Positions 1 to 64,000 of a DNA stretch of 64,000 nucleotides are shown here, piece by piece; position 1 is the stretch's first letter; every line of letters starts with the position of its first letter. The translations under genes were made by a program, and so were the position numbers. The DNA comes from Epilithonimonas sp. JDS. Lineage in GTDB: Bacteria; Bacteroidota; Bacteroidia; Flavobacteriales; Weeksellaceae. The stretch covers positions 1-64,000 of the forward strand of contig NZ_JAJSAX010000007.1 of assembly GCF_021261315.1 (NCBI RefSeq). The letters run 5' to 3'. Under the pieces are notes generated by a model. The model saw nothing but the letters and a program-made list of their open reading frames with translations, did not search any database and was not told the DNA's origin.

Positions 1-35
1 CTCCTTCATTCTTTATTGAGTGAAGGAGTTTTTTT
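1..35 (+). terminator. Rho-independent terminator of an upstream gene
   Basis: Perfect 8-bp arms CTCCTTCA and TGAAGGAG enclose a 12-nt loop and are followed by a run of seven T. It must end a plus-strand gene lying left of the window. Confidence 0.8.
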
Positions 36-244
36 GTGTATATTCAAAACTAATATGAACTTGTGATATTAATTGATATAAAATTATTTAATAATTAGAT
101 TGGAATATCATTTAATCTATAATCTTAGATTTATTGTTTACGATAACATCAACTGATTTCTCAAAATGCCATTAAGGATACTTAAAATCTGTTAATCTTA
201 TAATAAAAATGTTGATTTCATTTTTTTTCGAATCTTAATTAGAT

Positions 245-252
245 TATTTTTG
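245..252 (+). promoter_or_regulatory. Possible -7 element upstream of the thioredoxin-fold lipoprotein
   Basis: TATTTTTG fits the Bacteroidota -7 consensus TAnnTTTG and lies 18 nt before the ATG at 271. I see no convincing TTTG -33 element at the right spacing, so the call rests on the -7 box alone. Confidence 0.35.
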
Positions 253-270
253 CACAAATTAATTTTTAAA

Positions 271-1767
271 ATGAAAAAATACTTAGTTCTTCTTTTAATT
301 GCTCTAATGGTAGTTTCTTGCTCCAAGATTAAAGTTGAAGGAAATGTAAAAGGAGGTTCTCCTCTGGAAAGAATAGAATTTATTGAAGCATCTGGTGTAG
401 CCACACTTCCGCTTGTGAACATTGGTCTTGATGAAAAAGGTAATTTCAAAGGCGAATTCAAAGCACCGAAAAATGGAATGTATGCGATGACTTACGCTGG
501 TAAAATGAATTTCATTTATCTAAAAAAAGGTCAGACACTAAACATTTCCGGAGATGCTGCTACTTTTCCTGAGGTTTACAAAATCGAAGGCGATGCCAAA
601 AAGAATAATGACTTCATCACAGCCACTCAAAAATATTTGGAAACTTACAGTTCTAAGTTGAACATGCAAATGCTTCAGAAAAAAGAGCCTGAGTTTTTAG
701 CTGATATTAAAAAAATCCATTCTGATCTTGAAAAAAATCTTGAAGAGAATGCTGATAAATTAGGTGCAGACAGCGAAGTGGTTAAACTTAAAAAAGATGA
801 GCTGACAACTAATATTCTGACATTCTTAGTTCAGTATCAATCGACACACGGCCAGGTGAGCGGCGATCCATCTTTCAAGGTGACAAAGAATTTCACAGAT
901 TATGAGAAAACGTTGACTGAGAATAATGACAGAATGGTTGAAAATCTTCCAGTCTACAGAAATTATTTGTTAAACAAAGTAGGCCAGGATTTCCAGACTT
1001 ATGCGGAAAAACAAACTGATAAAAATACAGCCAGTATGTCGGCGATCTTCGCAAGATTCTTATCTACTCACAAAGATCTGTCTCAGAAAACCAAAGATTA
1101 TTTGTTGGCTTTTGTAATTGCTAAATTTGATCTTAATCCTTATACTAGCGAAGTGGAAAAAGTTAAAAAAATCAGCGACGAATATATCAAGGATTCTGAA
1201 GTGAAGAAAGATCTGAACTCTGCTATCAATGCTGTGTTCGGATTGAAAAAAGGTGAAGAAGCGCCTAAAGTAAGCTTAACAAAATTAGACGGTAAATCTG
1301 GAAATCTGGAATTGAACAGCAAACCAACTTTGGTTATGAGTTATGCTTCGTGGAATCCTTACATCGGACAATCTACAATTCCTGTCTTGAAAGAGGTTGT
1401 GAACTTTTACAAGTCTAAAGTAAACTTTGCATTCGTAAATCTTGACGATACTAAAGATCAATTCACAAAGACAGCTAACGCATTGTTAAAAGGAATTCCT
1501 GGAACTAGTTATTATGCAGATGGCGGATTGCAGTCCGACTACGCAAAGAAATTCTTTATCTACGGATTCAAAATTCCTGGTTTCTTTTTACTTGACAAAG
1601 ATGGAAAGGTAGCAAGCCAGACTTTTTATAATTTAGGTGATGCTAAGTTTGTAGAAGAAATGAATAAAATTTCAGGTCTTCAGGCACCTACTGTAAATCC
1701 ACAAGCTCAACTGCAAAACGAATTGTTGCAACAGAATCCAAATGCAGATTCTGCAAAAACAAAATAA
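271..1767 (+). CDS. Thioredoxin-fold (TlpA-like) lipoprotein lacking the CxxC motif
   Basis: A 498-residue lipoprotein. The ATG at 271 is preferred over an in-frame TTG at 250 because it begins directly with a lipoprotein signal peptide ending LMVVSC (lipid Cys17). The N-terminal half resembles the DUF4369-type domain often fused to TlpA-like proteins in Bacteroidota. From about residue 330 (KGEEAPKVSL) a thioredoxin-like fold follows. Where TlpA proteins have WCxxC, this protein reads YASWNPYIGQS, so both catalytic cysteines are absent. A thiol-disulfide role is therefore unlikely; a binding or scaffold role in the periplasm is my inference. rlmD starts 3 bp after the stop, so the two are probably cotranscribed. 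Confidence 0.8.
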   Translation: MKKYLVLLLIALMVVSCSKIKVEGNVKGGSPLERIEFIEASGVATLPLVNIGLDEKGNFKGEFKAPKNGMYAMTYAGKMNFIYLKKGQTLNISGDAATFPEVYKIEGDAKKNNDFITATQKYLETYSSKLNMQMLQKKEPEFLADIKKIHSDLEKNLEENADKLGADSEVVKLKKDELTTNILTFLVQYQSTHGQVSGDPSFKVTKNFTDYEKTLTENNDRMVENLPVYRNYLLNKVGQDFQTYAEKQTDKNTASMSAIFARFLSTHKDLSQKTKDYLLAFVIAKFDLNPYTSEVEKVKKISDEYIKDSEVKKDLNSAINAVFGLKKGEEAPKVSLTKLDGKSGNLELNSKPTLVMSYASWNPYIGQSTIPVLKEVVNFYKSKVNFAFVNLDDTKDQFTKTANALLKGIPGTSYYADGGLQSDYAKKFFIYGFKIPGFFLLDKDGKVASQTFYNLGDAKFVEEMNKISGLQAPTVNPQAQLQNELLQQNPNADSAKTK

Positions 1768-1770
1768 TAA

Positions 1771-3177
1771 ATGAAACAAAGAAGAAACAAAATTCTTGAA
1801 AATATTAAACTCCTTTCCGCAGGTGCGAAAGGAGTTTCTGTTGGTAAGACAGAAGATGGTAAAACGGTCCTTGTAAAAGGTGCCGTTCCCGGAGACCTTG
1901 TCAACGTAAGAGTCAAGAAATCAAAAAGCAACTATTTCGAAGGTGAAGCGGTTGAAATCCTGGAATATTCTGAGCATAGAGTTGAGCCAAAATGTATCCA
2001 CTTCGGAGTTTGTGGCGGCTGCAAATGGCAGAATATCGCTTATGAAAAGCAACTCGATTTCAAACACAGTGAAGTGGTAAACAATATCAGAAGAATTGGC
2101 GGTTTCCCGGAATTCGAAGAGATTCCAATTCTAGGTGCGCCAGACCAGTACTTCTATCGGAACAAAATGGAGTTCTCATTTTCCAACGCCCGTTGGCTGA
2201 CACAGTATGAAATCAGTTCAGAGGAAAACTTTGGTAATAGAGATGCTTTAGGATTTCACATTCCAGGGATGTGGAGCAAAATTCTGGATCTGAAAGAATG
2301 TTGGCTTCAGGAAGATCCGTCTAACGCAATCAGATTGGCAGTAAAGAAATATGCTGTCGAAAATGGACTGGAGTTTTACGATGTCAAAGAACAAAAAGGT
2401 TTCTTAAGAACTTTGATGCTTCGTCAGAATTCCAAAGATGAATGGATGGTACTTTTCCAATTGTACAGAGAAAATAAAGCGGATAGAAATAAGTTATTTG
2501 ATTTTCTGTTAAGCCAATTCCCTCAGATTAAGACTTTGGTATTTGCGATCAATTCAAAAGGAAATGACAGTATTTACGATCTTGATATCCAGACTTACTT
2601 TGGAGAAGGTTTTATTTATGAAGAAATGGACGGTCTCAAATTTAAGATTGGTCCTAAATCTTTCTTCCAGACCAATTACAAGCAAGCCTTAGAACTATAC
2701 AGAAAAACATTGGAGTTCGCCGATCTTAAAGGTGATGAAGTGGTTTATGATTTATACACCGGAACTGGTACAATCGCACAATATGTTGCAAGAAATGCAA
2801 AACAGGTTATCGGAATTGAATCCGTTCAGGAAGCTATCGACGCAGCCATAGAACATGCGGAACTGAACGGACTTACAAACACTACTTTCTACTGTGGCGA
2901 TATGAAAAACGTCTTCAATGATGAGTTTCTGGCCAACCATCCGAAAGCAGATGTCTTGATCACGGATCCGCCAAGAGACGGGATGCACCAGAAAGTTGTG
3001 GAGCAGATTCTGAAACTGGCGCCGGAAAGGATTGTTTATGTAAGCTGTAATTCTGCAACACAGGCAAGAGATATCGCTTTGATGAAAGAAGATTACGAAT
3101 TGGTAAAGATCCTTCCGGTTGATATGTTCCCGCAAACGCATCACGTAGAGAACATTGCTTTATTGATAAGAAAATAA
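1771..3177 (+). CDS. rlmD: 23S rRNA (uracil-C5)-methyltransferase RlmD/RumA family
   Basis: A 468-residue SAM-dependent RNA methyltransferase predicted to make 5-methyluridine in 23S rRNA. An N-terminal TRAM domain (about 10-65) is followed by the iron-sulfur cluster cysteines C75, C81 and C84 in the pattern C-x5-C-x2-C, with a likely fourth Cys in LKECWL. The C-terminal half has the Rossmann methyltransferase motifs (DLYTGTGTIAQ, ITDPPRDG) and the nucleophilic cysteine in YVSCNSATQ (about residue 426). Length and motif order match the RumA/RlmD family. Exact target position cannot be read from sequence; RlmCD-like dual specificity is possible. It follows the lipoprotein gene by 3 bp. Confidence 0.9.
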   Translation: MKQRRNKILENIKLLSAGAKGVSVGKTEDGKTVLVKGAVPGDLVNVRVKKSKSNYFEGEAVEILEYSEHRVEPKCIHFGVCGGCKWQNIAYEKQLDFKHSEVVNNIRRIGGFPEFEEIPILGAPDQYFYRNKMEFSFSNARWLTQYEISSEENFGNRDALGFHIPGMWSKILDLKECWLQEDPSNAIRLAVKKYAVENGLEFYDVKEQKGFLRTLMLRQNSKDEWMVLFQLYRENKADRNKLFDFLLSQFPQIKTLVFAINSKGNDSIYDLDIQTYFGEGFIYEEMDGLKFKIGPKSFFQTNYKQALELYRKTLEFADLKGDEVVYDLYTGTGTIAQYVARNAKQVIGIESVQEAIDAAIEHAELNGLTNTTFYCGDMKNVFNDEFLANHPKADVLITDPPRDGMHQKVVEQILKLAPERIVYVSCNSATQARDIALMKEDYELVKILPVDMFPQTHHVENIALLIRK

Positions 3178-3218
3178 GGTTTAATTTAGTTTAATATCTA
3201 AAGCCTAATATCTAAAAA

Positions 3219-3692
3219 ATGAAAAACTTATTATGGATTTTCGGAGTGTTGCTGCTTCTCACAAGTTGTGGAAGTGATGATGATATCTGTCTGGGCGAAG
3301 AATCTACGCCTAGATTAAAACTCAAATTCAGAAATGCTAGTAACAATTTGTTGACAACCGTAGACACACTCTATGTAGATGTAGATTATGGGAAGACACC
3401 GCTTACGAGCATAATTTATTCTGCAAACGTGGATTCTGTGTTTGTGCCTTTGAGAATCGATGAAAGTCCTTATACAGATATTTATTTCAGAACCAGAAGA
3501 GGGCAGACAGGCAGCAAGTTGCGAGTTACTTATGATAAAAAATCAATTTATGTTTCGCCGGCTTGCGGTTTCAAAATCAATTATGAAAACCTGGAACCTG
3601 AACTCACAGGAACTACTCCCGTACAAGATATTCAAACCAATAACACAACATTGACAGATGAGAACAGCATCAATTTTTATCTGCGCTTTTAG
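3219..3692 (+). CDS. DUF6452-type lipoprotein
   Basis: A 157-residue protein with a lipoprotein signal peptide (LLLLTSC, Cys17) followed by an acidic GSDDD stretch, then a compact beta-rich domain. The pattern, including DICLGEEST near the N terminus and a conserved CGF near residue 113, matches what I know of the DUF6452 family of flavobacteria. Such genes usually sit directly upstream of a DUF6048 gene, as here, where the reading frames overlap by 35 bp. Function is unknown; the pair probably acts in the envelope. Confidence 0.75.
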   Translation: MKNLLWIFGVLLLLTSCGSDDDICLGEESTPRLKLKFRNASNNLLTTVDTLYVDVDYGKTPLTSIIYSANVDSVFVPLRIDESPYTDIYFRTRRGQTGSKLRVTYDKKSIYVSPACGFKINYENLEPELTGTTPVQDIQTNNTTLTDENSINFYLRF

Positions 3693-4326
3693 CCTCCTAT
3701 CGATTTCGCTTTTCTCCCAAACAAAAGTGGAAGAGAAGAAGCAGGATTCTGTCAAATGGAAGTACACGCCCAATTTTACCGTTGGCGTGGATGTTCTTAA
3801 TCTGGGAAGCAGTTTTTTCAGTGACAGACAGATGATTCAGGGATTTGTTTCCAGCAGAATAAGCAAGAAGGTGCACGCTGTTATAGATCTCGGTTACGAT
3901 AACAATATCTATCAGAAAAATGGTTACGATGTGAAAGCAGATGGCCTGTTTGCCAAGATTGGCGGATTCTATATGCTGTCTATGGATCCTGAGAATGATC
4001 TCAATGGTTTCTACGCCGGGGCAAAACTCGCGGGAAGTTTCTACAATCAGGAGTACAAAGCAGTGCCGGTGAAAGGTCTCAACAGTGACGGCGTTTTCAT
4101 CGCATTCGATCCTTCCACGCAGAGCAGTTACTGGATTGAGGCTTCGTTGGGAGCAAGAGTCCAGGTTTTCAGCAGCAACTTTTTTATTGATGTCAATGCT
4201 CAGCCACGATATTTGGCCTACACTACCAAGCAGGAAGAGATTAAACCGATGATTGTCCCCGGTTTTGGGAAGAGTTCCGGAAGCTTTAATATGGGTTTCA
4301 GCTGGAGCATCGCTTATAAGTTTTAA
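3658..4326 (+). CDS. DUF6048-type outer-membrane-like protein
   Basis: A 222-residue protein with an N-terminal signal peptide (SLFSQ cleavage region) and alternating beta-strands rich in aromatic residues, ending in SWSIAYKF. A terminal Phe is typical of outer-membrane beta-barrels. I assign it to DUF6048 from this pattern and its partner. The start at 3658 lies inside the upstream lipoprotein gene, so translation is probably coupled. A terminator follows 8 bp after the stop. Barrel topology is inferred and function is unknown. Confidence 0.7.
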   Translation: MRTASIFICAFSLLSISLFSQTKVEEKKQDSVKWKYTPNFTVGVDVLNLGSSFFSDRQMIQGFVSSRISKKVHAVIDLGYDNNIYQKNGYDVKADGLFAKIGGFYMLSMDPENDLNGFYAGAKLAGSFYNQEYKAVPVKGLNSDGVFIAFDPSTQSSYWIEASLGARVQVFSSNFFIDVNAQPRYLAYTTKQEEIKPMIVPGFGKSSGSFNMGFSWSIAYKF

Positions 4327-4333
4327 AATTTAG

Positions 4334-4358
4334 AGTCCGCTGTCTGCGGGCTTTTTTT
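4334..4358 (+). terminator. Terminator after the DUF6452/DUF6048 pair
   Basis: Arms AGTCCGC and GCGGGCT (one G-T pair) flank a 5-nt loop and precede a T-run. It lies just after the stop codon at 4326. Confidence 0.7.
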
Positions 4359-4382
4359 ATGCAATCGATTCAATGAGTATAA

Positions 4383-4456
4383 TTTGGGCAGCTATTCTGC
4401 TTTCCACTCCCTCCCGATTTTGCATCGGGATTCGTTCAAGTTGATCCGTAGCAGAG
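4383..4456 (+). repeat. Dispersed intergenic repeat, short subtype (copy 1)
   Basis: The element starts TTTGGGCAGC, continues with TTCCACTCCCTCCCGATTTT, contains an internal hairpin CCCGAT/ATCGGG, and ends near GCAGAG. It shares its start and hairpin with the copy at 49841 and its start with those at 11721 and 16994. It sits between two convergent genes. I see no coding capacity. Confidence 0.65.
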
Positions 4457-4540
4457 TTTTCTATATGGCTATCAAAAATAATTAAAAGTCAATTATTGAT
4501 GTTATTAAATCTCCATTTCTATTATCAAGGTTTATAAAAC

Positions 4541-4577
4541 AAAAAGCACAAAACAGATTGCCTGCTTTGTGCTTTTT
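4541..4577 (-). terminator. Bidirectional terminator at the end of sppA
   Basis: Twelve-base arms AAAAAGCACAAA and TTTGTGCTTTTT form a strong hairpin 26 bp beyond the sppA stop. The A and T runs allow it to work in both directions. Confidence 0.8.
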
Positions 4578-4602
4578 AAAAATTATACTGTTTAGATTTT
4601 TA

Positions 4603-6348
4603 CTAATTCACTTTGATATTGAATGGCATTTCCATCATTACAGAGGCTTTAGCATTAGGATCTGTTACCTGTTGGAAAATCTTGAAATTCTCTTTGCCAA
4701 TTTTATTTTTAATGACTCTAGTAGAGAAATCCTCATCGGTTTCAGAAGAGAAGATTTGCTCAAATTTTGACATTTTTGCAGGGTAAGTTGATACACCGTA
4801 GTCTTTCACCTCAGCTTTTTTTGCAGCGTAATTGATGGCGTCCTGCAAAGTTCCCAGCTCGTCTACCAGTCCGATTTGTTTTGCTCTCACGCCGGACCAG
4901 ATTCGCCCGCCGCCTACAGCATCGATTTGTTCAAAAGACTGTTTTCTGTTTACTGTTACGAAGTGTACAAAACGCTGATAGGTAGATTCTACACTTCTAG
5001 TCATAATTGTCAATGTGCCTGGACTAAGACCATTGATGGCGGAGATCATATTAGAATTGGCATTCGTCGTCACCGCATCGCTTCGTATGCCGTTCTTTGC
5101 AGCCAACTCTTTGAAGTAAGGAATTACGCCAAACACCCCGATCGATCCGGTGAGAGTATTCGGTTCGGAGAAAATCTTATCAGCGCCCATTGCGATATAG
5201 TAACCTCCCGATGCGGCATAATCTCCGAAAGAAACGATCACCGGTTTTTTGCGTTTCAGCTGCTGCATTTCGAAAAGAATTTCGTCCGATGCATTAGCAC
5301 TCCCACCAGGCGAATTGATTCGGAACACAACTGCTTTGATATCATCATCTTTCTGAAGCTTTTTGATTTCCTTCACAAAGTTTTCAGAATAAATACCGTC
5401 GTAACCTTTTCCATTGTTGATGGATCCGGAAGCGTACAGAACCGCGATTTTACTTTTACCATCCTTAGAATCGATGTCGTTTGCATATTTTGCAAAAGAG
5501 ATTTTGTTGATCTTTTTGTCAGCGTCGATGTTCAGTTTTTTCTTGATGATATTATCGTACTCACTTTTCTGAATCAGCTGATCCGCCAATTTATATTGTA
5601 AACTCAAGTTTGGAAGGTAGCTGTATAGGCTGTCTGTAATGGTTTTCAGTTCTCCGGTAGGGATTTTTCTGGATGCAGCAATCTTACTGGAAGTATTTGC
5701 CCAGATATCATTGAGGAGCGTTGAAAGCTGCTCTTTGTTTTCAGGAGAGATCTCATCTTTCAGGAATGGCTCAACCGCCGCTTTGAATTTTCCGTGACGG
5801 ATCACCTGAATGCCTATTCCATATTTTTCAGCAAAGCTTTTGAAGAAAGTAACTTCGGCAGACAGACCTTTCAGTTCTATGCCGCCGGCTGGATTCAGAT
5901 AATATTTATCCGCTACAGACCCAAGATAGTAAGCACCTTGAGAAACGGAATTACCGTAAGCGTAAACGAATTTGCCGCTCTTTTTGAAATCAATCAAAGC
6001 ATTTCTGATATCATCAAGTTGCGTAATGCCAGCATTGATATTATCTGCCTCAATACTTATTCCTTTGATTTTATCATCAGTTTTAGCATTATTAATAGCT
6101 TTTAAAACATCATACAATAAAACTGCTTTTTGTTCTTTATTAATAGAGAAAAAATCTTCCTGATCTTCGGAAGGGCTGTCTATTATTTTTGTTTTAAGAT
6201 CTAAAGTGAGAACAGAATTGGATTTGACATCCGAAGTTTCTGATATAGACGATAAAATAATAAACCCGATAAAAAATGCAAAAAACCCTGCAATCACAAT
6301 AAAAATTGCAGTTAAATTTGCGAGAACTAGTTTGAAAAAACTTTTCAT
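4603..6348 (-). CDS. sppA: Signal peptide peptidase SppA, 67K type
   Basis: A 581-residue membrane-anchored serine protease that degrades cleaved signal peptides. One N-terminal transmembrane helix lies at about residues 8-33. Two tandem ClpP/crotonase-fold domains follow, as in the long SppA type. The likely catalytic lysine is in RHGKFKAAVEPF (first domain) and the nucleophilic serine in DYAASGGYY (second domain), matching the Ser/Lys dyad of E. coli SppA. The start is well defined by the hydrophobic N terminus. The divergent folK gene begins only 21 bp away. Confidence 0.92.
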   Translation of the reverse strand: MKSFFKLVLANLTAIFIVIAGFFAFFIGFIILSSISETSDVKSNSVLTLDLKTKIIDSPSEDQEDFFSINKEQKAVLLYDVLKAINNAKTDDKIKGISIEADNINAGITQLDDIRNALIDFKKSGKFVYAYGNSVSQGAYYLGSVADKYYLNPAGGIELKGLSAEVTFFKSFAEKYGIGIQVIRHGKFKAAVEPFLKDEISPENKEQLSTLLNDIWANTSSKIAASRKIPTGELKTITDSLYSYLPNLSLQYKLADQLIQKSEYDNIIKKKLNIDADKKINKISFAKYANDIDSKDGKSKIAVLYASGSINNGKGYDGIYSENFVKEIKKLQKDDDIKAVVFRINSPGGSANASDEILFEMQQLKRKKPVIVSFGDYAASGGYYIAMGADKIFSEPNTLTGSIGVFGVIPYFKELAAKNGIRSDAVTTNANSNMISAINGLSPGTLTIMTRSVESTYQRFVHFVTVNRKQSFEQIDAVGGGRIWSGVRAKQIGLVDELGTLQDAINYAAKKAEVKDYGVSTYPAKMSKFEQIFSSETDEDFSTRVIKNKIGKENFKIFQQVTDPNAKASVMMEMPFNIKVN

Positions 6349-6369
6349 TATAAAATTAATTTGTTTGAT

Positions 6370-6786
6370 ATGTCGTACAATAGTGTGGTTTTGTTACTTG
6401 GAAGCAATATAAATAATCCGGAAAATAATATCCAAATTGCTTTGAAGAAAATAGAGAATGAAGTAGGCCCAATATTAAAAAATTCTGAATTAATTACTTC
6501 TGAACCCGTAGAGTTTGAAAGTTACAATAATTTTTGTAATATTGCAATTCAATTAAAAACACAATTTTCGCCTATAGCACTGTTAGGCCAACTGAAGAAA
6601 ATTGAAAGAGAAATGGGTCGCACCAGGGATTCTTCGGATTTTGGAAGTTATCAGGACAGGATTATAGACATAGATATCATATTATATAATAATATAAAGT
6701 TTATCTCCAATAAGCTTATTATTCCTCATCAAAAAAATCTTTATGAACGGGATTTTGCCAGAGAAATCATAAATGAAATAAGATAA
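6370..6786 (+). CDS. folK: HPPK, 6-hydroxymethyl-7,8-dihydropterin pyrophosphokinase
   Basis: A 138-residue cytoplasmic enzyme that transfers pyrophosphate from ATP to 6-hydroxymethyl-7,8-dihydropterin in folate synthesis. Diagnostic motifs are LLLGSN at the N terminus, the MGRTRD segment and the DIDIILYNN metal-binding motif (the usual R-x-IDxDIL signature), followed by IPHQ. The ATG at 6370 is preferred to an in-frame TTG at 6361 because MSYNSVVLLLGSN aligns with family N termini. Its promoter must overlap the start of sppA. Confidence 0.9.
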   Translation: MSYNSVVLLLGSNINNPENNIQIALKKIENEVGPILKNSELITSEPVEFESYNNFCNIAIQLKTQFSPIALLGQLKKIEREMGRTRDSSDFGSYQDRIIDIDIILYNNIKFISNKLIIPHQKNLYERDFAREIINEIR

Positions 6787-6801
6787 ATTGGTTTAACACA
6801 A

Positions 6802-8238
6802 ATGATTATGAAGAAAAAATTATTTTTACTACTAATGCTGCCGGTTCTTGGTTTTGCACAAACCACTGAGACCACTACAAGCAGCGAAACTCCTCAAACA
6901 CAACCATTCAACAACAAAAGCCGACTTTTTAAAGATTGGTCAATTTCCATTGGCGGAGGTGGTGCTTTTATGACCAATGCGGATCTTACGTCTTTCTATG
7001 ACGGAGATATCAATTGGGGTTACAATGGCTATATCAGTATAGATAAACAGATCACCCATACTTTTGGGCTCTCTCTTTTGTATACAAGAGGAGAAACCAA
7101 ACAGAAAGCTTATTTGAACGATGCGGCTGGGGTAGCTCACGGCTATACGAAGTTTAATCAGATTGCATTGCTAGGAGATGTTAATTTCTCTAATATTATG
7201 AGAAGGGTGGATAACAAATCTACTTTCAGATGGGCATTGCACGGTTACGCAGGAATTGGCTTTATGGGTTACAAAACTTTCTTACAGGATAACAATACCC
7301 TAAGCAAATGGCCACTCTATATCGATCAAAAAATTGGAATCGGTACTTTCAGTTACATTGGAGGTGTTGGTTTGAAATATAATGTTTCCAGATTACTCGA
7401 TTTAGAATTGCGAACCTTGTACATTGTAAGTGGTGATGAAGAATTTGATGGCGGTGGCTGGACGAGAAATGCAGCTCCAGGATATAACTTAATCAATGAT
7501 TCATACACTGATAATGCCTGGTTGGTAAATCTTGGTATTTCTTTCAAATTAGGAAAACATCCGGATCATCTTCGTTGGGTAGATCCGTTGCAGAAAGCTT
7601 ATAATAATACTGCCGCATTAGAAGAGAAATTTGCAGACTTCAAAGTTTGTGAAAAAGGAGATCTTGATAATGATGGCGTTTGTGACGATTGGGACAGACA
7701 ACTTGATACACCGGCTGGTGCGAGAGTAGATGGAGCTGGTGTTGCACTGGATCTAGATATGGATGGTGTAATTGATCTTAATGACAAATGTGTAACTGTT
7801 CCCGGACCTATTGCAAATAATGGCTGTCCGACGGAAAAAGCAGCTAGCCCACTTCCAACAAAGCAAATTGCTGTTGACGAAATCAATAAGTATTTCAATG
7901 GAATAGAATTTGAATTGAGCAAAGATGTCATCAGACCAAAATCTTACCAGGATCTGAACAAAGCTGCTGATATTATCAAAAGCTTAGGCGGAGGTGAAAG
8001 TTTTATTGTAGTTGGTGCTACAGACAGCAGAGGTTCTGCAGAATTTAATAAAAAATTATCGCAAGCCAGAGCTAATGCAGTTCTTGCTTACTTAGTAAAT
8101 AAAGGTGTATCTTCATCCGTTCTAACTGCAGAAGGCAGAGGAAAAGATGATTTGAAATATACAGAATGCGATCCGGCAACAAAATGCCCGGAGTGGAAGA
8201 ATGAAGCGAACAGAAGAGTATATTTCATCGCAAAATAA
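6802..8238 (+). CDS. OmpA family outer-membrane protein with thrombospondin-3 repeats
   Basis: A 478-residue protein with a signal peptide (VLGFAQ). It has an N-terminal eight-stranded barrel-like domain (about 40-255), calcium-binding thrombospondin type-3 motifs (DLDNDGVCDDWD, DLDMDGVIDLND) and a C-terminal OmpA peptidoglycan-binding domain with VVGATDSRGSAEFN and the NRRVYF end. A second ATG at 6808 could equally be the start. It begins 15 bp after folK and is followed 22 bp later by a close paralogue. Likely role: linking outer membrane and peptidoglycan. Confidence 0.88.
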   Translation: MIMKKKLFLLLMLPVLGFAQTTETTTSSETPQTQPFNNKSRLFKDWSISIGGGGAFMTNADLTSFYDGDINWGYNGYISIDKQITHTFGLSLLYTRGETKQKAYLNDAAGVAHGYTKFNQIALLGDVNFSNIMRRVDNKSTFRWALHGYAGIGFMGYKTFLQDNNTLSKWPLYIDQKIGIGTFSYIGGVGLKYNVSRLLDLELRTLYIVSGDEEFDGGGWTRNAAPGYNLINDSYTDNAWLVNLGISFKLGKHPDHLRWVDPLQKAYNNTAALEEKFADFKVCEKGDLDNDGVCDDWDRQLDTPAGARVDGAGVALDLDMDGVIDLNDKCVTVPGPIANNGCPTEKAASPLPTKQIAVDEINKYFNGIEFELSKDVIRPKSYQDLNKAADIIKSLGGGESFIVVGATDSRGSAEFNKKLSQARANAVLAYLVNKGVSSSVLTAEGRGKDDLKYTECDPATKCPEWKNEANRRVYFIAK

Positions 8239-8260
8239 TTAATAAAAAAAACATTCAAAT

Positions 8261-9703
8261 ATGAAACAAAATTTATTATCATTATTAGCAGTAGGTTTAT
8301 TGCTACCTATGAGCTTAGCAGGACAGGAGAAATCTACGGATGCCAACTCCGGGTCTCAAAATGTTTCCCCATTTACACAATCTTCAAAAAGATTTAATGA
8401 CTGGTCTGTATCCATTGGTGCAGGTGTACCTTTGATTCAGTCTGCTGATATGACATCCATTAAAAATGGTAACGGAAAAAACCTTTTTGGTTATTCTGCT
8501 TATATTAGTGTTGATAAGGCAATCACGCACGCTTTCGGACTTAATCTACAGTACGATAGAGGCGAAACAAGACAAGGGCAGGCAAATACTAAAGATCATG
8601 TGGTGATCACGGGAAATCATCCTGCTGGTAGAACACAATATAATGCGATTTCAATTTTAGGGGATCTTAATTTCTCTAATCTTCTTAGAAGAGTAGACAA
8701 CAAATCTCCTTTCAGATGGGCTCTACACGGATACGCTGGTATCGGAACATTAGCTTACAAATCTTACAGACAAGATCCAGGTCCGGTTTACAACAGCCAG
8801 GTTCTTAACAATGAGATCAAACCATTTAAATTGAACTCTCTTTTCGGACAGGCTGGAGCAGGTCTTAAATTTAAGGTTAACAATAGAATTGATTTAGAGG
8901 GTAGAGTAATGTACGTTGTAACTGGCGATGATGAATTCGACGGTGCAGGCGTTGGACAGACAGGTTATAACCTGACTGAAGATCAAATCTCAGACAACTT
9001 CTTCAATACAACTTTAGGTCTTACTTTCAAACTTGGTAAGCACGAGTCTCACTTGATGTGGCACGATCCATTGCAGGAAATCTATTACAAATTGGATGTT
9101 CTTAATGACAAAACTCAGGATCTTGAAGTTTGTAAAAAAGGAGATGTTGATAATGACGGCGTTTGCGACGATTGGGACAGACAGCTTGATACGCCGGCAG
9201 GAGCCAGAGTTGATGGTGCTGGTGTAGCTTTGGATGTTGATTTGGACGGCGTGATCGATCTTTATGACAAATGTGTAACAGTTCCAGGACCGGTAGAAAA
9301 CAATGGTTGTCCTTTGACAATGAACAATTCTTCGACTGGTGTTGTAACAGATGATTCCACAATTATGAAAGGAATCGAGTTTGATCTTAATTCTGATAGA
9401 ATTTTGCCTTCAAATACACCAATTTTGAACAATGCAATTAATTATATCAATTCTTCTAACAACAATTTCAAAGTAATCGGAGGAACTGATACAAGAGGAA
9501 CTGAACAATATAACCAAGGTCTTTCTGAAAGAAGAGCGAATAATGTGAAAAGTTATTTGATCCAAAACGGAGCAGATAAAGCTAAATTGGAAGCACTTGG
9601 AAAAGGAGAAACAAATCTTCTTTACCCAGAATGTGAACCAGCTGAGAAATGTCCAGAATGGAAAAACAGAGCTAACAGAAGAGTATATTTTGAAGCTAAA
9701 TAA
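8261..9703 (+). CDS. OmpA family outer-membrane protein, tandem paralogue
   Basis: A 480-residue paralogue of the preceding protein with the same order: signal peptide (MSLAGQ), barrel-like region, type-3 repeats (DVDNDGVCDDWD, DVDLDGVIDLYD) and an OmpA C-terminal domain (VIGGTDTRGTEQYN, NRRVYF). The type-3 region is nearly identical to its neighbour, including RQLDTPAGARVDGAGVALD, while the barrels differ more. That contrast suggests gene conversion or strong constraint there. A terminator follows, so the tandem pair probably forms one transcript end. Confidence 0.88.
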   Translation: MKQNLLSLLAVGLLLPMSLAGQEKSTDANSGSQNVSPFTQSSKRFNDWSVSIGAGVPLIQSADMTSIKNGNGKNLFGYSAYISVDKAITHAFGLNLQYDRGETRQGQANTKDHVVITGNHPAGRTQYNAISILGDLNFSNLLRRVDNKSPFRWALHGYAGIGTLAYKSYRQDPGPVYNSQVLNNEIKPFKLNSLFGQAGAGLKFKVNNRIDLEGRVMYVVTGDDEFDGAGVGQTGYNLTEDQISDNFFNTTLGLTFKLGKHESHLMWHDPLQEIYYKLDVLNDKTQDLEVCKKGDVDNDGVCDDWDRQLDTPAGARVDGAGVALDVDLDGVIDLYDKCVTVPGPVENNGCPLTMNNSSTGVVTDDSTIMKGIEFDLNSDRILPSNTPILNNAINYINSSNNNFKVIGGTDTRGTEQYNQGLSERRANNVKSYLIQNGADKAKLEALGKGETNLLYPECEPAEKCPEWKNRANRRVYFEAK

Positions 9704-9723
9704 AATATATTTTTAAATAAACA

Positions 9724-9757
9724 AAAACCGTTTCGTTTTATTACGAGACGGTTTTTT
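9724..9757 (+). terminator. Terminator after the OmpA pair
   Basis: Arms AAACCGTTTCG and CGAGACGGTTT pair with one G-T wobble and are followed by a T-run, 20 bp after the stop. Confidence 0.8.
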
Positions 9758-9785
9758 TATTTTAAAGAATTGATTAAATTTACAA

Positions 9786-11687
9786 ATGCTTTCTTCTAAA
9801 GAATCACAAAATATTTTAATTCATCAAACGCTCAAACAATTTTGGGGGTACGATGAGTTTCGGTCTTCTCAGGAACAAATAATCCTATCCATCATCAATG
9901 GTAAAGATACTTTGGCTTTGTTGCCAACAGGCGGTGGCAAATCGCTTTGTTACCAATTGCCAGCGATAATTCTCGAAGGAACTTGTCTTGTGATTTCGCC
10001 TTTGTTAGCTTTGATGAGAGACCAACTGCAATCATTAAAAGCCTTAGGAATCGAAGCCGAATTGCTAAGTTCCGACTTAGATGAATTCGAAGAAGAAACC
10101 GTTTATAATCGATGTAAGGAAGGTTTGACCAAAGTTCTTTTCGTCTCACCAGAGAGATTGCAAAATCAATTATTTTTAAGGAATATCCAGGAAATTCATA
10201 TCTCGTTTATCGCGGTGGATGAGGCGCATTGTATTTCCGAATGGGGACAGGATTTCCGCCCGAGTTATCAGAATATCAAAAAGTTCCGTCAGAATTTTAA
10301 GAATGTACCTTGCTTGGCATTGACGGCTACTGCGACAAACCAAGTTGTTGACGAGATTTCAATCAAGTTGGGACTTCACCAACCTCAGGTTTTTAAACAA
10401 AGTTTCAGAAGAGAAAATCTCAACATTATCGTTGGAAATACGGCCGATAAGTACAATAGAATTTTAGAATTCCTCAGACAAAATCCATCTTCCGGAATTA
10501 TTTATACCAGAACAAGAAAAGAAGCGGAAGAACTCACGCATTATCTCAAAAATAACAGATTCCAAAATGTGGATTTTTTCCACGCCGGGATGACTGCTCG
10601 TGACAGAGAGAATCTACAGAAAAAATGGATTACCAGCCAGTTCCACGTTTTGGTTTCAACCAACGCTTTCGGAATGGGAATAGATAAAGATAATGTCCGA
10701 TTCGTGATTCACTTTTCGCCGTCCTCAACTTTGGAAAATTACTATCAGGAAATAGGAAGAGCCGGACGAAATGGTCAAGAAGCAATTGTTCTCTTACTTT
10801 GGAATGAGCAGGAATTGAAGAACATCGATGATATTTTCAAAAACCAAATCCCCAACAAAACCGAGTACGAGAAAATTCTGATGTATCTGTATTCCATTTT
10901 TCAGATTGCAGATTCGGATTTGCCGGAACGGACTTTCCAGTTGGACATCAACAGAATCAAAAATCTAAGCAAATGCTCCAATGCAAAAATCAAAAATATT
11001 CTGACGTTTCTGAACAATCAGGAATTGATTTATTATAAAAATTCAATCTCATCGTCCACGCTTCAAAGTTTTATTAACTCCGAGGATTTAGAACAATTGG
11101 CGCCGTCAGATGCATATTTTATGGAGTTATTGTTCAGAAATCTTCCAGGTTTGGCCATTCAAAAAGTCCATTTCAGCGATTTGGCATTTTGCAAAAAGAA
11201 TGGATTTGATATCTTGAGTTTCAAAGAAAGACTGAAGCAAATGCAGAAAGCCGGACATTTGGAATATCTCGACGGCAGTCAACATTCTATCAAGTTTCTG
11301 AAACCTCGGAACGACCGACATCTTTCGGGCGAATATTGGTCGCTTTTCAATCAGATTCAGAAAAATAAATTAAAGAAATGGGAGGAAAATAAATTCTTCA
11401 TCAAAGACACAGACTTCTGCAAAGTGAAATTGATTCTCAGTTATTTCGGAGAACGCGATGCCGATAATTGTGGCAAATGTTCTGTCTGCAGAAAGAAAAC
11501 AAATACGAAGAGAACTTTGTCAACAGAGATTTTTGAACAACTTGCCAAGCGACCGATGGCTTTGGAAGAGGTGGCTGCCAATCTCAATTTTCACTCCAAA
11601 GAATCCATTTCCGACACGTTAATCTTTCTTTTGGACATCGGCAAAGTCAAAATGCTGAATTACAAAACCTATATGTTAAACCAATAA
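9786..11687 (+). CDS. recQ: RecQ family ATP-dependent DNA helicase
   Basis: A 633-residue 3'-5' helicase for recombination and repair. Walker A is LLPTGGGKSLCYQLPA, the Walker B box is DEAH in AVDEAHCISEWGQDFRP, and motif VI is YYQEIGRAGRNGQ. The RecQ C-terminal zinc region contains DNCGKCSVC near residue 560. There is no clear HRDC domain; a short helical tail ends the protein. Bacteroidota often have several RecQ paralogues, so the gene number suffix cannot be given. Confidence 0.9.
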   Translation: MLSSKESQNILIHQTLKQFWGYDEFRSSQEQIILSIINGKDTLALLPTGGGKSLCYQLPAIILEGTCLVISPLLALMRDQLQSLKALGIEAELLSSDLDEFEEETVYNRCKEGLTKVLFVSPERLQNQLFLRNIQEIHISFIAVDEAHCISEWGQDFRPSYQNIKKFRQNFKNVPCLALTATATNQVVDEISIKLGLHQPQVFKQSFRRENLNIIVGNTADKYNRILEFLRQNPSSGIIYTRTRKEAEELTHYLKNNRFQNVDFFHAGMTARDRENLQKKWITSQFHVLVSTNAFGMGIDKDNVRFVIHFSPSSTLENYYQEIGRAGRNGQEAIVLLLWNEQELKNIDDIFKNQIPNKTEYEKILMYLYSIFQIADSDLPERTFQLDINRIKNLSKCSNAKIKNILTFLNNQELIYYKNSISSSTLQSFINSEDLEQLAPSDAYFMELLFRNLPGLAIQKVHFSDLAFCKKNGFDILSFKERLKQMQKAGHLEYLDGSQHSIKFLKPRNDRHLSGEYWSLFNQIQKNKLKKWEENKFFIKDTDFCKVKLILSYFGERDADNCGKCSVCRKKTNTKRTLSTEIFEQLAKRPMALEEVAANLNFHSKESISDTLIFLLDIGKVKMLNYKTYMLNQ

Positions 11688-11720
11688 AATTATTTGAATA
11701 AGTCGAACCACTTTGTTAGA

Positions 11721-11829
11721 TTTGGGCAGCTTTATCCGCCTTCCACTCCCAATCTTTTTTGCAGACGATTTCCATCTAAATAGAACTTAAGATTACGCAA
11801 AAAAGGATTTCCGTTCAAGTCGGGCTGCG
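11721..11829 (+). repeat. Dispersed intergenic repeat, long subtype (copy 2)
   Basis: It runs from TTTGGGCAGCTTTATCCGCC to AAGTCGGGCTGCG. The ends GCAGC and GCTGC can pair. The same ends are found in reverse orientation at 16994-17115. It lies between recQ and fmt and has no coding capacity. Confidence 0.7.
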
Positions 11830-11883
11830 AGTGATTCGAATTAAAAAATCAATTATCAACTATCATTTATCAATTATAAATCA

Positions 11884-12834
11884 ATGACGAAATCCCTCAA
11901 TGTCGTTTTTTTCGGAACTCCCGATTTTGCCAAAGCTTCTCTGGAAGCCATCTTCAAATCTCATCATAAAGTAGTTGGCGTTGTAACTGCTGCCGACAAA
12001 GCAAGCGGACGAGGAATGAAACTCACGCCTTCACCAGTCAAAGTTTTTGCAGAAGAAAATGGGCTCCATCTTTTTCAACCCGAAAAACTGAGAAACCCAG
12101 AATTTTTAGAGGCCATTCAAAAGCTGAATGCCGATGTTTTTGTCGTGGTAGCTTTCAGGATGATGCCTCAGGTCTTGTTTTCGATTCCGAGGTTGGGAAC
12201 TTTCAATCTCCACGCTTCATTGTTGCCGGATTATCGCGGCGCCGCACCAATCAATTACGCGGTTATCAATGGCGAAACCAAAACTGGCGTGACGACATTT
12301 TTCATCAATGAAAAAATTGACGAAGGAAGCATTCTTCTTCAAGCTGAGACCGACGTTTTACCAGAAGACAATGCTGGAACTTTGCACGATAAGTTGATGA
12401 ACATCGGCTCGGAATTAATCATCAAAACTTTGGATGGTTTGGCGGATAATTCAATCGAAGAAAAACCTCAACCTGAAAAAGAAAATCCAAAAACTGCCTA
12501 TAAAATATTCAAAGAAAATCTAAAAATCGATTGGAATCGAAGTGCTGAAACCGTTCATAATTTTGTGAGAGGAATGTCGCCTTATCCAACGGCTTTCACG
12601 ATTCTGAAAGTTGGAGACGAAGAAAAATCTTTGAAAATCTTCAAAGGAAAATTCGTAATTGAATCCCATTCCCGTGAAGCTGGCAATTTTGATATTTCCA
12701 AAACGGAGTTCAAATTTTATACAAAAGACGGAATCTATTATCCAGAAGATGTTCAAATCCAAGGTAAGAAAAGATTGCCAGTCAAAGATTTTTTGAACGG
12801 AATCCAGAATTTTGAAGATTATAAGAAGTCTTAG
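11884..12834 (+). CDS. fmt: Methionyl-tRNA formyltransferase
   Basis: A 316-residue enzyme that formylates initiator Met-tRNA with 10-formyltetrahydrofolate. The N-terminal domain shows FFGTPDFAKASLEA, the formyl-transfer core FNLHASLLPDYRGAAPINYAV (Asn, His and Asp catalytic set) and a GVTTFFINEKID segment. The C-terminal OB-like domain contains IDWNRSAETVHNFVRGMSPYP. Length matches the family. It stands alone on its transcript, preceded by a dispersed repeat and a short AT-rich stretch of ATCAATTATCAA-type sequence. Confidence 0.95.
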   Translation: MTKSLNVVFFGTPDFAKASLEAIFKSHHKVVGVVTAADKASGRGMKLTPSPVKVFAEENGLHLFQPEKLRNPEFLEAIQKLNADVFVVVAFRMMPQVLFSIPRLGTFNLHASLLPDYRGAAPINYAVINGETKTGVTTFFINEKIDEGSILLQAETDVLPEDNAGTLHDKLMNIGSELIIKTLDGLADNSIEEKPQPEKENPKTAYKIFKENLKIDWNRSAETVHNFVRGMSPYPTAFTILKVGDEEKSLKIFKGKFVIESHSREAGNFDISKTEFKFYTKDGIYYPEDVQIQGKKRLPVKDFLNGIQNFEDYKKS

Positions 12835-12881
12835 ATTGATAGAATATAGACGATAGATAATAGACTAATTATGGTTTTATC

Positions 12882-12941
12882 AATAGGATTGGGCTTTAGC
12901 CCATTTTAGAAATTAAATTCATTGGAGGCTTTAGCCGAAAC
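12882..12941 (+). repeat. GGCTTTAGCC-type intergenic repeat
   Basis: Two hairpin motifs, GGGCTTTAGCCC at 12891 and GGCTTTAGCC at 12927, lie 36 bp apart in the short gap before the EEP-family gene. I recall similar GGCTTTAGCC sequences in other flavobacterial intergenic regions, but there is only this one copy in the window. Confidence 0.4.
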
Positions 12942-12955
12942 TTAATATTTTAAAA

Positions 12956-13786
12956 ATGAAAAAACTTTTTCTTGGTTTGTTGTTCGCTTCCAATCTCTTC
13001 TTTTCTCAGGATTTGAAAGTGATGACCTACAATATCCGATTGTCATTGGAAAGTGATAAAGAAAACGCTTGGGACAAAAGAAAGGACGATGCTTTGGCGC
13101 TGATGAGCTATTATCATCCGGATTATTTCGGCGTGCAGGAAGCCGTTCCTCAGCAGATGATTGATATCAAAACCAATTTGAAAGATTACGATTATGTGGG
13201 CGTTGGAAGAGACGATGGCAAAAACCAAGGCGAATATTCAGCGATTTTCTACGACAAGAATAAATTAGAAGTTCTGAAATCAGGAACATTCTGGCTCAGC
13301 GAAACGCCAGAAAAACCATCGAAAGGTTGGGATGCGGCTTACAACAGAGTTTGTACTTATGCGTTTTTCAAAATAAAGAAAAGTGGGAAAAAGTTTTTGG
13401 CTATGAATCTCCATTTTGACCACGTTGGCGATGTGGCGAGAGTCAATTCTTCCAAACTAATCCTTGAAAAAATCAAAGAACTGAATCCACAAAATCTGCC
13501 TTTGACCTTGACAGGCGATTTCAATTTGACGGATGACACAGAACCAATTAAAATTATTTCTCAATCTTTGGACAATGTCTATTACCATTCGAAAAAACCG
13601 CATTATGGACCAAAAGGAACATTCACGGCTTTTGATGTGAACACGATTCCGAAAGAAAGAATCGACTATATTTTTGTAAAAGGATTTGAAGTCCAGTCGA
13701 ACCGAACAATCAATGACAGACGGGAAAATCTTCTTTATCCATCAGACCATTTTCCGATTTTGGCGGAGATTAGTTTTAAGAAATAA
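12956..13786 (+). CDS. Secreted endonuclease/exonuclease/phosphatase family protein
   Basis: A 276-residue EEP-fold phosphoesterase with a signal peptide (NLFFSQ). Motifs seen: MTYNIRL, the metal-binding Glu in FGVQEA, MNLHFDH, LTGDFNLT and the catalytic SDHFP near the C terminus. The set matches Mg-dependent secreted EEP hydrolases common in Bacteroidota. The substrate (nucleic acid, phospholipid or sugar phosphate) cannot be read from sequence. A bidirectional terminator follows. Confidence 0.85.
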   Translation: MKKLFLGLLFASNLFFSQDLKVMTYNIRLSLESDKENAWDKRKDDALALMSYYHPDYFGVQEAVPQQMIDIKTNLKDYDYVGVGRDDGKNQGEYSAIFYDKNKLEVLKSGTFWLSETPEKPSKGWDAAYNRVCTYAFFKIKKSGKKFLAMNLHFDHVGDVARVNSSKLILEKIKELNPQNLPLTLTGDFNLTDDTEPIKIISQSLDNVYYHSKKPHYGPKGTFTAFDVNTIPKERIDYIFVKGFEVQSNRTINDRRENLLYPSDHFPILAEISFKK

Positions 13787-13804
13787 TTTGAATACTATCA
13801 TCAA

Positions 13805-13837
13805 CAAAAAAACTTCCTTTAATGGGAAGTTTTTTTG
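13805..13837. terminator. Bidirectional terminator between convergent genes
   Basis: AAAAAAACTTCC and GGGAAGTTTTTTT form a hairpin with a short loop between the EEP gene and the unknown minus-strand gene. The right arm overlaps the end of the latter. Confidence 0.75.
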
Positions 13838-14565
13838 TTTTTGTTTAAGATTTCTAAAAATAGTTTTGCTTTGTATTTTATTTCTTCAATAACAGCAGCA
13901 TTCTTATTACTTTCTTTAATCATCCAATATTTATTTTCATTCCATTTAAAGTTCCTTTCCATTCCTGAACCTTCTTGTGTTATAAATCCCCAAAACCACA
14001 AATCATCCCATACCTCTATTTCAATTCCTTTGTAATATTTTTCGAGTATTGAATTAATCTGTTTAAAATTCCAATTTTTATTTTCTAACTGAGAAAAAAC
14101 AGCTATGATTACAGCATCAACAGGTAAATAAAATTTGTCAGACTCAGATAAGTTTGCTGGAACATCATTCCAAATTTTTAAGTTTTCGTGATATTCATCA
14201 TTATGCAAATGATAGATTGTTTTAGTAAATAAAGCGGCTGTTTTATTTCCCCAACCATTTTGATTATTCATTCCTTCATATAAACTATGGAAATTAACTT
14301 CCTTATTGGGATTTATGCGGTTCACAAAATCTTTAAATGAATTTAAATGTTTTGATTCTTCAAAAATGAACTTGTAGAAAGATGCTAAATTGTCAATTTT
14401 TGGTTGACTTTGTGTTGAAGCAATGTTGTATAGAATTGATATTATTTTTTCTTCTTTAGTATTATGGGAAATAACAATACTAGAATAAAATTTAGATTGT
14501 AATTCCTTATTGTACTTTCTATTTTCTTTTAAAAAATTAAAAATTTCATCAAGCTTTTCTTTCAT
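13819..14565 (-). CDS. Hypothetical cytoplasmic protein
   Basis: A 248-residue protein of no family I recognise. It has no signal peptide or membrane segment and is rich in Lys, Asn, Glu and aromatic residues. Notable stretches are NQNGWGNKTAALF and EVWDDLWFWGF. The ATG at 14565 (MKEKLDEIFNF) is preferred over an in-frame TTG at 14586. It starts 23 bp after the stop of the GH3 gene, so readthrough from that gene could express it. Its DNA appears more AT-rich than bglX, and it has no obvious link to sugar metabolism, which suggests a later insertion. Confidence 0.7.
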   Translation of the reverse strand: MKEKLDEIFNFLKENRKYNKELQSKFYSSIVISHNTKEEKIISILYNIASTQSQPKIDNLASFYKFIFEESKHLNSFKDFVNRINPNKEVNFHSLYEGMNNQNGWGNKTAALFTKTIYHLHNDEYHENLKIWNDVPANLSESDKFYLPVDAVIIAVFSQLENKNWNFKQINSILEKYYKGIEIEVWDDLWFWGFITQEGSGMERNFKWNENKYWMIKESNKNAAVIEEIKYKAKLFLEILNKNKKTSH

Positions 14566-14588
14566 CGAAATATTTCTATTAAACAAAG

Positions 14589-16811
14589 TTACTTATTCCA
14601 AACAATCTTCTTCACCATCACTTCACTGGAATTAGTCCCGACCATTATTTCAAATTCGCCAGCTTCCCAATCGTAATTCAAAGCGTCATCGTAGAATTTC
14701 AAATCTTCATGAGTCAATTTAAAAGTAACAATTCTGTTTTCGCTTTTCTTCAAAAATATTTTCTGGAAACCTTTCAATTCTTTGATTGGGCGAACCACTT
14801 TCCCGAAAAGGTCGCGGATGTAAAGCTGAACCACTTCCTCACCATCAAATTTCCCCGTATTGGCAACATTCACATTGATGGTCAAAGTTTGATTGCCTTT
14901 CAGATTTTCAGAACTCAAATTGAGGTTAGAATATTTGAAATCTGTGTAACTCAATCCAAATCCAAACGGAAATTTCGGGTCGTTGTCCAAATCGATGTAA
15001 GCGGAAACGTAATTTCTGTCTGTGGATTTTCCCGCTGGTCTTCCGGTGTTGTAATGGTTGTAATAGATTGGGATTTGACCTTCTGTTCTTGGGAATGTCA
15101 TTGGCAGTTTACCACCAGGATTCACATTTCCGAAGAGGACATCGGCGATAGAATTTCCTGCCTCCGTTCCCAGCCACCAGCTATAAACAATGGTCGAAAT
15201 ATTATCAACCGCCCAATCAAAAACCAAAGGTCTTCCGGCGTTTATCATCAGAATAATTGGTTTTCCTGTTTTGGCAATTTCTTTCAATAATTCTTCCTGA
15301 ACACCGGAGAAATGTAGGTTGCTTCGGCTTTTCGCTTCACCACTCATTGCGTGTCCTTCGCCCAAAGTCATTATCACAACGTCTGCTTTTTTCGCCGTTT
15401 CAATAGCCTCTGCAAACATCGATTTGTCGTCGTCTTTTTCATTGCAGCCTTTCGCATAAAGCAAAGTTGAGTTTTTGTCTAATTGATTTTTGATGCCGTC
15501 AAATTGAGTGACGATTCTCTGCGCATCATCTTTGAAAGGAACCGACCAGAATCCGTGCATCGCGACTGCTTCTTTTCCGAATGGTCCAATCAAGGCAACA
15601 GTTTTGGTTGATTTTGAAAGTGGAAGGATTTTCTTTCCGTTTTTCAAAAGAACTACACTTTTTGCCCCGAATTCTCTTCCGAATTTTCTGTGTTCAAGAT
15701 TATTGGTTTGTTGTTTTTGTCTTTCGGTATTGGAGAATTTATACGGGTCGTCAAACAATCCCAATTCGAATTTCTTGATTAAGATTCTTCTCACAGCATC
15801 GTCCACAAATTTGATATCCACTTTTCCTTCTTTTACCAATTTCGGAAGTTGTTCCATATAGATTCTGCTTTCCATATCCATATCGGAACCTGCGAGGATG
15901 GCTTTTTCTCCGGCTTCGGCGTTGTCTTTTGCATAGCCGTGTTTTATCATTTCGCCAATGCTTCCCCAGTCAGAAACCACAAAACCTTGGAATTTCCATT
16001 GGTCTTTTAGTAAATCTCTCAGGATATATTTATTCGCGGTTGCGGGAATTCCATTGATGTCGTTGAAGGAATTCATAAATGTGGCGACTCCAGCTTCCGA
16101 AGCTGCTTTGAAAGGTGGAAGATAAGTCTCGTGAAGTTGACGAAGACTCATATCAACCGAGTTGTAATCTCGTCCGCCAACTGCTGCACCGTAAGCGGCA
16201 AAGTGTTTCGCACACGCCATTATCGCATCGATGTTGCCTAAGCCTTTGCCTTGGAAACCTTTGATTCTTGCCAATCCGATTTTGGTTCCGAGATAAGTAT
16301 CTTCTCCGGAACCTTCCATTACGCGTCCCCATCTTGGGTCTCTTGCGATGTCCACCATTGGCGCGAATGTCCAGTGAACACCGAATGCCGAAGCTTCTAT
16401 TGCAGCGATTCTTTCGGATTTTTCTATCATTTCCAAGTCCCAGCTGGCGGCCTGACTAAGGTTAATCGGAAAAGTCGTTCTGAATCCGTGAATCACATCT
16501 TGTCCGAATATCAACGGGATTTTCAGTCGAGACTCTAAGGCTAATTTTTGGAAGGCTTTGGTTTCTTCTGCGCCAGTTACGTTGAGCATAGAGCCGACTT
16601 TTCCACTTTTTATTTCGTCCAAGACTTTTTTGGAATTGGAGTTTTGTGGTCCTGTGGCGTATTCGAAGCCGCTGTATTGGACGAGTTGTCCGGCTTTTTC
16701 TTCCAGGGTCATTTTGGAAAGGAGTTCGGTGACTTTTTGGTCGATGCTTTTTTGTGCGGAGATGCTGATTCCGAAGATTAATAATAGGAATGAAAGGCTG
16801 TATTTTTTCAT
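14589..16811 (-). CDS. bglX: Periplasmic GH3 beta-glucosidase BglX
   Basis: A 740-residue exo-acting beta-glucosidase of glycoside hydrolase family 3. The start at 16811 gives a signal peptide ending ISISAQ; a longer in-frame extension to 16955 lacks one and is rejected. Features: catalytic domain with IFGQDVIHGFRTTFP, AACAKHFAAYGA-like segment and the nucleophile Asp in GFVVSDWGS. Domain 2 has GEGHAMSGEAKSR (acid/base region), and a C-terminal FN3-like domain has VQLYIRD. Length agrees with BglX. It is divergent from the M1 peptidase gene, with a dispersed repeat between. Confidence 0.92.
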   Translation of the reverse strand: MKKYSLSFLLLIFGISISAQKSIDQKVTELLSKMTLEEKAGQLVQYSGFEYATGPQNSNSKKVLDEIKSGKVGSMLNVTGAEETKAFQKLALESRLKIPLIFGQDVIHGFRTTFPINLSQAASWDLEMIEKSERIAAIEASAFGVHWTFAPMVDIARDPRWGRVMEGSGEDTYLGTKIGLARIKGFQGKGLGNIDAIMACAKHFAAYGAAVGGRDYNSVDMSLRQLHETYLPPFKAASEAGVATFMNSFNDINGIPATANKYILRDLLKDQWKFQGFVVSDWGSIGEMIKHGYAKDNAEAGEKAILAGSDMDMESRIYMEQLPKLVKEGKVDIKFVDDAVRRILIKKFELGLFDDPYKFSNTERQKQQTNNLEHRKFGREFGAKSVVLLKNGKKILPLSKSTKTVALIGPFGKEAVAMHGFWSVPFKDDAQRIVTQFDGIKNQLDKNSTLLYAKGCNEKDDDKSMFAEAIETAKKADVVIMTLGEGHAMSGEAKSRSNLHFSGVQEELLKEIAKTGKPIILMINAGRPLVFDWAVDNISTIVYSWWLGTEAGNSIADVLFGNVNPGGKLPMTFPRTEGQIPIYYNHYNTGRPAGKSTDRNYVSAYIDLDNDPKFPFGFGLSYTDFKYSNLNLSSENLKGNQTLTINVNVANTGKFDGEEVVQLYIRDLFGKVVRPIKELKGFQKIFLKKSENRIVTFKLTHEDLKFYDDALNYDWEAGEFEIMVGTNSSEVMVKKIVWNK

Positions 16812-17204
16812 TGTAATGTTGTTGTCTCTTTTTGAGAAATTGATTGAGGTAAATGTAATTATTATAAACCACCCCGTCAAAAATTTTTCAAATTTTTGAA
16901 TCCCTTCCAGTGGAGGGGAATTTAGAGATGTGTTTTTTGTGTTTGGAGTTCGCAAATTGGGTTTTTATGACGACTGTTGTTTTTATGTAGAATCCGCAGC
17001 CCGACTTGAGTGGAGCTCTTTTTGTCATTGCGATTGTAAAAAATTTCTATTGAAAAATCAGCGTCGCTCGCAATGGCAAAAAAGCGGGAACGGAAGGCGG
17101 ATAAAGCTGCCCAAATAATAATTCAAATTCTATGATATTGGATAAATGATGCCCAGCGAGGGAATTGGTTTTAATTCTTTATTTTTGAGTTTTAAATTTT
17201 GGAA
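16812..17204. other. Divergent intergenic region bglX / M1 peptidase
   Basis: A 393-bp spacer between two divergent starts. It holds the reverse copy of the long dispersed repeat (16994-17115). I see no RNA gene or convincing consensus promoter. Confidence 0.5.
16994..17115 (-). repeat. Dispersed intergenic repeat, long subtype (copy 3, reverse)
   Basis: Read on the minus strand it runs from TTTGGGCAGCTTTATCCGCC to AAGTCGGGCTGCGG, as at 11721. Its interior carries a second inverted repeat, CATTGCGA and TCGCAATG. The interior differs from copy 2 while the ends are conserved. Confidence 0.7.
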
Positions 17205-19064
17205 ATGAAAAAATTATTATTGGGATTGATGCTGATGGGAACGGCGATTTCTGCGCAGGAACTGTATATGCCGAGGAATATCAAGAATGCTTATGCGAAA
17301 GGGACTCGCGATGTTTCCGGGAAGCCGGGGAAAAATTACTGGCAGAACAAAGGCGTTTATGATGTGAATGTGAAAGTGGATGCGAAAACGAAAATAGTTT
17401 CGGGTTCCGAGACGATTCAATATTCCAATAATAGTCCGGATGAGTTGAAGATTTTGGCGATTCGGTTTGTGAATAATATGACTAAACCGCAGTCTCCGAG
17501 AGCTGGATATGCTTCGAAGGAATCTTTGACAGATGGTTTGAAAATCAAATCATTCTCCATCAATGGTGAAAAATACAATATTAACAGCGACGATTGGGGA
17601 ACTGTGGAAGCGGTGAAACTCACGAAAGCGATTGCCTCAAAATCGAAAACGGAAATCAAAATCGATTGGGAATATCCATTGGCAAAGGAAAGTGGGAGAG
17701 AAGGGCAGATAGACCCGGAGACTTTTTATGTGGCGTATTCTTTCCCGAGAGTTTCCGTTTATGATGATTACAACGGTTGGGATATGTTGGCGCACAACGG
17801 CAGACAGGAGTTTTATAATGACTTCAATGATTATTCTTTTGCGATTTCTGCACCTAAGAATTTTGTGGTCTGGTCAACGGGCGATTTTCTGAATCCTGAA
17901 GAAGTGCTGAATCCTGAATATCTAAAACGTTTCAAAGAATCTTTGAAATCAGATAAAATCATCCACGTTGCCAATGAATCTGAAATGAAAGCGGGAAAAG
18001 TGACGAAGCAGAATGAGTGGAATGTCTGGAAATTTAAGGCGAATGATATTGTGGATTTTTGTTTTGCATTGAGCAATCATTACGTTTGGGATGCTTCGAG
18101 TGTTCAGCTGAAAACTAAGAGAGCGAGCGTGCAATCCGCTTATAAAGTTGGGGCGAAAGATTTCGAGAAATATACAGAATGGATGCGCTATAATTTGAAA
18201 TGGTTTACGGACAATTGGCCCGGCGTGGAATATCCGTTCCCTGCGATGACGGCCGTGCAAGGTTACGCCGATATGGAATATCCAATGATGATAAACGACA
18301 CGAGCATTCCGGACGATTTGCAAGATGCGAGATTGACGGCGGACCACGAGATTGCGCACACTTATTTCCCTTTCTATATGGGAATCAATGAAACCAGATA
18401 TGCGTTTATGGACGAAGGTTGGGCGACGATGCTGGAATATTTGATTGGGATTTCTGAAAATGGGCAAGAATCTGCGGACAAATTTATGAAGAACTTCCGT
18501 GTAAAACGTTGGATTAATGATGCTTCTACGGAGCAAGACCAACCGATTATCACTATGAGTTCTCAGCTTTCGGGCGCTGGATATGGGAACAATGCTTATG
18601 TGAAATCAGCGTTGTCGTATTTGGCTTTGAAGGATTATTTGGGTGATGATTTGTTTAAGAAAGCTTTGCATCATTATATGGACAATTGGAATGGGAAGCA
18701 TCCGATTCCGTGGGACTATTTCAATTCGATGAATGCTGGTTCGGGGAAAAATTTGAATTGGTTTTTCAACAATTGGTTTTACACGAACAATTATATTGAT
18801 TTGAAGATTGCGTCTGTGACTCAGCAGGACAAACAATTAGTTTTAACGGTAGAGAATGTTGGTGGATTTGCGGTTCCGTTTGATGTGGTTCTGACCTATG
18901 AAGATGGAACGACGGAAAAAGGACATTTCACGCCGGCCGTTTGGGAGAAAGACCAGAAGTTAACGAATCTGAATATTCCGGTTAAGAAGAAAATCAAATC
19001 CATCAATCTGGATGGCGGGATTTTCATGGATTACACACCGGGAAATAATTTGAAAGAACTTTAA
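17205..19064 (+). CDS. Secreted M1 family (gluzincin) metallopeptidase
   Basis: A 619-residue aminopeptidase-like zinc protease with a signal peptide (TAISAQ). The zinc site is HEIAH at residue 381, with the third ligand Glu in FMDEGWATM 18 residues on, as in M1. The usual substrate-binding GxMEN motif is replaced by YADMEYP, so the N-terminal recognition site is altered. This variant is common in Bacteroidota M1-like proteins. The N-terminal beta domain (about 45-230) and C-terminal domain are present. The ATG at 17205 is chosen over a TTG at 17199. Confidence 0.88.
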   Translation: MKKLLLGLMLMGTAISAQELYMPRNIKNAYAKGTRDVSGKPGKNYWQNKGVYDVNVKVDAKTKIVSGSETIQYSNNSPDELKILAIRFVNNMTKPQSPRAGYASKESLTDGLKIKSFSINGEKYNINSDDWGTVEAVKLTKAIASKSKTEIKIDWEYPLAKESGREGQIDPETFYVAYSFPRVSVYDDYNGWDMLAHNGRQEFYNDFNDYSFAISAPKNFVVWSTGDFLNPEEVLNPEYLKRFKESLKSDKIIHVANESEMKAGKVTKQNEWNVWKFKANDIVDFCFALSNHYVWDASSVQLKTKRASVQSAYKVGAKDFEKYTEWMRYNLKWFTDNWPGVEYPFPAMTAVQGYADMEYPMMINDTSIPDDLQDARLTADHEIAHTYFPFYMGINETRYAFMDEGWATMLEYLIGISENGQESADKFMKNFRVKRWINDASTEQDQPIITMSSQLSGAGYGNNAYVKSALSYLALKDYLGDDLFKKALHHYMDNWNGKHPIPWDYFNSMNAGSGKNLNWFFNNWFYTNNYIDLKIASVTQQDKQLVLTVENVGGFAVPFDVVLTYEDGTTEKGHFTPAVWEKDQKLTNLNIPVKKKIKSINLDGGIFMDYTPGNNLKEL

Positions 19065-19178
19065 TTTTATATTAATTAAAAATGAGTTATACAAAAAAAT
19101 TATTTGTAAAATATTATATTTGAGGAAATAACTTATTTTTTGATTTTATCATATTAAATAAAACTAATTAATCAACAT

Positions 19179-20714
19179 TTGAAACTATTCACTGTAATCC
19201 TTTTTTGCCTGCTTGGTACTTTCCATTACCCTCAAAAGCTCAATAAAAATACTGACAGTCTGGTAAATGCACTGGATCAGATAAAATTTTCGGATCCGGA
19301 AAAGACCATTAAAATTTCTAATGATCTGTTAAAAACGGATCTAAGTAATAAGAATTTGGCCTATACAAACCGTGCGTTGGGATATTCCTATATGGTGAAA
19401 GGTGATATGAAGCAGATGCAGGAATACTTTGGAAAAGCTTATGATTTTGCATTGAAGTCTGATGATCCGCTCTGCAAAGTAAAGGTTTCCTGCAGTGTAG
19501 CAGAAGCATACGCCAATCTGAAACTCTATAAAGAAGCAGAAAACTATCTTTCAAAAGGCTTGGATTTTTCCAAAGACCTGAAAAATACGCAGGAGAATCT
19601 GATGGCGATTACCAATATCTACGCGTTGTACGGTAATGTCTATCATTTTACAAATCAGGATGATAAAGCGATAACAATGCATCACAAAAATATCAGCATT
19701 TCTGAAGATATTAAGGATGAGGCTTTTCTGTATAAGTTAAAGACCTATTCTTATCTTGGACTTGGCAATGCCTATCTCTCTAAGAAAAAGACAGACAGTG
19801 CGGATCTGTACTATAAAAAAGGTTTGGCATTAAGCCTTCGCAGTCCGCAAAAGAATAATCTTTATTATTTCTATCTCGGACTTGCAGACGAAAATTATTC
19901 TCTGAAAAATTATCCCGAAGCGATCTCTTACTACAAGAAAGTTTTGACGGTAGAAGCTGTTCCAGAGTATTTGAAAGCCGATGCATTCAAAAAACTTTCC
20001 GACATCTATCTGGAAATGAATGATGCCAGTCAGGCAAAAGTGTTCTCCGACAGTGCCAACATCAGCACCAAAAAAGTGGCGGATGACAACAACAATGCTG
20101 TGCAGGTGGCTGTGAAAAAGATCTATGCGAACAGCGAGGAGAAGATCAATGAGCAAAGCCAGCGGGTTTCATTATTGTACAAAGTCATTTATTTTATTCT
20201 GAGTTTACTGGCGCTGGTTACGGTTCTGTATTTTTACAATCTCAGAAATCAAAAAAAACGTTACAGGAACTATTTGAACAAAGTTTCGCAACAGACCAAT
20301 ACGCAGACGGAAACTATTCTTGAGAATTTATCCGTAATGCCGGCAGCCATTAATTCTGAGACAGAGGTAGAGATTTTGAAAAAGCTGAAACGATTCGAAG
20401 AGTCAGAAAGTTTCCGGGATCAGAATATGTCTCTTTCTGTTTTATCTTCTCGGCTTAATACCAATACAAATTATCTGTCCAGGGTTATCAACAATCATTA
20501 CGGGAAAAATTTTAATAATTATATCAATGATCTCAGAATAGATTATATTATTAAAAAAATAAGACAAGATCCAAAGTACAGGAAGTATAAAATAAGTGCT
20601 CTCGCCGCCGACTGTGGTTTTGCCTCGCATAGCTCTTTTACAACAAAATTCAAAGAGATTACGGGACTTCCACCATCGCAATTTATGGATTTCAGTGCTA
20701 AAGAAGTTTTGTAA
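19179..20714 (+). CDS. TPR - transmembrane - AraC-type HTH regulator
   Basis: A 511-residue membrane regulator. A signal peptide (residues 1-18) and tetratricopeptide-like helical repeats (about 25-310) are predicted in the periplasm. A transmembrane helix at about 330-352 (VIYFILSLLALVTVLYFY) and a cytoplasmic AraC-type HTH at about 400-505 (GFASHSSFTTKFKEITGLPPSQF) follow. This is an established Bacteroidota architecture of one-component membrane regulators. Translation must start at TTG 19179, because no ATG precedes the signal peptide. A paralogue with the same order starts at 27226. Signal and targets are unknown. Confidence 0.85.
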   Translation: MKLFTVILFCLLGTFHYPQKLNKNTDSLVNALDQIKFSDPEKTIKISNDLLKTDLSNKNLAYTNRALGYSYMVKGDMKQMQEYFGKAYDFALKSDDPLCKVKVSCSVAEAYANLKLYKEAENYLSKGLDFSKDLKNTQENLMAITNIYALYGNVYHFTNQDDKAITMHHKNISISEDIKDEAFLYKLKTYSYLGLGNAYLSKKKTDSADLYYKKGLALSLRSPQKNNLYYFYLGLADENYSLKNYPEAISYYKKVLTVEAVPEYLKADAFKKLSDIYLEMNDASQAKVFSDSANISTKKVADDNNNAVQVAVKKIYANSEEKINEQSQRVSLLYKVIYFILSLLALVTVLYFYNLRNQKKRYRNYLNKVSQQTNTQTETILENLSVMPAAINSETEVEILKKLKRFEESESFRDQNMSLSVLSSRLNTNTNYLSRVINNHYGKNFNNYINDLRIDYIIKKIRQDPKYRKYKISALAADCGFASHSSFTTKFKEITGLPPSQFMDFSAKEVL

Positions 20715-20989
20715 TCATTATTTTAACTAAATTTCAATTGTCTGATAATTAGTGTTTTATTGCTTTTTTATTTTCGAAATTAATAATTCTGAAAGTCTAA
20801 GGCTTTTTTTGAGCAGTTATTAGGTTTAGTTTTGCCAAACAAATCAACAAAAAGCATATTGTCAGATTTAGATTAATAATTGTAGGGCAATAACACAAAT
20901 GAACACAAATGATGAGAAGCGAATTTTTTTAAATTCTAATTTTAACATCTGATCTTAGACGTTGATCTGTATTATAAAACTTTTTTTCA

Positions 20990-21022
20990 AACACCACTCT
21001 TCATTTGAGCCGGTGTTTTTTT
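20990..21022 (+). terminator. Candidate terminator downstream of the AraC-type gene
   Basis: AACACC and GGTGTT arms, with inner ACTC/GAG pairing, are followed by a T-run. It lies about 275 bp after the stop of the regulator, so it may end a long 3' UTR or a separate short transcript. Confidence 0.55.
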
Positions 21023-21041
21023 ATGGAAAACTATGAATGCG

Positions 21042-21077
21042 AAAAAACCTTTCTCAATTAAGAAAAAGGTTTTTTTA
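21042..21077 (-). terminator. Terminator of the M43 peptidase gene
   Basis: AAAAAACCTTT and AAAGGTTTTTT arms form a hairpin 25 bp beyond the stop of the minus-strand gene. The run of A on the plus strand provides the U-tract. Confidence 0.75.
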
Positions 21078-21101
21078 TAGACATTTTTGGGAAAGTATTT
21101 T

Positions 21102-22106
21102 CTACAAAACTCTCAAGCCTGCTCTTGAACCAGAAGCAGCAACTACAGACTGAATTCTTGATTTTTGACCCGCGGAAAACATGTACATCGCAGCGTCATT
21201 CACGTAGTCCATATAATTCATAAACATGACAGATCTCTTAACACCGTTGCATCTGTTGTACAAAGGGTATGCAGGCGATCCGCCGTTTGAGCCTGTCTGT
21301 GTAGGCGTATCAGCAACAAGATCGTTACCGCATTTTGCGTCTCCCCAGATGTGTCTCAGATTCAGGTAATGGCCAACTTCGTGTGTGGCAGTTCTTCCCA
21401 GATTGTAAGGTGATGCAGCGCCGGTTTTCCCGAAAAATGGTGTAGCAATTACAACGCCGTCATTCCAAAGACCGGAAGATTCAGGGAAAGTTGCATATCC
21501 CAAGGTAGTTCCTGCACCATAAACGATTTTTCCTACAACCCAAATGTTAAGATAGTTGGCAGGCGAAGTGGCATCAATACCTCCGGTTGAAGATTTCTTC
21601 ATTGCATCGGTGGTACCGGACCAGGAGCTCGTGGTAACAGATTTTCTAACAACCTTGCTGAGTAGGAATTTTACTTTTGTGTCGCCGGCACTTACCGATT
21701 GAAATTCGGTAGGGATTTTGCCAATGTCGGTATTTGTTGCAGCATAGTCTTTGTTCAAAACATCTATCTGCTCCGCGATTCTGGCGTCAGAAACATTTTC
21801 TGCAGCAGTACTATAGAGTACATTTACAACTACGGGAATCTCCACAGATCCGTCAGCAAGGACTTTTCCTAATTTTAAATCATTGGCAAAATTTTCTGTG
21901 CTTGCTTCCAGCTGTACAAATTTCTGCATCAGCTCGGGATTGCTTTGAAGCGCTTTGTTTCTGATCTCTTCGGAAGGACACATCCTTGCGGCTGTCGTGC
22001 CTGTGTTGGTTTTGTTTTCTGCTTCCTCATTTTGATTGGCAACGCTGTCGCTGTTACAAGCGGATAGGAAGCTTAAAATAAAAGCACCCAATACTAATTT
22101 TTTCAT
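21102..22106 (-). CDS. M43 (pappalysin/cytophagalysin) zinc metalloprotease lipoprotein
   Basis: A 334-residue lipoprotein (lipobox LSAC, Cys17) with a metzincin active site at residue 242: HEVGHYLNLRH, the extended HExxHxxxxxH motif with Asn in the usual Gly position. The downstream IWGD and the Met-turn region FMNYMDY are characteristic of family M43. Residues 18-90 form a Glu/Asn-rich spacer and pro-like segment. It is expected at the outer membrane or cell surface. There is no T9SS sorting domain, so surface display would rely on the lipid anchor. Confidence 0.88.
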   Translation of the reverse strand: MKKLVLGAFILSFLSACNSDSVANQNEEAENKTNTGTTAARMCPSEEIRNKALQSNPELMQKFVQLEASTENFANDLKLGKVLADGSVEIPVVVNVLYSTAAENVSDARIAEQIDVLNKDYAATNTDIGKIPTEFQSVSAGDTKVKFLLSKVVRKSVTTSSWSGTTDAMKKSSTGGIDATSPANYLNIWVVGKIVYGAGTTLGYATFPESSGLWNDGVVIATPFFGKTGAASPYNLGRTATHEVGHYLNLRHIWGDAKCGNDLVADTPTQTGSNGGSPAYPLYNRCNGVKRSVMFMNYMDYVNDAAMYMFSAGQKSRIQSVVAASGSRAGLRVL

Positions 22107-22504
22107 AATATATTTTTAATTTTTCAGGAAGTGAAATTATATTTTTAAAAATTACTGCGCAAGAGATTATTTAATTTTTATTCATTAATTGGTTAAAAAT
22201 GTTATGATTTAAATAACAAATAAGATAATTAAATGTTTATTTAATAAAATTGGAGACATATTTTATATTTTGTTTTATAGTTATTTTTTTAGATAATTTG
22301 CCAAATGTTCTGTTTTTAATATGTTTTTTATATTTAAATTCTATTATGATTGTAAAAATGATTTTGAGTGATTTGATTGATAATTTTAGCAATCAATAAT
22401 TTGAGAAAGTTTGTAGTAGAAAAATTCCCATAGTAGGAAGTTTCCTTAATTAATAATAGATTTGCATCCATTAATTCTTAAATCATAAATAATAATATTT
22501 TCAA
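22107..22504. other. Divergent intergenic region M43 peptidase / FKBP
   Basis: A 398-bp, very AT-rich divergent promoter region. The only element I can support is the -7 box at 22457. There is a short dyad, TTCCCATAGTAGGAA, at 22427-22441. No RNA gene is visible. Confidence 0.45.
22457..22464 (+). promoter_or_regulatory. Possible -7 element for the FKBP gene
   Basis: TAGATTTG fits TAnnTTTG and lies 40 nt before the start codon. No TTTG is found at the expected -33 spacing. Confidence 0.35.
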
Positions 22505-23212
22505 ATGAAAAGACATACCATTGCATTGTTTTGCATTGCAGCATTTAGTTTTTCGTGCAACGACAAAAATGACAAGCAGAACGACAGTAAATATACAGAT
22601 GAGCAAAAAGCTTCTTATTACATAGGAATGAGTATCGCTCAAAATATGAAACAAGAAGGCTTCAAAGTAGATGCCGAACTTTTGGCTCAAGGTATCAAAG
22701 AGGAAATGGACAGCACGAAGAAAAAGATGTTACCAGCTGAAGAAATGAACAGCTTTATGCAGGACTTTATGATGAAGCAACAGCAAAAAAAGCAGTCTGA
22801 AGCTGGAGCACAGTCCAATGACAATAAGAAAAAAGGTCTGGATTTTCTTGCGAAAAATAAAAGCAATCCAAAAGTGAAAACTACTGCCTCAGGCTTACAA
22901 TACGAGGTTTTGCAAGAAGGTGACGGTAAAACAACCCCAAAAGCGTCAGACGTTGTGCAGGTAAAGTACACAGGAAAACTTTTGGACGGAACCGTTTTCG
23001 ATTCTACCGATAAGAACGGAGGCGCACCAGCAGATATCAATCTTTCCGCCGTAATCGCAGGTTGGACAGAAGGAATCCAGTTGATGAGCAAAGGATCAAA
23101 GTATAGATTTTACATTCCTTCCGATTTAGCTTACGGTGACCAAGGCGCTGGAGGTGCAATTCCTGGAGGATCAACTATTATCTTTGATGTGGAATTGGTG
23201 AATATTAAATAA
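22505..23212 (+). CDS. FKBP-type peptidyl-prolyl isomerase lipoprotein
   Basis: A 235-residue envelope chaperone. A lipoprotein signal peptide (SFSC, Cys18) is followed by a helical FkpA-type dimerisation region (about 35-100) containing SYYIGMSIAQNMK. An FKBP domain occupies about 125-235 with VQVKYTGKLLDGTVFDST, GWTEGIQLMSKG and IPSDLAYGDQG. The order matches FkpA/Mip-like proteins, which speed proline isomerisation of secreted proteins. It appears monocistronic. Confidence 0.9.
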   Translation: MKRHTIALFCIAAFSFSCNDKNDKQNDSKYTDEQKASYYIGMSIAQNMKQEGFKVDAELLAQGIKEEMDSTKKKMLPAEEMNSFMQDFMMKQQQKKQSEAGAQSNDNKKKGLDFLAKNKSNPKVKTTASGLQYEVLQEGDGKTTPKASDVVQVKYTGKLLDGTVFDSTDKNGGAPADINLSAVIAGWTEGIQLMSKGSKYRFYIPSDLAYGDQGAGGAIPGGSTIIFDVELVNIK

Positions 23213-23334
23213 TGTTGATTCAAAAATAAAAGACATAAGCAAAAGGTTAATAAACATATTCTCGTACAGATGTAATAGTATATTTGGATTTTCGTTGTGT
23301 AATTGATAACTTTATATTCTAAAAATTAACTATT

Positions 23335-24138
23335 ATGAAAAATCTATTATTTATTTTTGGTGTGTCACTTTTGATCTTCAGCTGTTCGAGTGATGGACTT
23401 GAGGATACTTCCAAAACAGAGGAGCCTTTTAGCTACAAAAATGGTAATCTCTCAACAGGCAAAGTTTCATCTACAGGGCTGGTTGCACCAACTGGTTTTG
23501 AATTCAGTGAAATTCCCGCTGGGAGTGAAGGTATGTTAAATGCATTTTATCTCAATTGGTCTGAACCTGCGAAACATACTGTGTCAGATGATTTTATTAT
23601 TCCGCCAAATGAAAGCTGGAAAATCGATAATTTTTCTTTTTTCATCATGAATCCTGATATTTTACCAAATAGTACAAGTTATATTAAAACCCTTGTTTTA
23701 GAGATTTATGACGGAGATCCAAAACTGTCCACTTCAAAAAAGGTTTATGGAAATATGAATGATAATTTGTTTAAATCTATAACATCTACTAATATCTATA
23801 GAGTTAATCATCTCACAACCTCTTCTACTATGAATCAACAGGCAAAGCTTGTTTATAAGGTTGATACTAGTCTTAAGGATCTAAACTTGCAATCTGGTCG
23901 TTATTGGTATAAAATGACCCTTAAATTTAATTACGGAGATGATTGGTTTTGGTTTGTTCCAAGATTGCCAGTTGGTGTCAATGATGTCAATGCTTTTAAT
24001 GCGTATTACCGTTTCGAAAGCAATGGCGATATAGTTACTGGAGATCAAGGTTTTACAGCGCCGGGAATTCCAGTTCAGCCACCTTATGTAAAATATGAAA
24101 CACCTTTTGAAATTTCGGGTATAAAAACTATCAATTAA
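23335..24138 (+). CDS. Hypothetical lipoprotein
   Basis: A 267-residue protein with a lipoprotein signal peptide (LIFSC, Cys17). I do not recognise a family. The mature part looks beta-rich and repeats aromatic motifs such as SFFIMNPD and YGDDWFWFVPR. This resembles surface or jelly-roll-like domains that accompany T9SS proteins, but there is no C-terminal sorting domain. It stands alone, followed by a terminator. Confidence 0.7.
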   Translation: MKNLLFIFGVSLLIFSCSSDGLEDTSKTEEPFSYKNGNLSTGKVSSTGLVAPTGFEFSEIPAGSEGMLNAFYLNWSEPAKHTVSDDFIIPPNESWKIDNFSFFIMNPDILPNSTSYIKTLVLEIYDGDPKLSTSKKVYGNMNDNLFKSITSTNIYRVNHLTTSSTMNQQAKLVYKVDTSLKDLNLQSGRYWYKMTLKFNYGDDWFWFVPRLPVGVNDVNAFNAYYRFESNGDIVTGDQGFTAPGIPVQPPYVKYETPFEISGIKTIN

Positions 24139-24170
24139 AATTTGTTTTTTTATTAATATAATTAAAATCG

Positions 24171-24200
24171 AAAACCTCAGCGATAATCAGCTGAGGTTTT
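24171..24200. terminator. Bidirectional terminator between convergent genes
   Basis: AAAACCTCAGC and GCTGAGGTTTT are perfect 11-bp arms around an 8-nt loop. It lies between the lipoprotein gene and clpB and can serve both. Confidence 0.85.
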
Positions 24201-24244
24201 CTCGTTTAAAATAATATTTAATATGAAGAAAAATTTAACTTAAT

Positions 24245-26836
24245 TTATTCCATCGGTCTGAAAACCAAACCTGTCTCTTCAAAATAATCCAGCGTAATTC
24301 GGTCACCGTCATTCACGGTTCCTGCGAGGATTTCTTTTGATAATTTATTCAAAACTTCCTGCTGAATGACTCTTTTTAAAGGTCTAGCTCCGAAAACCGG
24401 GTCGTAACCTTTGTTGGTCAGATAATCCAAAGCATCCTGTGTTGCGGTCATAATGATGTTTCTTTTCAACAACAAATCATTGAAACCTCTCAATTGATAC
24501 TGAACGATTTTTCCGATCTCTTTTTTTCTTAAAGGCTGGAACAACACCGTTTCATCAATCCTGTTAAGAAATTCCGGACGAAGCGTCTGTTTCAACAAAT
24601 CAAAAACCTGAATTTTTGTTTTATCAACAATTTCATCCTGATTTTCTTCGGTAATATTCTCAAAATTCTCCTGAATAATATGCGAGCCGAGATTCGAAGT
24701 CATAATGATAATTGCGTTCTTGAAATTCACCACACGGCCTTTGTTATCAGTCAATCTTCCGTCATCCAAAACCTGCAGTAAGGTGTTGAAAACATCCGGA
24801 TGCGCTTTTTCAATTTCATCCAAAAGCACGACTGAGTAAGGTCTTCTTCTCACGGCTTCCGTCAATTGTCCACCTTCATCATAACCCACATATCCCGGAG
24901 GCGCGCCAACCAATCGCGAAACGGAATGTCTTTCCTGATATTCACTCATATCAATTCTCGTCATATTGTTTTCATCATCGAATAAAAACTCAGCTAAAGC
25001 CTTTGCCAGCTCAGTTTTACCAACTCCGGTTGTTCCCAAAAATAAGAAACTCCCAATCGGTTTTTTCTCGTCGCTTAAACCCGCTCTGTTTCTTCTGATG
25101 GCATCTGCAACCGCTTCTATCGCCTCTTCCTGACCCACAACTCTGTGATGAAGTTCTGTTTCAAGGTGCAATAATTTTTCTCTTTCAGACTGAAGGAGTT
25201 TGGTCACAGGAATTCCCGTCCATTTTCCAATCACTTCTGAAATGTTATCAGCCGTTACTTCTTCCTTAATCAATTCATTCTGATGGTTTTGCATCTCCAG
25301 TTCGAGTTTCTGCAAAGCATCTTCTTTCTCCTTGATTTTCCCATACTGAATTTCAGCAACTTTCGCATAATCTCCAGCTCTTGAGGCTCTTTCTGCTTCT
25401 AATTTTAGAGATTCTATATCTTTTTTAATCGAAGTTAAATCTTCAGATTTTTGTTTTTCTTTAAGCCATTTGGCATTGATTTCGTTTCTTTCTTCTGAAA
25501 TTTTCGAAATATCTTCTTTTAAATGGTCGATTTTCATCTGATTGCCTTCTCTCGAAATGGCCGCCAATTCGATTTCCATCTGCATCAGCTTTCTGTCGAG
25601 AACGTCCAGTTCTTCCGGTTTTGAATTGATTTCCATTCTCAATTTCGCTGACGCTTCATCAATCAAATCAATCGCTTTATCCGGTAAAAACCGGTCTGAA
25701 ATATATCGCTGGGACATTTCCACCGCTGCAATAATCGCTTCATCTTTTATTCTTACTTTGTGGTGTGCTTCGTATTTATCTTTAATACCTCGAAGAATTG
25801 AAATCGCCGATTCGGTATCCGGCTCTTCCACCATCACTTTCTGGAAACGTCTTTCTAAAGCTTTATCTTTTTCAAAATATTTTTGATATTCATTCAAAGT
25901 TGTAGCACCGATTGCTCTTAATTCTCCTCTTGCCAAAGCTGGTTTCAGGATATTTGCTGCATCCATTGCGCCTTCTCCACCGCCGGCTCCCACCAAAGTG
26001 TGGATTTCATCGATGAAAAGAATAATTTGTCCGTCTGATTTGATAACTTCATTCACAACAGATTTCAAACGCTCCTCAAACTCACCTTTATATTTGGCTC
26101 CGGCAATCAAAGCGCCCATATCCAAAGAGTACAAAGTTTTATCCTGCAAGTTTTCAGGAATATCACCGCTGATAATTCTGTGTGCAATTCCTTCTGCAAT
26201 CGCCGTTTTACCGACACCTGGCTCACCGATTAGAATTGGATTGTTTTTAGTTCTTCTCGATAAAATCTGCAAAACCCTTCTGATTTCTTCATCACGTCCG
26301 ATAACCGGGTCGAGTTTTCCTTCTGCTGCTAATTCATTAAAGTTTTTAGCATATTTATTTAAGGATTGATATGTCTCTTCTGAACTTGCAGAAGTCGCTT
26401 TCGAGCCTTTTCTTAATTCTTTTATTCCACCTTCCAAAAGACTTTTGGTTACACCCATATCTTTAAGCGTTTTCGAAACTTCAGAACTGGTTTCCAAAAG
26501 TGACAACCAAAGATGTTCGATGGTCACGAATTCATCGCCCATTTTTTTGGCGATGTTCGGTGAGTCCAACAAAACTTTATTCGCTGAATTTGAAAGGTAA
26601 ATGTTTCCTCCCTGTACTTTCGGAAGTCTTTCTAAATTTTCTCTGTTTCGCTCTCTTACCAAAGTGCCATCTGCTTCAGATTTCTTGAGTAAAAAAGGCG
26701 ATATGTTTTCATCTACCTGAAAGATTCCCTCCAGTAAATGTTGCGGTTCGATCTGCTGATTGCCGAATTCCATTGCCACTTGTTGTGCAGCCTGGATGGC
26801 TTCCTGTGATTTTACGGTATATTGGTTTAAGTTCAT
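24245..26836 (-). CDS. clpB: ATP-dependent disaggregase ClpB
   Basis: An 863-residue Hsp100 chaperone that resolves aggregated proteins with DnaK. An N-terminal Clp-N repeat domain (1-145) precedes the first AAA+ domain with Walker A GEPGVGKT. The long coiled-coil middle domain (about 395-525) that defines ClpB follows, then the second AAA+ domain with GTTGVGKT and the C-terminal D2-small domain (GARPLKRVIQQ). Length fits ClpB exactly and no ClpP-binding loop is evident. Heat-shock control is likely from the family but not read from the promoter. Confidence 0.97.
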   Translation of the reverse strand: MNLNQYTVKSQEAIQAAQQVAMEFGNQQIEPQHLLEGIFQVDENISPFLLKKSEADGTLVRERNRENLERLPKVQGGNIYLSNSANKVLLDSPNIAKKMGDEFVTIEHLWLSLLETSSEVSKTLKDMGVTKSLLEGGIKELRKGSKATSASSEETYQSLNKYAKNFNELAAEGKLDPVIGRDEEIRRVLQILSRRTKNNPILIGEPGVGKTAIAEGIAHRIISGDIPENLQDKTLYSLDMGALIAGAKYKGEFEERLKSVVNEVIKSDGQIILFIDEIHTLVGAGGGEGAMDAANILKPALARGELRAIGATTLNEYQKYFEKDKALERRFQKVMVEEPDTESAISILRGIKDKYEAHHKVRIKDEAIIAAVEMSQRYISDRFLPDKAIDLIDEASAKLRMEINSKPEELDVLDRKLMQMEIELAAISREGNQMKIDHLKEDISKISEERNEINAKWLKEKQKSEDLTSIKKDIESLKLEAERASRAGDYAKVAEIQYGKIKEKEDALQKLELEMQNHQNELIKEEVTADNISEVIGKWTGIPVTKLLQSEREKLLHLETELHHRVVGQEEAIEAVADAIRRNRAGLSDEKKPIGSFLFLGTTGVGKTELAKALAEFLFDDENNMTRIDMSEYQERHSVSRLVGAPPGYVGYDEGGQLTEAVRRRPYSVVLLDEIEKAHPDVFNTLLQVLDDGRLTDNKGRVVNFKNAIIIMTSNLGSHIIQENFENITEENQDEIVDKTKIQVFDLLKQTLRPEFLNRIDETVLFQPLRKKEIGKIVQYQLRGFNDLLLKRNIIMTATQDALDYLTNKGYDPVFGARPLKRVIQQEVLNKLSKEILAGTVNDGDRITLDYFEETGLVFRPME

Positions 26837-27052
26837 ATATTTTTGGTATTAAATGATTAAGGAATTAAAAGATGATTGATTAAAATCTGCATCAAATTCT
26901 GTTCAATTTTGAGTTTTGAAAAGATGATTTTTATTTTAAAAAAAACATTAAGAAAGTAATTCTGAGGTTTGCTCTCTTAATGCTTTATCAATCATTTAAT
27001 TCGAATAGCTTATCGCAAAAAGTATTCTTTTGTTGAATTTTTAAGATTATAG

Positions 27053-27108
27053 GACAAAATTTCCGAATAATTGAATTTTAATTAATATGAGAACGACAAA
27101 ATTTCCGA
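27053..27108 (+). repeat. Direct repeat pair, 42-bp spacing
   Basis: GACAAAATTTCCGA occurs at 27053-27066 and 27095-27108. Similarity continues for another 12 bases (TAATTGAATTTT-like). A spacing of about four helical turns suggests paired protein-binding sites, possibly for clpB or the regulator. Confidence 0.5.
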
Positions 27109-27163
27109 TAATTTGATTTTTTGCTTTAAAATGATTGTCAATTTGGTAATGTTTTTTAGTCGC

Positions 27164-27196
27164 CTCGATTTCTTAATATCTCAAATCGAGTTTTTT
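27164..27196 (+). terminator. Terminator-like hairpin 29 bp upstream of the regulator gene
   Basis: Perfect 8-bp arms CTCGATTT and AAATCGAG with an 11-nt loop precede TTTTTT. No plus-strand gene lies upstream within the spacer, so this is either an attenuator for the gene at 27226 or the end of a small RNA. Confidence 0.6.
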
Positions 27197-27225
27197 ATTT
27201 ATAAATTTGAGTATAAAATCTGAAG

Positions 27226-28794
27226 TTGGCTCGTTTTCTAATTGTTTTGATGACCTTTTGTTTAATGATATTTTGTTCTGCACAGAATCAAAATCAGGAA
27301 GACTTGTCTGGTGCTGAGACTTTGGACAAAAGTAAAATTTCGCCGGAATCAATTCTCAATCAAAGTATCGAAAAGCTGGAGCAGCCAATTTCGGAAGAAG
27401 AGAAATATGAAGTCCGGATGAAAATGGCTGATGCATATCTTAAAATTAAAAAACCGGATTTTGCAAAGTCAACCGAAATGCTTTTCAAAGCGAAAGAGAT
27501 TGCTGAGAAATTGGATAACACCAAACTGAAAGCGAAAATCTACGGTTCAATCGCCAATCAATATTCGTTTTTGAATTTTCCGGATAAAATAAAACCATAC
27601 TTGGATTTATCGAAACAGCAAGTTGATAAATTATCGAATGGTTACGAAAAGAATTTCCTTACCGCAAGATTGTACATTGAATATGGAAATCTAGAAGCCG
27701 ATAAAGAGAATTTTCTGGTTGCGAAAAAGGATTATCAGAAAGCTTTGAAGTTTTTAGGAAACATCGGTAATCCAAACAAAAAGAATATTTTTCAATTCAG
27801 AAGAGCGTTTTACAATATGGGCGTTTCGTATGCTTACCTTAAACAAAATGATTCGGCGGAATATTTCCTTAATAAAGCGTTGGCGATTCGAGATACGGAA
27901 AATAAAGAGTTTAAATATTTCATTTATAATACTTTAGCAAAGGTTTATATCGATAAATATGAAAATCAAAGAGCAATTGATTCTTTGGAAACGGTTTTGA
28001 AAGAAGATGCTTTTAAAGATAATCGTCTCAAATCTGATATGTACAAAAAGCTCATCGCGTCCTACAAAGCATTGAATAATAAAGAAAAATACATTGAATA
28101 TTCTGAAAAACTTTTGGAACTTGAACCTGATGTGAAAGATAATAATCTGAAAGCCATCAACACTGCAGTTTCTGAAGAACAAAAAAATCTTTTGGAGAAA
28201 ATATCCGACAAAGAAAGTTATAATCAACTTTTAATTTTTGGTTGTTTATTGTTGATTTTTGTCGGTGGTGTTTCTGTTTTTTACATCAATCAAAAAAGAA
28301 AGAAAGAGAAATTGATTTATCAGAATTTCATTTCAAATTTAGAAACAAAAGATACAGTCGAAATTGCTGAGCAAGAGCCGGAAGTTCTGGTTCAAGAAGA
28401 AAAGGAAAAAATTGCGTTTTCTGTTCCAAGTTCTGCAGAAACGATGATTCTCGAAAAACTGGAAAAGTTCGAAGCTTCCAATAAGTTTACCAATTCCAAA
28501 CTTTCTGTGGCAAGTCTGGCGGTAATGTTCAAAACGAATCCAAGCTATCTTTCCGAAACGATTAAGAAACATAAAGAGAAAAACTTTAATAATTATATCA
28601 ACGAACTCCGCATCAATTACATCTGCAAACAGATTTTGGAGCGTCCGGAATTCCTTAATTATAAAATAAGTTATCTGGCGGAAGAAGCCGGATTTTCTTC
28701 GCATAGTTCCTTCACAACGGTTTTCAAAAGCATCACTGGGATTTCTCCTTCGGCTTTTTTAAGAGAAGCAGAAAAGAAACATAAAAATATTTAA
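27226..28794 (+). CDS. TPR - transmembrane - AraC-type HTH regulator (second paralogue)
   Basis: A 522-residue paralogue of the protein at 19179. A signal peptide (FCSAQ) and TPR-like repeats (about 45-310) are followed by a transmembrane helix at about 331-354 and an AraC-type HTH (GFSSHSSFTTVFKSITGISPSAF) at the C terminus. The start is TTG 27226; the next ATG (27250) would cut away the charged part of the signal peptide. A possible -7 box, TAAATTTG, lies at 27202-27209. Target genes are unknown. Confidence 0.83.
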   Translation: MARFLIVLMTFCLMIFCSAQNQNQEDLSGAETLDKSKISPESILNQSIEKLEQPISEEEKYEVRMKMADAYLKIKKPDFAKSTEMLFKAKEIAEKLDNTKLKAKIYGSIANQYSFLNFPDKIKPYLDLSKQQVDKLSNGYEKNFLTARLYIEYGNLEADKENFLVAKKDYQKALKFLGNIGNPNKKNIFQFRRAFYNMGVSYAYLKQNDSAEYFLNKALAIRDTENKEFKYFIYNTLAKVYIDKYENQRAIDSLETVLKEDAFKDNRLKSDMYKKLIASYKALNNKEKYIEYSEKLLELEPDVKDNNLKAINTAVSEEQKNLLEKISDKESYNQLLIFGCLLLIFVGGVSVFYINQKRKKEKLIYQNFISNLETKDTVEIAEQEPEVLVQEEKEKIAFSVPSSAETMILEKLEKFEASNKFTNSKLSVASLAVMFKTNPSYLSETIKKHKEKNFNNYINELRINYICKQILERPEFLNYKISYLAEEAGFSSHSSFTTVFKSITGISPSAFLREAEKKHKNI

Positions 28795-28972
28795 TCACTT
28801 GATTTTCTGATTTTTAATATTGCTTTTTTCCTTTTAAAATATGATATTTCGAAAGACAAAAGCTGTTTTTTGATTTTTAAAGTATCTACATTTACTTCAT
28901 CAATAGGGTAAATAATATTTCTATTTGATATGATTATTACAACAAAATTTAGTAAATCTTAAAAAATTAATT

Positions 28973-29917
28973 ATGAAGAAAATTGTATTTTTTTTAGCAG
29001 TGTTTGGATCAATGTCGATCTATTCTCAAAGTCTGGGTTATGGAAAATCCTTCTCGGATTCTTCTCCAAGAATTTCTCAAATTCAAAACACGGTTTCAAA
29101 AGCAGCAACCTGCAACACAGTTGTCATCAATGATACCGAAGAAGAAAATGGCGTTTTCATTATCGGGAATGGTGGACAGAAAGCAGCGATTGATATTCCG
29201 ATTGCGGAGAATCAAACCATAAAAATTAATAGTATTGTTGTAACGCTTGCAAGTAAACTGCCGCCGACTTTTGTGAATTTTATCTTTTATGACAACATCC
29301 TTTCTACACCGGAAGATCCGGAAGATCCAAGAAGAAATATTCCTAACCAGGAGCTGTTTTCCGTTACCAATACAAGCATAGAATCTTTTGAGGAAGTAGG
29401 GTATGAGCCTTTGCACGAATTTATTATCAGAAAAGTTAAGATCAAACTTCAGACACCAATCGTACTAAACGGTACGATGGCACACGAAAGAATCTGGATG
29501 AGTACAAAATCGGACGCAAATGCCTGGTCTACAACAGCGCATTACGAGACCGGCGAAGGTGTAGTTGGAGAAAGCCTCGCGATGGGTGGAAATGCTTTTG
29601 GTTGGTTTCAGCTTCTTAATCAGGAATGTCTGTACGAGCTAAGTGCTGAATGTGACTTTCTGAATGTTGCAGACGCTAGTTTCAAATCCAAAGTTGACAT
29701 TTATCCAAATCCAGCGCAGGATTATTTCGAATATAAAAATCTGCAGTCTATGAAAGTGGTTTCCGTTAATATCTACGATGCGAGCGGAAAAGTAGTAAAA
29801 ACATTGGCTGGAAATCAGTCTAAAGTAGATGTTCAGGATCTTCCAAAAGGTGTTTATGTTGTGAAGACCAAAACTTCTTCTAATATTATACTGACGAATA
29901 AGCTTATTAAAAAGTAA
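28973..29917 (+). CDS. T9SS type A sorting domain protein of unknown function
   Basis: A 314-residue secreted protein with a signal peptide (SMSIYSQ), a beta-rich body (about 35-225) that I cannot assign, and a C-terminal type A sorting domain (about 235-314). That domain has the hallmarks VDIYPNPAQDYF, VNIYDASGKVV, DLPKGVYVVK and a basic end KLIKK. The type IX system would export it and attach it to the surface or release it. A terminator follows. The next gene is also a T9SS cargo. Confidence 0.85.
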   Translation: MKKIVFFLAVFGSMSIYSQSLGYGKSFSDSSPRISQIQNTVSKAATCNTVVINDTEEENGVFIIGNGGQKAAIDIPIAENQTIKINSIVVTLASKLPPTFVNFIFYDNILSTPEDPEDPRRNIPNQELFSVTNTSIESFEEVGYEPLHEFIIRKVKIKLQTPIVLNGTMAHERIWMSTKSDANAWSTTAHYETGEGVVGESLAMGGNAFGWFQLLNQECLYELSAECDFLNVADASFKSKVDIYPNPAQDYFEYKNLQSMKVVSVNIYDASGKVVKTLAGNQSKVDVQDLPKGVYVVKTKTSSNIILTNKLIKK

Positions 29918-29937
29918 TTCATATTTTTAAATTCATT

Positions 29938-29968
29938 AAACCGCTTGATTTACTTGAGCGGTTTTTTT
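29938..29968 (+). terminator. Terminator after the T9SS protein
   Basis: AAACCGCT and AGCGGTTT arms around an 11-nt loop are followed by a T-run, 20 bp after the stop codon. Confidence 0.8.
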
Positions 29969-30132
29969 GATGAATGGTTTTCATTATTGATTATGGAAAG
30001 GTATAAATATATTTTTGACAACTCTCGGCTCATAAAGTCTTATTATGAATATTATTTAAGGTGTAATTCAATTTTATTGAAATATAATTCTTCTTTTTGC
30101 TGTAAAATTCTTAATTTGCGGAAAAATTTAAT

Positions 30133-32805
30133 ATGAAGAAGTATTTACTAATGTCTTTATTGGTTTTGCCAATGTTGAGTTTTGCCCAATGGTCTAGAGT
30201 GGGCAACACGGGTAAGCAGGTGAAAGCAGAGTTTGCAAATCTGAAGGAAAAGCAGTTGTTTTCTTTGGACAAATCTCTTTTACAATCGAAATTACAAAAC
30301 GCACCGCAGAAATTCTCCGGACAGAAAGGTGTAGAAATAATGATGCCTGATGCCAACGGTGTTTTGGAGAAATATGAGGTTTGGGAATATTCCAACTTCA
30401 CGCCGGAAGTTCAGGCGATGTTTCCTAACATCAGATCTTATATGGGTGTAGGAGTTACGGATAAGTCGGCTTATTTGAGATTCAGTATTTCAGATCAGGG
30501 GCTTTCGTCTTCTACATTCAGAACGGGAGGTTCCAGCTTTGTTGAAGCTTACACTGCCGGAAATGATGTTTACGCAGCGTATTCTTCTGCATCAAGAATT
30601 CTTGATCAGAAAGACGAATTTATCTGTTCTACAATGGATGAAATCATCGAAGGAAATCAGGATGTAAAAACAACAGCGAATAAATCCAGTAATCAGGTTT
30701 TTAAAACTTTCAGACTGGCGATGTCTGCTCAGGCAGAATATTCTCAGTACCACATAGAAAGAGCAGGTGCTACAGCTGGAACTGATGCGGAAAAGAAAGC
30801 CGTGGTTTTAGCTGCTATCAACAATACAGTGACGAGAGTCAATGCACTTTATGAGAAAGATCTGGCGGTTCATTTTAATTTGATAGACATTCTGCCTATT
30901 ATTTATCTGGATGCAGCTTCAGATCCTTATACTGGCTCTTATAATTCACAGCTTCAATCTACGTTGAACACTGTGATCGGAGCAGCTAACTATGATATTG
31001 GGCACGTGGTGGTTTATGCAAGTCCAAATGGAAATGCAGGTTGTATCGGTTGTATCTGTACTAATGCTAGTAAAGGTTCCGGATTTACATCACATTACAT
31101 TCCTGTGAGTGATATTTTTGACATCGACTATGTAGCGCACGAAATCGGACATCAGGTGGGTGGAAACCACACTCATACTTACAGTGGATCAGAAGGTTCA
31201 GGCGTTCAGGTAGAAGTTGGAAGTGGTAACACGATTATGGCTTACACGGGAATTACCGGTGCTTATGATACGCAGTTTAACTCAAACGACTTCTTTACTT
31301 ACAGAAATATTCTTCAGATTCAGAATAACCTTGCTAATAAAGCTTGTGCTGTAAACACACCAATTACAAACACGCCGCCGGTTGTAAACGCTGGTGTGGA
31401 TGTTACAATCCCAATCAGTACACCATTTGTATTGAAAGGCGTAGTTACAGATGCAGAAAATGATACAATGTCCTACGTTTGGGAACAGAATAACTCTGCT
31501 ACAGCTTCTGCACAATTCGGAACAGGTTCTTACGCATCTCCCACGAAAACAGGAGGTCCTAACTTCAAAATGATGCCGCCAAAATCTGAACCTGTGAGAT
31601 ATTTCCCGGAATTCGGAAAAGTGTTGGCAGGTGTTAATGCGACACGTTGGGAAGCTCTTTCCAGTGTTGGAAGAAATTTGAATTTCACTTTAACTGCAAG
31701 AGACAATTCTGCTGCTGGTCCTCAAACTGCAACAGATGAGGTAATTGTGACAGTGAGTGCAGCGGCAGGTCCGTTTGTAGTGACTGCGCCAACTTTTGGA
31801 GAAAGTCTTGTTTCTAATGCGGCTTACAATGTAAAATGGAATGTTGCGGGAACAAACGCAGCGCCAGTGAATACAGCTAATGTTAATATCAAATTATCTC
31901 TTGATGGTGGTAAAACATTTACAACTGTGGCTGCCAATACACCAAATGATGGCGAACAGTCTATAACAATTCCTGCAGGTTCTCAGGCAGCGAATGCTTA
32001 CTTTATGATTGAAGCGGTGAATAACGTTTATTTCGCAATGAGTCCAAGTTTTGTGATTGATTATTCTGCGACTGGCGAGGTTTGTAACACTTACAATTAC
32101 ACAGGTCCGGCAGTGGATATTAATGATGGAACAGGTTCTACAGGCGGACCAATTTCTTCGCCTCAGATTATGGTTCCTATCGATGTTCAGGATTCTGGCG
32201 TGATTACAAAAATCAGAGTGAAGCCAACAGTTGAGCATCCAAGAACAAGTCAGATTGTTGTAGGAATCCAAGGACCACTAGGTCAAAGTGCTTGGTTGTG
32301 GAACAGAAAATGTACAAGTTCCGGAATCACTGCTACATTCAGTGATGAAGGTACGGCTTACGTTTGTGCATCACCAATTGCAGGAACTGTGAAACCAGAC
32401 GAATCTTTAGCAATCTTCAAAGGAAACGATACCAAAGGTGTTTGGAATTTATTTGCTTCGGACAACGTGAGAAACCTTGCAGGTAAAGTTACAACCTGGT
32501 CATTGGAATTGTGTATAAGAGATGCGCAGGTACTTGCGGTGAACGAAAGTGCTTTCAATTCTAATAACATCAAAGTATATCCAAATCCATCAAACGGTAA
32601 TTTCTTTATCAAATCTAAAGATCTTGGAGGAAATGCTAAAGTAGCGATCTATGATATGAATGGTAGAGTAGTTCACACTTCTGGCTTCAACGTTTTGACG
32701 GGAGAATCTACAAATGAGTTTAATGTTAACTTGACAAAAGGAGTTTATTTATTAAAAGTAACTTCTCCAAAAGCCAATTACACTCAGAAATTGATCATCA
32801 AATAA
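30133..32805 (+). CDS. Secreted reprolysin-like metalloprotease with P-domain and T9SS sorting domain
   Basis: An 890-residue secreted protease. A signal peptide (MLSFAQ) is followed by a propeptide-like region (about 20-190). The metzincin catalytic domain has HEIGHQVGGNH at residue 336, the full HExxHxxGxxH zinc motif, with Met-turn candidate NTIMAYTG. Ig/FN3-like segments (about 420-640) precede a proprotein-convertase P-like domain (about 650-800, with VKPTVEHPRTSQIVVGIQGP and GVWNLFASDN). The C-terminal type A sorting domain has IKVYPNPSNG, VAIYDMNGRVV and KLIIK. This architecture is common among flavobacterial exoproteases. Confidence 0.9.
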   Translation: MKKYLLMSLLVLPMLSFAQWSRVGNTGKQVKAEFANLKEKQLFSLDKSLLQSKLQNAPQKFSGQKGVEIMMPDANGVLEKYEVWEYSNFTPEVQAMFPNIRSYMGVGVTDKSAYLRFSISDQGLSSSTFRTGGSSFVEAYTAGNDVYAAYSSASRILDQKDEFICSTMDEIIEGNQDVKTTANKSSNQVFKTFRLAMSAQAEYSQYHIERAGATAGTDAEKKAVVLAAINNTVTRVNALYEKDLAVHFNLIDILPIIYLDAASDPYTGSYNSQLQSTLNTVIGAANYDIGHVVVYASPNGNAGCIGCICTNASKGSGFTSHYIPVSDIFDIDYVAHEIGHQVGGNHTHTYSGSEGSGVQVEVGSGNTIMAYTGITGAYDTQFNSNDFFTYRNILQIQNNLANKACAVNTPITNTPPVVNAGVDVTIPISTPFVLKGVVTDAENDTMSYVWEQNNSATASAQFGTGSYASPTKTGGPNFKMMPPKSEPVRYFPEFGKVLAGVNATRWEALSSVGRNLNFTLTARDNSAAGPQTATDEVIVTVSAAAGPFVVTAPTFGESLVSNAAYNVKWNVAGTNAAPVNTANVNIKLSLDGGKTFTTVAANTPNDGEQSITIPAGSQAANAYFMIEAVNNVYFAMSPSFVIDYSATGEVCNTYNYTGPAVDINDGTGSTGGPISSPQIMVPIDVQDSGVITKIRVKPTVEHPRTSQIVVGIQGPLGQSAWLWNRKCTSSGITATFSDEGTAYVCASPIAGTVKPDESLAIFKGNDTKGVWNLFASDNVRNLAGKVTTWSLELCIRDAQVLAVNESAFNSNNIKVYPNPSNGNFFIKSKDLGGNAKVAIYDMNGRVVHTSGFNVLTGESTNEFNVNLTKGVYLLKVTSPKANYTQKLIIK

Positions 32806-32826
32806 TCCAGAATTATTTATAAATCC

Positions 32827-32854
32827 AAAAGCCGGTCAGCAATGATCGGCTTTT
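32827..32854 (+). terminator. Terminator after the metalloprotease
   Basis: AAAAGCCGGTCA and TGATCGGCTTTT arms pair almost perfectly around a 4-nt loop, 21 bp after the stop. Confidence 0.8.
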
Positions 32855-32931
32855 GTTATTTTAAGAATAGAACTTTCTCCAAAGCTTTCAATAAAATATA
32901 TTAAATTGCGACTAACAATAATTATGTCACA

Positions 32932-33732
32932 ATGAATTACACACAAATAGAAATAGACGCCCAGTTCGACGGAAAACTGCAATTGATTTATCTCAATCAA
33001 CCGGAAAGTTATAACAGTCTGACGAAAACGATGCTTTTCGAATTGCGAAATGCCGTTCACAAATTCAGTGAAGACGAAAATGTGCGTTGCGTTGCTATTG
33101 CCGGTAGAGGAAAAGCCTTTTGTGCAGGTCAAAATCTGAAAGAAGCCTTGAGTTTTGGTAATGATGAAGACGACCGCGAGATTCAGCGTTTTGTGATAGA
33201 ATATTATAATCCTTTGGTTTTGGAAATTGTAAAATGCCGAAAACCTGTGATTGCTTTGGTAAATGGTGCAGCGGTTGGAGCTGGTGCAATGTTAGCTTCG
33301 ATTTGTGATTTCACTCTGGCTGTGGAAAGTTCCTATTTTTCTTTCGCATTTGCCAATATTGGTTTGATCCCGGACACGGCTGGAACTTACTTTTTACCAA
33401 AATTGGTTGGGAAGCAATTAGCAAGTTATCTCTCATTCACAGGGAAGAAAGTACCTGCGTCCGAAGCTAAGAAAATTGGTTTGATAGCCGATTTTTTCCC
33501 GGATTCTGAATTTGTGGAGAAATCGATGGAAGTTCTGACTCAACTCGCTCATTCTGCAACAACAGCACTTTATCTGACCAAAAAAGCCTTCAACAAATCC
33601 TACGATTTCACATTGAAAGAACAGTTGGATTACGAATCCATCATCCAGCAAGATGCCGCCGAGACAGAGGATTTCCGAGAAGGCGTGACCGCTTTCATCG
33701 AAAAACGTTTACCAAATTACAAAGGGAAATAG
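32932..33732 (+). CDS. paaG: Enoyl-CoA hydratase/isomerase family protein, PaaG-like
   Basis: A 266-residue crotonase-fold enzyme. Oxyanion-hole segments are GRGKAFCAGQNL and VNGAAVGAGAMLASICDF. In the catalytic loop it reads IPDTAGTYFLP, where the Asp matches the single acidic residue used by PaaG (epoxyphenylacetyl-CoA isomerase) rather than the two Glu of true enoyl-CoA hydratases. A paaI-like thioesterase gene follows 116 bp later, supporting a phenylacetate-pathway role. The rest of a paa operon is not in the window, so the symbol is provisional. Confidence 0.75.
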   Translation: MNYTQIEIDAQFDGKLQLIYLNQPESYNSLTKTMLFELRNAVHKFSEDENVRCVAIAGRGKAFCAGQNLKEALSFGNDEDDREIQRFVIEYYNPLVLEIVKCRKPVIALVNGAAVGAGAMLASICDFTLAVESSYFSFAFANIGLIPDTAGTYFLPKLVGKQLASYLSFTGKKVPASEAKKIGLIADFFPDSEFVEKSMEVLTQLAHSATTALYLTKKAFNKSYDFTLKEQLDYESIIQQDAAETEDFREGVTAFIEKRLPNYKGK

Positions 33733-33848
33733 GTTGGAGCGTTTGAGTGTGGGAGAATTGGAGAGTTTGAAAATTTGAGCATTTTTTCTTCCAACTTCTA
33801 ACTTCCATCCTCCATCATTTATCATTTATCAATCATCATTTATAACTT

Positions 33849-34262
33849 ATGAACGCAAGAGAAACGGCGGAATATATGTTTGGGAAAGATATGTTTTCTC
33901 AATGGCTCGGAATTGAACTTGTCGACATCAAAGAAAATTATTGTTTTCTGAAAATGCCTATCAGACCCGAGATGATCAACGGATTGGGAACCGTTCACGG
34001 CGGTGTGACCTTCGCTTTTGCAGATTCGGCGCTGGCTTTTTCTTCCAACAATTCTGGCGATGCGGCGGTTGCGCTCAATTGTTATATTAATTTTACAAAA
34101 GCCGTAAGAGATGGCGATATTTTGACCGCCGAAAGTATTTTGCTCACAGACACAAGAAAAACTGCGGTCTATGACATCACCATAAAAAATCAAAATGATG
34201 AGGTGGTTGCTAGTTTCCGAGGAACGATTTACAAAATAGGTAAAAAGATAACTGAGTTGTAA
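33849..34262 (+). CDS. paaI: Hotdog-fold thioesterase, PaaI family
   Basis: A 137-residue hotdog thioesterase. It has the PaaI-type helix NGLGTVHGGVTFAFADSALAF, with the catalytic Asp in FADSA and the HGG motif. In the phenylacetate pathway PaaI removes CoA from dead-end hydroxylated intermediates. The gap before it is a low-complexity stretch of TCATTTATCAATCATC-type repeats, so cotranscription with the PaaG-like gene is uncertain. Many PaaI-like proteins act on other acyl-CoAs, so the substrate is inferred from context only. Confidence 0.8.
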   Translation: MNARETAEYMFGKDMFSQWLGIELVDIKENYCFLKMPIRPEMINGLGTVHGGVTFAFADSALAFSSNNSGDAAVALNCYINFTKAVRDGDILTAESILLTDTRKTAVYDITIKNQNDEVVASFRGTIYKIGKKITEL

Positions 34263-34370
34263 AATGCTGTTTCCAGATGGTAATAAAATTAAAATAATAG
34301 CTGTCTAAGTAGATAAAATAAATATTATTCATTGATTTAACATTTTTTTAAGAATATTAAGAATTTTTTA

Positions 34371-34378
34371 TATTTTTG
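34371..34378 (+). promoter_or_regulatory. Possible -7 element for the giant subtilisin gene
   Basis: TATTTTTG fits TAnnTTTG and lies 13 nt before the ATG at 34392. No -33 TTTG is seen at the right distance. Confidence 0.35.
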
Positions 34379-34391
34379 AGAAACTTTTATC

Positions 34392-37300
34392 ATGAAAAAT
34401 TTTTACCGCTATTGTTTGTTAATATCTTTATTTTCAAATATTTACAGCTATTCTCAAAATCAACAAAGTCTCAACAAAATTCAGCAGTCGACAAAGGTTG
34501 ATTATTTGAAATCATTTTCAGAGACTCAAACCAAGAAATTTGAATTAAGTTTTAATCTCGCCAACTCTTTAGCCGAAAAAAGACATTGGAGTAAAATCAT
34601 TGTTACAGATTCTACCTATTCGCGATTGGTAGGTGTGACCAAAGATCTCCAGCCGATCTATTACATGACGGAGAACCGCAATGCCGGAATCACTTCCAGG
34701 GCAGACAGACTATACTCTGGTGGGAGTCTGGGACTTGCCATAGAAGGTCAAGGTATGTTTGCCGGGATTTGGGATGCGGGAAGTCCTTTACTTACCCACG
34801 AACTTTTCTCCAACAGAATTACGCTGATGGATAATTCACTTTATCTCCATCCGCATGCATCTCACGTGGCAGGAACCATAATAGGTACAGATGCTGTGCA
34901 GAATGGGAATGCAAGAGGAATGGCTTTTAAAGGAAATGCCAAGGCGTACGACTGGGATAATGACGTTGCTGAAGTTGCAAATGCCGCAGCTGCCGGACTT
35001 CTGATTTCAAATCATTCTTATGGTTATAATCCGTTTTTCATCTCTGTGGACAAATTCGGAAAGTATGACCAGATTTCAAAAGATTTTGACGAAATACTTT
35101 TTAATGCACCTTATTTTCAAATGGTTTGTGCTGCTGGAAATTCCAGAATTTATGGTGTAAATACTGGTAAAGATGGTTTTGATCTGATTACAGGACACGG
35201 ACTGAGTAAAAATGTGATTACCGTAGCAGCTACAGAAGAAGTTTTGAATTACAATGGTGCATCATCTGTTGTAATGTCGGAATTCAGCAGTTGGGGACCG
35301 GCCGATGATGGTAGAATAAAACCGGATATTTCCGCAAAAGGAGTTCATACATTTTCTGCAGTTAGCAATTCCAATGCTTCGTATGAATATTATGACGGTA
35401 CATCTATGGCTTCGCCAAGTGTCGGTGGAACGTTGCTTCTTTTGCAGCAATATTACAACCAGCTGAATAATTCCTACATGAAGGCATCAACACTGAAGGG
35501 GCTGATGATACATTCAGCAGATGAGGCCGGGGCAGCGCCTGGTCCTGATTACAAATTTGGCTGGGGATTGATCAATGCAGAGAAAGCTGCTAACATTATT
35601 AAAGATAAAAATCTCTTTTCAAAGGTCGAAGAGAATACGCTTGCAAATGGAGAGACCAAGAATGTCATCTTGAATAGTGACGGCTTGAATCCACTGGTTG
35701 TGACTGTTGCGTGGACAGATCCTGTAGGCAGCTTGCCATCCAGCGTTATAGATGATCCAACACCAAATCTGGTAAACAATCTTGACATTGTTTTGTCCAG
35801 AGACGGTGTAGATTATTATCCTTGGAAACTGAATCCCGCTAACGTGAATGCGGCCGCTACAAAAGGCGTTAACAATCTGGATAATGTTGAAAAGATAGAA
35901 ATCAATGCGCCAACAGCAGGAGCATATCTTCTGAAAATTAATCATAAGGGAACTCTTGCAAATCAATCACAAAATTACTCATTGATTGCTTCCGGGATTA
36001 TTACAACAGATTTTTGGTTTAATACAGCTCAGAATAATATAAAAATTTGTAAAAGTGCAAGTGATAACTTGTCATTAGATTTTAATTTTCATGTGAAAAA
36101 TGGGTTCTCAAACCAAGTCCACTTATCAGCATTGAATTTACCAGGTGGATTATCGGCAACCTTTTTACCGTCAGAAATCTCCGGTGAAGGAACTTTCAGT
36201 CTTAGTCTGAGCGGAATTGCAAATGTTCAGAAAGGAAAATATAACATAATCATCAAAGGAGAAAGCGGTTCGGATTCTTTTGAATACCCGATTACGATTA
36301 CTATTTATGATAATATTATCACTACTCCGAGTTTGGTGACACCCATCAACAGCGATGCTTCTGTCAATTTTATAAATACAGAATTCACTTGGACTTCCGA
36401 CTCCAATACAGAATCATATATTTTTGAACTGTCTAAATTTCCGGATTTTTCTGTCAAAGAGACCTACACTACTTCTATTAATAAATACAACAAAACCTTA
36501 TCCACCGGTACGAAATATTACTGGCGAGTAAAAGCGCTAAACAGTTGTGGTGAGAGCGGTTTTTCTCAGGTCAACAGCTTTAATACTTATTGTAGCGGAC
36601 CAGATTATGTGCAGCTGGTAAGCGCCGGCATAAACAGTCTTACTGTAAGCTGGAATGCAGCCAACCTGACCGGAAAATGGGAAGTTGAAGCTGTGCCAAC
36701 TGGCCAGGCTCCAACCGGAATTGGCGTGATTGCCACAACAAATCCTTACACAATTACAGGACTTACAAAAAATACATGTTACGAGGTTTATGTAAGAATC
36801 GTCTGTGCAGAAGAAGGCAGCTATTCTCCTTGGGTGAAGGGCAGTAATTTCTGTACTAATGCGGATTACTGTGGAGGTGATCATTTTTACGATTCAGGTG
36901 GAGCAGACGGAAATTACGCACCATCAGATAATCTGATGAAAACCATCTACCCGCAAAATGCAGGCGAGCGCGTAACTGCTATATTTAATAAGTTCAAAGT
37001 GGAAAGCTGCTGTTCTTACTTTTACATATTTGATGGACCAAATGAAGGTTCTCCTATTTTGTTTAGTGGTTCAGCAATGAGTCAGTTGCCTTACACTTAT
37101 AGATCGACCCACCCAACAGGAGCCTTAACATTCAGATTTTATTCTTACGGTGTTGGGGATGAAGGCTGGGATGCGACAATCCTTTGCGAGCCGAAACCGG
37201 CTTGTCCGACGATGCCAAAGAATATTGTTCTCACAAATTCGACATCAAGTTCCATCACTTTTAATTGGGAAGGTACTTCAAATACTTCACAATGGGAAGT

Positions 37301-40300
37301 AGAGGTGGTTCCTGCAGGCACTACCCCAACTGGGAAGGGCGTTATTTCATCTCAAAAACCATATACTTTAGGAGGTCTTACAAAGAATACTTGTTATGAT
37401 GTCTACATCAGATCTCTTTGTACAGCAGGTTCTTCAGATTGGTCGCTTCCGACGAGGTTGTGTACCGCTCCTGATTATTGTGCTGGTGATCATTTCTATG
37501 ATTCCGGAGGTGCAAATGGAAATTATAAGGATTATGAAGATTGGTCAAAAACCATTTATCCATCAGTTTCCGGGAATAGAGTAAGAGCTGTCTTTAACGA
37601 ATTTGCTTTGGAATCTTGTTGTGACAGGCTGACAATTTATGACGGTCCGAATGCAACTTATCCGGTTTTATTCAGTAACGGCTATATGTCAGAATTACCA
37701 TCGGCCTACAGGTCGACACATTCTTCTGGAGCTTTGACCTTTGCTTTCAAATCTGATGGCAGTTCGGTAAGATCAGGCTGGGATGCTCAGATCTTCTGTG
37801 AACCAATTCCTGCGTGCTCAGAATACCCTAAATCGATCACTTTGCAGAATGCAGGACTGAATAGTTTGACCCTTAACTGGACCGACAACTCAAATGCTGC
37901 CCAGTGGGAGATTGAAATCGTCAAGGATGGGAATTTGCAAACTGGTGTCGGAACGATAATCAGCACAAAACCTTACACGATTACCGGGCTGCAATCTAAT
38001 ACGCTTTATAAAGTGTATATCCGATCACTCTGTGCTGCAGGAACTTCAGAGTGGAGTATTTCTAAAATATTCACAACCCTTGCAAATTACTGTGGAGGTG
38101 ATCATTTCTATGATTCTGGCGGTGTTCTAAATGGATATTCCAACACCAATGAGTCATTCACAAAAACAATATATCCTGCAAATTCCGGAGATAGAGTAAA
38201 AGCTATTTTTGAAATGTTCGATGTTTACCAGTATGATTCATTTACAGTTTATAATGGCGCTAATTCTTACGGCAGTCCTGTTCTGTACAGCAGTTATGGG
38301 AATTTGACAAAGCCTGCAACATTAGTTTCTACAGATGTTGCGACTGGTGCTTTGACATTTACTTTCAGTACTTCAGGAAATACTTATAACAAAGCGGGCT
38401 GGGATGCAAAAATTGTTTGTGAGCCAATGCCGCCTTGTCCCAATGCACCTGGAGAAATAACGCTTCAAAATTCTAATTTGAACGCTCTCACGGTATCTTG
38501 GCCGGAAAATTCCAATGCTGCCCAGTGGGAAATTGAAGTGGTTAAAGATGGAAATGCTCCTGTAGGAAGTGGAACGATTATTTCAACCAGACCATATACT
38601 ATCACAGGTTTGCAGAGTAATACCTGTTATAAAATTTACATTAGATCCATCTGTTCTGGTGGCAACTCCAGCTGGACGGTTTCCAAATTGTTCTGCACAC
38701 AGGGAGATTACTGTGGAGGCGATCATTTTTACGATTCAGGAGGTGCCGTAAGTGGTTATCCTAATACTTACGAATATTTTTCTAAAACTATATATCCTTC
38801 AGGAAATGGAAATAGGGTAAAAGCTGTTTTCGAAATGTTTGATATCAATCAGTATGATCAGTTCACCATTTATAATGGCGCAAATTCATACAGCGGTTCT
38901 GTTTTATACAGTGGTTATGGGAATTCTACACCGCCGGGAACAATATCATCAACTGATATCTCGACTGGCGCTTTGACATTCTATTTCTCATCATCAGGAA
39001 ATTCAAATAACAAAGCGGGATGGGATGCGAAAATAATATGTGAGCCAATGCCTGCATGTCCTAATCCTCCAACTTATATCACACTTCAGAATTCTGGATT
39101 AAATTCTTTAAATGTTAATTGGACAGACAACTCCAATGCATTGAAATGGGAAATAGAAGTGGTGAAAGATGGAAATTCACCAACAGGAATAGGGACTTTG
39201 GTAACAACTCGTCCTTACACAATTATAGGATTGCAAAGAAATACCTGTTACAAAGTTTACATCAGATCAGTCTGTGCCGGAGGTAATTCGGAATGGGGTG
39301 TTTCAAAATTATTCTGCACATTGGCCGATTATTGTGCTGGTGATCATTTCTATGACCTGGGCGGTGTGCTTAGTAACTATCCATCAGGTGAATATTTTAC
39401 AAAAACGATTTATCCATCAGGAACAGGTAATAGGGTTAAAGCTATTTTTGAAATGTTCGACGTTTACCAGTACGATCAGTTTGCGGTTTACAACGGAGCA
39501 TATGCTACTGGTAATAATTTGCTTTACAGCAATTATGGAACGACTGTTTTACCAGGAACTTTGGCATCTACTGATACTGTAACTGGAGCACTGACATTTG
39601 TTTTTTCTCCATATTCCAGCAGTACAGGGAAAGCCGGATGGGATGCGCAGATCATTTGCGAGCCGATGCCGCCTTGTGCCAACAAACCGACTCAGCTAAC
39701 CTTGGAAAGTTCAAGTTATAATACATTAAAGATCAATTGGACGGAAAACTCAAGTGCAACCCAGTGGGAAGTAGAAATGGTTCCAACAGGTATTACGCCG
39801 ACAGGTCATGGCATTACGGTAAATAACAAGTCATATCAATTTTCTAACCTTTTAGAAAATACCTGCTATGATGTCTACGTAAGATCTTTGTGTTCCAGTG
39901 GAAGTTCAGAATGGACAAAATCTTCTGTTCCATTCTGCACCCTTCCAAACTATTGTGGAGATGCACATTTCTATGATTCGGGTGGACAGAATGGCTATTA
40001 TTCGGATAACGAAAATTGGGTGAAAACGATTTATCCAATGTCTGCAGGCAAGCTTGTGAGCGCAAAATTTACTTTATTCAATCTTGAAAGCTGCTGTGAT
40101 AGATTGACGATTTACAACGGTCCGGACATACTTTCTCCAATATTGTTCTCGTCAGGAACTATGAACAGTTTGCCTCAGACCTTCAAATCAACAAATCCTA
40201 CAGGAGCATTGACGTTTAAGTTTACTTCCGATTCTAGTGCAACTTATCCTGGTTGGGACGCACTTATCAATTGTGAAGAAAATCTTTCCGTAGCTTACAG

Positions 40301-40541
40301 CGAATTGGAAAATATCAAGATTTTCCCTAATCCTGTAACGATGGGAATATTGAATATCTCTTCACCATTAGAAATTAAAAAGTATGAGATTTTTGATGTC
40401 AGCTCAAAACTGATTATCCAAAAATCAGTCTCTGAAAAAGAATTAAAACTTGATATAAGCCACTTTGCGTCTGGGAATTATGTGATTAAGATTACAGACC
40501 GAGATTCGGGAATTCACACGTTTAAGATCATCAAAAAATAA
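34392..40541 (+). CDS. Giant T9SS-exported S8 subtilisin with FN3 and CUB-like repeats
   Basis: A 2049-residue secreted serine protease. After a signal peptide (FSNIYSYSQ) and pro-region comes an S8 domain with Asp128 (FAGIWDAGSP), His155 (HASHVAGT) and Ser338 (GTSMASPS). FN3-like domains begin near residue 646. Six CUB-like domains start near residues 825, 1028, 1231, 1438, 1645 and 1853, each opening with YC(G/A)GDHFYD or the variant YCGDAHFYD, ending GWDA...C, and separated by FN3 domains. Residues about 1970-2049 form a type A sorting domain (IKIFPNPVTMG, TFKIIKK). The CUB/FN3 tail probably binds proteins or glycans, by analogy with other CUB proteins. It is a single-gene unit followed by a terminator. 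Confidence 0.92.
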   Translation: MKNFYRYCLLISLFSNIYSYSQNQQSLNKIQQSTKVDYLKSFSETQTKKFELSFNLANSLAEKRHWSKIIVTDSTYSRLVGVTKDLQPIYYMTENRNAGITSRADRLYSGGSLGLAIEGQGMFAGIWDAGSPLLTHELFSNRITLMDNSLYLHPHASHVAGTIIGTDAVQNGNARGMAFKGNAKAYDWDNDVAEVANAAAAGLLISNHSYGYNPFFISVDKFGKYDQISKDFDEILFNAPYFQMVCAAGNSRIYGVNTGKDGFDLITGHGLSKNVITVAATEEVLNYNGASSVVMSEFSSWGPADDGRIKPDISAKGVHTFSAVSNSNASYEYYDGTSMASPSVGGTLLLLQQYYNQLNNSYMKASTLKGLMIHSADEAGAAPGPDYKFGWGLINAEKAANIIKDKNLFSKVEENTLANGETKNVILNSDGLNPLVVTVAWTDPVGSLPSSVIDDPTPNLVNNLDIVLSRDGVDYYPWKLNPANVNAAATKGVNNLDNVEKIEINAPTAGAYLLKINHKGTLANQSQNYSLIASGIITTDFWFNTAQNNIKICKSASDNLSLDFNFHVKNGFSNQVHLSALNLPGGLSATFLPSEISGEGTFSLSLSGIANVQKGKYNIIIKGESGSDSFEYPITITIYDNIITTPSLVTPINSDASVNFINTEFTWTSDSNTESYIFELSKFPDFSVKETYTTSINKYNKTLSTGTKYYWRVKALNSCGESGFSQVNSFNTYCSGPDYVQLVSAGINSLTVSWNAANLTGKWEVEAVPTGQAPTGIGVIATTNPYTITGLTKNTCYEVYVRIVCAEEGSYSPWVKGSNFCTNADYCGGDHFYDSGGADGNYAPSDNLMKTIYPQNAGERVTAIFNKFKVESCCSYFYIFDGPNEGSPILFSGSAMSQLPYTYRSTHPTGALTFRFYSYGVGDEGWDATILCEPKPACPTMPKNIVLTNSTSSSITFNWEGTSNTSQWEVEVVPAGTTPTGKGVISSQKPYTLGGLTKNTCYDVYIRSLCTAGSSDWSLPTRLCTAPDYCAGDHFYDSGGANGNYKDYEDWSKTIYPSVSGNRVRAVFNEFALESCCDRLTIYDGPNATYPVLFSNGYMSELPSAYRSTHSSGALTFAFKSDGSSVRSGWDAQIFCEPIPACSEYPKSITLQNAGLNSLTLNWTDNSNAAQWEIEIVKDGNLQTGVGTIISTKPYTITGLQSNTLYKVYIRSLCAAGTSEWSISKIFTTLANYCGGDHFYDSGGVLNGYSNTNESFTKTIYPANSGDRVKAIFEMFDVYQYDSFTVYNGANSYGSPVLYSSYGNLTKPATLVSTDVATGALTFTFSTSGNTYNKAGWDAKIVCEPMPPCPNAPGEITLQNSNLNALTVSWPENSNAAQWEIEVVKDGNAPVGSGTIISTRPYTITGLQSNTCYKIYIRSICSGGNSSWTVSKLFCTQGDYCGGDHFYDSGGAVSGYPNTYEYFSKTIYPSGNGNRVKAVFEMFDINQYDQFTIYNGANSYSGSVLYSGYGNSTPPGTISSTDISTGALTFYFSSSGNSNNKAGWDAKIICEPMPACPNPPTYITLQNSGLNSLNVNWTDNSNALKWEIEVVKDGNSPTGIGTLVTTRPYTIIGLQRNTCYKVYIRSVCAGGNSEWGVSKLFCTLADYCAGDHFYDLGGVLSNYPSGEYFTKTIYPSGTGNRVKAIFEMFDVYQYDQFAVYNGAYATGNNLLYSNYGTTVLPGTLASTDTVTGALTFVFSPYSSSTGKAGWDAQIICEPMPPCANKPTQLTLESSSYNTLKINWTENSSATQWEVEMVPTGITPTGHGITVNNKSYQFSNLLENTCYDVYVRSLCSSGSSEWTKSSVPFCTLPNYCGDAHFYDSGGQNGYYSDNENWVKTIYPMSAGKLVSAKFTLFNLESCCDRLTIYNGPDILSPILFSSGTMNSLPQTFKSTNPTGALTFKFTSDSSATYPGWDALINCEENLSVAYSELENIKIFPNPVTMGILNISSPLEIKKYEIFDVSSKLIIQKSVSEKELKLDISHFASGNYVIKITDRDSGIHTFKIIKK
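36860..40270 (+). repeat. Six 608-622-bp internal repeats coding CUB + FN3 modules
   Basis: The CUB openings lie at about 36864, 37472, 38084, 38705, 39326 and 39948, so repeat lengths are 608, 612, 621, 621 and 622 bp. Units 1, 2 and 6 encode ESCC in the domain core, while units 3-5 encode YQYD or NQYD instead. Units 3-5 are the most alike, so they probably arose by recent internal duplication. Confidence 0.85.
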
Positions 40542-40548
40542 ATTTATT

Positions 40549-40577
40549 AAAGGGAGCGTGAATGTTCCCTTTTTTTA
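40549..40577 (+). terminator. Terminator after the subtilisin gene
   Basis: AAAGGGA and TCCCTTT arms enclose a 10-nt loop and precede a T-run, 8 bp after the stop. Confidence 0.75.
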
Positions 40578-40600
40578 TTTCAAAAAACTTCAAAATTTAT

Positions 40601-40630
40601 TTTGGAGTTTTAAAATAAATTGTAGCTTTG
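40601..40630 (+). promoter_or_regulatory. Consensus promoter of the 40.6-42 kb gene cluster
   Basis: TTTG at 40601-40604, an 18-bp spacer, then TAGCTTTG at 40623-40630 match the Bacteroidota housekeeping consensus. Transcription would begin near 40637, a short leader before the ATG at 40649. A palindrome overlaps the -7 box. Confidence 0.75.
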
Positions 40631-40640
40631 TAATTCAAAG
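40626..40640 (+). promoter_or_regulatory. Candidate operator palindrome CTTTG-N5-CAAAG (site 1)
   Basis: CTTTGTAATTCAAAG overlaps the -7 element and start site of the membrane-protein promoter. The identical 15-mer occurs at 42063, before the phosphoesterase gene. A winged-helix regulator gene lies between the two sites and is the natural candidate ligand. Confidence 0.6.
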
Positions 40641-40648
40641 TTCTTTTT

Positions 40649-41266
40649 ATGGAATCGAAAAATTATCAGGAAGAGTTGGCGCACATCCGTCAGATGATGG
40701 AACGCAGTTCGAGATTTATTTCATTGAGCGGTTTGTCCGGCGTCATTGCGGGAATCGTGGCATTGCTGGGTTCCGTTTACGTTTATTTTGTTTTCCAGAG
40801 AGAAGGCATCGATTATTTTGATGGCGAACGAAATATCTACGGGCCAGCTTTGGCAAGGGAATTATTCTTTGTCGCGTTGGTTGTTTTGGTTTTAGCGATT
40901 TCGAGCGGTTATATTTTCACAGCCATAAAAAGCAAAAAGAAGAATCTGAAGATTTGGGATTCAATTACGAAGAAGTTGCTGTTCAATTTTGCAATTCCAT
41001 TAGCTGCAGGCGGAATTTTTTGCGTTGCGCTTTGGTATCATAACTTTTTTCCTTTAATTGCGCCGTCAATGCTTATTTTTTATGGATTAGCTTTGATTAA
41101 TGCAGAACGATACACATTAAGCGATGTCAAATATCTTGGAATTAGTGAAGTTGTCCTTGGTATGATAGCCTTATTCTGGCTTGGTTGGGGATTAATTTTC
41201 TGGGCGATAGGATTTGGATTTCTGCATATTTTTTATGGGATTTTGATGTACAGGAAATATGATTAA
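40649..41266 (+). CDS. Multi-pass membrane protein of unknown function
   Basis: A 205-residue integral membrane protein with about five or six hydrophobic segments. The cytoplasmic N terminus (ESKNYQEELAHIRQMMERSS) is charged. I recognise no enzymatic motif. Such proteins are commonly paired in flavobacteria with a small winged-helix regulator, present here at 41748 with a four-helix-bundle gene between them. A consensus promoter with an overlapping palindrome controls it, so repression by that regulator is likely (inference). Confidence 0.75.
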   Translation: MESKNYQEELAHIRQMMERSSRFISLSGLSGVIAGIVALLGSVYVYFVFQREGIDYFDGERNIYGPALARELFFVALVVLVLAISSGYIFTAIKSKKKNLKIWDSITKKLLFNFAIPLAAGGIFCVALWYHNFFPLIAPSMLIFYGLALINAERYTLSDVKYLGISEVVLGMIALFWLGWGLIFWAIGFGFLHIFYGILMYRKYD

Positions 41267-41310
41267 GAGTTAATTGGTTAGTCAGTTTTTTAGTTAATTA
41301 GTTTGTAAAA
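41267..41310 (+). repeat. Left low-complexity flank of the four-helix-bundle gene
   Basis: This stretch repeats TTAATTGGTTAGTCAG and TTAGTTAATTAGTT. The right flank at 41698-41747 carries the complementary pattern (ACTAACTT, AACTGACC), so the two act as degenerate inverted repeats around the gene. Confidence 0.45.
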
Positions 41311-41697
41311 ATGGGAACAATTATATCTTTTACAGATTTGGTAGTTTGGCAGAAGTCACATCAGTTTGTTCTTGGAATTTATTCTGTAACTGTTGGATTT
41401 CCTAAAGAAGAAGTTTATGCATTAACAAGCCAGATTCGGAGAGCTGCAGTTTCGATTCCTGCGAATATTGCAGAAGGATTTAAGAAAAAGACTTTGGCAA
41501 ATAAAATTAATTTTCTATCACATTCTGAAGGTTCATTAGAAGAAGTCAAATATTATTTAATCTTGGCAAAAGACCTTAATTATATTTCAAGGATTGACTT
41601 TGAAAAACTAACACTAGATGCAGAAGAAATAAGCAAATTAATTTCTGGGTATGTAAAAGCTGTAAAAAATTACCACCATAACAATCCAACTAACTAA
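41311..41697 (+). CDS. Four-helix bundle protein (S23 / 23S rRNA intervening-sequence protein family)
   Basis: A 128-residue helical protein with the family pattern F-x-DL-x-VWQKSH near the N terminus, LTSQIRRAAVSIPANIAEG in the middle and GSLEEVKYYLILAKDL after it. The family is named for ORFs found inside 23S rRNA intervening sequences, but in flavobacteria it is scattered as single genes of unknown role. Here it separates a membrane protein from its usual regulator partner and has low-complexity inverted flanks, which suggests insertion as a cassette. Confidence 0.88.
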   Translation: MGTIISFTDLVVWQKSHQFVLGIYSVTVGFPKEEVYALTSQIRRAAVSIPANIAEGFKKKTLANKINFLSHSEGSLEEVKYYLILAKDLNYISRIDFEKLTLDAEEISKLISGYVKAVKNYHHNNPTN

Positions 41698-41747
41698 CTT
41701 ATAAACTGAAAACCCATTAACTGAATAACTCATCAACTGACCAACTA
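41698..41747 (+). repeat. Right low-complexity flank of the four-helix-bundle gene
   Basis: The stretch contains repeated AACTGA/ACTAACT motifs that are inverted relative to the left flank at 41267. It runs up to the start of the regulator gene. Confidence 0.45.
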
Positions 41748-42038
41748 ATGTTAAACATCAATCAACTCAACAAAGAATTCGAAAGTCGTGTAAGATTGGG
41801 CATTATGTCCGTTCTTATGGTCAACGATTGGGTTGATTTTACCGAAATGAAAAACCTTCTGAGTGCTACCGACGGCAATCTCGCCAGCCACAGCACAGCG
41901 CTGGAAAAAGCAGAATACATCGAGGTCAAAAAAGAATTTGTAGGCAAAAAACCGAGAACCTCTTACCGTGTGACGCAAAAGGGCAGAGATGCGTTCACAG
42001 AACATATCAATAACCTTGAAAAATTGTTGGGACGATAA
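41748..42038 (+). CDS. Winged-helix transcriptional regulator (MarR/ArsR-like)
   Basis: A 96-residue single-domain DNA-binding protein. The sequence shows a helix (EFESRVRLGIMSVLMVNDWVD), a recognition-helix region (TDGNLASHSTALEKAEYIEVKKEF) and a beta wing (KPRTSYRVTQKGRDAF), typical of small winged-helix repressors. No metal-binding cysteines are present. It lies between two promoters carrying the same CTTTG-N5-CAAAG palindrome, suggesting it controls the membrane-protein and phosphoesterase genes. Effector unknown. Confidence 0.85.
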   Translation: MLNINQLNKEFESRVRLGIMSVLMVNDWVDFTEMKNLLSATDGNLASHSTALEKAEYIEVKKEFVGKKPRTSYRVTQKGRDAFTEHINNLEKLLGR

Positions 42039-42062
42039 CTCACTATTTTTTTTGAAGATTAA

Positions 42063-42077
42063 CTTTGTAATTCAAAG
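42063..42077 (+). promoter_or_regulatory. Candidate operator palindrome CTTTG-N5-CAAAG (site 2)
   Basis: The same 15 bases as at 40626. They overlap a -7-like box TAACTTTG at 42060-42067, 30 nt before the phosphoesterase ATG. The matching -33 element is not evident here. Confidence 0.6.
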
Positions 42078-42096
42078 AACTTTACAATTGAAAAAA

Positions 42097-42936
42097 ATGA
42101 ATCGAAGAAAATTTATTACCAAATCACTACTCGCGACTGCTGGACTTTCGCTGGGTTTCTATTCCTGGCAAATCGAACCATTGTGGCTGGAGTTTGTTCA
42201 TCAGGATTTACCTATTAAAAACCTGCCTTCAAAACTTCACAACAAAGTGCTGATGCAGATTTCAGATTTACACGTCGGCAATCGCTTCGACTATAATTTT
42301 CTGATTGATTCTTTCAAAAAAGCAAAAACTTACAAGCCAGACATCGTAGTTTATACTGGCGATTTTGTCTGCTGGAAAAATAATCCGGAGCAATTTCAAC
42401 AACTGAAAATCGTAATGAAGGAAGCTGTTCTCGGAAATTTAGGAACAGTCGCAATTCTGGGAAATCACGACTACGGCGCAGAATGGAGAGAAGAATATGT
42501 GGCTGATGAGATTACAAAAATCATCAGTGATGCGAAAATTAAAATGCTTCGTGATGAAAAAGTGGATATTTCAGGCCTCAACATTTATGGTTTTGAAGAA
42601 TTATGGGGAACTAATTTCCATCCTGAAAATCTGACCAAAACCATCAATCCAGATGAAGCCAGTCTTGTCCTTTGCCACAATCCCGATGTTTGCGATTTGG
42701 ATGTCTGGAACGGTTATCAAGGTTGGATTCTCTCCGGACATACACACGGCGGACAAGCTAAACCTCCTTTTCTTCCACCTCTGATTTTACCTGTGAAAAA
42801 CAGAAAATACACTTCAGGAATTATTGATTTGAATGATGGGCGAATGCTCTACATCAACCGTGCTTTGGGACATTCTTACCAGGTCAGGTTCAATTGCAGA
42901 CCGGAGATTACACTTTTCAAATTGAAATCTATTTAA
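42097..42936 (+). CDS. Tat-exported metallophosphoesterase
   Basis: A 279-residue calcineurin-like phosphoesterase. The N terminus NRRKFITKS with a hydrophobic stretch looks like a twin-arginine or membrane-anchor signal. Metal-binding motifs in order are ISDLHVG, YTGDFVCW, LGNHDYG, LCHNPD and SGHTHGGQ, the complete family set. The ATG at 42097 is chosen because an upstream in-frame extension would overlap the regulator gene. Close relatives act on UDP-diacylglucosamine-like or other phosphodiesters; substrate not determinable here. Confidence 0.87.
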   Translation: MNRRKFITKSLLATAGLSLGFYSWQIEPLWLEFVHQDLPIKNLPSKLHNKVLMQISDLHVGNRFDYNFLIDSFKKAKTYKPDIVVYTGDFVCWKNNPEQFQQLKIVMKEAVLGNLGTVAILGNHDYGAEWREEYVADEITKIISDAKIKMLRDEKVDISGLNIYGFEELWGTNFHPENLTKTINPDEASLVLCHNPDVCDLDVWNGYQGWILSGHTHGGQAKPPFLPPLILPVKNRKYTSGIIDLNDGRMLYINRALGHSYQVRFNCRPEITLFKLKSI

Positions 42937-42953
42937 TATTAAAATCAACACTT

Positions 42954-43244
42954 ATGGAAAACTTTAAAATTCTACACATCGGGAAGTTTCTGTTTTGGCT
43001 TTCATTTATCTTGGGAAATATTTGTCTCTTTGGTTACATTTTTTCTCGTGAAGGAGCATTTCAAGTTGGTGGCTTTTTGCTTTTGATATATGGGACAATC
43101 GTCAATCTCGTTGCATTTTTTGGATTGATTTTATTTGGAATATTCGCTCCAAAATATACAACCGAAGCCATCAAATCCGCATTGATTCTGCTCATCAATA
43201 TTCCCATCGCCATTCTCTATTTCTACATTGGAATCTCAATTTAA
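42954..43244 (+). CDS. Small membrane protein
   Basis: A 96-residue protein with three predicted transmembrane helices (about 7-28, 36-66, 75-95). No family is recognised. The ATG at 42954 is preferred over upstream in-frame codons lying in the phosphoesterase gene. It is probably part of the cluster transcript, 17 bp after the preceding gene and 11 bp before the next. Confidence 0.65.
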   Translation: MENFKILHIGKFLFWLSFILGNICLFGYIFSREGAFQVGGFLLLIYGTIVNLVAFFGLILFGIFAPKYTTEAIKSALILLINIPIAILYFYIGISI

Positions 43245-43255
43245 AAATAAATGTT

Positions 43256-43741
43256 ATGAAAAAAATCCGCATCCAGTTTCTGCTTTTTGTTTATGACAAC
43301 ACACAAAAGCTTTACAGAAAATATTTTAAGAAAAAGAAAAGACAATGGGCATTTTCCCAGCAGCAATTACTGGCTTTTGAAGAAGATACTTTGGGAAGAA
43401 AGCTCGGCGAGTTCTGCAGGAAGCACGGTTTTACAATGATTCCAAAAATGGAAAATCACGATGTTCATCATTTGCTGACAGATTGCGGAACCAAGTTCGA
43501 GGAGGAAGTTGCAATGCAGTTTTTGCTCCTGGGAAATGGAAAAACAAATGCGCATCTTCTTGCTGCTATCTTGTTGGGAAGTCTGATTCTTCCTGAATAT
43601 TTCAGGATTTATATTCAGGCTTACAAGAAGGGAAAGCGTATGAGGCCTTTCTACTATTGGGATTTCGAAAAGTTAGTCACTCACAATTTCGAGAACCTCA
43701 GAGATTTTGTTTATCAAAAGCAAACGCCGGTTTTCTATTAG
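43256..43741 (+). CDS. Coq4-like protein
   Basis: A 161-residue protein containing HDVHH followed 12 residues after its last His by Glu (HLLTDCGTKFEEE). This is the HDxxH-x11-E metal-site pattern of Coq4, a ubiquinone-biosynthesis protein of mitochondria and some bacteria. The following helices (QFLLLGNGKTNAHLLAA) and a basic lysine-rich N terminus fit the Coq4 alpha-helical fold. Flavobacteria use menaquinone, so a ubiquinone role is improbable. Its neighbours are membrane proteins, so another lipid- or membrane-related role is possible (inference). Confidence 0.7.
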   Translation: MKKIRIQFLLFVYDNTQKLYRKYFKKKKRQWAFSQQQLLAFEEDTLGRKLGEFCRKHGFTMIPKMENHDVHHLLTDCGTKFEEEVAMQFLLLGNGKTNAHLLAAILLGSLILPEYFRIYIQAYKKGKRMRPFYYWDFEKLVTHNFENLRDFVYQKQTPVFY

Positions 43742-43771
43742 ACTTATTTAAATTAATAAAACATCATAATT

Positions 43772-45166
43772 ATGAAAAAGCATCATTTGATTTTCATCAC
43801 AGTTCTGGCGGTTATCGTCCTTTTCTACAAAGAATATGTCGCGCTCAATCTTGGAATTTTCGGGATTTTCCTGAGTATTCTGACTTTTGCCCAAACCAAA
43901 TCTGAGTTTCGGACCAAATCATTTCTCACACTTTTTGTCACTTCGATTTTCTCTTCATTTGCGTTTGCTTGGTTTGGCGATGCTATTTCTTTTGTCGCCG
44001 TTTTCGTTTCTGTATTTTTATTAAGGTTCAAAGGAACTTATCCGAAACTCAAACCATTTCTTTACATCGAAGTTTTATTATTCAATCTTTTTTCATTTCT
44101 GGGAAGGGTTTTCTACACAGAACAATGGTTTGAAAAACCAAAGGAAGGCGGCGGTTTTGGCAAAAAACTGATTACGTTTATCTTAATTCCCGGCATCTTG
44201 ATTACCATTTTCCTTTGCATCTATTCGGCAGGAAGTTCACATTTCGACCAATTTTTCAGTGAAATCAAGTTGGATTTTAGTTTTTTTGATATCATTATTC
44301 TGGCCGTCATTGGATTTTATGTTGGTTTCATTTTCTGGAATTTCGGAGTGGAAAGATTCATCTTCAAACAAAACAGATTTTTGAATGACGATTTTTCTGG
44401 ATTAATAAAAATTCAGAAACCAACTTTCTCTTTCCTTGATATCGATTCCGAAAGAACCAGCGGATTGATTTCCTTTTCTGCGCTTAATGTCTTGCTTTTG
44501 GTTTTCATCGCCACTTACAACTACGAGCAGTTTTTCGAAGTTACGAAGTCTGCGGACGGATTGAGCGCGGAAACCCACGAACGTGTAAACGCTGTGATAA
44601 TGTCCATCGTAATGGCAATTCTCGTCATTCTTTTCTATTTTAAAAGAGGTTTTAACTTTGATGAAAAAGCAAAGTCTTTGAAAATGTCTGCAAAAATCTG
44701 GATTGTTCTGAACGCAGTTCTGGTAATCTCAGCTTCACTCAAAAACTCAGAATATATTATTAATTGTGGTTTGACTTACAAACGTCTGGGTGTTTACGCT
44801 TTCCTCACAATGGCTTTGATTGGATTGATTTTTACCTTCATCAAAATTCAAAACAGGAAGACCAACGCTTTCCTTTTCAACAGGATGTTTTGGGCGTCGT
44901 ATGGCTTGATTTTGGTTTGCAGTTACGTCAATTGGGGCGGAATCATCACGTCCAATAACATTAAGAGAAAGGATTTTGCGGACAATTACCACTTGGTTTC
45001 CATCAATTATAACGAAAAATTATTGCTGGATTACGCCGAGAAAACCGGAAACTCCGAAATGAAAAACCAACTCAAAGAAAGAATCGAATCTTATCAAAAA
45101 GAAACTTTCCTCTCAAAAATTTTATATTATGAAACGATTAACATCGAAAAACCAAACCGTCAATAG
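43772..45166 (+). CDS. DUF4173 multi-pass membrane protein
   Basis: A 464-residue polytopic membrane protein with about eleven hydrophobic segments. The segment LTYKRLGVYAFL near residue 335 is characteristic of DUF4173 proteins, often found with small winged-helix regulators. The C-terminal ~70 residues are soluble and charged. The frame overlaps the next gene by 38 bp, so translation is probably coupled. Function is unknown. Confidence 0.78.
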   Translation: MKKHHLIFITVLAVIVLFYKEYVALNLGIFGIFLSILTFAQTKSEFRTKSFLTLFVTSIFSSFAFAWFGDAISFVAVFVSVFLLRFKGTYPKLKPFLYIEVLLFNLFSFLGRVFYTEQWFEKPKEGGGFGKKLITFILIPGILITIFLCIYSAGSSHFDQFFSEIKLDFSFFDIIILAVIGFYVGFIFWNFGVERFIFKQNRFLNDDFSGLIKIQKPTFSFLDIDSERTSGLISFSALNVLLLVFIATYNYEQFFEVTKSADGLSAETHERVNAVIMSIVMAILVILFYFKRGFNFDEKAKSLKMSAKIWIVLNAVLVISASLKNSEYIINCGLTYKRLGVYAFLTMALIGLIFTFIKIQNRKTNAFLFNRMFWASYGLILVCSYVNWGGIITSNNIKRKDFADNYHLVSINYNEKLLLDYAEKTGNSEMKNQLKERIESYQKETFLSKILYYETINIEKPNRQ

Positions 45167-45626
45167 TTTAAAATATTTAGTTTTAATTCCCTTGTTTCTG
45201 GTCGCTTGTAAAAAAGAACCGGAAGTGAAAGAAACCAAAGTGGACACCATCACAACCATCGAAAAACCAGTAGATTCTTTGTCAACCATTGTGAAGACGG
45301 AAAGAGAATCCAACCAAAAAATCATTACAGTCGATGCATCCAAAATGCCAATCCGACTGAACCTCGAAATTACAAATCCGAACGACCAGATTATTCTGAA
45401 ACTGGAAAACCTGGACCAACCAAAAATCAAAGGCTACGTGAAAACCGAAACGCCAATGAATGTCAGAATCAACCAAATCAGAATGCCCGACAATACTTTC
45501 GACGGACCTTTCGGACCAACGATTGAATATGACACCAAGCAAAAAGGAGAATATTGGTTAATATTTGCCAAGAACAATATGGCAGACGGCGAACCAGTCG
45601 GAAAATTTTTCGTGAAAATAGAATAA
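45129..45626 (+). CDS. Hypothetical lipoprotein
   Basis: A 165-residue protein whose N terminus (LIPLFLVACKKE) is a lipoprotein signal with Cys27. A Glu/Thr/Ser-rich spacer and a compact beta-rich C-terminal domain follow. I recognise no family. The start overlaps the DUF4173 gene by 38 bp; the overlap and the strong lipobox support this start. It is the last gene of the plus-strand cluster. Confidence 0.7.
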   Translation: MKRLTSKNQTVNSLKYLVLIPLFLVACKKEPEVKETKVDTITTIEKPVDSLSTIVKTERESNQKIITVDASKMPIRLNLEITNPNDQIILKLENLDQPKIKGYVKTETPMNVRINQIRMPDNTFDGPFGPTIEYDTKQKGEYWLIFAKNNMADGEPVGKFFVKIE

Positions 45627-45636
45627 CAAAAATTTA

Positions 45637-45751
45637 AACCACATAGGCACATAGAAAAATTGAACAGATTTCATAAAAAAGAGAAAATAGAATTTGAACT
45701 ATTTTCTGTTTTTGTTATAAGATTAATAAAAATCTATGTGTCTATGTGGTT
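45637..45751. repeat. Dispersed element with terminal inverted repeats (copy 1)
   Basis: 115 bp bounded by AACCACATAGGCACATAGA and the complementary TCTATGTGTCTATGTGGTT. A second copy is at 54138. Interiors differ and are AT-rich, with no coding capacity. It lies between two convergent genes and could act as a bidirectional hairpin. Confidence 0.7.
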
Positions 45752-45755
45752 CAAT

Positions 45756-46163
45756 TCATTTCAGACTCTGAATCGCCAATCGATAACCTTTCATCCCAAA
45801 ACCAGAAATCACAGCGTCGCAGCTTTCCGCCGTCACAGATTTTTTGCGGAATTCCTCACGCTTGTAGATGTTGCTGATATGAACTTCGATTTTCGGTTTA
45901 TTGATATTCTTAAGACAATCCGAAATCGCGTAAGAATAATGCGTAAACGCGCCAGGATTGATGACCAAAGCGTCGAAGTTGTCTTCCTGCAGACGATTGA
46001 TGAGTTCGCCTTCAATATTGGATTGGTAATAAAATAAATCATCAGACTCGAACTCATTCTTCAAATCGGAAAGATAATCTTCCATAGAGACCGAACCGTA
46101 GATTTCTGGTTCGCGTGTTCCGAGTAAGTTGAGATTGGGGCCGTTGATGATGAGAATTTTCAT
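45756..46163 (-). CDS. aroQ: Type II 3-dehydroquinate dehydratase
   Basis: A 135-residue shikimate-pathway enzyme converting 3-dehydroquinate to 3-dehydroshikimate. Motifs: IINGPNLNLLGTREPEIYG (with the catalytic Tyr and loop Arg), YYQSNIEGELINRLQ, VINPGAFTHYSYAI, EVHISNIYKREEFR and the AESCDAVISGFGMKGY segment. Length matches the dodecameric type II family. The ATG at 46163 is chosen over an in-frame TTG at 46172. Confidence 0.95.
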   Translation of the reverse strand: MKILIINGPNLNLLGTREPEIYGSVSMEDYLSDLKNEFESDDLFYYQSNIEGELINRLQEDNFDALVINPGAFTHYSYAISDCLKNINKPKIEVHISNIYKREEFRKKSVTAESCDAVISGFGMKGYRLAIQSLK

Positions 46164-46188
46164 AGGATTCAATTATTAGTGTAAAAAT

Positions 46189-46219
46189 AAAAAATCCCCG
46201 GAGATTTCTGAGGATTTAT
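46189..46219 (-). terminator. Terminator after the coiled-coil lipoprotein gene
   Basis: On the minus strand AAATCC and GGATTT arms with an internal loop precede a U-rich tract. It lies between aroQ and the upstream minus-strand lipoprotein. Confidence 0.55.
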
Positions 46220-46242
46220 TTATAATAAGAATTTTGGATTCG

Positions 46243-46842
46243 TTATTTAAAAAGGTCATTTAGGTCTTTCTGAGCTTTGTCAATCTTTTCGTTAGCTGCT
46301 TTCTTCGTTTCTTCAGTCGATTTTTTGAAGTCGGCTTTTACTTTTTCAGCTTCTACTTTAGCATCAGACACTTTTTTATTGGCATCTTCCACCAATTTTG
46401 CCTTCTCTGTATTCACCTTATCTTTGATTTCTTTCGCAGCATTGTCGATTTCAGCATTGGTTTTCCCTGTGATTATGCTGTCGGTTCTCTTGATTGCATT
46501 GCTTACAATTCCGGTGGAAGAGTTTCCAAGGATTTGCGTAGACGTCGCCAGATTGTTTTCATATTCGGTCTTCACAGTTCCGCCTTCCGCTACATACACT
46601 TTTTTGGACTCCACGTATTTGTCCTGCGCTTTCTGCAATTCTATTTTGGCCGCTTCTATTCTTGCCGGGTCTTTGCTGGCAACCGCTTCCTGATAATTTT
46701 GTTGTGCTGTAGCCAATGCCAGTGCAGCGTCTTCATAAGACTGTGTGAAATCTATCTTCACATCAGAGGTTTCGTTCTTCTTGCAACTTGCGGCCGTCAG
46801 TAGCAATCCTGCTAAGGCCAATGACATAAGTGTTTTTTTCAT
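46243..46842 (-). CDS. Coiled-coil lipoprotein
   Basis: A 199-residue lipoprotein (lipobox TAASC, Cys20). The mature protein is highly charged and rich in Ala, Lys, Glu and Asp with long heptad-like stretches, mainly helical coiled coil. No enzymatic motif is visible. It starts 4 bp after the preceding membrane-protein gene, so the two are an operon. A structural envelope role is an inference. Confidence 0.72.
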   Translation of the reverse strand: MKKTLMSLALAGLLLTAASCKKNETSDVKIDFTQSYEDAALALATAQQNYQEAVASKDPARIEAAKIELQKAQDKYVESKKVYVAEGGTVKTEYENNLATSTQILGNSSTGIVSNAIKRTDSIITGKTNAEIDNAAKEIKDKVNTEKAKLVEDANKKVSDAKVEAEKVKADFKKSTEETKKAANEKIDKAQKDLNDLFK

Positions 46843-46846
46843 TTTA

Positions 46847-47467
46847 TTATTGATTGTTAATAATCTGTTTTGTTAATTTTTGTAATTCGGCGTTCTCGTC
46901 AGACTCAGAGATTTCGCCATTCAGCCTTTTAATTTCCAAAGTGTTGACTTGTTTCGCAAGGCTCAGGTAGGCTAAATATTTTTCTAAAATCAAAGTTTTC
47001 TTCTCAGAACTTGCGTTGGCCGCGTTGGCACCTTTTACGAAAGTCTGCAGATTGTCATTACACAAAATATATGCCTGAAAAGCATTGGACAAAAAATAAT
47101 CGCTTACCAGAGAATTTGTTTCAAGATTCGTGTAAAGCTTAGGAATTTCTAAAGGTGAATACTGAATGATTTCTGAAACATCCACGCCGCTTTTTGCCGG
47201 ATTCAGATACATTCCTTTGGTTTTCATTTCGCTGTTTTCGAGAGAAAGGTTGGTAGCGTCCAAAAGTTTTACCAGATTCTCTTTTTGATTGATGTCTGCC
47301 AGCATAGTGTTTAGACTCAAGGCAAAAAAGAAACCGATGAATGTTGAGATAAGAGAGATGAAGAATTCCAGAGTTCTGCCGCGCTTGCTTCGGAAACCTT
47401 CCAGTTTAGAAGAGTTGATAAGGAAGATGACAACTAAAACAAGAATGACTGCGATGATAATGTACAT
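46847..47467 (-). CDS. Membrane protein of unknown function
   Basis: A 206-residue protein with two N-terminal transmembrane helices (about 3-14 and 31-54), the second containing FFISLISTFIGFFFALSL. A soluble helical region follows (about 60-206). I recognise no family. It is the first gene of a two-gene minus-strand operon with the coiled-coil lipoprotein. Confidence 0.68.
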   Translation of the reverse strand: MYIIIAVILVLVVIFLINSSKLEGFRSKRGRTLEFFISLISTFIGFFFALSLNTMLADINQKENLVKLLDATNLSLENSEMKTKGMYLNPAKSGVDVSEIIQYSPLEIPKLYTNLETNSLVSDYFLSNAFQAYILCNDNLQTFVKGANAANASSEKKTLILEKYLAYLSLAKQVNTLEIKRLNGEISESDENAELQKLTKQIINNQ

Positions 47468-47601
47468 AATTGTGTTTTTTTATTAAAGATATTAAAGTCT
47501 GCTATTTCTTAAAAAAAATATAGATGAACGAAGAGTTTTTGTAGACGAATCGTCCAGGAATATCAACGAAGGAATTCCAGAGATATTACATATAAACCAA
47601 A

Positions 47602-47631
47602 AAAAATCCTTAGAAAATTCTAAGGATTTTT
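47602..47631 (-). terminator. Terminator after tRNA-Glu copy 1
   Basis: AAAAATCCTTAG and CTAAGGATTTTT are perfect 12-bp arms around a 6-nt loop, a few bases after the tRNA end. Confidence 0.85.
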
Positions 47632-47634
47632 AAG

Positions 47635-47706
47635 TAGCCCGTAGGGGAGTCGAACCCCTCTTACCAGGATGAAAACCTGAGGTCCTAACCGATAGACGAA
47701 CGGGCC
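47635..47706 (-). tRNA. tRNA-Glu (anticodon UUC), copy 1
   Basis: A complete 72-nt cloverleaf on the minus strand: 7-bp acceptor stem (GGCCCGT/ACGGGCT), anticodon loop TTTTCAT with TTC, T-arm AGGGGTTCGACTCCCCT and discriminator A. No CCA is encoded. It is identical to the copy 179 bp to the right. Confidence 0.95.
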
Positions 47707-47778
47707 TAGTTAATTTTTCTTTTATTTATTATCTGCATAATCTTAGTGGAATAGACAGATTTTAAATGTTTCATAAAA

Positions 47779-47811
47779 AATACCTTCAGAAAAATTAGTG
47801 AAGGTATTTTA
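47779..47811 (-). terminator. Terminator after tRNA-Glu copy 2
   Basis: AAAATACCTTC and GAAGGTATTTT arms around an 11-nt loop start 2-3 nt after the tRNA, with a U-rich tail on the minus strand. Confidence 0.8.
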
Positions 47812-47813
47812 AG

Positions 47814-47885
47814 TAGCCCGTAGGGGAGTCGAACCCCTCTTACCAGGATGAAAACCTGAGGTCCTAACCGATAGACGAACGGGCC
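47814..47885 (-). tRNA. tRNA-Glu (anticodon UUC), copy 2
   Basis: Identical 72-nt sequence to the copy at 47635. It begins 11 bp after the rpsT stop codon, so it is probably cotranscribed with rpsT and processed out. Its own terminator follows. Confidence 0.95.
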
Positions 47886-47896
47886 AAGGACTTATA

Positions 47897-48151
47897 TTAA
47901 GCTAAGCTGTTTACGTGCTTAGTTAATTTGCTTTTTAGGTTAGCTGCTTTATTCTTGTGAATAATGTTTCTTTTAGCTAATTTGTCAAGTAAAGAGATTA
48001 CTCTTGGCAATTGCTCTACTGCTACTGCTTTGTTCTCTTCAGTTCTTAGTGACTTCAAAGCTGTTCTAGCAGTTTTGTGGTTGTATTTATTACGAAGTCT
48101 TCTAACTTCGTTTTGTCTGATTCTTTTAAGTGCTGATTTATGATTTGCCAT
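47897..48151 (-). CDS. rpsT: 30S ribosomal protein S20
   Basis: An 84-residue, very basic helical protein, MANHKSALKRIRQNEVRR, exactly the S20 N terminus. The C-terminal LSAKRNIIHKNKAANLKSKL-type segment (here LAKRNIIHKNKAA) is conserved. S20 binds 16S rRNA early in 30S assembly. The ATG at 48151 matches the family start. Two consensus promoters lie upstream; tRNA-Glu follows in the same direction. Confidence 0.96.
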   Translation of the reverse strand: MANHKSALKRIRQNEVRRLRNKYNHKTARTALKSLRTEENKAVAVEQLPRVISLLDKLAKRNIIHKNKAANLKSKLTKHVNSLA

Positions 48152-48169
48152 ATCTTTCAAATGTGGGTG

Positions 48170-48200
48170 CAAAGATAAAAACTATTTTTTAATTTGCAAA
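48170..48200 (-). promoter_or_regulatory. Consensus proximal promoter of rpsT
   Basis: On the minus strand TTTG (48200-48197), a 19-bp spacer, then TATCTTTG (48177-48170). Transcription would start near 48163, giving a leader of about 12 nt. Confidence 0.8.
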
Positions 48201-48237
48201 CCTTTTTTTTAAAAATTAAAATTTTTTATTTTCCCTA

Positions 48238-48262
48238 TTCGGAGCTAATTGAACGATCCGAA
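48238..48262 (-). other. Hairpin in the long rpsT leader
   Basis: TTCGGA and TCCGAA arms with a 13-nt loop lie between the distal promoter and the proximal one. The region holds no gene of useful length. Confidence 0.4.
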
Positions 48263-48315
48263 ATCATTTCTAATTATGAAGAATTAGTATCTTCTTGTTC
48301 TCCTTTACGGTGGTG

Positions 48316-48345
48316 CAAAAGTATGGATATTTTTTAAATTTCAAA
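48316..48345 (-). promoter_or_regulatory. Consensus distal promoter upstream of rpsT
   Basis: TTTG (48345-48342), an 18-bp spacer and TACTTTTG (48323-48316) match the consensus fully on the minus strand. A transcript from here would have a leader of about 158 nt before rpsT, or be a separate short RNA. Confidence 0.7.
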
Positions 48346-48385
48346 ATATTTTCAAAATATTTTTCAACTTTTTTAATACCAAAAT

Positions 48386-49201
48386 TTAGATGTTTCCTAT
48401 CACGAACATATTTTCCATAGTAGGAGCAATGCTACCACCTTCTTTTTCAAGGGTTATGGCAAAAGCTTGTGCTTTCGGGATATTGGCCAGGATTTCTTTA
48501 GTGTCTTTCTCAGATGAGTACATTCCTGCACTCACGGGCTTGCCATCTACAAGTGCCCAAAGCTGATATTGCATTCCTTCTGGTGCTTTTGGTAGATTGT
48601 CTGCGTTTAGGTAAACAGCTTTAGAATTAGAATCCCAATACACTACTGCTTTAGAATCCGGATGTTTTTCAACACCTTTCAGTGGAACGGAAATAATATT
48701 TGGATTGGATAAAACGGCTAGTTTTTCCTGAGAAGTTTTCAAAGCCAGGTCTTGCGACTTTTTCTCAGTCTGCAATTGAGCGATTTCTTTCTTACTGTTA
48801 GAACTGTCATTCATCCAGAACAAATTTCCGAGAATGCTCACAAGGAAAAGAATAGACGCAGCAATTGCGTACTTCTGCCAGTTGGTCTCTTTGTTCGGAT
48901 AAATTTTCTGAGTGATTTCTCCAGCTTCTAATTCCACTTTTTTGGCTATCAAAGGCTTGATGTCTTCAGTGGTTTGTTCCTGCTGGATTTTGGCCCATAT
49001 TTTGGTTTCCAGATCATTAGGAGGCGTTACAGCCTGTGCTGTAGCCAGATCTTCCAAAGTTTTTTGTGCTTCTTCAAATGCCGATCTTACCTCAGCGCTG
49101 TTCTTCATGACACACTCCAAAATGCCTGCTTCCTCGGGAGAAGCAAGACCTAGAATATAGGATTCTAAGATTCCGGATGATATGTATTCTTCTATGTTCA
49201 C
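48386..49201 (-). CDS. RskA-type anti-sigma factor
   Basis: A 271-residue single-pass membrane protein. The cytoplasmic N-terminal part (about 1-100) should bind the sigma factor. A transmembrane helix lies at about 104-127 (YAIAASILFLVSILGNLFW). The periplasmic C-terminal domain (about 170-271) shows GMQYQLWALVDGKPVSAGMY, a hallmark of the anti-sigma-K factor RskA family. It begins one base after the stop of the ECF sigma gene, the classic arrangement. The regulon is probably the divergent msrB-fasciclin-ferritin-like genes. Confidence 0.88.
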   Translation of the reverse strand: MNIEEYISSGILESYILGLASPEEAGILECVMKNSAEVRSAFEEAQKTLEDLATAQAVTPPNDLETKIWAKIQQEQTTEDIKPLIAKKVELEAGEITQKIYPNKETNWQKYAIAASILFLVSILGNLFWMNDSSNSKKEIAQLQTEKKSQDLALKTSQEKLAVLSNPNIISVPLKGVEKHPDSKAVVYWDSNSKAVYLNADNLPKAPEGMQYQLWALVDGKPVSAGMYSSEKDTKEILANIPKAQAFAITLEKEGGSIAPTMENMFVIGNI

Positions 49202-49202
49202 T

Positions 49203-49757
49203 TTATTTATAATCTTTTAAGAGATCTTTCAGTTTCACAAGTGCAGTACGCATCTTGGTCTTTATCGTGCCTAATGGGATTTTAAGTTTTTCAGAAATTT
49301 CGCTTTGGGTGTAACCTTGATAATAAGCCAAATCGATCATTTCTCGTTTATCAGACTCCAAATTACACAAAACATCTGTAAAACCAATGAAGTCTGAGGA
49401 TTTATTCGTCGTAGAAAGTTCCGCACTGTTATATACGAAATCGGGAAGCGATTGGTTTTTAAGTTCGTTTTGGAAAGATTTGGATTTGAGGTAATCAATA
49501 GCCGTGTTTCTGGCGATATTGATCATCCAGGTGTAGAATCGGCCTTTGACAACATCGTATTGATGGATGGAGTTCCATATTTTGACAAAGACATCCTGGA
49601 TTATTTCCTCCGTGTATTCTTTAGACTGTACTATCCGGAAAATAACACCATACAACGCACCGGAATAGTGGTTGTATAAGTATTTGAAACCTGCTTCGCT
49701 CTTTTTTCTCAGCAATTCCAAAAGTTCCTCTTCAGAATAGGTTGTCTTAATAATCAA
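49203..49757 (-). CDS. ECF-type RNA polymerase sigma factor
   Basis: A 184-residue sigma-70 family factor with region 2 (YLYNHYSGALYGVIFRIV, EIIQDVFVKIWNSIHQYD) and region 4 HTH (YTQSEISEKLKIPLGTIKT). No ATG is available; TTG at 49757 is preferred and TTG at 49772 is possible. A -7-like TATATTTG at 49780-49773 would put the transcript start near 49766, favouring the shorter form. The anti-sigma gene follows with a 1-bp gap. In mycobacteria SigK/RskA controls fasciclin-domain genes, and one lies here just across the divergent region. Confidence 0.88.
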   Translation of the reverse strand: MIIKTTYSEEELLELLRKKSEAGFKYLYNHYSGALYGVIFRIVQSKEYTEEIIQDVFVKIWNSIHQYDVVKGRFYTWMINIARNTAIDYLKSKSFQNELKNQSLPDFVYNSAELSTTNKSSDFIGFTDVLCNLESDKREMIDLAYYQGYTQSEISEKLKIPLGTIKTKMRTALVKLKDLLKDYK

Positions 49758-49840
49758 GAATTTACAATCCAAATATAGAAAAATTATACCAATAATGATT
49801 TATTATTTCAAATTGTTGAAATTTTTATTTGTTCAAATTA

Positions 49841-49916
49841 TTGGGCGCCTATATCCGCCCTCCACTCCCTCCCGATTTTACATCGGAATCCGTGCAGGTC
49901 GGGCGCGCTTTGCAGA
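49841..49916 (+). repeat. Dispersed intergenic repeat, short subtype (copy 4)
   Basis: It begins TTGGGCGCC, continues with TCCACTCCCTCCCGATTTTA and an internal CCGAT/ATCGG hairpin, and ends near GCAGAG as copy 1 does. Its ends read GCGCC and GGCGC, where other copies read GCAGC and GCTGC; the change preserves pairing. Confidence 0.65.
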
Positions 49917-49981
49917 GTTCAAGGTTTGCATTTCCATTTAATGGGAGTCAATCATTTAAAATAAAACCAAATTTATCAGGA

Positions 49982-50010
49982 TGTCGTAAGTAATTGTAAA
50001 TATCACGACA
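49982..50010 (+). promoter_or_regulatory. Inverted repeat immediately before msrB
   Basis: TGTCGT and ACGACA arms, 17 bp apart, end at the base before the ATG at 50011. It could be an operator or an RNA hairpin occluding the ribosome-binding region. Confidence 0.4.
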
Positions 50011-50526
50011 ATGAAAAAGTTAAAAAAAATATTTCTGGTCAGTTCCGTCGCGTTGATGCATGGGAACATCGCCGCACAGTCAGCCAACTTCAAAACTAAA
50101 AATCCATACTACTCAAAAACCGAAACTGCAAAATTAAAAGTTTCCAATGCAGAATGGAAAAAGATTCTGAAGCCGGAACTCTATCAGGTGGCAAGAGAGG
50201 CTGCAACGGAAAGAGCCTTCACAGGAAAGTTCTATGAATTTGATGAAAAAGGAACTTACTACTGTGCGGTCTGTGGAAATGCGTTATTCCTTTCGACTTC
50301 CAAATTTGCGACCACTTGCGGATGGCCTTCGTTCTATGAGCCAATCCGTAAAAATAGTGTCATCTACAAAAAAGACGATTCTCACAATATGGTCAGAACG
50401 GAAGTACTCTGCGGAAGATGTGATTCCCATTTGGGACATATCTTCGATGATGGCCCTGCGCCAACCGGAAAACGATTCTGTATGAACTCTGTTTGTCTGG
50501 ATTTTGTTCCAGTGGCTAAAAAATAA
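50011..50526 (+). CDS. msrB: Periplasmic peptide-methionine (R)-S-oxide reductase MsrB
   Basis: A 171-residue repair enzyme that reduces methionine R-sulfoxide in proteins. A signal peptide (HGNIAAQ) sends it to the periplasm. The MsrB domain has zinc-binding pairs CAVCGN and CGRCDSHLGH, the FATTCGWPSFYEP motif and the catalytic Cys in RFCMNSVCLDF. The short form without MsrA fusion is normal. Divergent from the ECF sigma/RskA pair, it fits an envelope oxidative-damage response. Confidence 0.93.
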   Translation: MKKLKKIFLVSSVALMHGNIAAQSANFKTKNPYYSKTETAKLKVSNAEWKKILKPELYQVAREAATERAFTGKFYEFDEKGTYYCAVCGNALFLSTSKFATTCGWPSFYEPIRKNSVIYKKDDSHNMVRTEVLCGRCDSHLGHIFDDGPAPTGKRFCMNSVCLDFVPVAKK

Positions 50527-50637
50527 TCAACTGATTATTAATTAGTTGTAAATTATTTTTAAATCCTTCAATCCAAAACCAGACTTAACTCGTAACTGCA
50601 ATTAACACACAAAATATTAATATAAAAAATATTCAAA

Positions 50638-51207
50638 ATGAATTCAAGAACTAAAATCGCAGCATTCGGAATGATCGCATTATCATTCGCATTCAGTGGC
50701 AATGCAGCTGCACAGACAATGAAAGAAAAAACAGTAATGGTTGGCGGCGCTGCAATGTATCCATCAAAAAATATTGTTGAAAACGCAATGAACTCCAAAG
50801 ACCATACAACATTAGTTGCGGCTGTAAAAGCTGCTGGCTTGGTAGAAACATTACAGGGTAAAGGTCCTTTCACTGTTTTGGCACCAACCAACGAGGCTTT
50901 CGCAAAACTTCCGAAAGGAACTGTTGAAACTTTGGTAAAACCGGAAAATAAAGAAAAGCTGACAATGATATTAACTTATCACGTTTTAGCAGGTAAGTAC
51001 AGTTCCAAACAAATCTGGGCAGCCGTGAAAGCAGGCAACGGAAAAGCGCCTATGAAAACTGTTGAAGGCGAAGAAGTAACTTTCTGGACAAGGGGGAATG
51101 ACCTTTACGTAACGGATGCAAAAGGTGGAAGCGCAAAAATTACCATCGCAGATGTGAACCAATCAAATGGCACGATTCATGTTATCGACACCGTATTGAT
51201 GCCTTAG
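50638..51207 (+). CDS. Secreted fasciclin (FAS1) domain protein
   Basis: A 189-residue exported protein with a signal peptide (GNAAAQT) and one FAS1 domain (about 45-188). Hallmarks are the H1 motif FTVLAPTNEAFAKLP, the YHVLAGKY strand and the C-terminal H2 region IHVIDTVLMP. FAS1 domains mediate adhesion or ligand binding. In actinobacteria SigK/RskA regulates the related Mpt70/Mpt83, which makes the location next to an RskA-type system meaningful. A terminator follows. Confidence 0.9.
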   Translation: MNSRTKIAAFGMIALSFAFSGNAAAQTMKEKTVMVGGAAMYPSKNIVENAMNSKDHTTLVAAVKAAGLVETLQGKGPFTVLAPTNEAFAKLPKGTVETLVKPENKEKLTMILTYHVLAGKYSSKQIWAAVKAGNGKAPMKTVEGEEVTFWTRGNDLYVTDAKGGSAKITIADVNQSNGTIHVIDTVLMP

Positions 51208-51217
51208 TGATTACGTA

Positions 51218-51247
51218 AAATAACACAAGTATTCTTGTGTTATTTTG
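51218..51247 (+). terminator. Terminator after the fasciclin gene
   Basis: AAATAACACAAG and CTTGTGTTATTTT arms around a 4-nt loop, starting 11 bp after the stop. Confidence 0.8.
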
Positions 51248-51298
51248 CTTTAAAATCAAAATTACTTATAAACTAAACAAACATTTAAAAATATTATT

Positions 51299-52012
51299 AT
51301 GAAAAAAACAATTAGTGTTTCCAGCAGTTCAGCGACTCTGGATACCAACAGAAGAAACTTTTTGAAGCTCAGTGGTGTGGGTCTTGCGATCGCAGGACTT
51401 GCGCTTGTAGGATGTAATGATGACGATGATTTTACAATCGTAGACGGCAATGTTTTCGATTTAGGAAAAGGAGATGTAGGTGTTTTGAATTACGCTTACG
51501 CTCTTGAACAGCTGGAAGCAGATTTCTACACCAAAGTAGTTAATAACTTCTATTCCGGCATTTCAAATGATGAAAAGACAGTTCTTACAGATTTGTACAA
51601 CCACGAAGTAATCCACAGAGATTTTTTCAAAGCTGCAATCACAGGTGCTGCTCCAAATGCGATCCTGCCAACTTTGGAATTCCAATATCCAGGCGTGAAT
51701 TTTAGCAACAGAGCATCAGTTCTTGCAACTGCAAAAGCGCTTGAAGATACAGGCGTAGCAGCTTACAACGGAGCCGGAAAATATATCACAAATGCGGATT
51801 ATCTGGTTCTTGCAGGCAAAATTGTCTCTGTTGAGGCAAGACATGCATCTGCAATCAGAGATCTTATTAATCCAAAATCTGCAGATTTCTCCGGTGATGA
51901 TATTGTAACTGCAATGAATGGGCTGGATGCTGCAAAAGAACCGAAAGATATCGTAGCTGCTGCCGGACCATTTATTAAAACACCATTTACCTGGAAAGAG
52001 AGAGGTATTTAA
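51299..52012 (+). CDS. Tat-type exported ferritin-like protein (first of a pair)
   Basis: A 237-residue four-helix protein. The N terminus RRNFLKLSGVGLAIAG looks like a twin-arginine signal and continues to a lipobox-like ALVGC. Ferritin-like metal ligands are suggested by EQLEADFYTKV, HEVIHRDFF, EDTGVAAYNG and EARHASAIRDL, one Glu or ExxH per helix. Family members resemble desiccation-related ferritin-like proteins. It is followed 29 bp later by a paralogue. Iron or peroxide handling in the periplasm is an inference. Confidence 0.85.
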   Translation: MKKTISVSSSSATLDTNRRNFLKLSGVGLAIAGLALVGCNDDDDFTIVDGNVFDLGKGDVGVLNYAYALEQLEADFYTKVVNNFYSGISNDEKTVLTDLYNHEVIHRDFFKAAITGAAPNAILPTLEFQYPGVNFSNRASVLATAKALEDTGVAAYNGAGKYITNADYLVLAGKIVSVEARHASAIRDLINPKSADFSGDDIVTAMNGLDAAKEPKDIVAAAGPFIKTPFTWKERGI

Positions 52013-52041
52013 TTTATTATTAATTTCAAAAATTTACTATT

Positions 52042-52854
52042 ATGAACATTCTTAGAATATTAGATAAGCTCTCCAATGACAAATTCTTTACAGGAGAAGC
52101 TACAAGATCACAGACATTATCCAGTATTGCCGACTTTGGCAAAAAAGCAGCAGTTGCGGCTGTTCCACTTGGATTGGCAGGATTGATGTCAACACCTGCG
52201 CACGCAGAAACCACAGCTACCAGTTCAGCAGCATTTGCAACACCTTTAATAGATGCTTTGCAATTGGCTTTGACTTTAGAATATTTGGAAGATGAGTACT
52301 ATCGAATGGGCTTAGCAAAAGCAGGACTTATACCATCAGCAGATAGAACTATTTTTACTCAAATTGCTAAACATGAAACTGCACACGTAGCATTTCTTAA
52401 AACTACTTTAACAGCTCTAGGAACAGCTCCGGTAACAAAACCCGAATTTGATTTCACAGCCAAAGGTGCTTTTGCTCCAATGGATGATTATCAAACATTT
52501 TTAACATTAGCTCAAGCATTCGAAGATACTGGAGTAAGAGCATATAAAGGACAGGCTGGAAACGTAATGTCCAACAAAGATGTTTTGACAGCGGCGCTTC
52601 AGATTCACTCTGTAGAAGCAAGACACGCTTCTGAAGTAAGAAGATTGAGAGGTCAGAAAGGCTGGATAGAACTTGCAGTTGGTGGAAATATGCCGCCAGC
52701 AACTAACGCGGTTTATGCCGGAGAAGGTGTAACTGTTCAGGCTGGTTTTAACACCGCAACCGCATTTGGACCTGCAGCAGGATCTGCAGCTTATGACGAG
52801 CCAATGAGTGGTAGTGATGCTACAGCAATCGCTAGTTTATTTATTAAGTCATAA
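52042..52854 (+). CDS. Exported ferritin-like protein (second of a pair)
   Basis: A 270-residue paralogue of the preceding protein. The N-terminal hydrophobic region ends near AHAETT, giving probable export. The four helices carry LEYLEDEYYRMG, IAKHETAHVAFLK, FEDTGVRAYKG and VEARHASEVRRLRG, the same ligand pattern. The C-terminal extension (about 215-270) is unique, Gly/Ala-rich and may be surface exposed. The tandem pair is probably cotranscribed, and a terminator follows. Confidence 0.85.
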   Translation: MNILRILDKLSNDKFFTGEATRSQTLSSIADFGKKAAVAAVPLGLAGLMSTPAHAETTATSSAAFATPLIDALQLALTLEYLEDEYYRMGLAKAGLIPSADRTIFTQIAKHETAHVAFLKTTLTALGTAPVTKPEFDFTAKGAFAPMDDYQTFLTLAQAFEDTGVRAYKGQAGNVMSNKDVLTAALQIHSVEARHASEVRRLRGQKGWIELAVGGNMPPATNAVYAGEGVTVQAGFNTATAFGPAAGSAAYDEPMSGSDATAIASLFIKS

Positions 52855-52872
52855 AATAAAATGACACATATT

Positions 52873-52909
52873 TAAAAATCCTTTTCCTCAATTGGAGTAG
52901 GATTTTTTT
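52873..52909 (+). terminator. Terminator after the ferritin-like pair
   Basis: AAAAATCC and GGATTTTT outer arms, with CTC/GAG inner pairing, precede a T-run. Confidence 0.65.
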
Positions 52910-52915
52910 AAATTA

Positions 52916-52953
52916 AAAAAGCCAAGTTCCTTTTAATTGAACTTGGCTTTTTA
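52916..52953 (-). terminator. Terminator of the SDR gene
   Basis: AAAAAGCCAAGTTC and GAACTTGGCTTTTT are perfect 14-bp arms, just beyond the minus-strand stop at 52964. Confidence 0.85.
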
Positions 52954-52963
52954 CATTCACGTC

Positions 52964-54031
52964 TTAAGGGATCAATTTTTCTTTTTTTAATTTTTCAAAA
53001 AGATCTGTAAAAGAATCCAATGTACTTTGGAAAGTCGTAAATCCTAGTTTTCTGCTTTTTGCCATATCAGTCATCACTTCTATTGGCCTTCCGAGATCTA
53101 AATCTGTGTGCCATGCACTCGATATTTTGGAGAGATTATTTTCTTTAAGATCATATTTTTCTGCAATCTCTTCCCAAAGTGTATGGTCGTTTTGAAGTTC
53201 TTTTTCAAGTGGTCTGATTTCATTTTCAAAGCCTTCAAATTCGATTTGGAAATAATCTGCCATCTTTTCCCAAAGCCATTTCCATCGGAAAACATCGCCA
53301 TTAGCGATATTGAATGCCTGATTCTTCGCGGCTTCAGTTGTGGATGCCCAAATTAATTGCTTGGCAAGAACTCTGGCATCAGTCACGTCGGATAAGCCGT
53401 TCCATTGTGCAGATGATCCGGGGAAGATGAATTTCCTGCCGGTTTCTTTGCAGATGCTGGCATAGATCGCCAATGTTGTTCCCATATTCATCAGATTACC
53501 AACCGCATATCCAATAACGGTGTGAGGTCTGTGGATGCTCCAGGTAAAGTTATCCCGCTCAGCAGCTTCATACACTGCGTCTTCCTGAGCGTAATAAAAA
53601 TTGGGATATTTCAATCGTGGCTGTTCTTCACGCAACGGTGTTTCCGGCAAAGATCCTGCTTTTGCATAGGCTTCGAACGGTCCTAAATAATGCTTCAGTC
53701 CGGTAACCAAAGCCACGTGTTGAATGCTTTTTTTTGGAGATAATACATTTAATAAATTTCTGACAAGTGCGCTGTTGATTTTAATATTCTCTTCCTCGGT
53801 GTCATTCCGCATCCAGGTTGTGAAAAATAGGTGAGTAGGAGAGATGTTTTGTAGAGCTTCTGTAAGATTTTCTACATCTAATAAGTCAGCTTTTACAGGA
53901 ATCAAACCTTCGATGTTTGAATTGGGATTTCTCGCCAAACCATACGTTGTCCAGCCTTCTGAAATCAGTTCCTGAGCAAGATTGCTTCCCGTGATTCCGG
54001 TTGCGCCAACCACTAATGCAATATTTTCCAT
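52964..54031 (-). CDS. SDR-fold oxidoreductase, PRISE (progesterone 5-beta-reductase/iridoid synthase)-like
   Basis: A 355-residue extended SDR enzyme. The N terminus ALVVGATGITGSNLAQEL is the NAD(P)-binding Rossmann motif (TGxxGxxG type). A later FYYAQEDAVYEAAE segment holds the YxxxE-like element seen in PRISE enzymes instead of YxxxK. SIHRPHTVIGYAVGNLMN is also typical. The ATG at 54031 is preferred. Substrate unknown; enone-reductase activity is a family-level inference. A -7-like TAACTTTG lies upstream at 54057-54050. Confidence 0.83.
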   Translation of the reverse strand: MENIALVVGATGITGSNLAQELISEGWTTYGLARNPNSNIEGLIPVKADLLDVENLTEALQNISPTHLFFTTWMRNDTEEENIKINSALVRNLLNVLSPKKSIQHVALVTGLKHYLGPFEAYAKAGSLPETPLREEQPRLKYPNFYYAQEDAVYEAAERDNFTWSIHRPHTVIGYAVGNLMNMGTTLAIYASICKETGRKFIFPGSSAQWNGLSDVTDARVLAKQLIWASTTEAAKNQAFNIANGDVFRWKWLWEKMADYFQIEFEGFENEIRPLEKELQNDHTLWEEIAEKYDLKENNLSKISSAWHTDLDLGRPIEVMTDMAKSRKLGFTTFQSTLDSFTDLFEKLKKEKLIP

Positions 54032-54137
54032 AATTAAATTATTTGACTGCAAAGTTAAAGGCGTGCGGACAGAAAAAACTTGATCCAGATCATGAGTTTG
54101 TTTAGAACCTGTTTAAATTACATTGTAAAGTTTTACT

Positions 54138-54249
54138 AACCACATGGGCACATAGTTAATGCGGGGATTTAAGATAAAATAGTGCTTAATTAGTTCTATT
54201 TCATCTTGTCCCAAGCAAATATTGCGTTTTTCTATGTGACTATGTGGTT
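54138..54249. repeat. Dispersed element with terminal inverted repeats (copy 2)
   Basis: 112 bp bounded by AACCACATGGGCACATAG and CTATGTGACTATGTGGTT. Terminal repeats match those at 45637-45751 closely; interiors differ. It lies between two minus-strand genes and has no coding capacity. Confidence 0.7.
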
Positions 54250-54287
54250 ATTATTTTTTAAAAAGGTCAATATAAATCGAAAAAATA

Positions 54288-54866
54288 CTATTGTTTGGAA
54301 ATTTTCTTTCGTATTCTGCTGACGGTTTCAGGGCTGAGACCAAGGTAAGAAGCAATCAAAGCGTGAGAAAGTTTTTGTGTAATTTCAGGATGTTTTTCCA
54401 CCAACTGAATGTATTTTTCTTCCGCCGTAAAATTATTGGAAATAACCAGTCTGTAATCCTTTGTAACCAGACTATTTTGATAGAGAATCCTAAAGTACCG
54501 ATCCATTATTGGAATTTCCAATGTCAGTTTGTCGTAATTCTCACGGCTTATCATCAATAATTCTGAATCTTCGATTGCATCAATATTCAAAAAAGCTTTT
54601 TCCTGATTCAGAAAACTGTTAAAATCCGAAATCCACCAGCCTTCGAAAGCAAAGAGATTGATGCGCTCATTTCCTTTTTCATCAAGAATGTAAGATTTTA
54701 GAATGCCCTTGCTTACAATTGTCAAGTATTTGCAAATGTCGCCTTCCTGAAATAAAAATTGCTTTTTGCGTAATGTTTTTTGAACAAAAAAAGTTTTTAA
54801 TAATTCAATTTCCTCCTTTGTTAAATCAACTTTTTCCTGAATATGAGATATTAAGACATCAAACAT
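54288..54866 (-). CDS. Crp/Fnr family transcriptional regulator
   Basis: A 192-residue regulator with an N-terminal cyclic-nucleotide-binding-like beta roll (LFQEGDICKYLTIVSKGILKS, about 35-120) and a C-terminal HTH (ALIASYLGLSPETVSRIRKK). No Fnr-type cysteine cluster is present. Such short Crp-like proteins are common in flavobacteria. The ATG at 54866 is preferred to a GTG at 54893. It diverges from the DUF1826 gene by 114 bp and could regulate it (inference). Confidence 0.87.
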   Translation of the reverse strand: MFDVLISHIQEKVDLTKEEIELLKTFFVQKTLRKKQFLFQEGDICKYLTIVSKGILKSYILDEKGNERINLFAFEGWWISDFNSFLNQEKAFLNIDAIEDSELLMISRENYDKLTLEIPIMDRYFRILYQNSLVTKDYRLVISNNFTAEEKYIQLVEKHPEITQKLSHALIASYLGLSPETVSRIRKKISKQ

Positions 54867-54952
54867 AAAATCAATTTTTGAAATAATCAGCACATTTTAA
54901 TAATGTAAAGTTATTGTTTATAATTCGCTGAGCTCGCATTCATCTTATATAT

Positions 54953-54960
54953 TATTTTTG
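54953..54960 (+). promoter_or_regulatory. Possible -7 element for the DUF1826 gene
   Basis: TATTTTTG fits TAnnTTTG and lies 20 nt before the ATG at 54981; the -33 element is not obvious. Confidence 0.35.
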
Positions 54961-54980
54961 CAATAAATTAAATCCAGATT

Positions 54981-55679
54981 ATGAGTGATCAATTTTCCTG
55001 CAATCCGCAAGTCGCTGTCGTTCCAACTTTTGCTGAGCTTGTAGATGATAATTTTCAGGAAGCTGTGAATGCAGTATGTTGGGAAAGAAATCTGGAGGGC
55101 GATTTTAAAGAAATTGTTTCGAAACTTCAACTCAGGGAAAATATTACTGAAGTCACAAGCGATGATCTTTTATCTCTTCAGTTATCAAAAAAAGGTCAGT
55201 TGGCGAGGGAAATTATCCTTAATGATTTAAAATTATTATCTGATTTTGAAGCAATGCCGACGCTTAATTTGCTTAAAAGTTATGAGCGCGATGACGAGTT
55301 TGATTTCATTGAGACTGACGTCTATTCTTATCACGTAGATCGATCGCCTGTCGGAACCAATACATTTTTGTGTACTTATTACGGCGCTGCCAGCGATATT
55401 TTGCCTAATGATCAGGCCACTCAAAAAATTCTGATTCCTGAGATTAGGGAAAAGCTTAGAGCAATTTACGAAGGCTCGGAAGATGGATTTGAAAATTTTT
55501 TGGAAGAAAATTATTTTGATCTCCATTATCAGCCAAACTCAGATGCGCTTCCAATCAATTTGGGGCTGGGACATCTTTGGAAATTAGCTGTAGATAATCC
55601 CGAACAAAAAGTTTTACCCTGCATTCACAGAGCTCCAAAAGAAAATGATGGCGAATACCGATTGCTTTTGATTTGCTGA
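54981..55679 (+). CDS. DUF1826 family protein
   Basis: A 232-residue cytoplasmic protein. The segment YHVDRSPVGTNTFLCTYYG (about 115-135) and the C-terminal CIHRAPKENDGEYRLLLIC match the conserved blocks of DUF1826. In proteobacteria that family appears in zinc-homeostasis neighbourhoods. Here there is no zinc gene nearby, and a Crp/Fnr regulator is divergent to it. The function is unknown; conserved His, Asp and Cys residues could bind metal. Confidence 0.8.
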   Translation: MSDQFSCNPQVAVVPTFAELVDDNFQEAVNAVCWERNLEGDFKEIVSKLQLRENITEVTSDDLLSLQLSKKGQLAREIILNDLKLLSDFEAMPTLNLLKSYERDDEFDFIETDVYSYHVDRSPVGTNTFLCTYYGAASDILPNDQATQKILIPEIREKLRAIYEGSEDGFENFLEENYFDLHYQPNSDALPINLGLGHLWKLAVDNPEQKVLPCIHRAPKENDGEYRLLLIC

Positions 55680-55708
55680 TAAGTGACTTGAAATTTCGAA
55701 TTGAAAAA

Positions 55709-55741
55709 TAAAAAAGCAGCAAGAATATTTGCTGCTTTTTC
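55709..55741. terminator. Bidirectional terminator between DUF1826 and tRNA-Glu 3
   Basis: AAAAAGCAGCAA and TTGCTGCTTTTT are perfect arms around a 6-nt loop. It follows the DUF1826 stop and the minus-strand tRNA end. Confidence 0.85.
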
Positions 55742-55748
55742 TGTTTGG

Positions 55749-55820
55749 TAGCCTATAGGGGAATCGAACCGCTGTTGCAAGAAAGAAAATCTTGAGTCCT
55801 AACCACTAGACGAATAGGCC
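55749..55820 (-). tRNA. tRNA-Glu (anticodon UUC), divergent third copy
   Basis: A 72-nt cloverleaf with a complete acceptor stem (GGCCTAT/ATAGGCT), anticodon stem CAAGA/TCTTG and loop TTTTCTT with TTC. The T-stem reads AGCGG/CCCCT, giving one C-C mismatch at its third pair, unlike the two copies near 47.7 kb. It still looks functional but differs at many stem positions. Confidence 0.85.
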
Positions 55821-55878
55821 GTTGGATTTGTGGACTGCAAAAATAAAGACTTTATATTCGTTAGACAAATGATTTTTT

Positions 55879-57162
55879 CTATTTCAGTTTTTTCTCAATG
55901 ACAGTATTTGTGATTCCTCTGTTTTCAAAATCTTTCTGAGCTTTAATCGCGTCTTCAAGAGATCTGTATTTTCCGTAAGTATAATAAAAAATACCGCTCT
56001 CCTTATTTCTGATGATGTCGGGAATGGTTTTCATAATGGTTGATTTGGAATCCAGTTTGTCTTTTCCGGAATAGATTTCCAAAGTATAATATCCAGTTCC
56101 CAAAGTCTGATTCGGAACAAAACTGATGGCCATAGAATTTCTGAAACCGGCATCTTTAGCAGTTTTAAGATTCGTATCCCGTACGGAAGCGAAGTTGGTA
56201 GTTCCGTAATAATATTTATAGAATCCGTTTTCTTTGATTGGCAGGATGTATTTCAAACCTTTCAATGCAGGATCTTCGTCTCTGTATTTATTTGGCGTGC
56301 TCATCAGTAAAATTCTGAAATCATTTTTCAATGGCTGCTCAGCAGGTTTTTCCGGTTCCGGTTCTTTTACGTTTCGGTCCACCAGTTTTTTGTAGCTTAC
56401 AATAGCGTTGTAAATACTTTCTGCAATCGCCTGCTGACCTTCCTCTGTAGAAATGTAATGTGCATCATCATAATTGTTGACAAAGCCGGTTTCAATCAGG
56501 ATTGACGGCATCGCATTCATTCTTAAAACGTGCAGATTTTCCTGTTTCACACCGCGAGACATTCTTTTGTCTTTTTTTACAAAATTATCCTCTACCAATC
56601 CGCCGATGATTAAGCTGGCTTCCAGATATTTGCTTTGCTGGATTTTGAGAGCGATCAGAGATTCGGGAGAGCTTGGATTGTATGAGGCGAAGTTTTCTTT
56701 ATCCTTTTCATCAAGGAAGATTACATCGTTTTCCGCTTTTGCCACATCCAGATTGGCTCTGTTTTGATTGGGACCCTGTACGAAAGTCTCGGTTCCCTGG
56801 GCGGTTGCGCTTTTACTTGGCGAAGAATTCACGTGAACTGAGATGAAAAGATCCGCTTTGCTTCTGTTGGCAAGATCTGTTCTGTATGTTAAGGATGGAT
56901 ATTCGTCAATTTTTCTGGTGTAGATGACTTTGTATTCTTTATTTTTTTCCAGCATTCTTCCCAATTTCAGAACAATGCCTAGTGTGACGTTTTTTTCCTG
57001 TACAGATCCGATGTCTCCATAGTTTCTATTAGCGCCAATGTCGCTTCCACCGTGGCCTGCATCCAGAACCAACGTGAATTTTTTCTGCGAATAAAAGCAA
57101 CTAAAACTAATAAAAAACGTTAACAGAAAAAAAAATTTATTATAAAGTGTTGACCTAATCAT
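55879..57162 (-). CDS. N-acetylmuramoyl-L-alanine amidase with C-terminal SPOR-like domain
   Basis: A 427-residue cell-wall hydrolase, amidase-3 family. After a signal peptide (CFYSQ) comes the zinc amidase core with VLDAGHGGSDIGANR (His, Glu in YGDIGSVQEKN), SVHVNSS and the catalytic Glu in SILIETGFVNN. Residues about 345-427 resemble a SPOR domain (IFYYTYGKYRSLEDAIKAQ), which binds denuded septal glycan. It splits daughter-cell peptidoglycan. It diverges from lptD with 42 bp between starts, an arrangement I recall as common in flavobacteria. Confidence 0.9.
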   Translation of the reverse strand: MIRSTLYNKFFFLLTFFISFSCFYSQKKFTLVLDAGHGGSDIGANRNYGDIGSVQEKNVTLGIVLKLGRMLEKNKEYKVIYTRKIDEYPSLTYRTDLANRSKADLFISVHVNSSPSKSATAQGTETFVQGPNQNRANLDVAKAENDVIFLDEKDKENFASYNPSSPESLIALKIQQSKYLEASLIIGGLVEDNFVKKDKRMSRGVKQENLHVLRMNAMPSILIETGFVNNYDDAHYISTEEGQQAIAESIYNAIVSYKKLVDRNVKEPEPEKPAEQPLKNDFRILLMSTPNKYRDEDPALKGLKYILPIKENGFYKYYYGTTNFASVRDTNLKTAKDAGFRNSMAISFVPNQTLGTGYYTLEIYSGKDKLDSKSTIMKTIPDIIRNKESGIFYYTYGKYRSLEDAIKAQKDFENRGITNTVIEKKLK

Positions 57163-57182
57163 TTTAATCTTTAAAATTTAAT

Positions 57183-57190
57183 TAATTTTG
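57183..57190 (+). promoter_or_regulatory. Possible -7 element for lptD
   Basis: TAATTTTG fits TAnnTTTG and lies 14 nt before the ATG at 57205, inside the 42-bp divergent region. No -33 element is clear. Confidence 0.4.
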
Positions 57191-57204
57191 AACCCAATTT
57201 CAGA

Positions 57205-59826
57205 ATGACTGCCTTGGCTCGAAGTATTTTCAAAAGTATATTACTAATTTTAAATATCCTAATTTTTAACAATATTTTAGCACAAACTGTGCCTACAAAT
57301 ACTGCTGAAAAAAATGATGTTCGGGATTCTATCAGTATAACCAAAGATTCCTTAGGAATAAAGAAAGATACCATCATCCCAAAGGAACAGCTGGAGGATG
57401 TGGTCAAGATGAAAGCGGAATACAAAACCAGCTCTTCCATCTCCAACAAGCAGACTACGCTTCAAAAAAACGCCCAGATCATCTATCAGGATATGCAGAT
57501 CGATGCAGACTACATCAGATTTGAATGGGAAACAGGAAAAGTCTACGCTAGAGGCGAGCAGGACAAAAACGGTAAGATCATAACGCCGGCCGTTGCCACA
57601 CAGGGCGGTAAAAAATTCGAGTACAGCGAGGTTATTTATAATATCAAAACCAAGCAGGCCATTGCCTTCAATGCAAGGACGGAGGAAAGTGAAGGTGTGA
57701 TCGTCGCTCAGAAAACCAAAAAGTATAATGATTCGGTGTTTGTAATGAGCCGAGCCATGTACACAACCGACGAATATTTCCTAAAGAAAAAAGATTCGCT
57801 TGCGGATTATCATATGTCTGCAAGGATGATCAAACTTCTGAAAGGCAAAGACAATGCACAGATCGTAACAGGACCGATTCAAATGTACATTGAGCAGGTT
57901 CCGACACCTTTAATATTACCATTCGCCATTCTTCCTTTTTCTGATAAAAGATCTGCCGGGATTTTGATTCCGAGTTTTGGAGAGCGTCAGGATGTGGGGT
58001 TCTTTCTGAATGGTTTGGGATATTATCAGCCGATCGGCGATCATTTTGATTTGAAAATTCTGGCAGATCTCTATACCAAAGGAAGCTGGAACTTAAAACC
58101 GGAACTCAACTACCTCAAAAAGTACAGATATTCAGGAAATTTTGCAGCAGATTATGGCTACACCGTTCGTGGTATCAAAGGTTTGGATGATTACTCCAGA
58201 ACCAAAACATTTAGGATTGCGTGGCGACATTCACAGGATTCTAAAGCCAATCCTTACTTTACCTTCAACGCGAGTGTCGATATCGTAAGCAGCAAGTTTT
58301 ATAACAATACGGTTAATAACAATTATATCTTCAACCAGAATGTCCTGAACACGCAGCAGACTTCCAGAGTCAACGTGACCAAGCGTTTTCTGAATCTTCC
58401 GTTGACGATCAGTGCGAGTATGGCTTATTCCCAGAACTTTGCGACTGGATTGACTGATCTTCGTTTGCCGGATATGACTGTAGCAATCAATCAGTTTTAT
58501 TTGTTTAAACCAAAAACTGGTGTTAGAACTGGCCTGCTAGAGAATATTAATGTGAATACTGGTTTAGCTTTCAGTAATTATGTGACGACTACGGAAGATC
58601 AGCTTTTCAAAAAAGGGATGTGGGAAGACCTGAAAACAGGTGCGAAGAACAACATCTCGATGTCCACAAACACCACTTTGGCAAAGTACTTCACATTCAC
58701 GATTTCTGCCAATGCAGACAATGTGATTACGACGAAAACATTAGAGAAAAAATACAATCCCATTACCAATCTTGTGGAAGATAACTTCGTGAATGGGATT
58801 GCAGGATATTCTACTTTCTCTGCCAGCACCAGTTTGCAGACTGTGTTGTACGGGCAGAAAAACTTCAGCAAAACGTCTCCGATTGTCGCGATCCGTCATA
58901 TGATCACGCCGAGTATGAGTTTCAATTATTCTCCGGATTTTGGCGACAGATCTTGGGGCTATTTCAAAAATTATTCTAATGCCAGAGGCGAGATGACGCC
59001 TTATTCTATCTTCGAACAGGGGATTTATGGGGCACCGACTTCCGGACTCACGCAGAGTGTTGGTTTTAATATCAACAATAACCTGGAGATGAAAGTAAGA
59101 TCCAAATCGGATTCTACCGGTGTTAAAAAAGTAAAAATCTTCGAAAACCTAAACGTTACAGGGAACTATAACTTCGCAGCAGAGCGAAACAAATGGTCGG
59201 TTTTCACAGTGAACGGACAGTCTTCTTTCTTTAATAATAAACTAAATGTCAACACAAGTCTTACTTTAGAACCTTACAGAATTGCTTTCACAGATGGAAG
59301 TGACATCGGGGTGAGAACAGAGGATTTCGGACATTTCAGTCTTCAGGGTTTCAATCTTCAGTTGTCATATCCTATGAGTGAGGCAATTTTTGGAAAGAAG
59401 GAAGAACTCTCGAAAAAATATAAAAAGAAGGGTGAGATCCGAAATGAAAATTATTTCTTCGATGATGATAATTATTCCCACTACACCCCAACCTGGACCT
59501 TGAATGTGAATGCCAATTATGCCTACACCAGAAGTCTTTCCAGATTGCCAACCAAAACGGCAACACTAGGTCTGGACGGCAGCATCAAACTGACACCTTA
59601 CTGGAATATCAACGGAAGTACCAACTATGACATTGAGCAAAAAGCTCTTGGCTACACCCGTCTTGGGTTTGCAAGAGATCAGCGTAGTTTTACGATCACG
59701 TTCAACTGGGTACCGTTTGGGCAGTACAAGGTTTACGATTTCTTCATCGGAATCAAAGCCAACATCCTGAAAGATGCCGTGAAGTACAAGGAGAGAAGTT
59801 TCACGCAACCCAACAGTACTTTCTAG
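57205..59826 (+). CDS. lptD: LptD-like LPS assembly outer-membrane protein
   Basis: An 873-residue outer-membrane protein. The N terminus is hydrophobic (export signal), then an OstA/LptA-like beta-jellyroll region (about 75-230, with QIYQDMQIDADYIRFEW-like strands). The C-terminal barrel has many alternating aromatic strands. The segment PTPLILPFAILPFSDKRSAGILIPSFG is the conserved LptD transition motif in Bacteroidota. It inserts lipopolysaccharide into the outer leaflet. Length and order agree with the family, although sequence is divergent from E. coli LptD. Confidence 0.88.
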   Translation: MTALARSIFKSILLILNILIFNNILAQTVPTNTAEKNDVRDSISITKDSLGIKKDTIIPKEQLEDVVKMKAEYKTSSSISNKQTTLQKNAQIIYQDMQIDADYIRFEWETGKVYARGEQDKNGKIITPAVATQGGKKFEYSEVIYNIKTKQAIAFNARTEESEGVIVAQKTKKYNDSVFVMSRAMYTTDEYFLKKKDSLADYHMSARMIKLLKGKDNAQIVTGPIQMYIEQVPTPLILPFAILPFSDKRSAGILIPSFGERQDVGFFLNGLGYYQPIGDHFDLKILADLYTKGSWNLKPELNYLKKYRYSGNFAADYGYTVRGIKGLDDYSRTKTFRIAWRHSQDSKANPYFTFNASVDIVSSKFYNNTVNNNYIFNQNVLNTQQTSRVNVTKRFLNLPLTISASMAYSQNFATGLTDLRLPDMTVAINQFYLFKPKTGVRTGLLENINVNTGLAFSNYVTTTEDQLFKKGMWEDLKTGAKNNISMSTNTTLAKYFTFTISANADNVITTKTLEKKYNPITNLVEDNFVNGIAGYSTFSASTSLQTVLYGQKNFSKTSPIVAIRHMITPSMSFNYSPDFGDRSWGYFKNYSNARGEMTPYSIFEQGIYGAPTSGLTQSVGFNINNNLEMKVRSKSDSTGVKKVKIFENLNVTGNYNFAAERNKWSVFTVNGQSSFFNNKLNVNTSLTLEPYRIAFTDGSDIGVRTEDFGHFSLQGFNLQLSYPMSEAIFGKKEELSKKYKKKGEIRNENYFFDDDNYSHYTPTWTLNVNANYAYTRSLSRLPTKTATLGLDGSIKLTPYWNINGSTNYDIEQKALGYTRLGFARDQRSFTITFNWVPFGQYKVYDFFIGIKANILKDAVKYKERSFTQPNSTF

Positions 59827-59873
59827 GATTTGTCAAAAATTTGTATAGTTTTGTAAAAATTAATATTTAAGCA

Positions 59874-60254
59874 ATGAAGAAGATTATTCATACCTCAGAA
59901 GCTCCTGCTGCAATTGGTCCTTATTCACAGGCCACGTTGGTCAACGGGACTTTGTATATTTCCGGTCAGATTCCTGTAGATCCCGAAAACGGCAAACTGG
60001 TGGAAGGCATCCAAAAAGAAACACATCAGGTAATGAAAAACCTAAAAGCGATTCTAAAAGCCGCGGATATGGATTTCAGCAATGCGGTGAAAGCTTCTAT
60101 CTTCCTGAAAAATATGGACGACTTTGCTGAGGTGAATGAGATCTATGCTTCATACTTCGAAAACGAAATCTATCCGGCAAGGGAAACCGTTCAGGTCTCA
60201 TGCCTTCCCAAAAATGTAGATGTGGAGATCTCGATGATCGCCTTCAAAGATTAA
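59874..60254 (+). CDS. ridA: RidA family reactive-intermediate deaminase
   Basis: A 126-residue YjgF/YER057c/UK114-family protein that hydrolyses reactive enamine/imine intermediates from PLP enzymes. Signature residues: AAIGPYSQATLVNGTLYISGQIPVD, a Glu-x-Thr-like region, and the active-site Arg in YPARETVQVSCLP, ending VEISMIAFKD. It follows lptD by 47 bp with a possible -7 box TAGTTTTG at 59846-59853. Its stop codon lies 2 bp before the next gene. Confidence 0.93.
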   Translation: MKKIIHTSEAPAAIGPYSQATLVNGTLYISGQIPVDPENGKLVEGIQKETHQVMKNLKAILKAADMDFSNAVKASIFLKNMDDFAEVNEIYASYFENEIYPARETVQVSCLPKNVDVEISMIAFKD

Positions 60255-60256
60255 GA

Positions 60257-60721
60257 ATGAATTTCTGTAGGAATACCATAGGTGTTTTGGCTGGCCTGGC
60301 AGTCGCTGCTCTCATTATCACACTGGGGATAAAGATTGACTCCTCGTGGGTAACCTACAAACAGTTTGCGCCGTTTGACCATTGGGAAACGCTGCTGAGA
60401 TCTGTCCAGCACAAGGATTCCTTCTTTGTAGCTCTATTATTCTTCGGAGGATTGGGTGTTACGTTTGGTGGTGTGGTGACTGCCATTATTGTAAAATATG
60501 CTAAGGTAGCTTATGCCATTCTGATAGGCTTCATTATGCTTTTCATTGCGATGCTGGATATTATTATCTATCCTTACCATCCGGTTTTCTACAAAATCTC
60601 CATCTTCCTCATCTTCTTCCCATTCTCCTGGATTGGCGGGAAAATCACCGAAGTCATCTACGAGAGACGAAAAAAACGAGAGAAACAATTATTACTGAAA
60701 AATAAGAAACCACAAGTTTAG
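60257..60721 (+). CDS. Small multi-pass membrane protein
   Basis: A 154-residue protein with four predicted transmembrane helices and a basic, lysine-rich C terminus. I recognise no enzymatic motif. The ATG at 60257 is preferred; the longer in-frame reading would overlap ridA. The stop codon lies inside the terminator hairpin. It is likely cotranscribed with ridA. Confidence 0.7.
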   Translation: MNFCRNTIGVLAGLAVAALIITLGIKIDSSWVTYKQFAPFDHWETLLRSVQHKDSFFVALLFFGGLGVTFGGVVTAIIVKYAKVAYAILIGFIMLFIAMLDIIIYPYHPVFYKISIFLIFFPFSWIGGKITEVIYERRKKREKQLLLKNKKPQV

Positions 60722-60736
60722 GCTTGTGGTTTTTTG
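60707..60736. terminator. Terminator overlapping the stop codon
   Basis: AAACCACAAG and CTTGTGGTTT arms enclose a 6-nt loop that includes the TAG stop. A T-run follows on the plus strand, and an A-run on the left gives bidirectional use. Confidence 0.8.
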
Positions 60737-60783
60737 TTTGAATTTATTCAGCTGCTATATTTAATAATGCTGTTATTCCTAGA

Positions 60784-61149
60784 CTATTCAATTTTATGGA
60801 TCTGCTTATATACTCCGATCTGAGTTTTCAGTGAAAGAATTTCTTCATCCCTTTCTTTTAATTGTTCCCGGAGTGCTTTTTCCTTTTCCGTTTCGAAATC
60901 CACATCCAGTTTCTGCCCCAGATACATCAGGAAATTAAACTGTATCGCTCTGCTTAGTCGCCACAGGATCTTGGTCTGCAGCGATGATTGTTTGAAGTAT
61001 TGGTTCAGCGTTGTGGGGATGATGCCGAGGTGATCTGCCACATCTTTTTTCTTCAGGTTTTGTTGTTTGATCTCCCAGTGCACCAGATTACCAATATGCA
61101 AAGGATCTGACTCCTCTTTTTGTGAAAATTTTTTTGCAGTTGTTTCCAT
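60784..61149 (-). CDS. Small HTH DNA-binding protein with C-terminal coiled coil
   Basis: A 121-residue protein. Residues about 17-65 resemble an XRE/phage-repressor HTH (IGNLVHWEIKQQNLKKKDVADHLGIIPTTLNQYFKQSS). Residues about 85-121 form a charged coiled coil, likely for dimerisation. It has no catalytic motif. Its start lies 38 bp from an array of at least seven TGG-N9-CCA sites (61187-61382), suggesting it or a relative binds there and autoregulates. There is no partner toxin gene. Alternatives are a plasmid-like partition or phage-type regulator. I did not find a matching named family. Confidence 0.72.
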   Translation of the reverse strand: METTAKKFSQKEESDPLHIGNLVHWEIKQQNLKKKDVADHLGIIPTTLNQYFKQSSLQTKILWRLSRAIQFNFLMYLGQKLDVDFETEKEKALREQLKERDEEILSLKTQIGVYKQIHKIE

Positions 61150-61186
61150 ATCTGTATTTATTAGTTTATTATAAAGCTATTATAAG

Positions 61187-61382
61187 CTGGTTATAAAGAC
61201 CAAGTGGGTAATTGATTTTAATAAGTCTGCTGGTTAAAATGCCTAATTATGTTGGTAAAAATGACCAACTTAATTGGTTAAGAAACTGTGGTAAGTTGGT
61301 GTTAAAAACCAACTTAGTTATTATTTATTGTTATTTACTTGGTTAAGATAGCCAAGTATTTTGGTTGTTTTAACCTGATTTT
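61187..61382. repeat. 22-bp iteron-like array of TGG-N9-CCA sites
   Basis: TTGG or CTGG starts occur at 61187, 61230, 61252, 61274, 61296, 61339 and 61361. The steps are 43, 22, 22, 22, 43 and 22 bp, so all lie on one roughly 22-bp lattice with two degenerate positions. Five or more units contain TGG-N9-CCA or near variants, a 15-bp dyad. The array directly precedes the small HTH gene and ends at a terminator. The regular phase suggests cooperative protein binding on one DNA face. Confidence 0.8.
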
Positions 61383-61385
61383 ATC

Positions 61386-61411
61386 AAAAAACTCCGCTTA
61401 TTTGCGGAGTT
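61386..61411 (-). terminator. Terminator of the 162-residue hypothetical gene
   Basis: AACTCCGC and GCGGAGTT arms around a short loop are followed on the minus strand by a U-run. It separates that gene from the repeat array. Confidence 0.8.
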
Positions 61412-61436
61412 AGGAAGTTTTGCCGGTGCCGGGCTT

Positions 61437-61925
61437 CTACTCCGGATTGGTAGGTGTTTTGCCAGTGCCGCCTTGCCCTGCAAAGCGCTGCTTGAGCTGG
61501 TTGTAGACGGCATCGGAACCTGCCACGCCCGCCTCTGCAGCAGAGGCGAACAGTTTGTAAAGTGTCAAAGCGCCAACGTAGGCTTCGCTGCCTGCCAGGA
61601 GTTGGGTGTCCTGCAATTTTTCTCCCAACTGGTTATGAAGTGCAATCAGTTCGTCCAGCTGGCTGAATAGCGTGAGGTCTGTCTGCATGGCTGTTGGGGA
61701 AACGTAGGCAGGCAGGAGAGCGGCGTTGTTCACCCCTGCAGAGATGGCATCTTCTGTAAAGGTTTTGTTGTTGACGTCTATAGCCGGCAGGCTGCTGCGC
61801 TCCTCGGTGGTCAGCCCAAGAAGGAATGACAGGTTGGTGAGGATGGTTTGGTAAGCTGTTTTTACTGCAGTGATTTGTGCAGGAGTCGCCGTGATATTAA
61901 GGCGATTGTTTGTAAGGTTTGACAT
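61437..61925 (-). CDS. Hypothetical helical protein
   Basis: A 162-residue protein rich in Ala, Leu, Thr and Gln, with heptad-like helices and no signal peptide or transmembrane segment. I recognise no family. The ATG at 61925 (MSNLTNNRLN) is preferred over a longer in-frame reading with a hydrophobic N terminus in AT-rich leader DNA. The gene appears more GC-rich than its surroundings. Its C terminus ends GTGKTPTNPE; after the TAG stop, eight more in-frame codons (KPGTGKTS) repeat the GTGKT motif before TAA. Confidence 0.68.
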   Translation of the reverse strand: MSNLTNNRLNITATPAQITAVKTAYQTILTNLSFLLGLTTEERSSLPAIDVNNKTFTEDAISAGVNNAALLPAYVSPTAMQTDLTLFSQLDELIALHNQLGEKLQDTQLLAGSEAYVGALTLYKLFASAAEAGVAGSDAVYNQLKQRFAGQGGTGKTPTNPE

Positions 61926-62226
61926 AATTGTGTTTTTAAGTAAAATTATATTTCGTTGTCTAAGTAAAATTAAAATAAATATTGATATGACCAAACGGAT
62001 TGATGGAAATTTTTAATTGTTTTTGTCTTATTGGCAATTGATTTAATTTTTTTGCGTTTTAATTTTCTGTTAATTGGTGTTTTGTGTTAAATTATTGTGA
62101 TGTGTGTATTGATTTTTATAATTAATTGAAAAATAATTATAAAATAATGTTCATTTTACGGTTTACCGTAATGTTTGTATTGTGAAAAATATTATTTTTA
62201 TCACACTAACTAAAAACATTTTTTTT
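61926..62226. other. Divergent AT-rich promoter region
   Basis: A 301-bp spacer between two divergent genes. It is strongly AT-rich and contains one clear palindrome at 62156-62171. I see no RNA gene or terminator. Confidence 0.5.
62156..62171. promoter_or_regulatory. Perfect palindrome upstream of the glycine-rich lipoprotein gene
   Basis: TTACGGT and ACCGTAA arms with a 2-bp centre lie 55 bp before the ATG at 62227. Next to it TTTG at 62174 could be a -33 element. A dimeric repressor site is a plausible reading. Confidence 0.5.
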
Positions 62227-63741
62227 ATGATGAAAACCTATTTATTCTGGTTTGCTATATTAGCATTCCTTCTGTTGGGCTGTAGGAATGACAATTTCAA
62301 TCCTAATGACACCAACAGTAACCATCAGGCTTTAAAGTTCCGGATTGTCCCAAAATCGGAAATACCGAAGATCATTGATGAACTGCAGGCGAAGACGGAT
62401 CACTTCAAAGTCCCATTGAAAAATCTTTCTTCTTCGATTGGGAAAACGGAAACTGTGTTTGGAGAGATCAATACGAATTACATTATTGAAACTACTAACG
62501 GCACAGATGAGATTTATTACACATTCGGTGTAATCCCAAGTGCAGCGTATGCTGCTGAAACCTACAATCTGGAAGTGCAAGCAAATGGTACAAACACTGC
62601 TATTGCCAAAATATTCGTTTATGAGCCGACGGCAGAGTGGGCACTGAACGGAAATAATAATTACTTGACATTTTCTGGGAGTAAAAAAACCTATTCATTA
62701 GACGGGACTCTAGAAGATACAGTAACGTACCTTGCCGGAATGCCTAATTGTGACCCTCCGGTGCCATGTCCGGATTGTCCTGGACCGTCTACTCCTGGTG
62801 GTGGAACCGGAGGAAATGGCGGTGGGATTCCTGGCGGTGGAGCTGGTGGAGGCGGTGGGACTGGTGGGGGCTCGGGGGGCGGCACGACTGGTGATGGTGG
62901 TGATGGCGGCGGTGGGGGCGGTGGTGGTACGCAATGCCCCGTATGTGTGACGGTAGACCCACAAAGCGGAAACTGTACTCAATGGATTATGGTAACTTGT
63001 TCTGGAGGATTGGTTGGAAAATTAATTAAAAACTGCCCTAAAAATGGGAATCTAGGTGGCGGCGGTGGAATCGTGATTTATGATCCAAACAAATCGCCCT
63101 GTGCACGAACCAAAAAAATGATTGAAAATAGTGATTTGAAAAATGTAGTGCAGGATCTTAAAACCCATATTGCAAATGGAGCAACCGGAGAGAAAGGATG
63201 GAAACTCAATAAAGTTGGCAGTCCAACACAAACGACAGAAAATGGGGATCACAGTGTGGATTTTGGAGATCCTTCTTTATTGAATGGAGGTTATCATAAC
63301 CATACAGGAACAAAAGTTGATGTATTTTCGCCAACAGATATAGGAACATTGATTGAAATCGCCAGATATAATGGTGCTTCTGATCCTAATAATGCATTTA
63401 TGGGACTTGTGGCACCAAATAATGTTCATTATGTTATCCGTTTTGGAGATACTCATGCAGGTTTACCAATTACGGGAAGCTATTCTCAGACGCAAATTGA
63501 AATTTGGAAAATTGATCAAATAACATTATGGCAACAATTGTTAATGAGTGATAATTATTATTCATTAATTAGCGGAAAAAAAGTGCTGAATGCGAAAGGT
63601 CTAGAAAGAATTCTTTTTGATACATTAGAAAAAATGGGATTAAAAAATAAAGTTAATTTACTCAAAATTGATGAAAACAATTCAGTAAGTATTATTGTAC
63701 AAAATTCTGATAAATCTACTATTTCAATTCCTTGTCCTTAA
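62227..63741 (+). CDS. Lipoprotein with glycine-rich linker and JAMM-like C-terminal domain
   Basis: A 504-residue lipoprotein (lipobox LLLGC). An N-terminal domain (about 20-170) is followed by a cysteine-flanked glycine-rich linker (about 185-245) and a C-terminal domain (about 290-500). In the latter, GYHNHTGTKVDVFSPTD contains HxH-x8-S-x2-D, close to the JAMM/JAB metalloprotease motif H-x-H-x7-S-x2-D. A Glu lies upstream (GEKGWKLNK). I recall similar domains at the ends of flavobacterial surface proteins, so a secreted peptidase or polymorphic-toxin-like effector is possible but unproven. A DUF6705 gene follows 14 bp later. Confidence 0.68.
   Translation: MMKTYLFWFAILAFLLLGCRNDNFNPNDTNSNHQALKFRIVPKSEIPKIIDELQAKTDHFKVPLKNLSSSIGKTETVFGEINTNYIIETTNGTDEIYYTFGVIPSAAYAAETYNLEVQANGTNTAIAKIFVYEPTAEWALNGNNNYLTFSGSKKTYSLDGTLEDTVTYLAGMPNCDPPVPCPDCPGPSTPGGGTGGNGGGIPGGGAGGGGGTGGGSGGGTTGDGGDGGGGGGGGTQCPVCVTVDPQSGNCTQWIMVTCSGGLVGKLIKNCPKNGNLGGGGGIVIYDPNKSPCARTKKMIENSDLKNVVQDLKTHIANGATGEKGWKLNKVGSPTQTTENGDHSVDFGDPSLLNGGYHNHTGTKVDVFSPTDIGTLIEIARYNGASDPNNAFMGLVAPNNVHYVIRFGDTHAGLPITGSYSQTQIEIWKIDQITLWQQLLMSDNYYSLISGKKVLNAKGLERILFDTLEKMGLKNKVNLLKIDENNSVSIIVQNSDKSTISIPCP
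62796..62935 (+). repeat. G-rich tract encoding the glycine linker
   Basis: About 140 bp dominated by GGT, GGC, GGG and GGA codons in an AT-rich neighbourhood. Runs of three to six G recur on the coding strand, enough to allow G-quadruplex folding. It encodes the Gly-rich linker. Confidence 0.7.
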
Positions 63742-63755
63742 CGAAAATAAACCCT

Positions 63756-64000
63756 ATGAAAAATATTTTATTATTAAGCTTTATAGTTGCAATAGTATCG
63801 TGTAAAGCGCAACAGACATATCCATTAAGCCAATCAGCGGTTGACATGCCAGAAAATTCATATTTTAAAGATTTTAATAACGAATTGGATCCTTATATCG
63901 GAACTTGGAAAGCGAGTTTCAATGGGAAACTAATAACATTAAACATTAATAAAGAATTGGAAAGAACATTTTCCTTACTTGGAAAATATTATTTAACAGA
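63756..64000 (+). CDS. DUF6705 family lipoprotein (partial, cut by window end)
   Basis: The first 81 codons of a protein that continues beyond the window. The N terminus is a lipoprotein signal (VAIVSCKAQQ). It continues with TYPLSQS and the segment LDPYIGTWKASFNGK, typical of DUF6705 proteins of Chryseobacterium. These usually occur as strings of paralogues after larger lipoproteins. The start lies 14 bp after the stop of the preceding gene, so they are likely cotranscribed. Confidence 0.78.
   Translation, partial: MKNILLLSFIVAIVSCKAQQTYPLSQSAVDMPENSYFKDFNNELDPYIGTWKASFNGKLITLNINKELERTFSLLGKYYLT

Follow-up and report, generated by a model that had tools for sequence, protein, structure and literature searches.

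What is the role of a regularly spaced row of short DNA repeats that lies directly in front of a small helix-turn-helix (HTH) gene in Epilithonimonas sp. JDS? The row is found within the window, i.e. the whole stretch of 64,000 nucleotides that was analysed, whose source genome comprises 4.17 Mb. Read along the minus strand, the locus consists of a gene termed P, a terminator-like hairpin, the array of repeats and the HTH gene (Table 1).

Table 1. Features of the locus, in positions of the window.
Feature	Position	Strand	Description
HTH-array-P unit, approximate extent	60739..61937	.	from the ends of flank homology and from DNA homology to E. caeni
HTH/coiled-coil protein, 121 aa	60784..61149	-	Cro/C1-like; presumed array binder
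HTH leader/promoter region	61150..61186	-	sigma-70-like match at 61197-61168, overlapping the nearest array unit
Phased array, 22 bp	61187..61382	.	units TTGGT-N7-ACCAA-N5; nine lattice positions, two of them degenerate
Intrinsic-terminator-like hairpin	61390..61411	-	separates the array from the P gene
P gene, 162-aa acidic protein	61437..61925	-	third part of the module; pI 4.8

The preliminary description of this DNA had placed seven repeat starts at positions 61187, 61230, 61252, 61274, 61296, 61339 and 61361. All of them were found there, five reading TTGGT and two CTGGT. Given the form of the units, the half-sites alternate in orientation; on the HTH-sense strand the units read ACCAA-N5-TTGGT-N7. 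That most units carry a TGG-N9-CCA dyad is true but barely so, the dyad being exact in four of the seven (61187, 61252, 61296 and 61339). The steps from 61187 to 61230 and from 61296 to 61339 measure 43 bp each, and the array therefore represents a 22-bp lattice with two 21-bp slips. Between 61151 and 61400 the motif TGGT occurs 8 times compared to an expectation of 1.16, with one of the eight copies lying off the lattice inside a GTGGT at 61288. The number of TGGT pairs in phase with 22 bp (± 1 bp) was 19, and 0 of 20,000 mononucleotide shuffles gave as high a value. In the 400 bp that precede the HTH gene the autocorrelation had its maximum at a lag of 22 (z = 4.9), equalled by 0 of 200 dinucleotide shuffles. 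Tandem Repeats Finder at a minimum score of 30 did not report the array; it returned no more than an AT-rich row with a period of 11 bp (61167-61198), which touches the edge of the array. An ungapped repeat finder detected array copies at spacings of 22, 43 and 44 bp.

The array lies 38 bp from the HTH start at 61149, a distance that had been given correctly before. The HTH protein is basic (pI 8.75) and matches the model HTH_3 with an E-value of 1.2e-4 and 22.4 bits, which is below the cut-off of 23. Its coiled coil is presumed to be C-terminal, as judged by eye. PDB sequence searches with the P and HTH profiles provided nothing significant (best E 0.42 and 0.26, respectively), and weak ParB-like, HigA, DicB and Csx1 matches (E 0.003 to 0.03, far under the cut-offs where these exist) were dropped. 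A terminator had also been described on the far side of the array, where it was thought to fence the array off. The hairpin is present, but gene P behind it belongs to the arrangement, which this reading had missed. Given the hairpin between them, transcription from P is not expected to run into the array. No second copy of the window array was found in its own genome (next best E 0.06). Single TTGGT-N7-ACCAA sites with at most one mismatch numbered 282 genome-wide versus 242 for a reversed-pattern control, a count by which a regulon of dispersed single sites is unsupported. The window array thus far appears to be a dedicated array and not an obvious regulon.

Homologues of the HTH protein were collected at several taxonomic levels: in 73 of 320 genomes of the window's family (E <= 1e-3, mostly weak matches), in 15 of 395 genomes of the order (E <= 1e-5), in 28 of 299 genomes of the genus of G444 (E <= 1e-8) and at 8 loci in a scan of named genome contigs, with up to 6 copies per genome. 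The stronger matches were represented by 60 stretches, to which we added the window and the loci L031-L038, leaving many weak matches aside. Removal of L031, L032 and L035 as duplicates or near-duplicates provided 66 loci, and 64 remained after setting aside L139 and L142, which hold too little upstream DNA. Upstream of the HTH gene a period of 21 or 22 bp, or its double, was detected at z >= 3.5 in 54 of the 64 loci, compared to 5 of 485 other genes of the same loci. At z >= 5 the corresponding numbers were 43 of 64 and 0 of 485. Conservation of the array together with the HTH homologues, which the preliminary description had named as support for a cognate system, was thus observed, and the array sequence tracks the HTH sequence (see below). 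The strongest lag was 21, 22, 42, 43 or 44 in 61 of the 64 loci, the peaks of L106 and L121 among these not being significant. Close homologues mostly have a period of 22 bp and distant ones a period of 21 bp or a doubled one of 42-43 bp.

Ten of the 64 loci fell below z = 3.5 or peaked at another lag, so that some HTH homologues are without a detectable array. Four of these were slightly under the threshold (L088, L089, L128 and L143), and four had peaks at 28 (L036), 31 (L129) or 41 (L135 and L140). L106 and L121 showed no array; the HTH protein of L121 lacks its N-terminus, and in L106 the HTH gene is preceded at 4 bp by the end of another gene. For ordinary Xre genes (PF01381, 4 genomes) an upstream phased array was found in 0 of 28 cases using mononucleotide shuffles; these stem from 33 matches, 30 of them with a locus and 2 of those without a usable frame, and a few frames may not be the HTH gene. 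The HTH protein shares its fold with the Xre/Cro-C1 regulators, whose ordinary members in the 4 genomes differ in lacking such an array. Judged by these comparisons the array is no local oddity but recurs with the HTH gene in different genomic settings.

The flavobacterial -7 promoter element has the consensus TAnnTTTG. Within the last 90 bp before the HTH gene this motif was present in 18 of the 64 loci compared to 3.4 expected from shuffles; it is missing in the window and in 45 of the other 63 loci. In 9 of the 11 loci nearest to the HTH profile it lies about 30 bp from the HTH start, at or just past the end of the array. The position of the array end beside the motif in these loci suggests autoregulation. 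The arrays measure up to the full 400 bp examined.

Is the sequence of the units related to that of the HTH protein? An array could be delimited at 53 loci, and for these the 5-mer similarity of the arrays correlated with HTH identity (Mantel r = 0.54, 0 of 2000 permutations). The Spearman coefficient of this comparison was 0.33 overall and 0.16 over the 1181 pairs with less than 60% HTH identity. By eye, ACCAA-type half-sites are mostly kept where the HTH helix reads LPTTLNQYF or LPTGLNEYF, with L109 (LPTTLNGYF) as an exception, while RPKGLTAYC pairs with CCCT-type units and ADST..RY with units containing TAGCATAAAG. Most paralogues within one genome have differing arrays: in four genomes all paralogue pairs below 80% HTH identity had array similarities of 0.13-0.64. 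The closest pairs reached 0.96 (L092-L095, from one genome and near-identical in array and HTH) and 0.78 (L118-L120). For 8 of 10 listed paralogues (L092, L093, L095, L115, L118, L120, L124 and L130) the nearest array in another genome stands beside an HTH gene that is at least 75% identical; the best-matching arrays of L094 and L109 in other genomes do not belong to a close HTH. Common descent contributes to the correlation, which in these comparisons is one of co-inheritance and not of binding, and since the loci are related they do not represent independent events. Because the array co-occurs with the HTH gene and its unit sequences follow HTH relatedness, its likeliest role is that of a cognate binding platform for the HTH protein, possibly an autoregulatory one.

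Clustering of the neighbouring genes revealed P as the one recurrent family besides the HTH. In 30 of the 66 loci a co-oriented P gene precedes the array (at a distance of 2.1 kb in L097), while the next commonest neighbour families occur in 5 loci each. P gave no match above threshold in Pfam, NCBIfam and PDB, and in PHROG a weak match only, to a family of unknown function (best E 0.0017). P was not found in the other 36 loci, most of which still carry an array; in 6 of the 36 the contig ends before any upstream gene. Such loci, together with the reach of the array into the putative HTH promoter region and with dedicated sites that form no obvious regulon, would suit a pure autoregulatory operator array, where the HTH protein sets its own level via many cooperative sites and P is a passenger. 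P co-diverges with the HTH, however, the identities of the two proteins being correlated with a Pearson coefficient of 0.83 (0 of 2000 permutations). Moreover, arrays that fill up to the 400 bp examined seem to go beyond the needs of autorepression.

Among 316 genomes of the window's family, 122 contained relatives of P; in a sample of 316 genomes from across the phylum, 27 did. At the best-matching loci of both scans (L152-L177 and L242-L271) that lack an HTH of the query family, phased DNA was found at z >= 3.5 in the 350 bp downstream of P in 35 of 51 cases and in the upstream DNA in 0 of 52, which a purely autoregulatory array of this HTH would leave unexplained. The remaining 16 of the 51 loci include L163 with a peak at 41, nine loci with an array-like stretch that is farther off from P or weaker (L169, L172, L174, L175, L176, L248, L249, L265 and L267), and L152, L153, L255, L264, L266 and L268, where no array was found downstream of P. 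In L255 and L256 P is flanked by a cas1-like gene on one side and a cas4-like gene on the other (named by eye), with a 43-bp periodic stretch behind P in L256 and none in L255. An Xre gene of another family is found near P in varying orientation in L156, L159, L169, L172, L174, L176 and L177. In L156 and L177 it is convergent to P, so that the array is outside the Xre promoter. Given this layout and the many array-bearing P loci without an HTH of the query family, operator function cannot be general, and we consider a purely autoregulatory array with P as passenger to be rather unlikely.

Instead we favour, with a probability of about 0.6, a role of the array as a dedicated binding platform for the adjacent HTH/coiled-coil protein, which would bind as a dimer on each dyad, with P as an effector. 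A platform acted on by P is preferred because arrays behind P without an adjacent HTH gene are inexplicable as HTH operators. The dimers would be arranged along one face of the DNA, one every two helical turns, and the coiled coil would join neighbouring dimers into a cooperative nucleoprotein row. As the array reaches into the putative HTH promoter region, its occupancy would repress or tune HTH transcription. P, insulated by the terminator and yet co-inherited, is proposed to be the effector, working either together with the loaded array or upon it.

A position after the 3' end of P, as seen for the arrays, would also be expected for extragenic repeats of the REP/BIME type or for a structured RNA behind P. 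In L157, L162 and L171 the first units resemble part of the terminator hairpin, and the terminator-like hairpin just after the P stop codon looks by eye as if made of inverted array units. The second P gene of the window's genome (at G000:C21) is followed by an array with a partial relative elsewhere in the genome. This relative is a solitary 22-bp array accompanied by neither a P nor an HTH gene (L284, G000:C12:389828-390254) between a receptor-like gene and uvrA (names by eye), and it fits a trans-acting binder. Apart from this one partial relative at C12, neither of the two arrays showed dispersal of the REP/BIME type in the genome, the window array being single-copy. In the window a terminator stands between P and the array, and the constant phasing of 21 or 22 bp with changing sequence would suit DNA rather than RNA. 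Rfam matches remained far under the gathering scores; the ARRPOF match was dropped because its 27.3 bits compare to a gathering score of 127.2, and on a shorter stretch it attained 19 bits and was truncated at the end. Taken together we regard REP/BIME repeats or a structured RNA as very improbable. Two further interpretations were dropped: a coding function of the arrays (21 bp corresponding to 7 codons), because close homologues use 22 bp, and intrinsically curved A-tract DNA, considered for L155, because other arrays (L172 and L271) are GC-rich. The 21-bp arrays of L165, L246, L250 and L265 hold a frame open and form heptad-repeat ORFs that could be annotated as proteins. Near the second P locus, at L285 204300-204652, a 24-bp repeat within an ORF encodes an 8-residue protein repeat of the NPxFNR type.

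We also compared the genomic setting of the module between related genomes. For 8 of the 9 related genomes compared, flank homology stops at 60733-60739, and for the ninth at 60773. E. caeni carries a module elsewhere in its genome with DNA homology over 60786-61937 (82% identity across 1155 bp). Its HTH gene (L031 3001-3362) is frameshifted near residue 90, with the upstream array still there, and the module is therefore dispensable. In the window the module is located between a RidA-hypothetical gene pair and asnB (names by eye). The same site is empty in four related species (L205, L206, L210 and L211). In L207 (960-1990) it is occupied by an HU-HIG gene together with a 22-bp array and an Xre gene, and in L204 (920-1807) by a 244-aa unknown gene with a 21-bp array. 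The terminator palindrome of the empty site flanks the cargo on both sides in the window's contig (60700-60739 and ~65249, L209), L202, L204 and L208; by exact match no second copy was found in L203 and L207. From these comparisons the RidA-asnB site is an insertion hotspot at a bidirectional terminator.

An empty site in four species, other array modules at this site in two others and flanking genes that otherwise differ between most HTH loci would be in agreement with a small mobile or selfish element, in which the array serves as a site for the mobility of the 1.2-kb P-array-HTH unit. This unit, however, contains no recombinase, and its array is internal rather than terminal. The duplicated terminator encloses a larger cargo and not the HTH-array-P unit itself, and some P loci keep the same neighbour across species (L162, L170 and L171). 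We therefore consider the mobile element to be an improbable explanation. Regarding the remaining cargo, the hotspots of L203, L207 and L208 also carry lipoprotein and DUF6705-like genes. The window encodes at 62182-63998 a lipoprotein with a glycine-rich middle followed by a DUF6705 protein (Pfam, window only); the pairs in L207 and L208 resemble these by eye but have other C-termini and look like a polymorphic cassette.

The preliminary description had likened the array to plasmid iterons and partition sites. Such a membership was not borne out, as the plasmid and phage collections searched gave no matches and the module contains no replication or NTPase gene. No tblastn match to the window HTH was obtained among 72,556 plasmid and 50,697 phage records; likewise none was obtained for the window P against the plasmids and for one P relative against plasmids and phages, all being single-sequence searches that distant relatives can escape. 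The HTH profile had no match in viral contigs, and neither HTH nor P matched a Rep initiator family. P and HTH, the sole recurring families beside the array, do not match an NTPase model.

What the module does have in common with partition systems is a tandem array beside the gene of a small DNA-binding protein, its binding being presumed here. The single-protein partition system Par of pSK1 combines an HTH with a coiled coil and an upstream repeat array; it is a plasmid system without P. The repeats of Omega-parS are short heptad repeats. In Omega-parS of pSM19035 (PMC5016525) one binder occupies direct and inverted repeats overlapping promoters, which resembles the module, but the binder is a ribbon-helix-helix protein and the system is plasmid-borne. 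Similarly, in ParR-parC of R1 and in TubR-tubC the array lies beside a small autorepressing binder at its own transcription unit (PMC5016525); small DNA-binding protein and tandem sites correspond to our locus, while the autorepression is theirs. The module differs from both by being chromosomal, by the absence of a ParM or TubZ NTPase, by the unrelated partner P and by its period of 21 or 22 bp.

A centromere-like or chromosome-organising site, at which HTH protein and array form a partition-type complex with P as partner, would explain this layout of parC/ParR and tubC/TubR (PMC5016525) as well as the phased half-sites and the presumed coiled coil. Little likelihood is left to it given a module without NTPase and without matches in the plasmid and phage collections searched, up to six HTH copies in one genome and, at E <= 1e-8, an HTH in only 28 of the 299 genomes of one genus. 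On the features tested the module is not a member of a partition family, though it may work like a partition or an operator complex.

Returning to the binding platform with P as effector, relatives of P across the phylum have phased arrays next to them even where this HTH is lacking, so that the wider system probably consists of P, a phased array and an array-binding HTH protein of some family, acting in cis or in trans. The hotspot of L207 provides a possible variant of this arrangement with its HU-HIG gene, although P itself has no HU-HIG Pfam match. Work on HU-HIG proteins of Bacteroidetes and on 22-bp repeats in Porphyromonas gingivalis may contain related observations. A description of such a system was not found in the open-access library searched. 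The arrangement points to an undescribed chromosomal system. More tentatively, and with appreciable doubt, one may picture a system spread over the Bacteroidota and built from a ~160-aa P protein, an array phased at two helical turns and diversifying HTH/coiled-coil loaders in cis or trans. This would constitute a new nucleoprotein platform with lock-and-key co-evolution of array and binder, whose modules are exchanged at hotspots with HU-HIG variants of the same plan.

For the biology of these bacteria the finding means that P gains a physical partner, the phased DNA array, through which the function of P becomes open to direct tests. HTH-array pairs are numerous and differ in their units, with several in some genomes; they form a natural data set for the specificity of HTH proteins and the co-evolution with their operators, and they are a possible source of orthogonal operator arrays.
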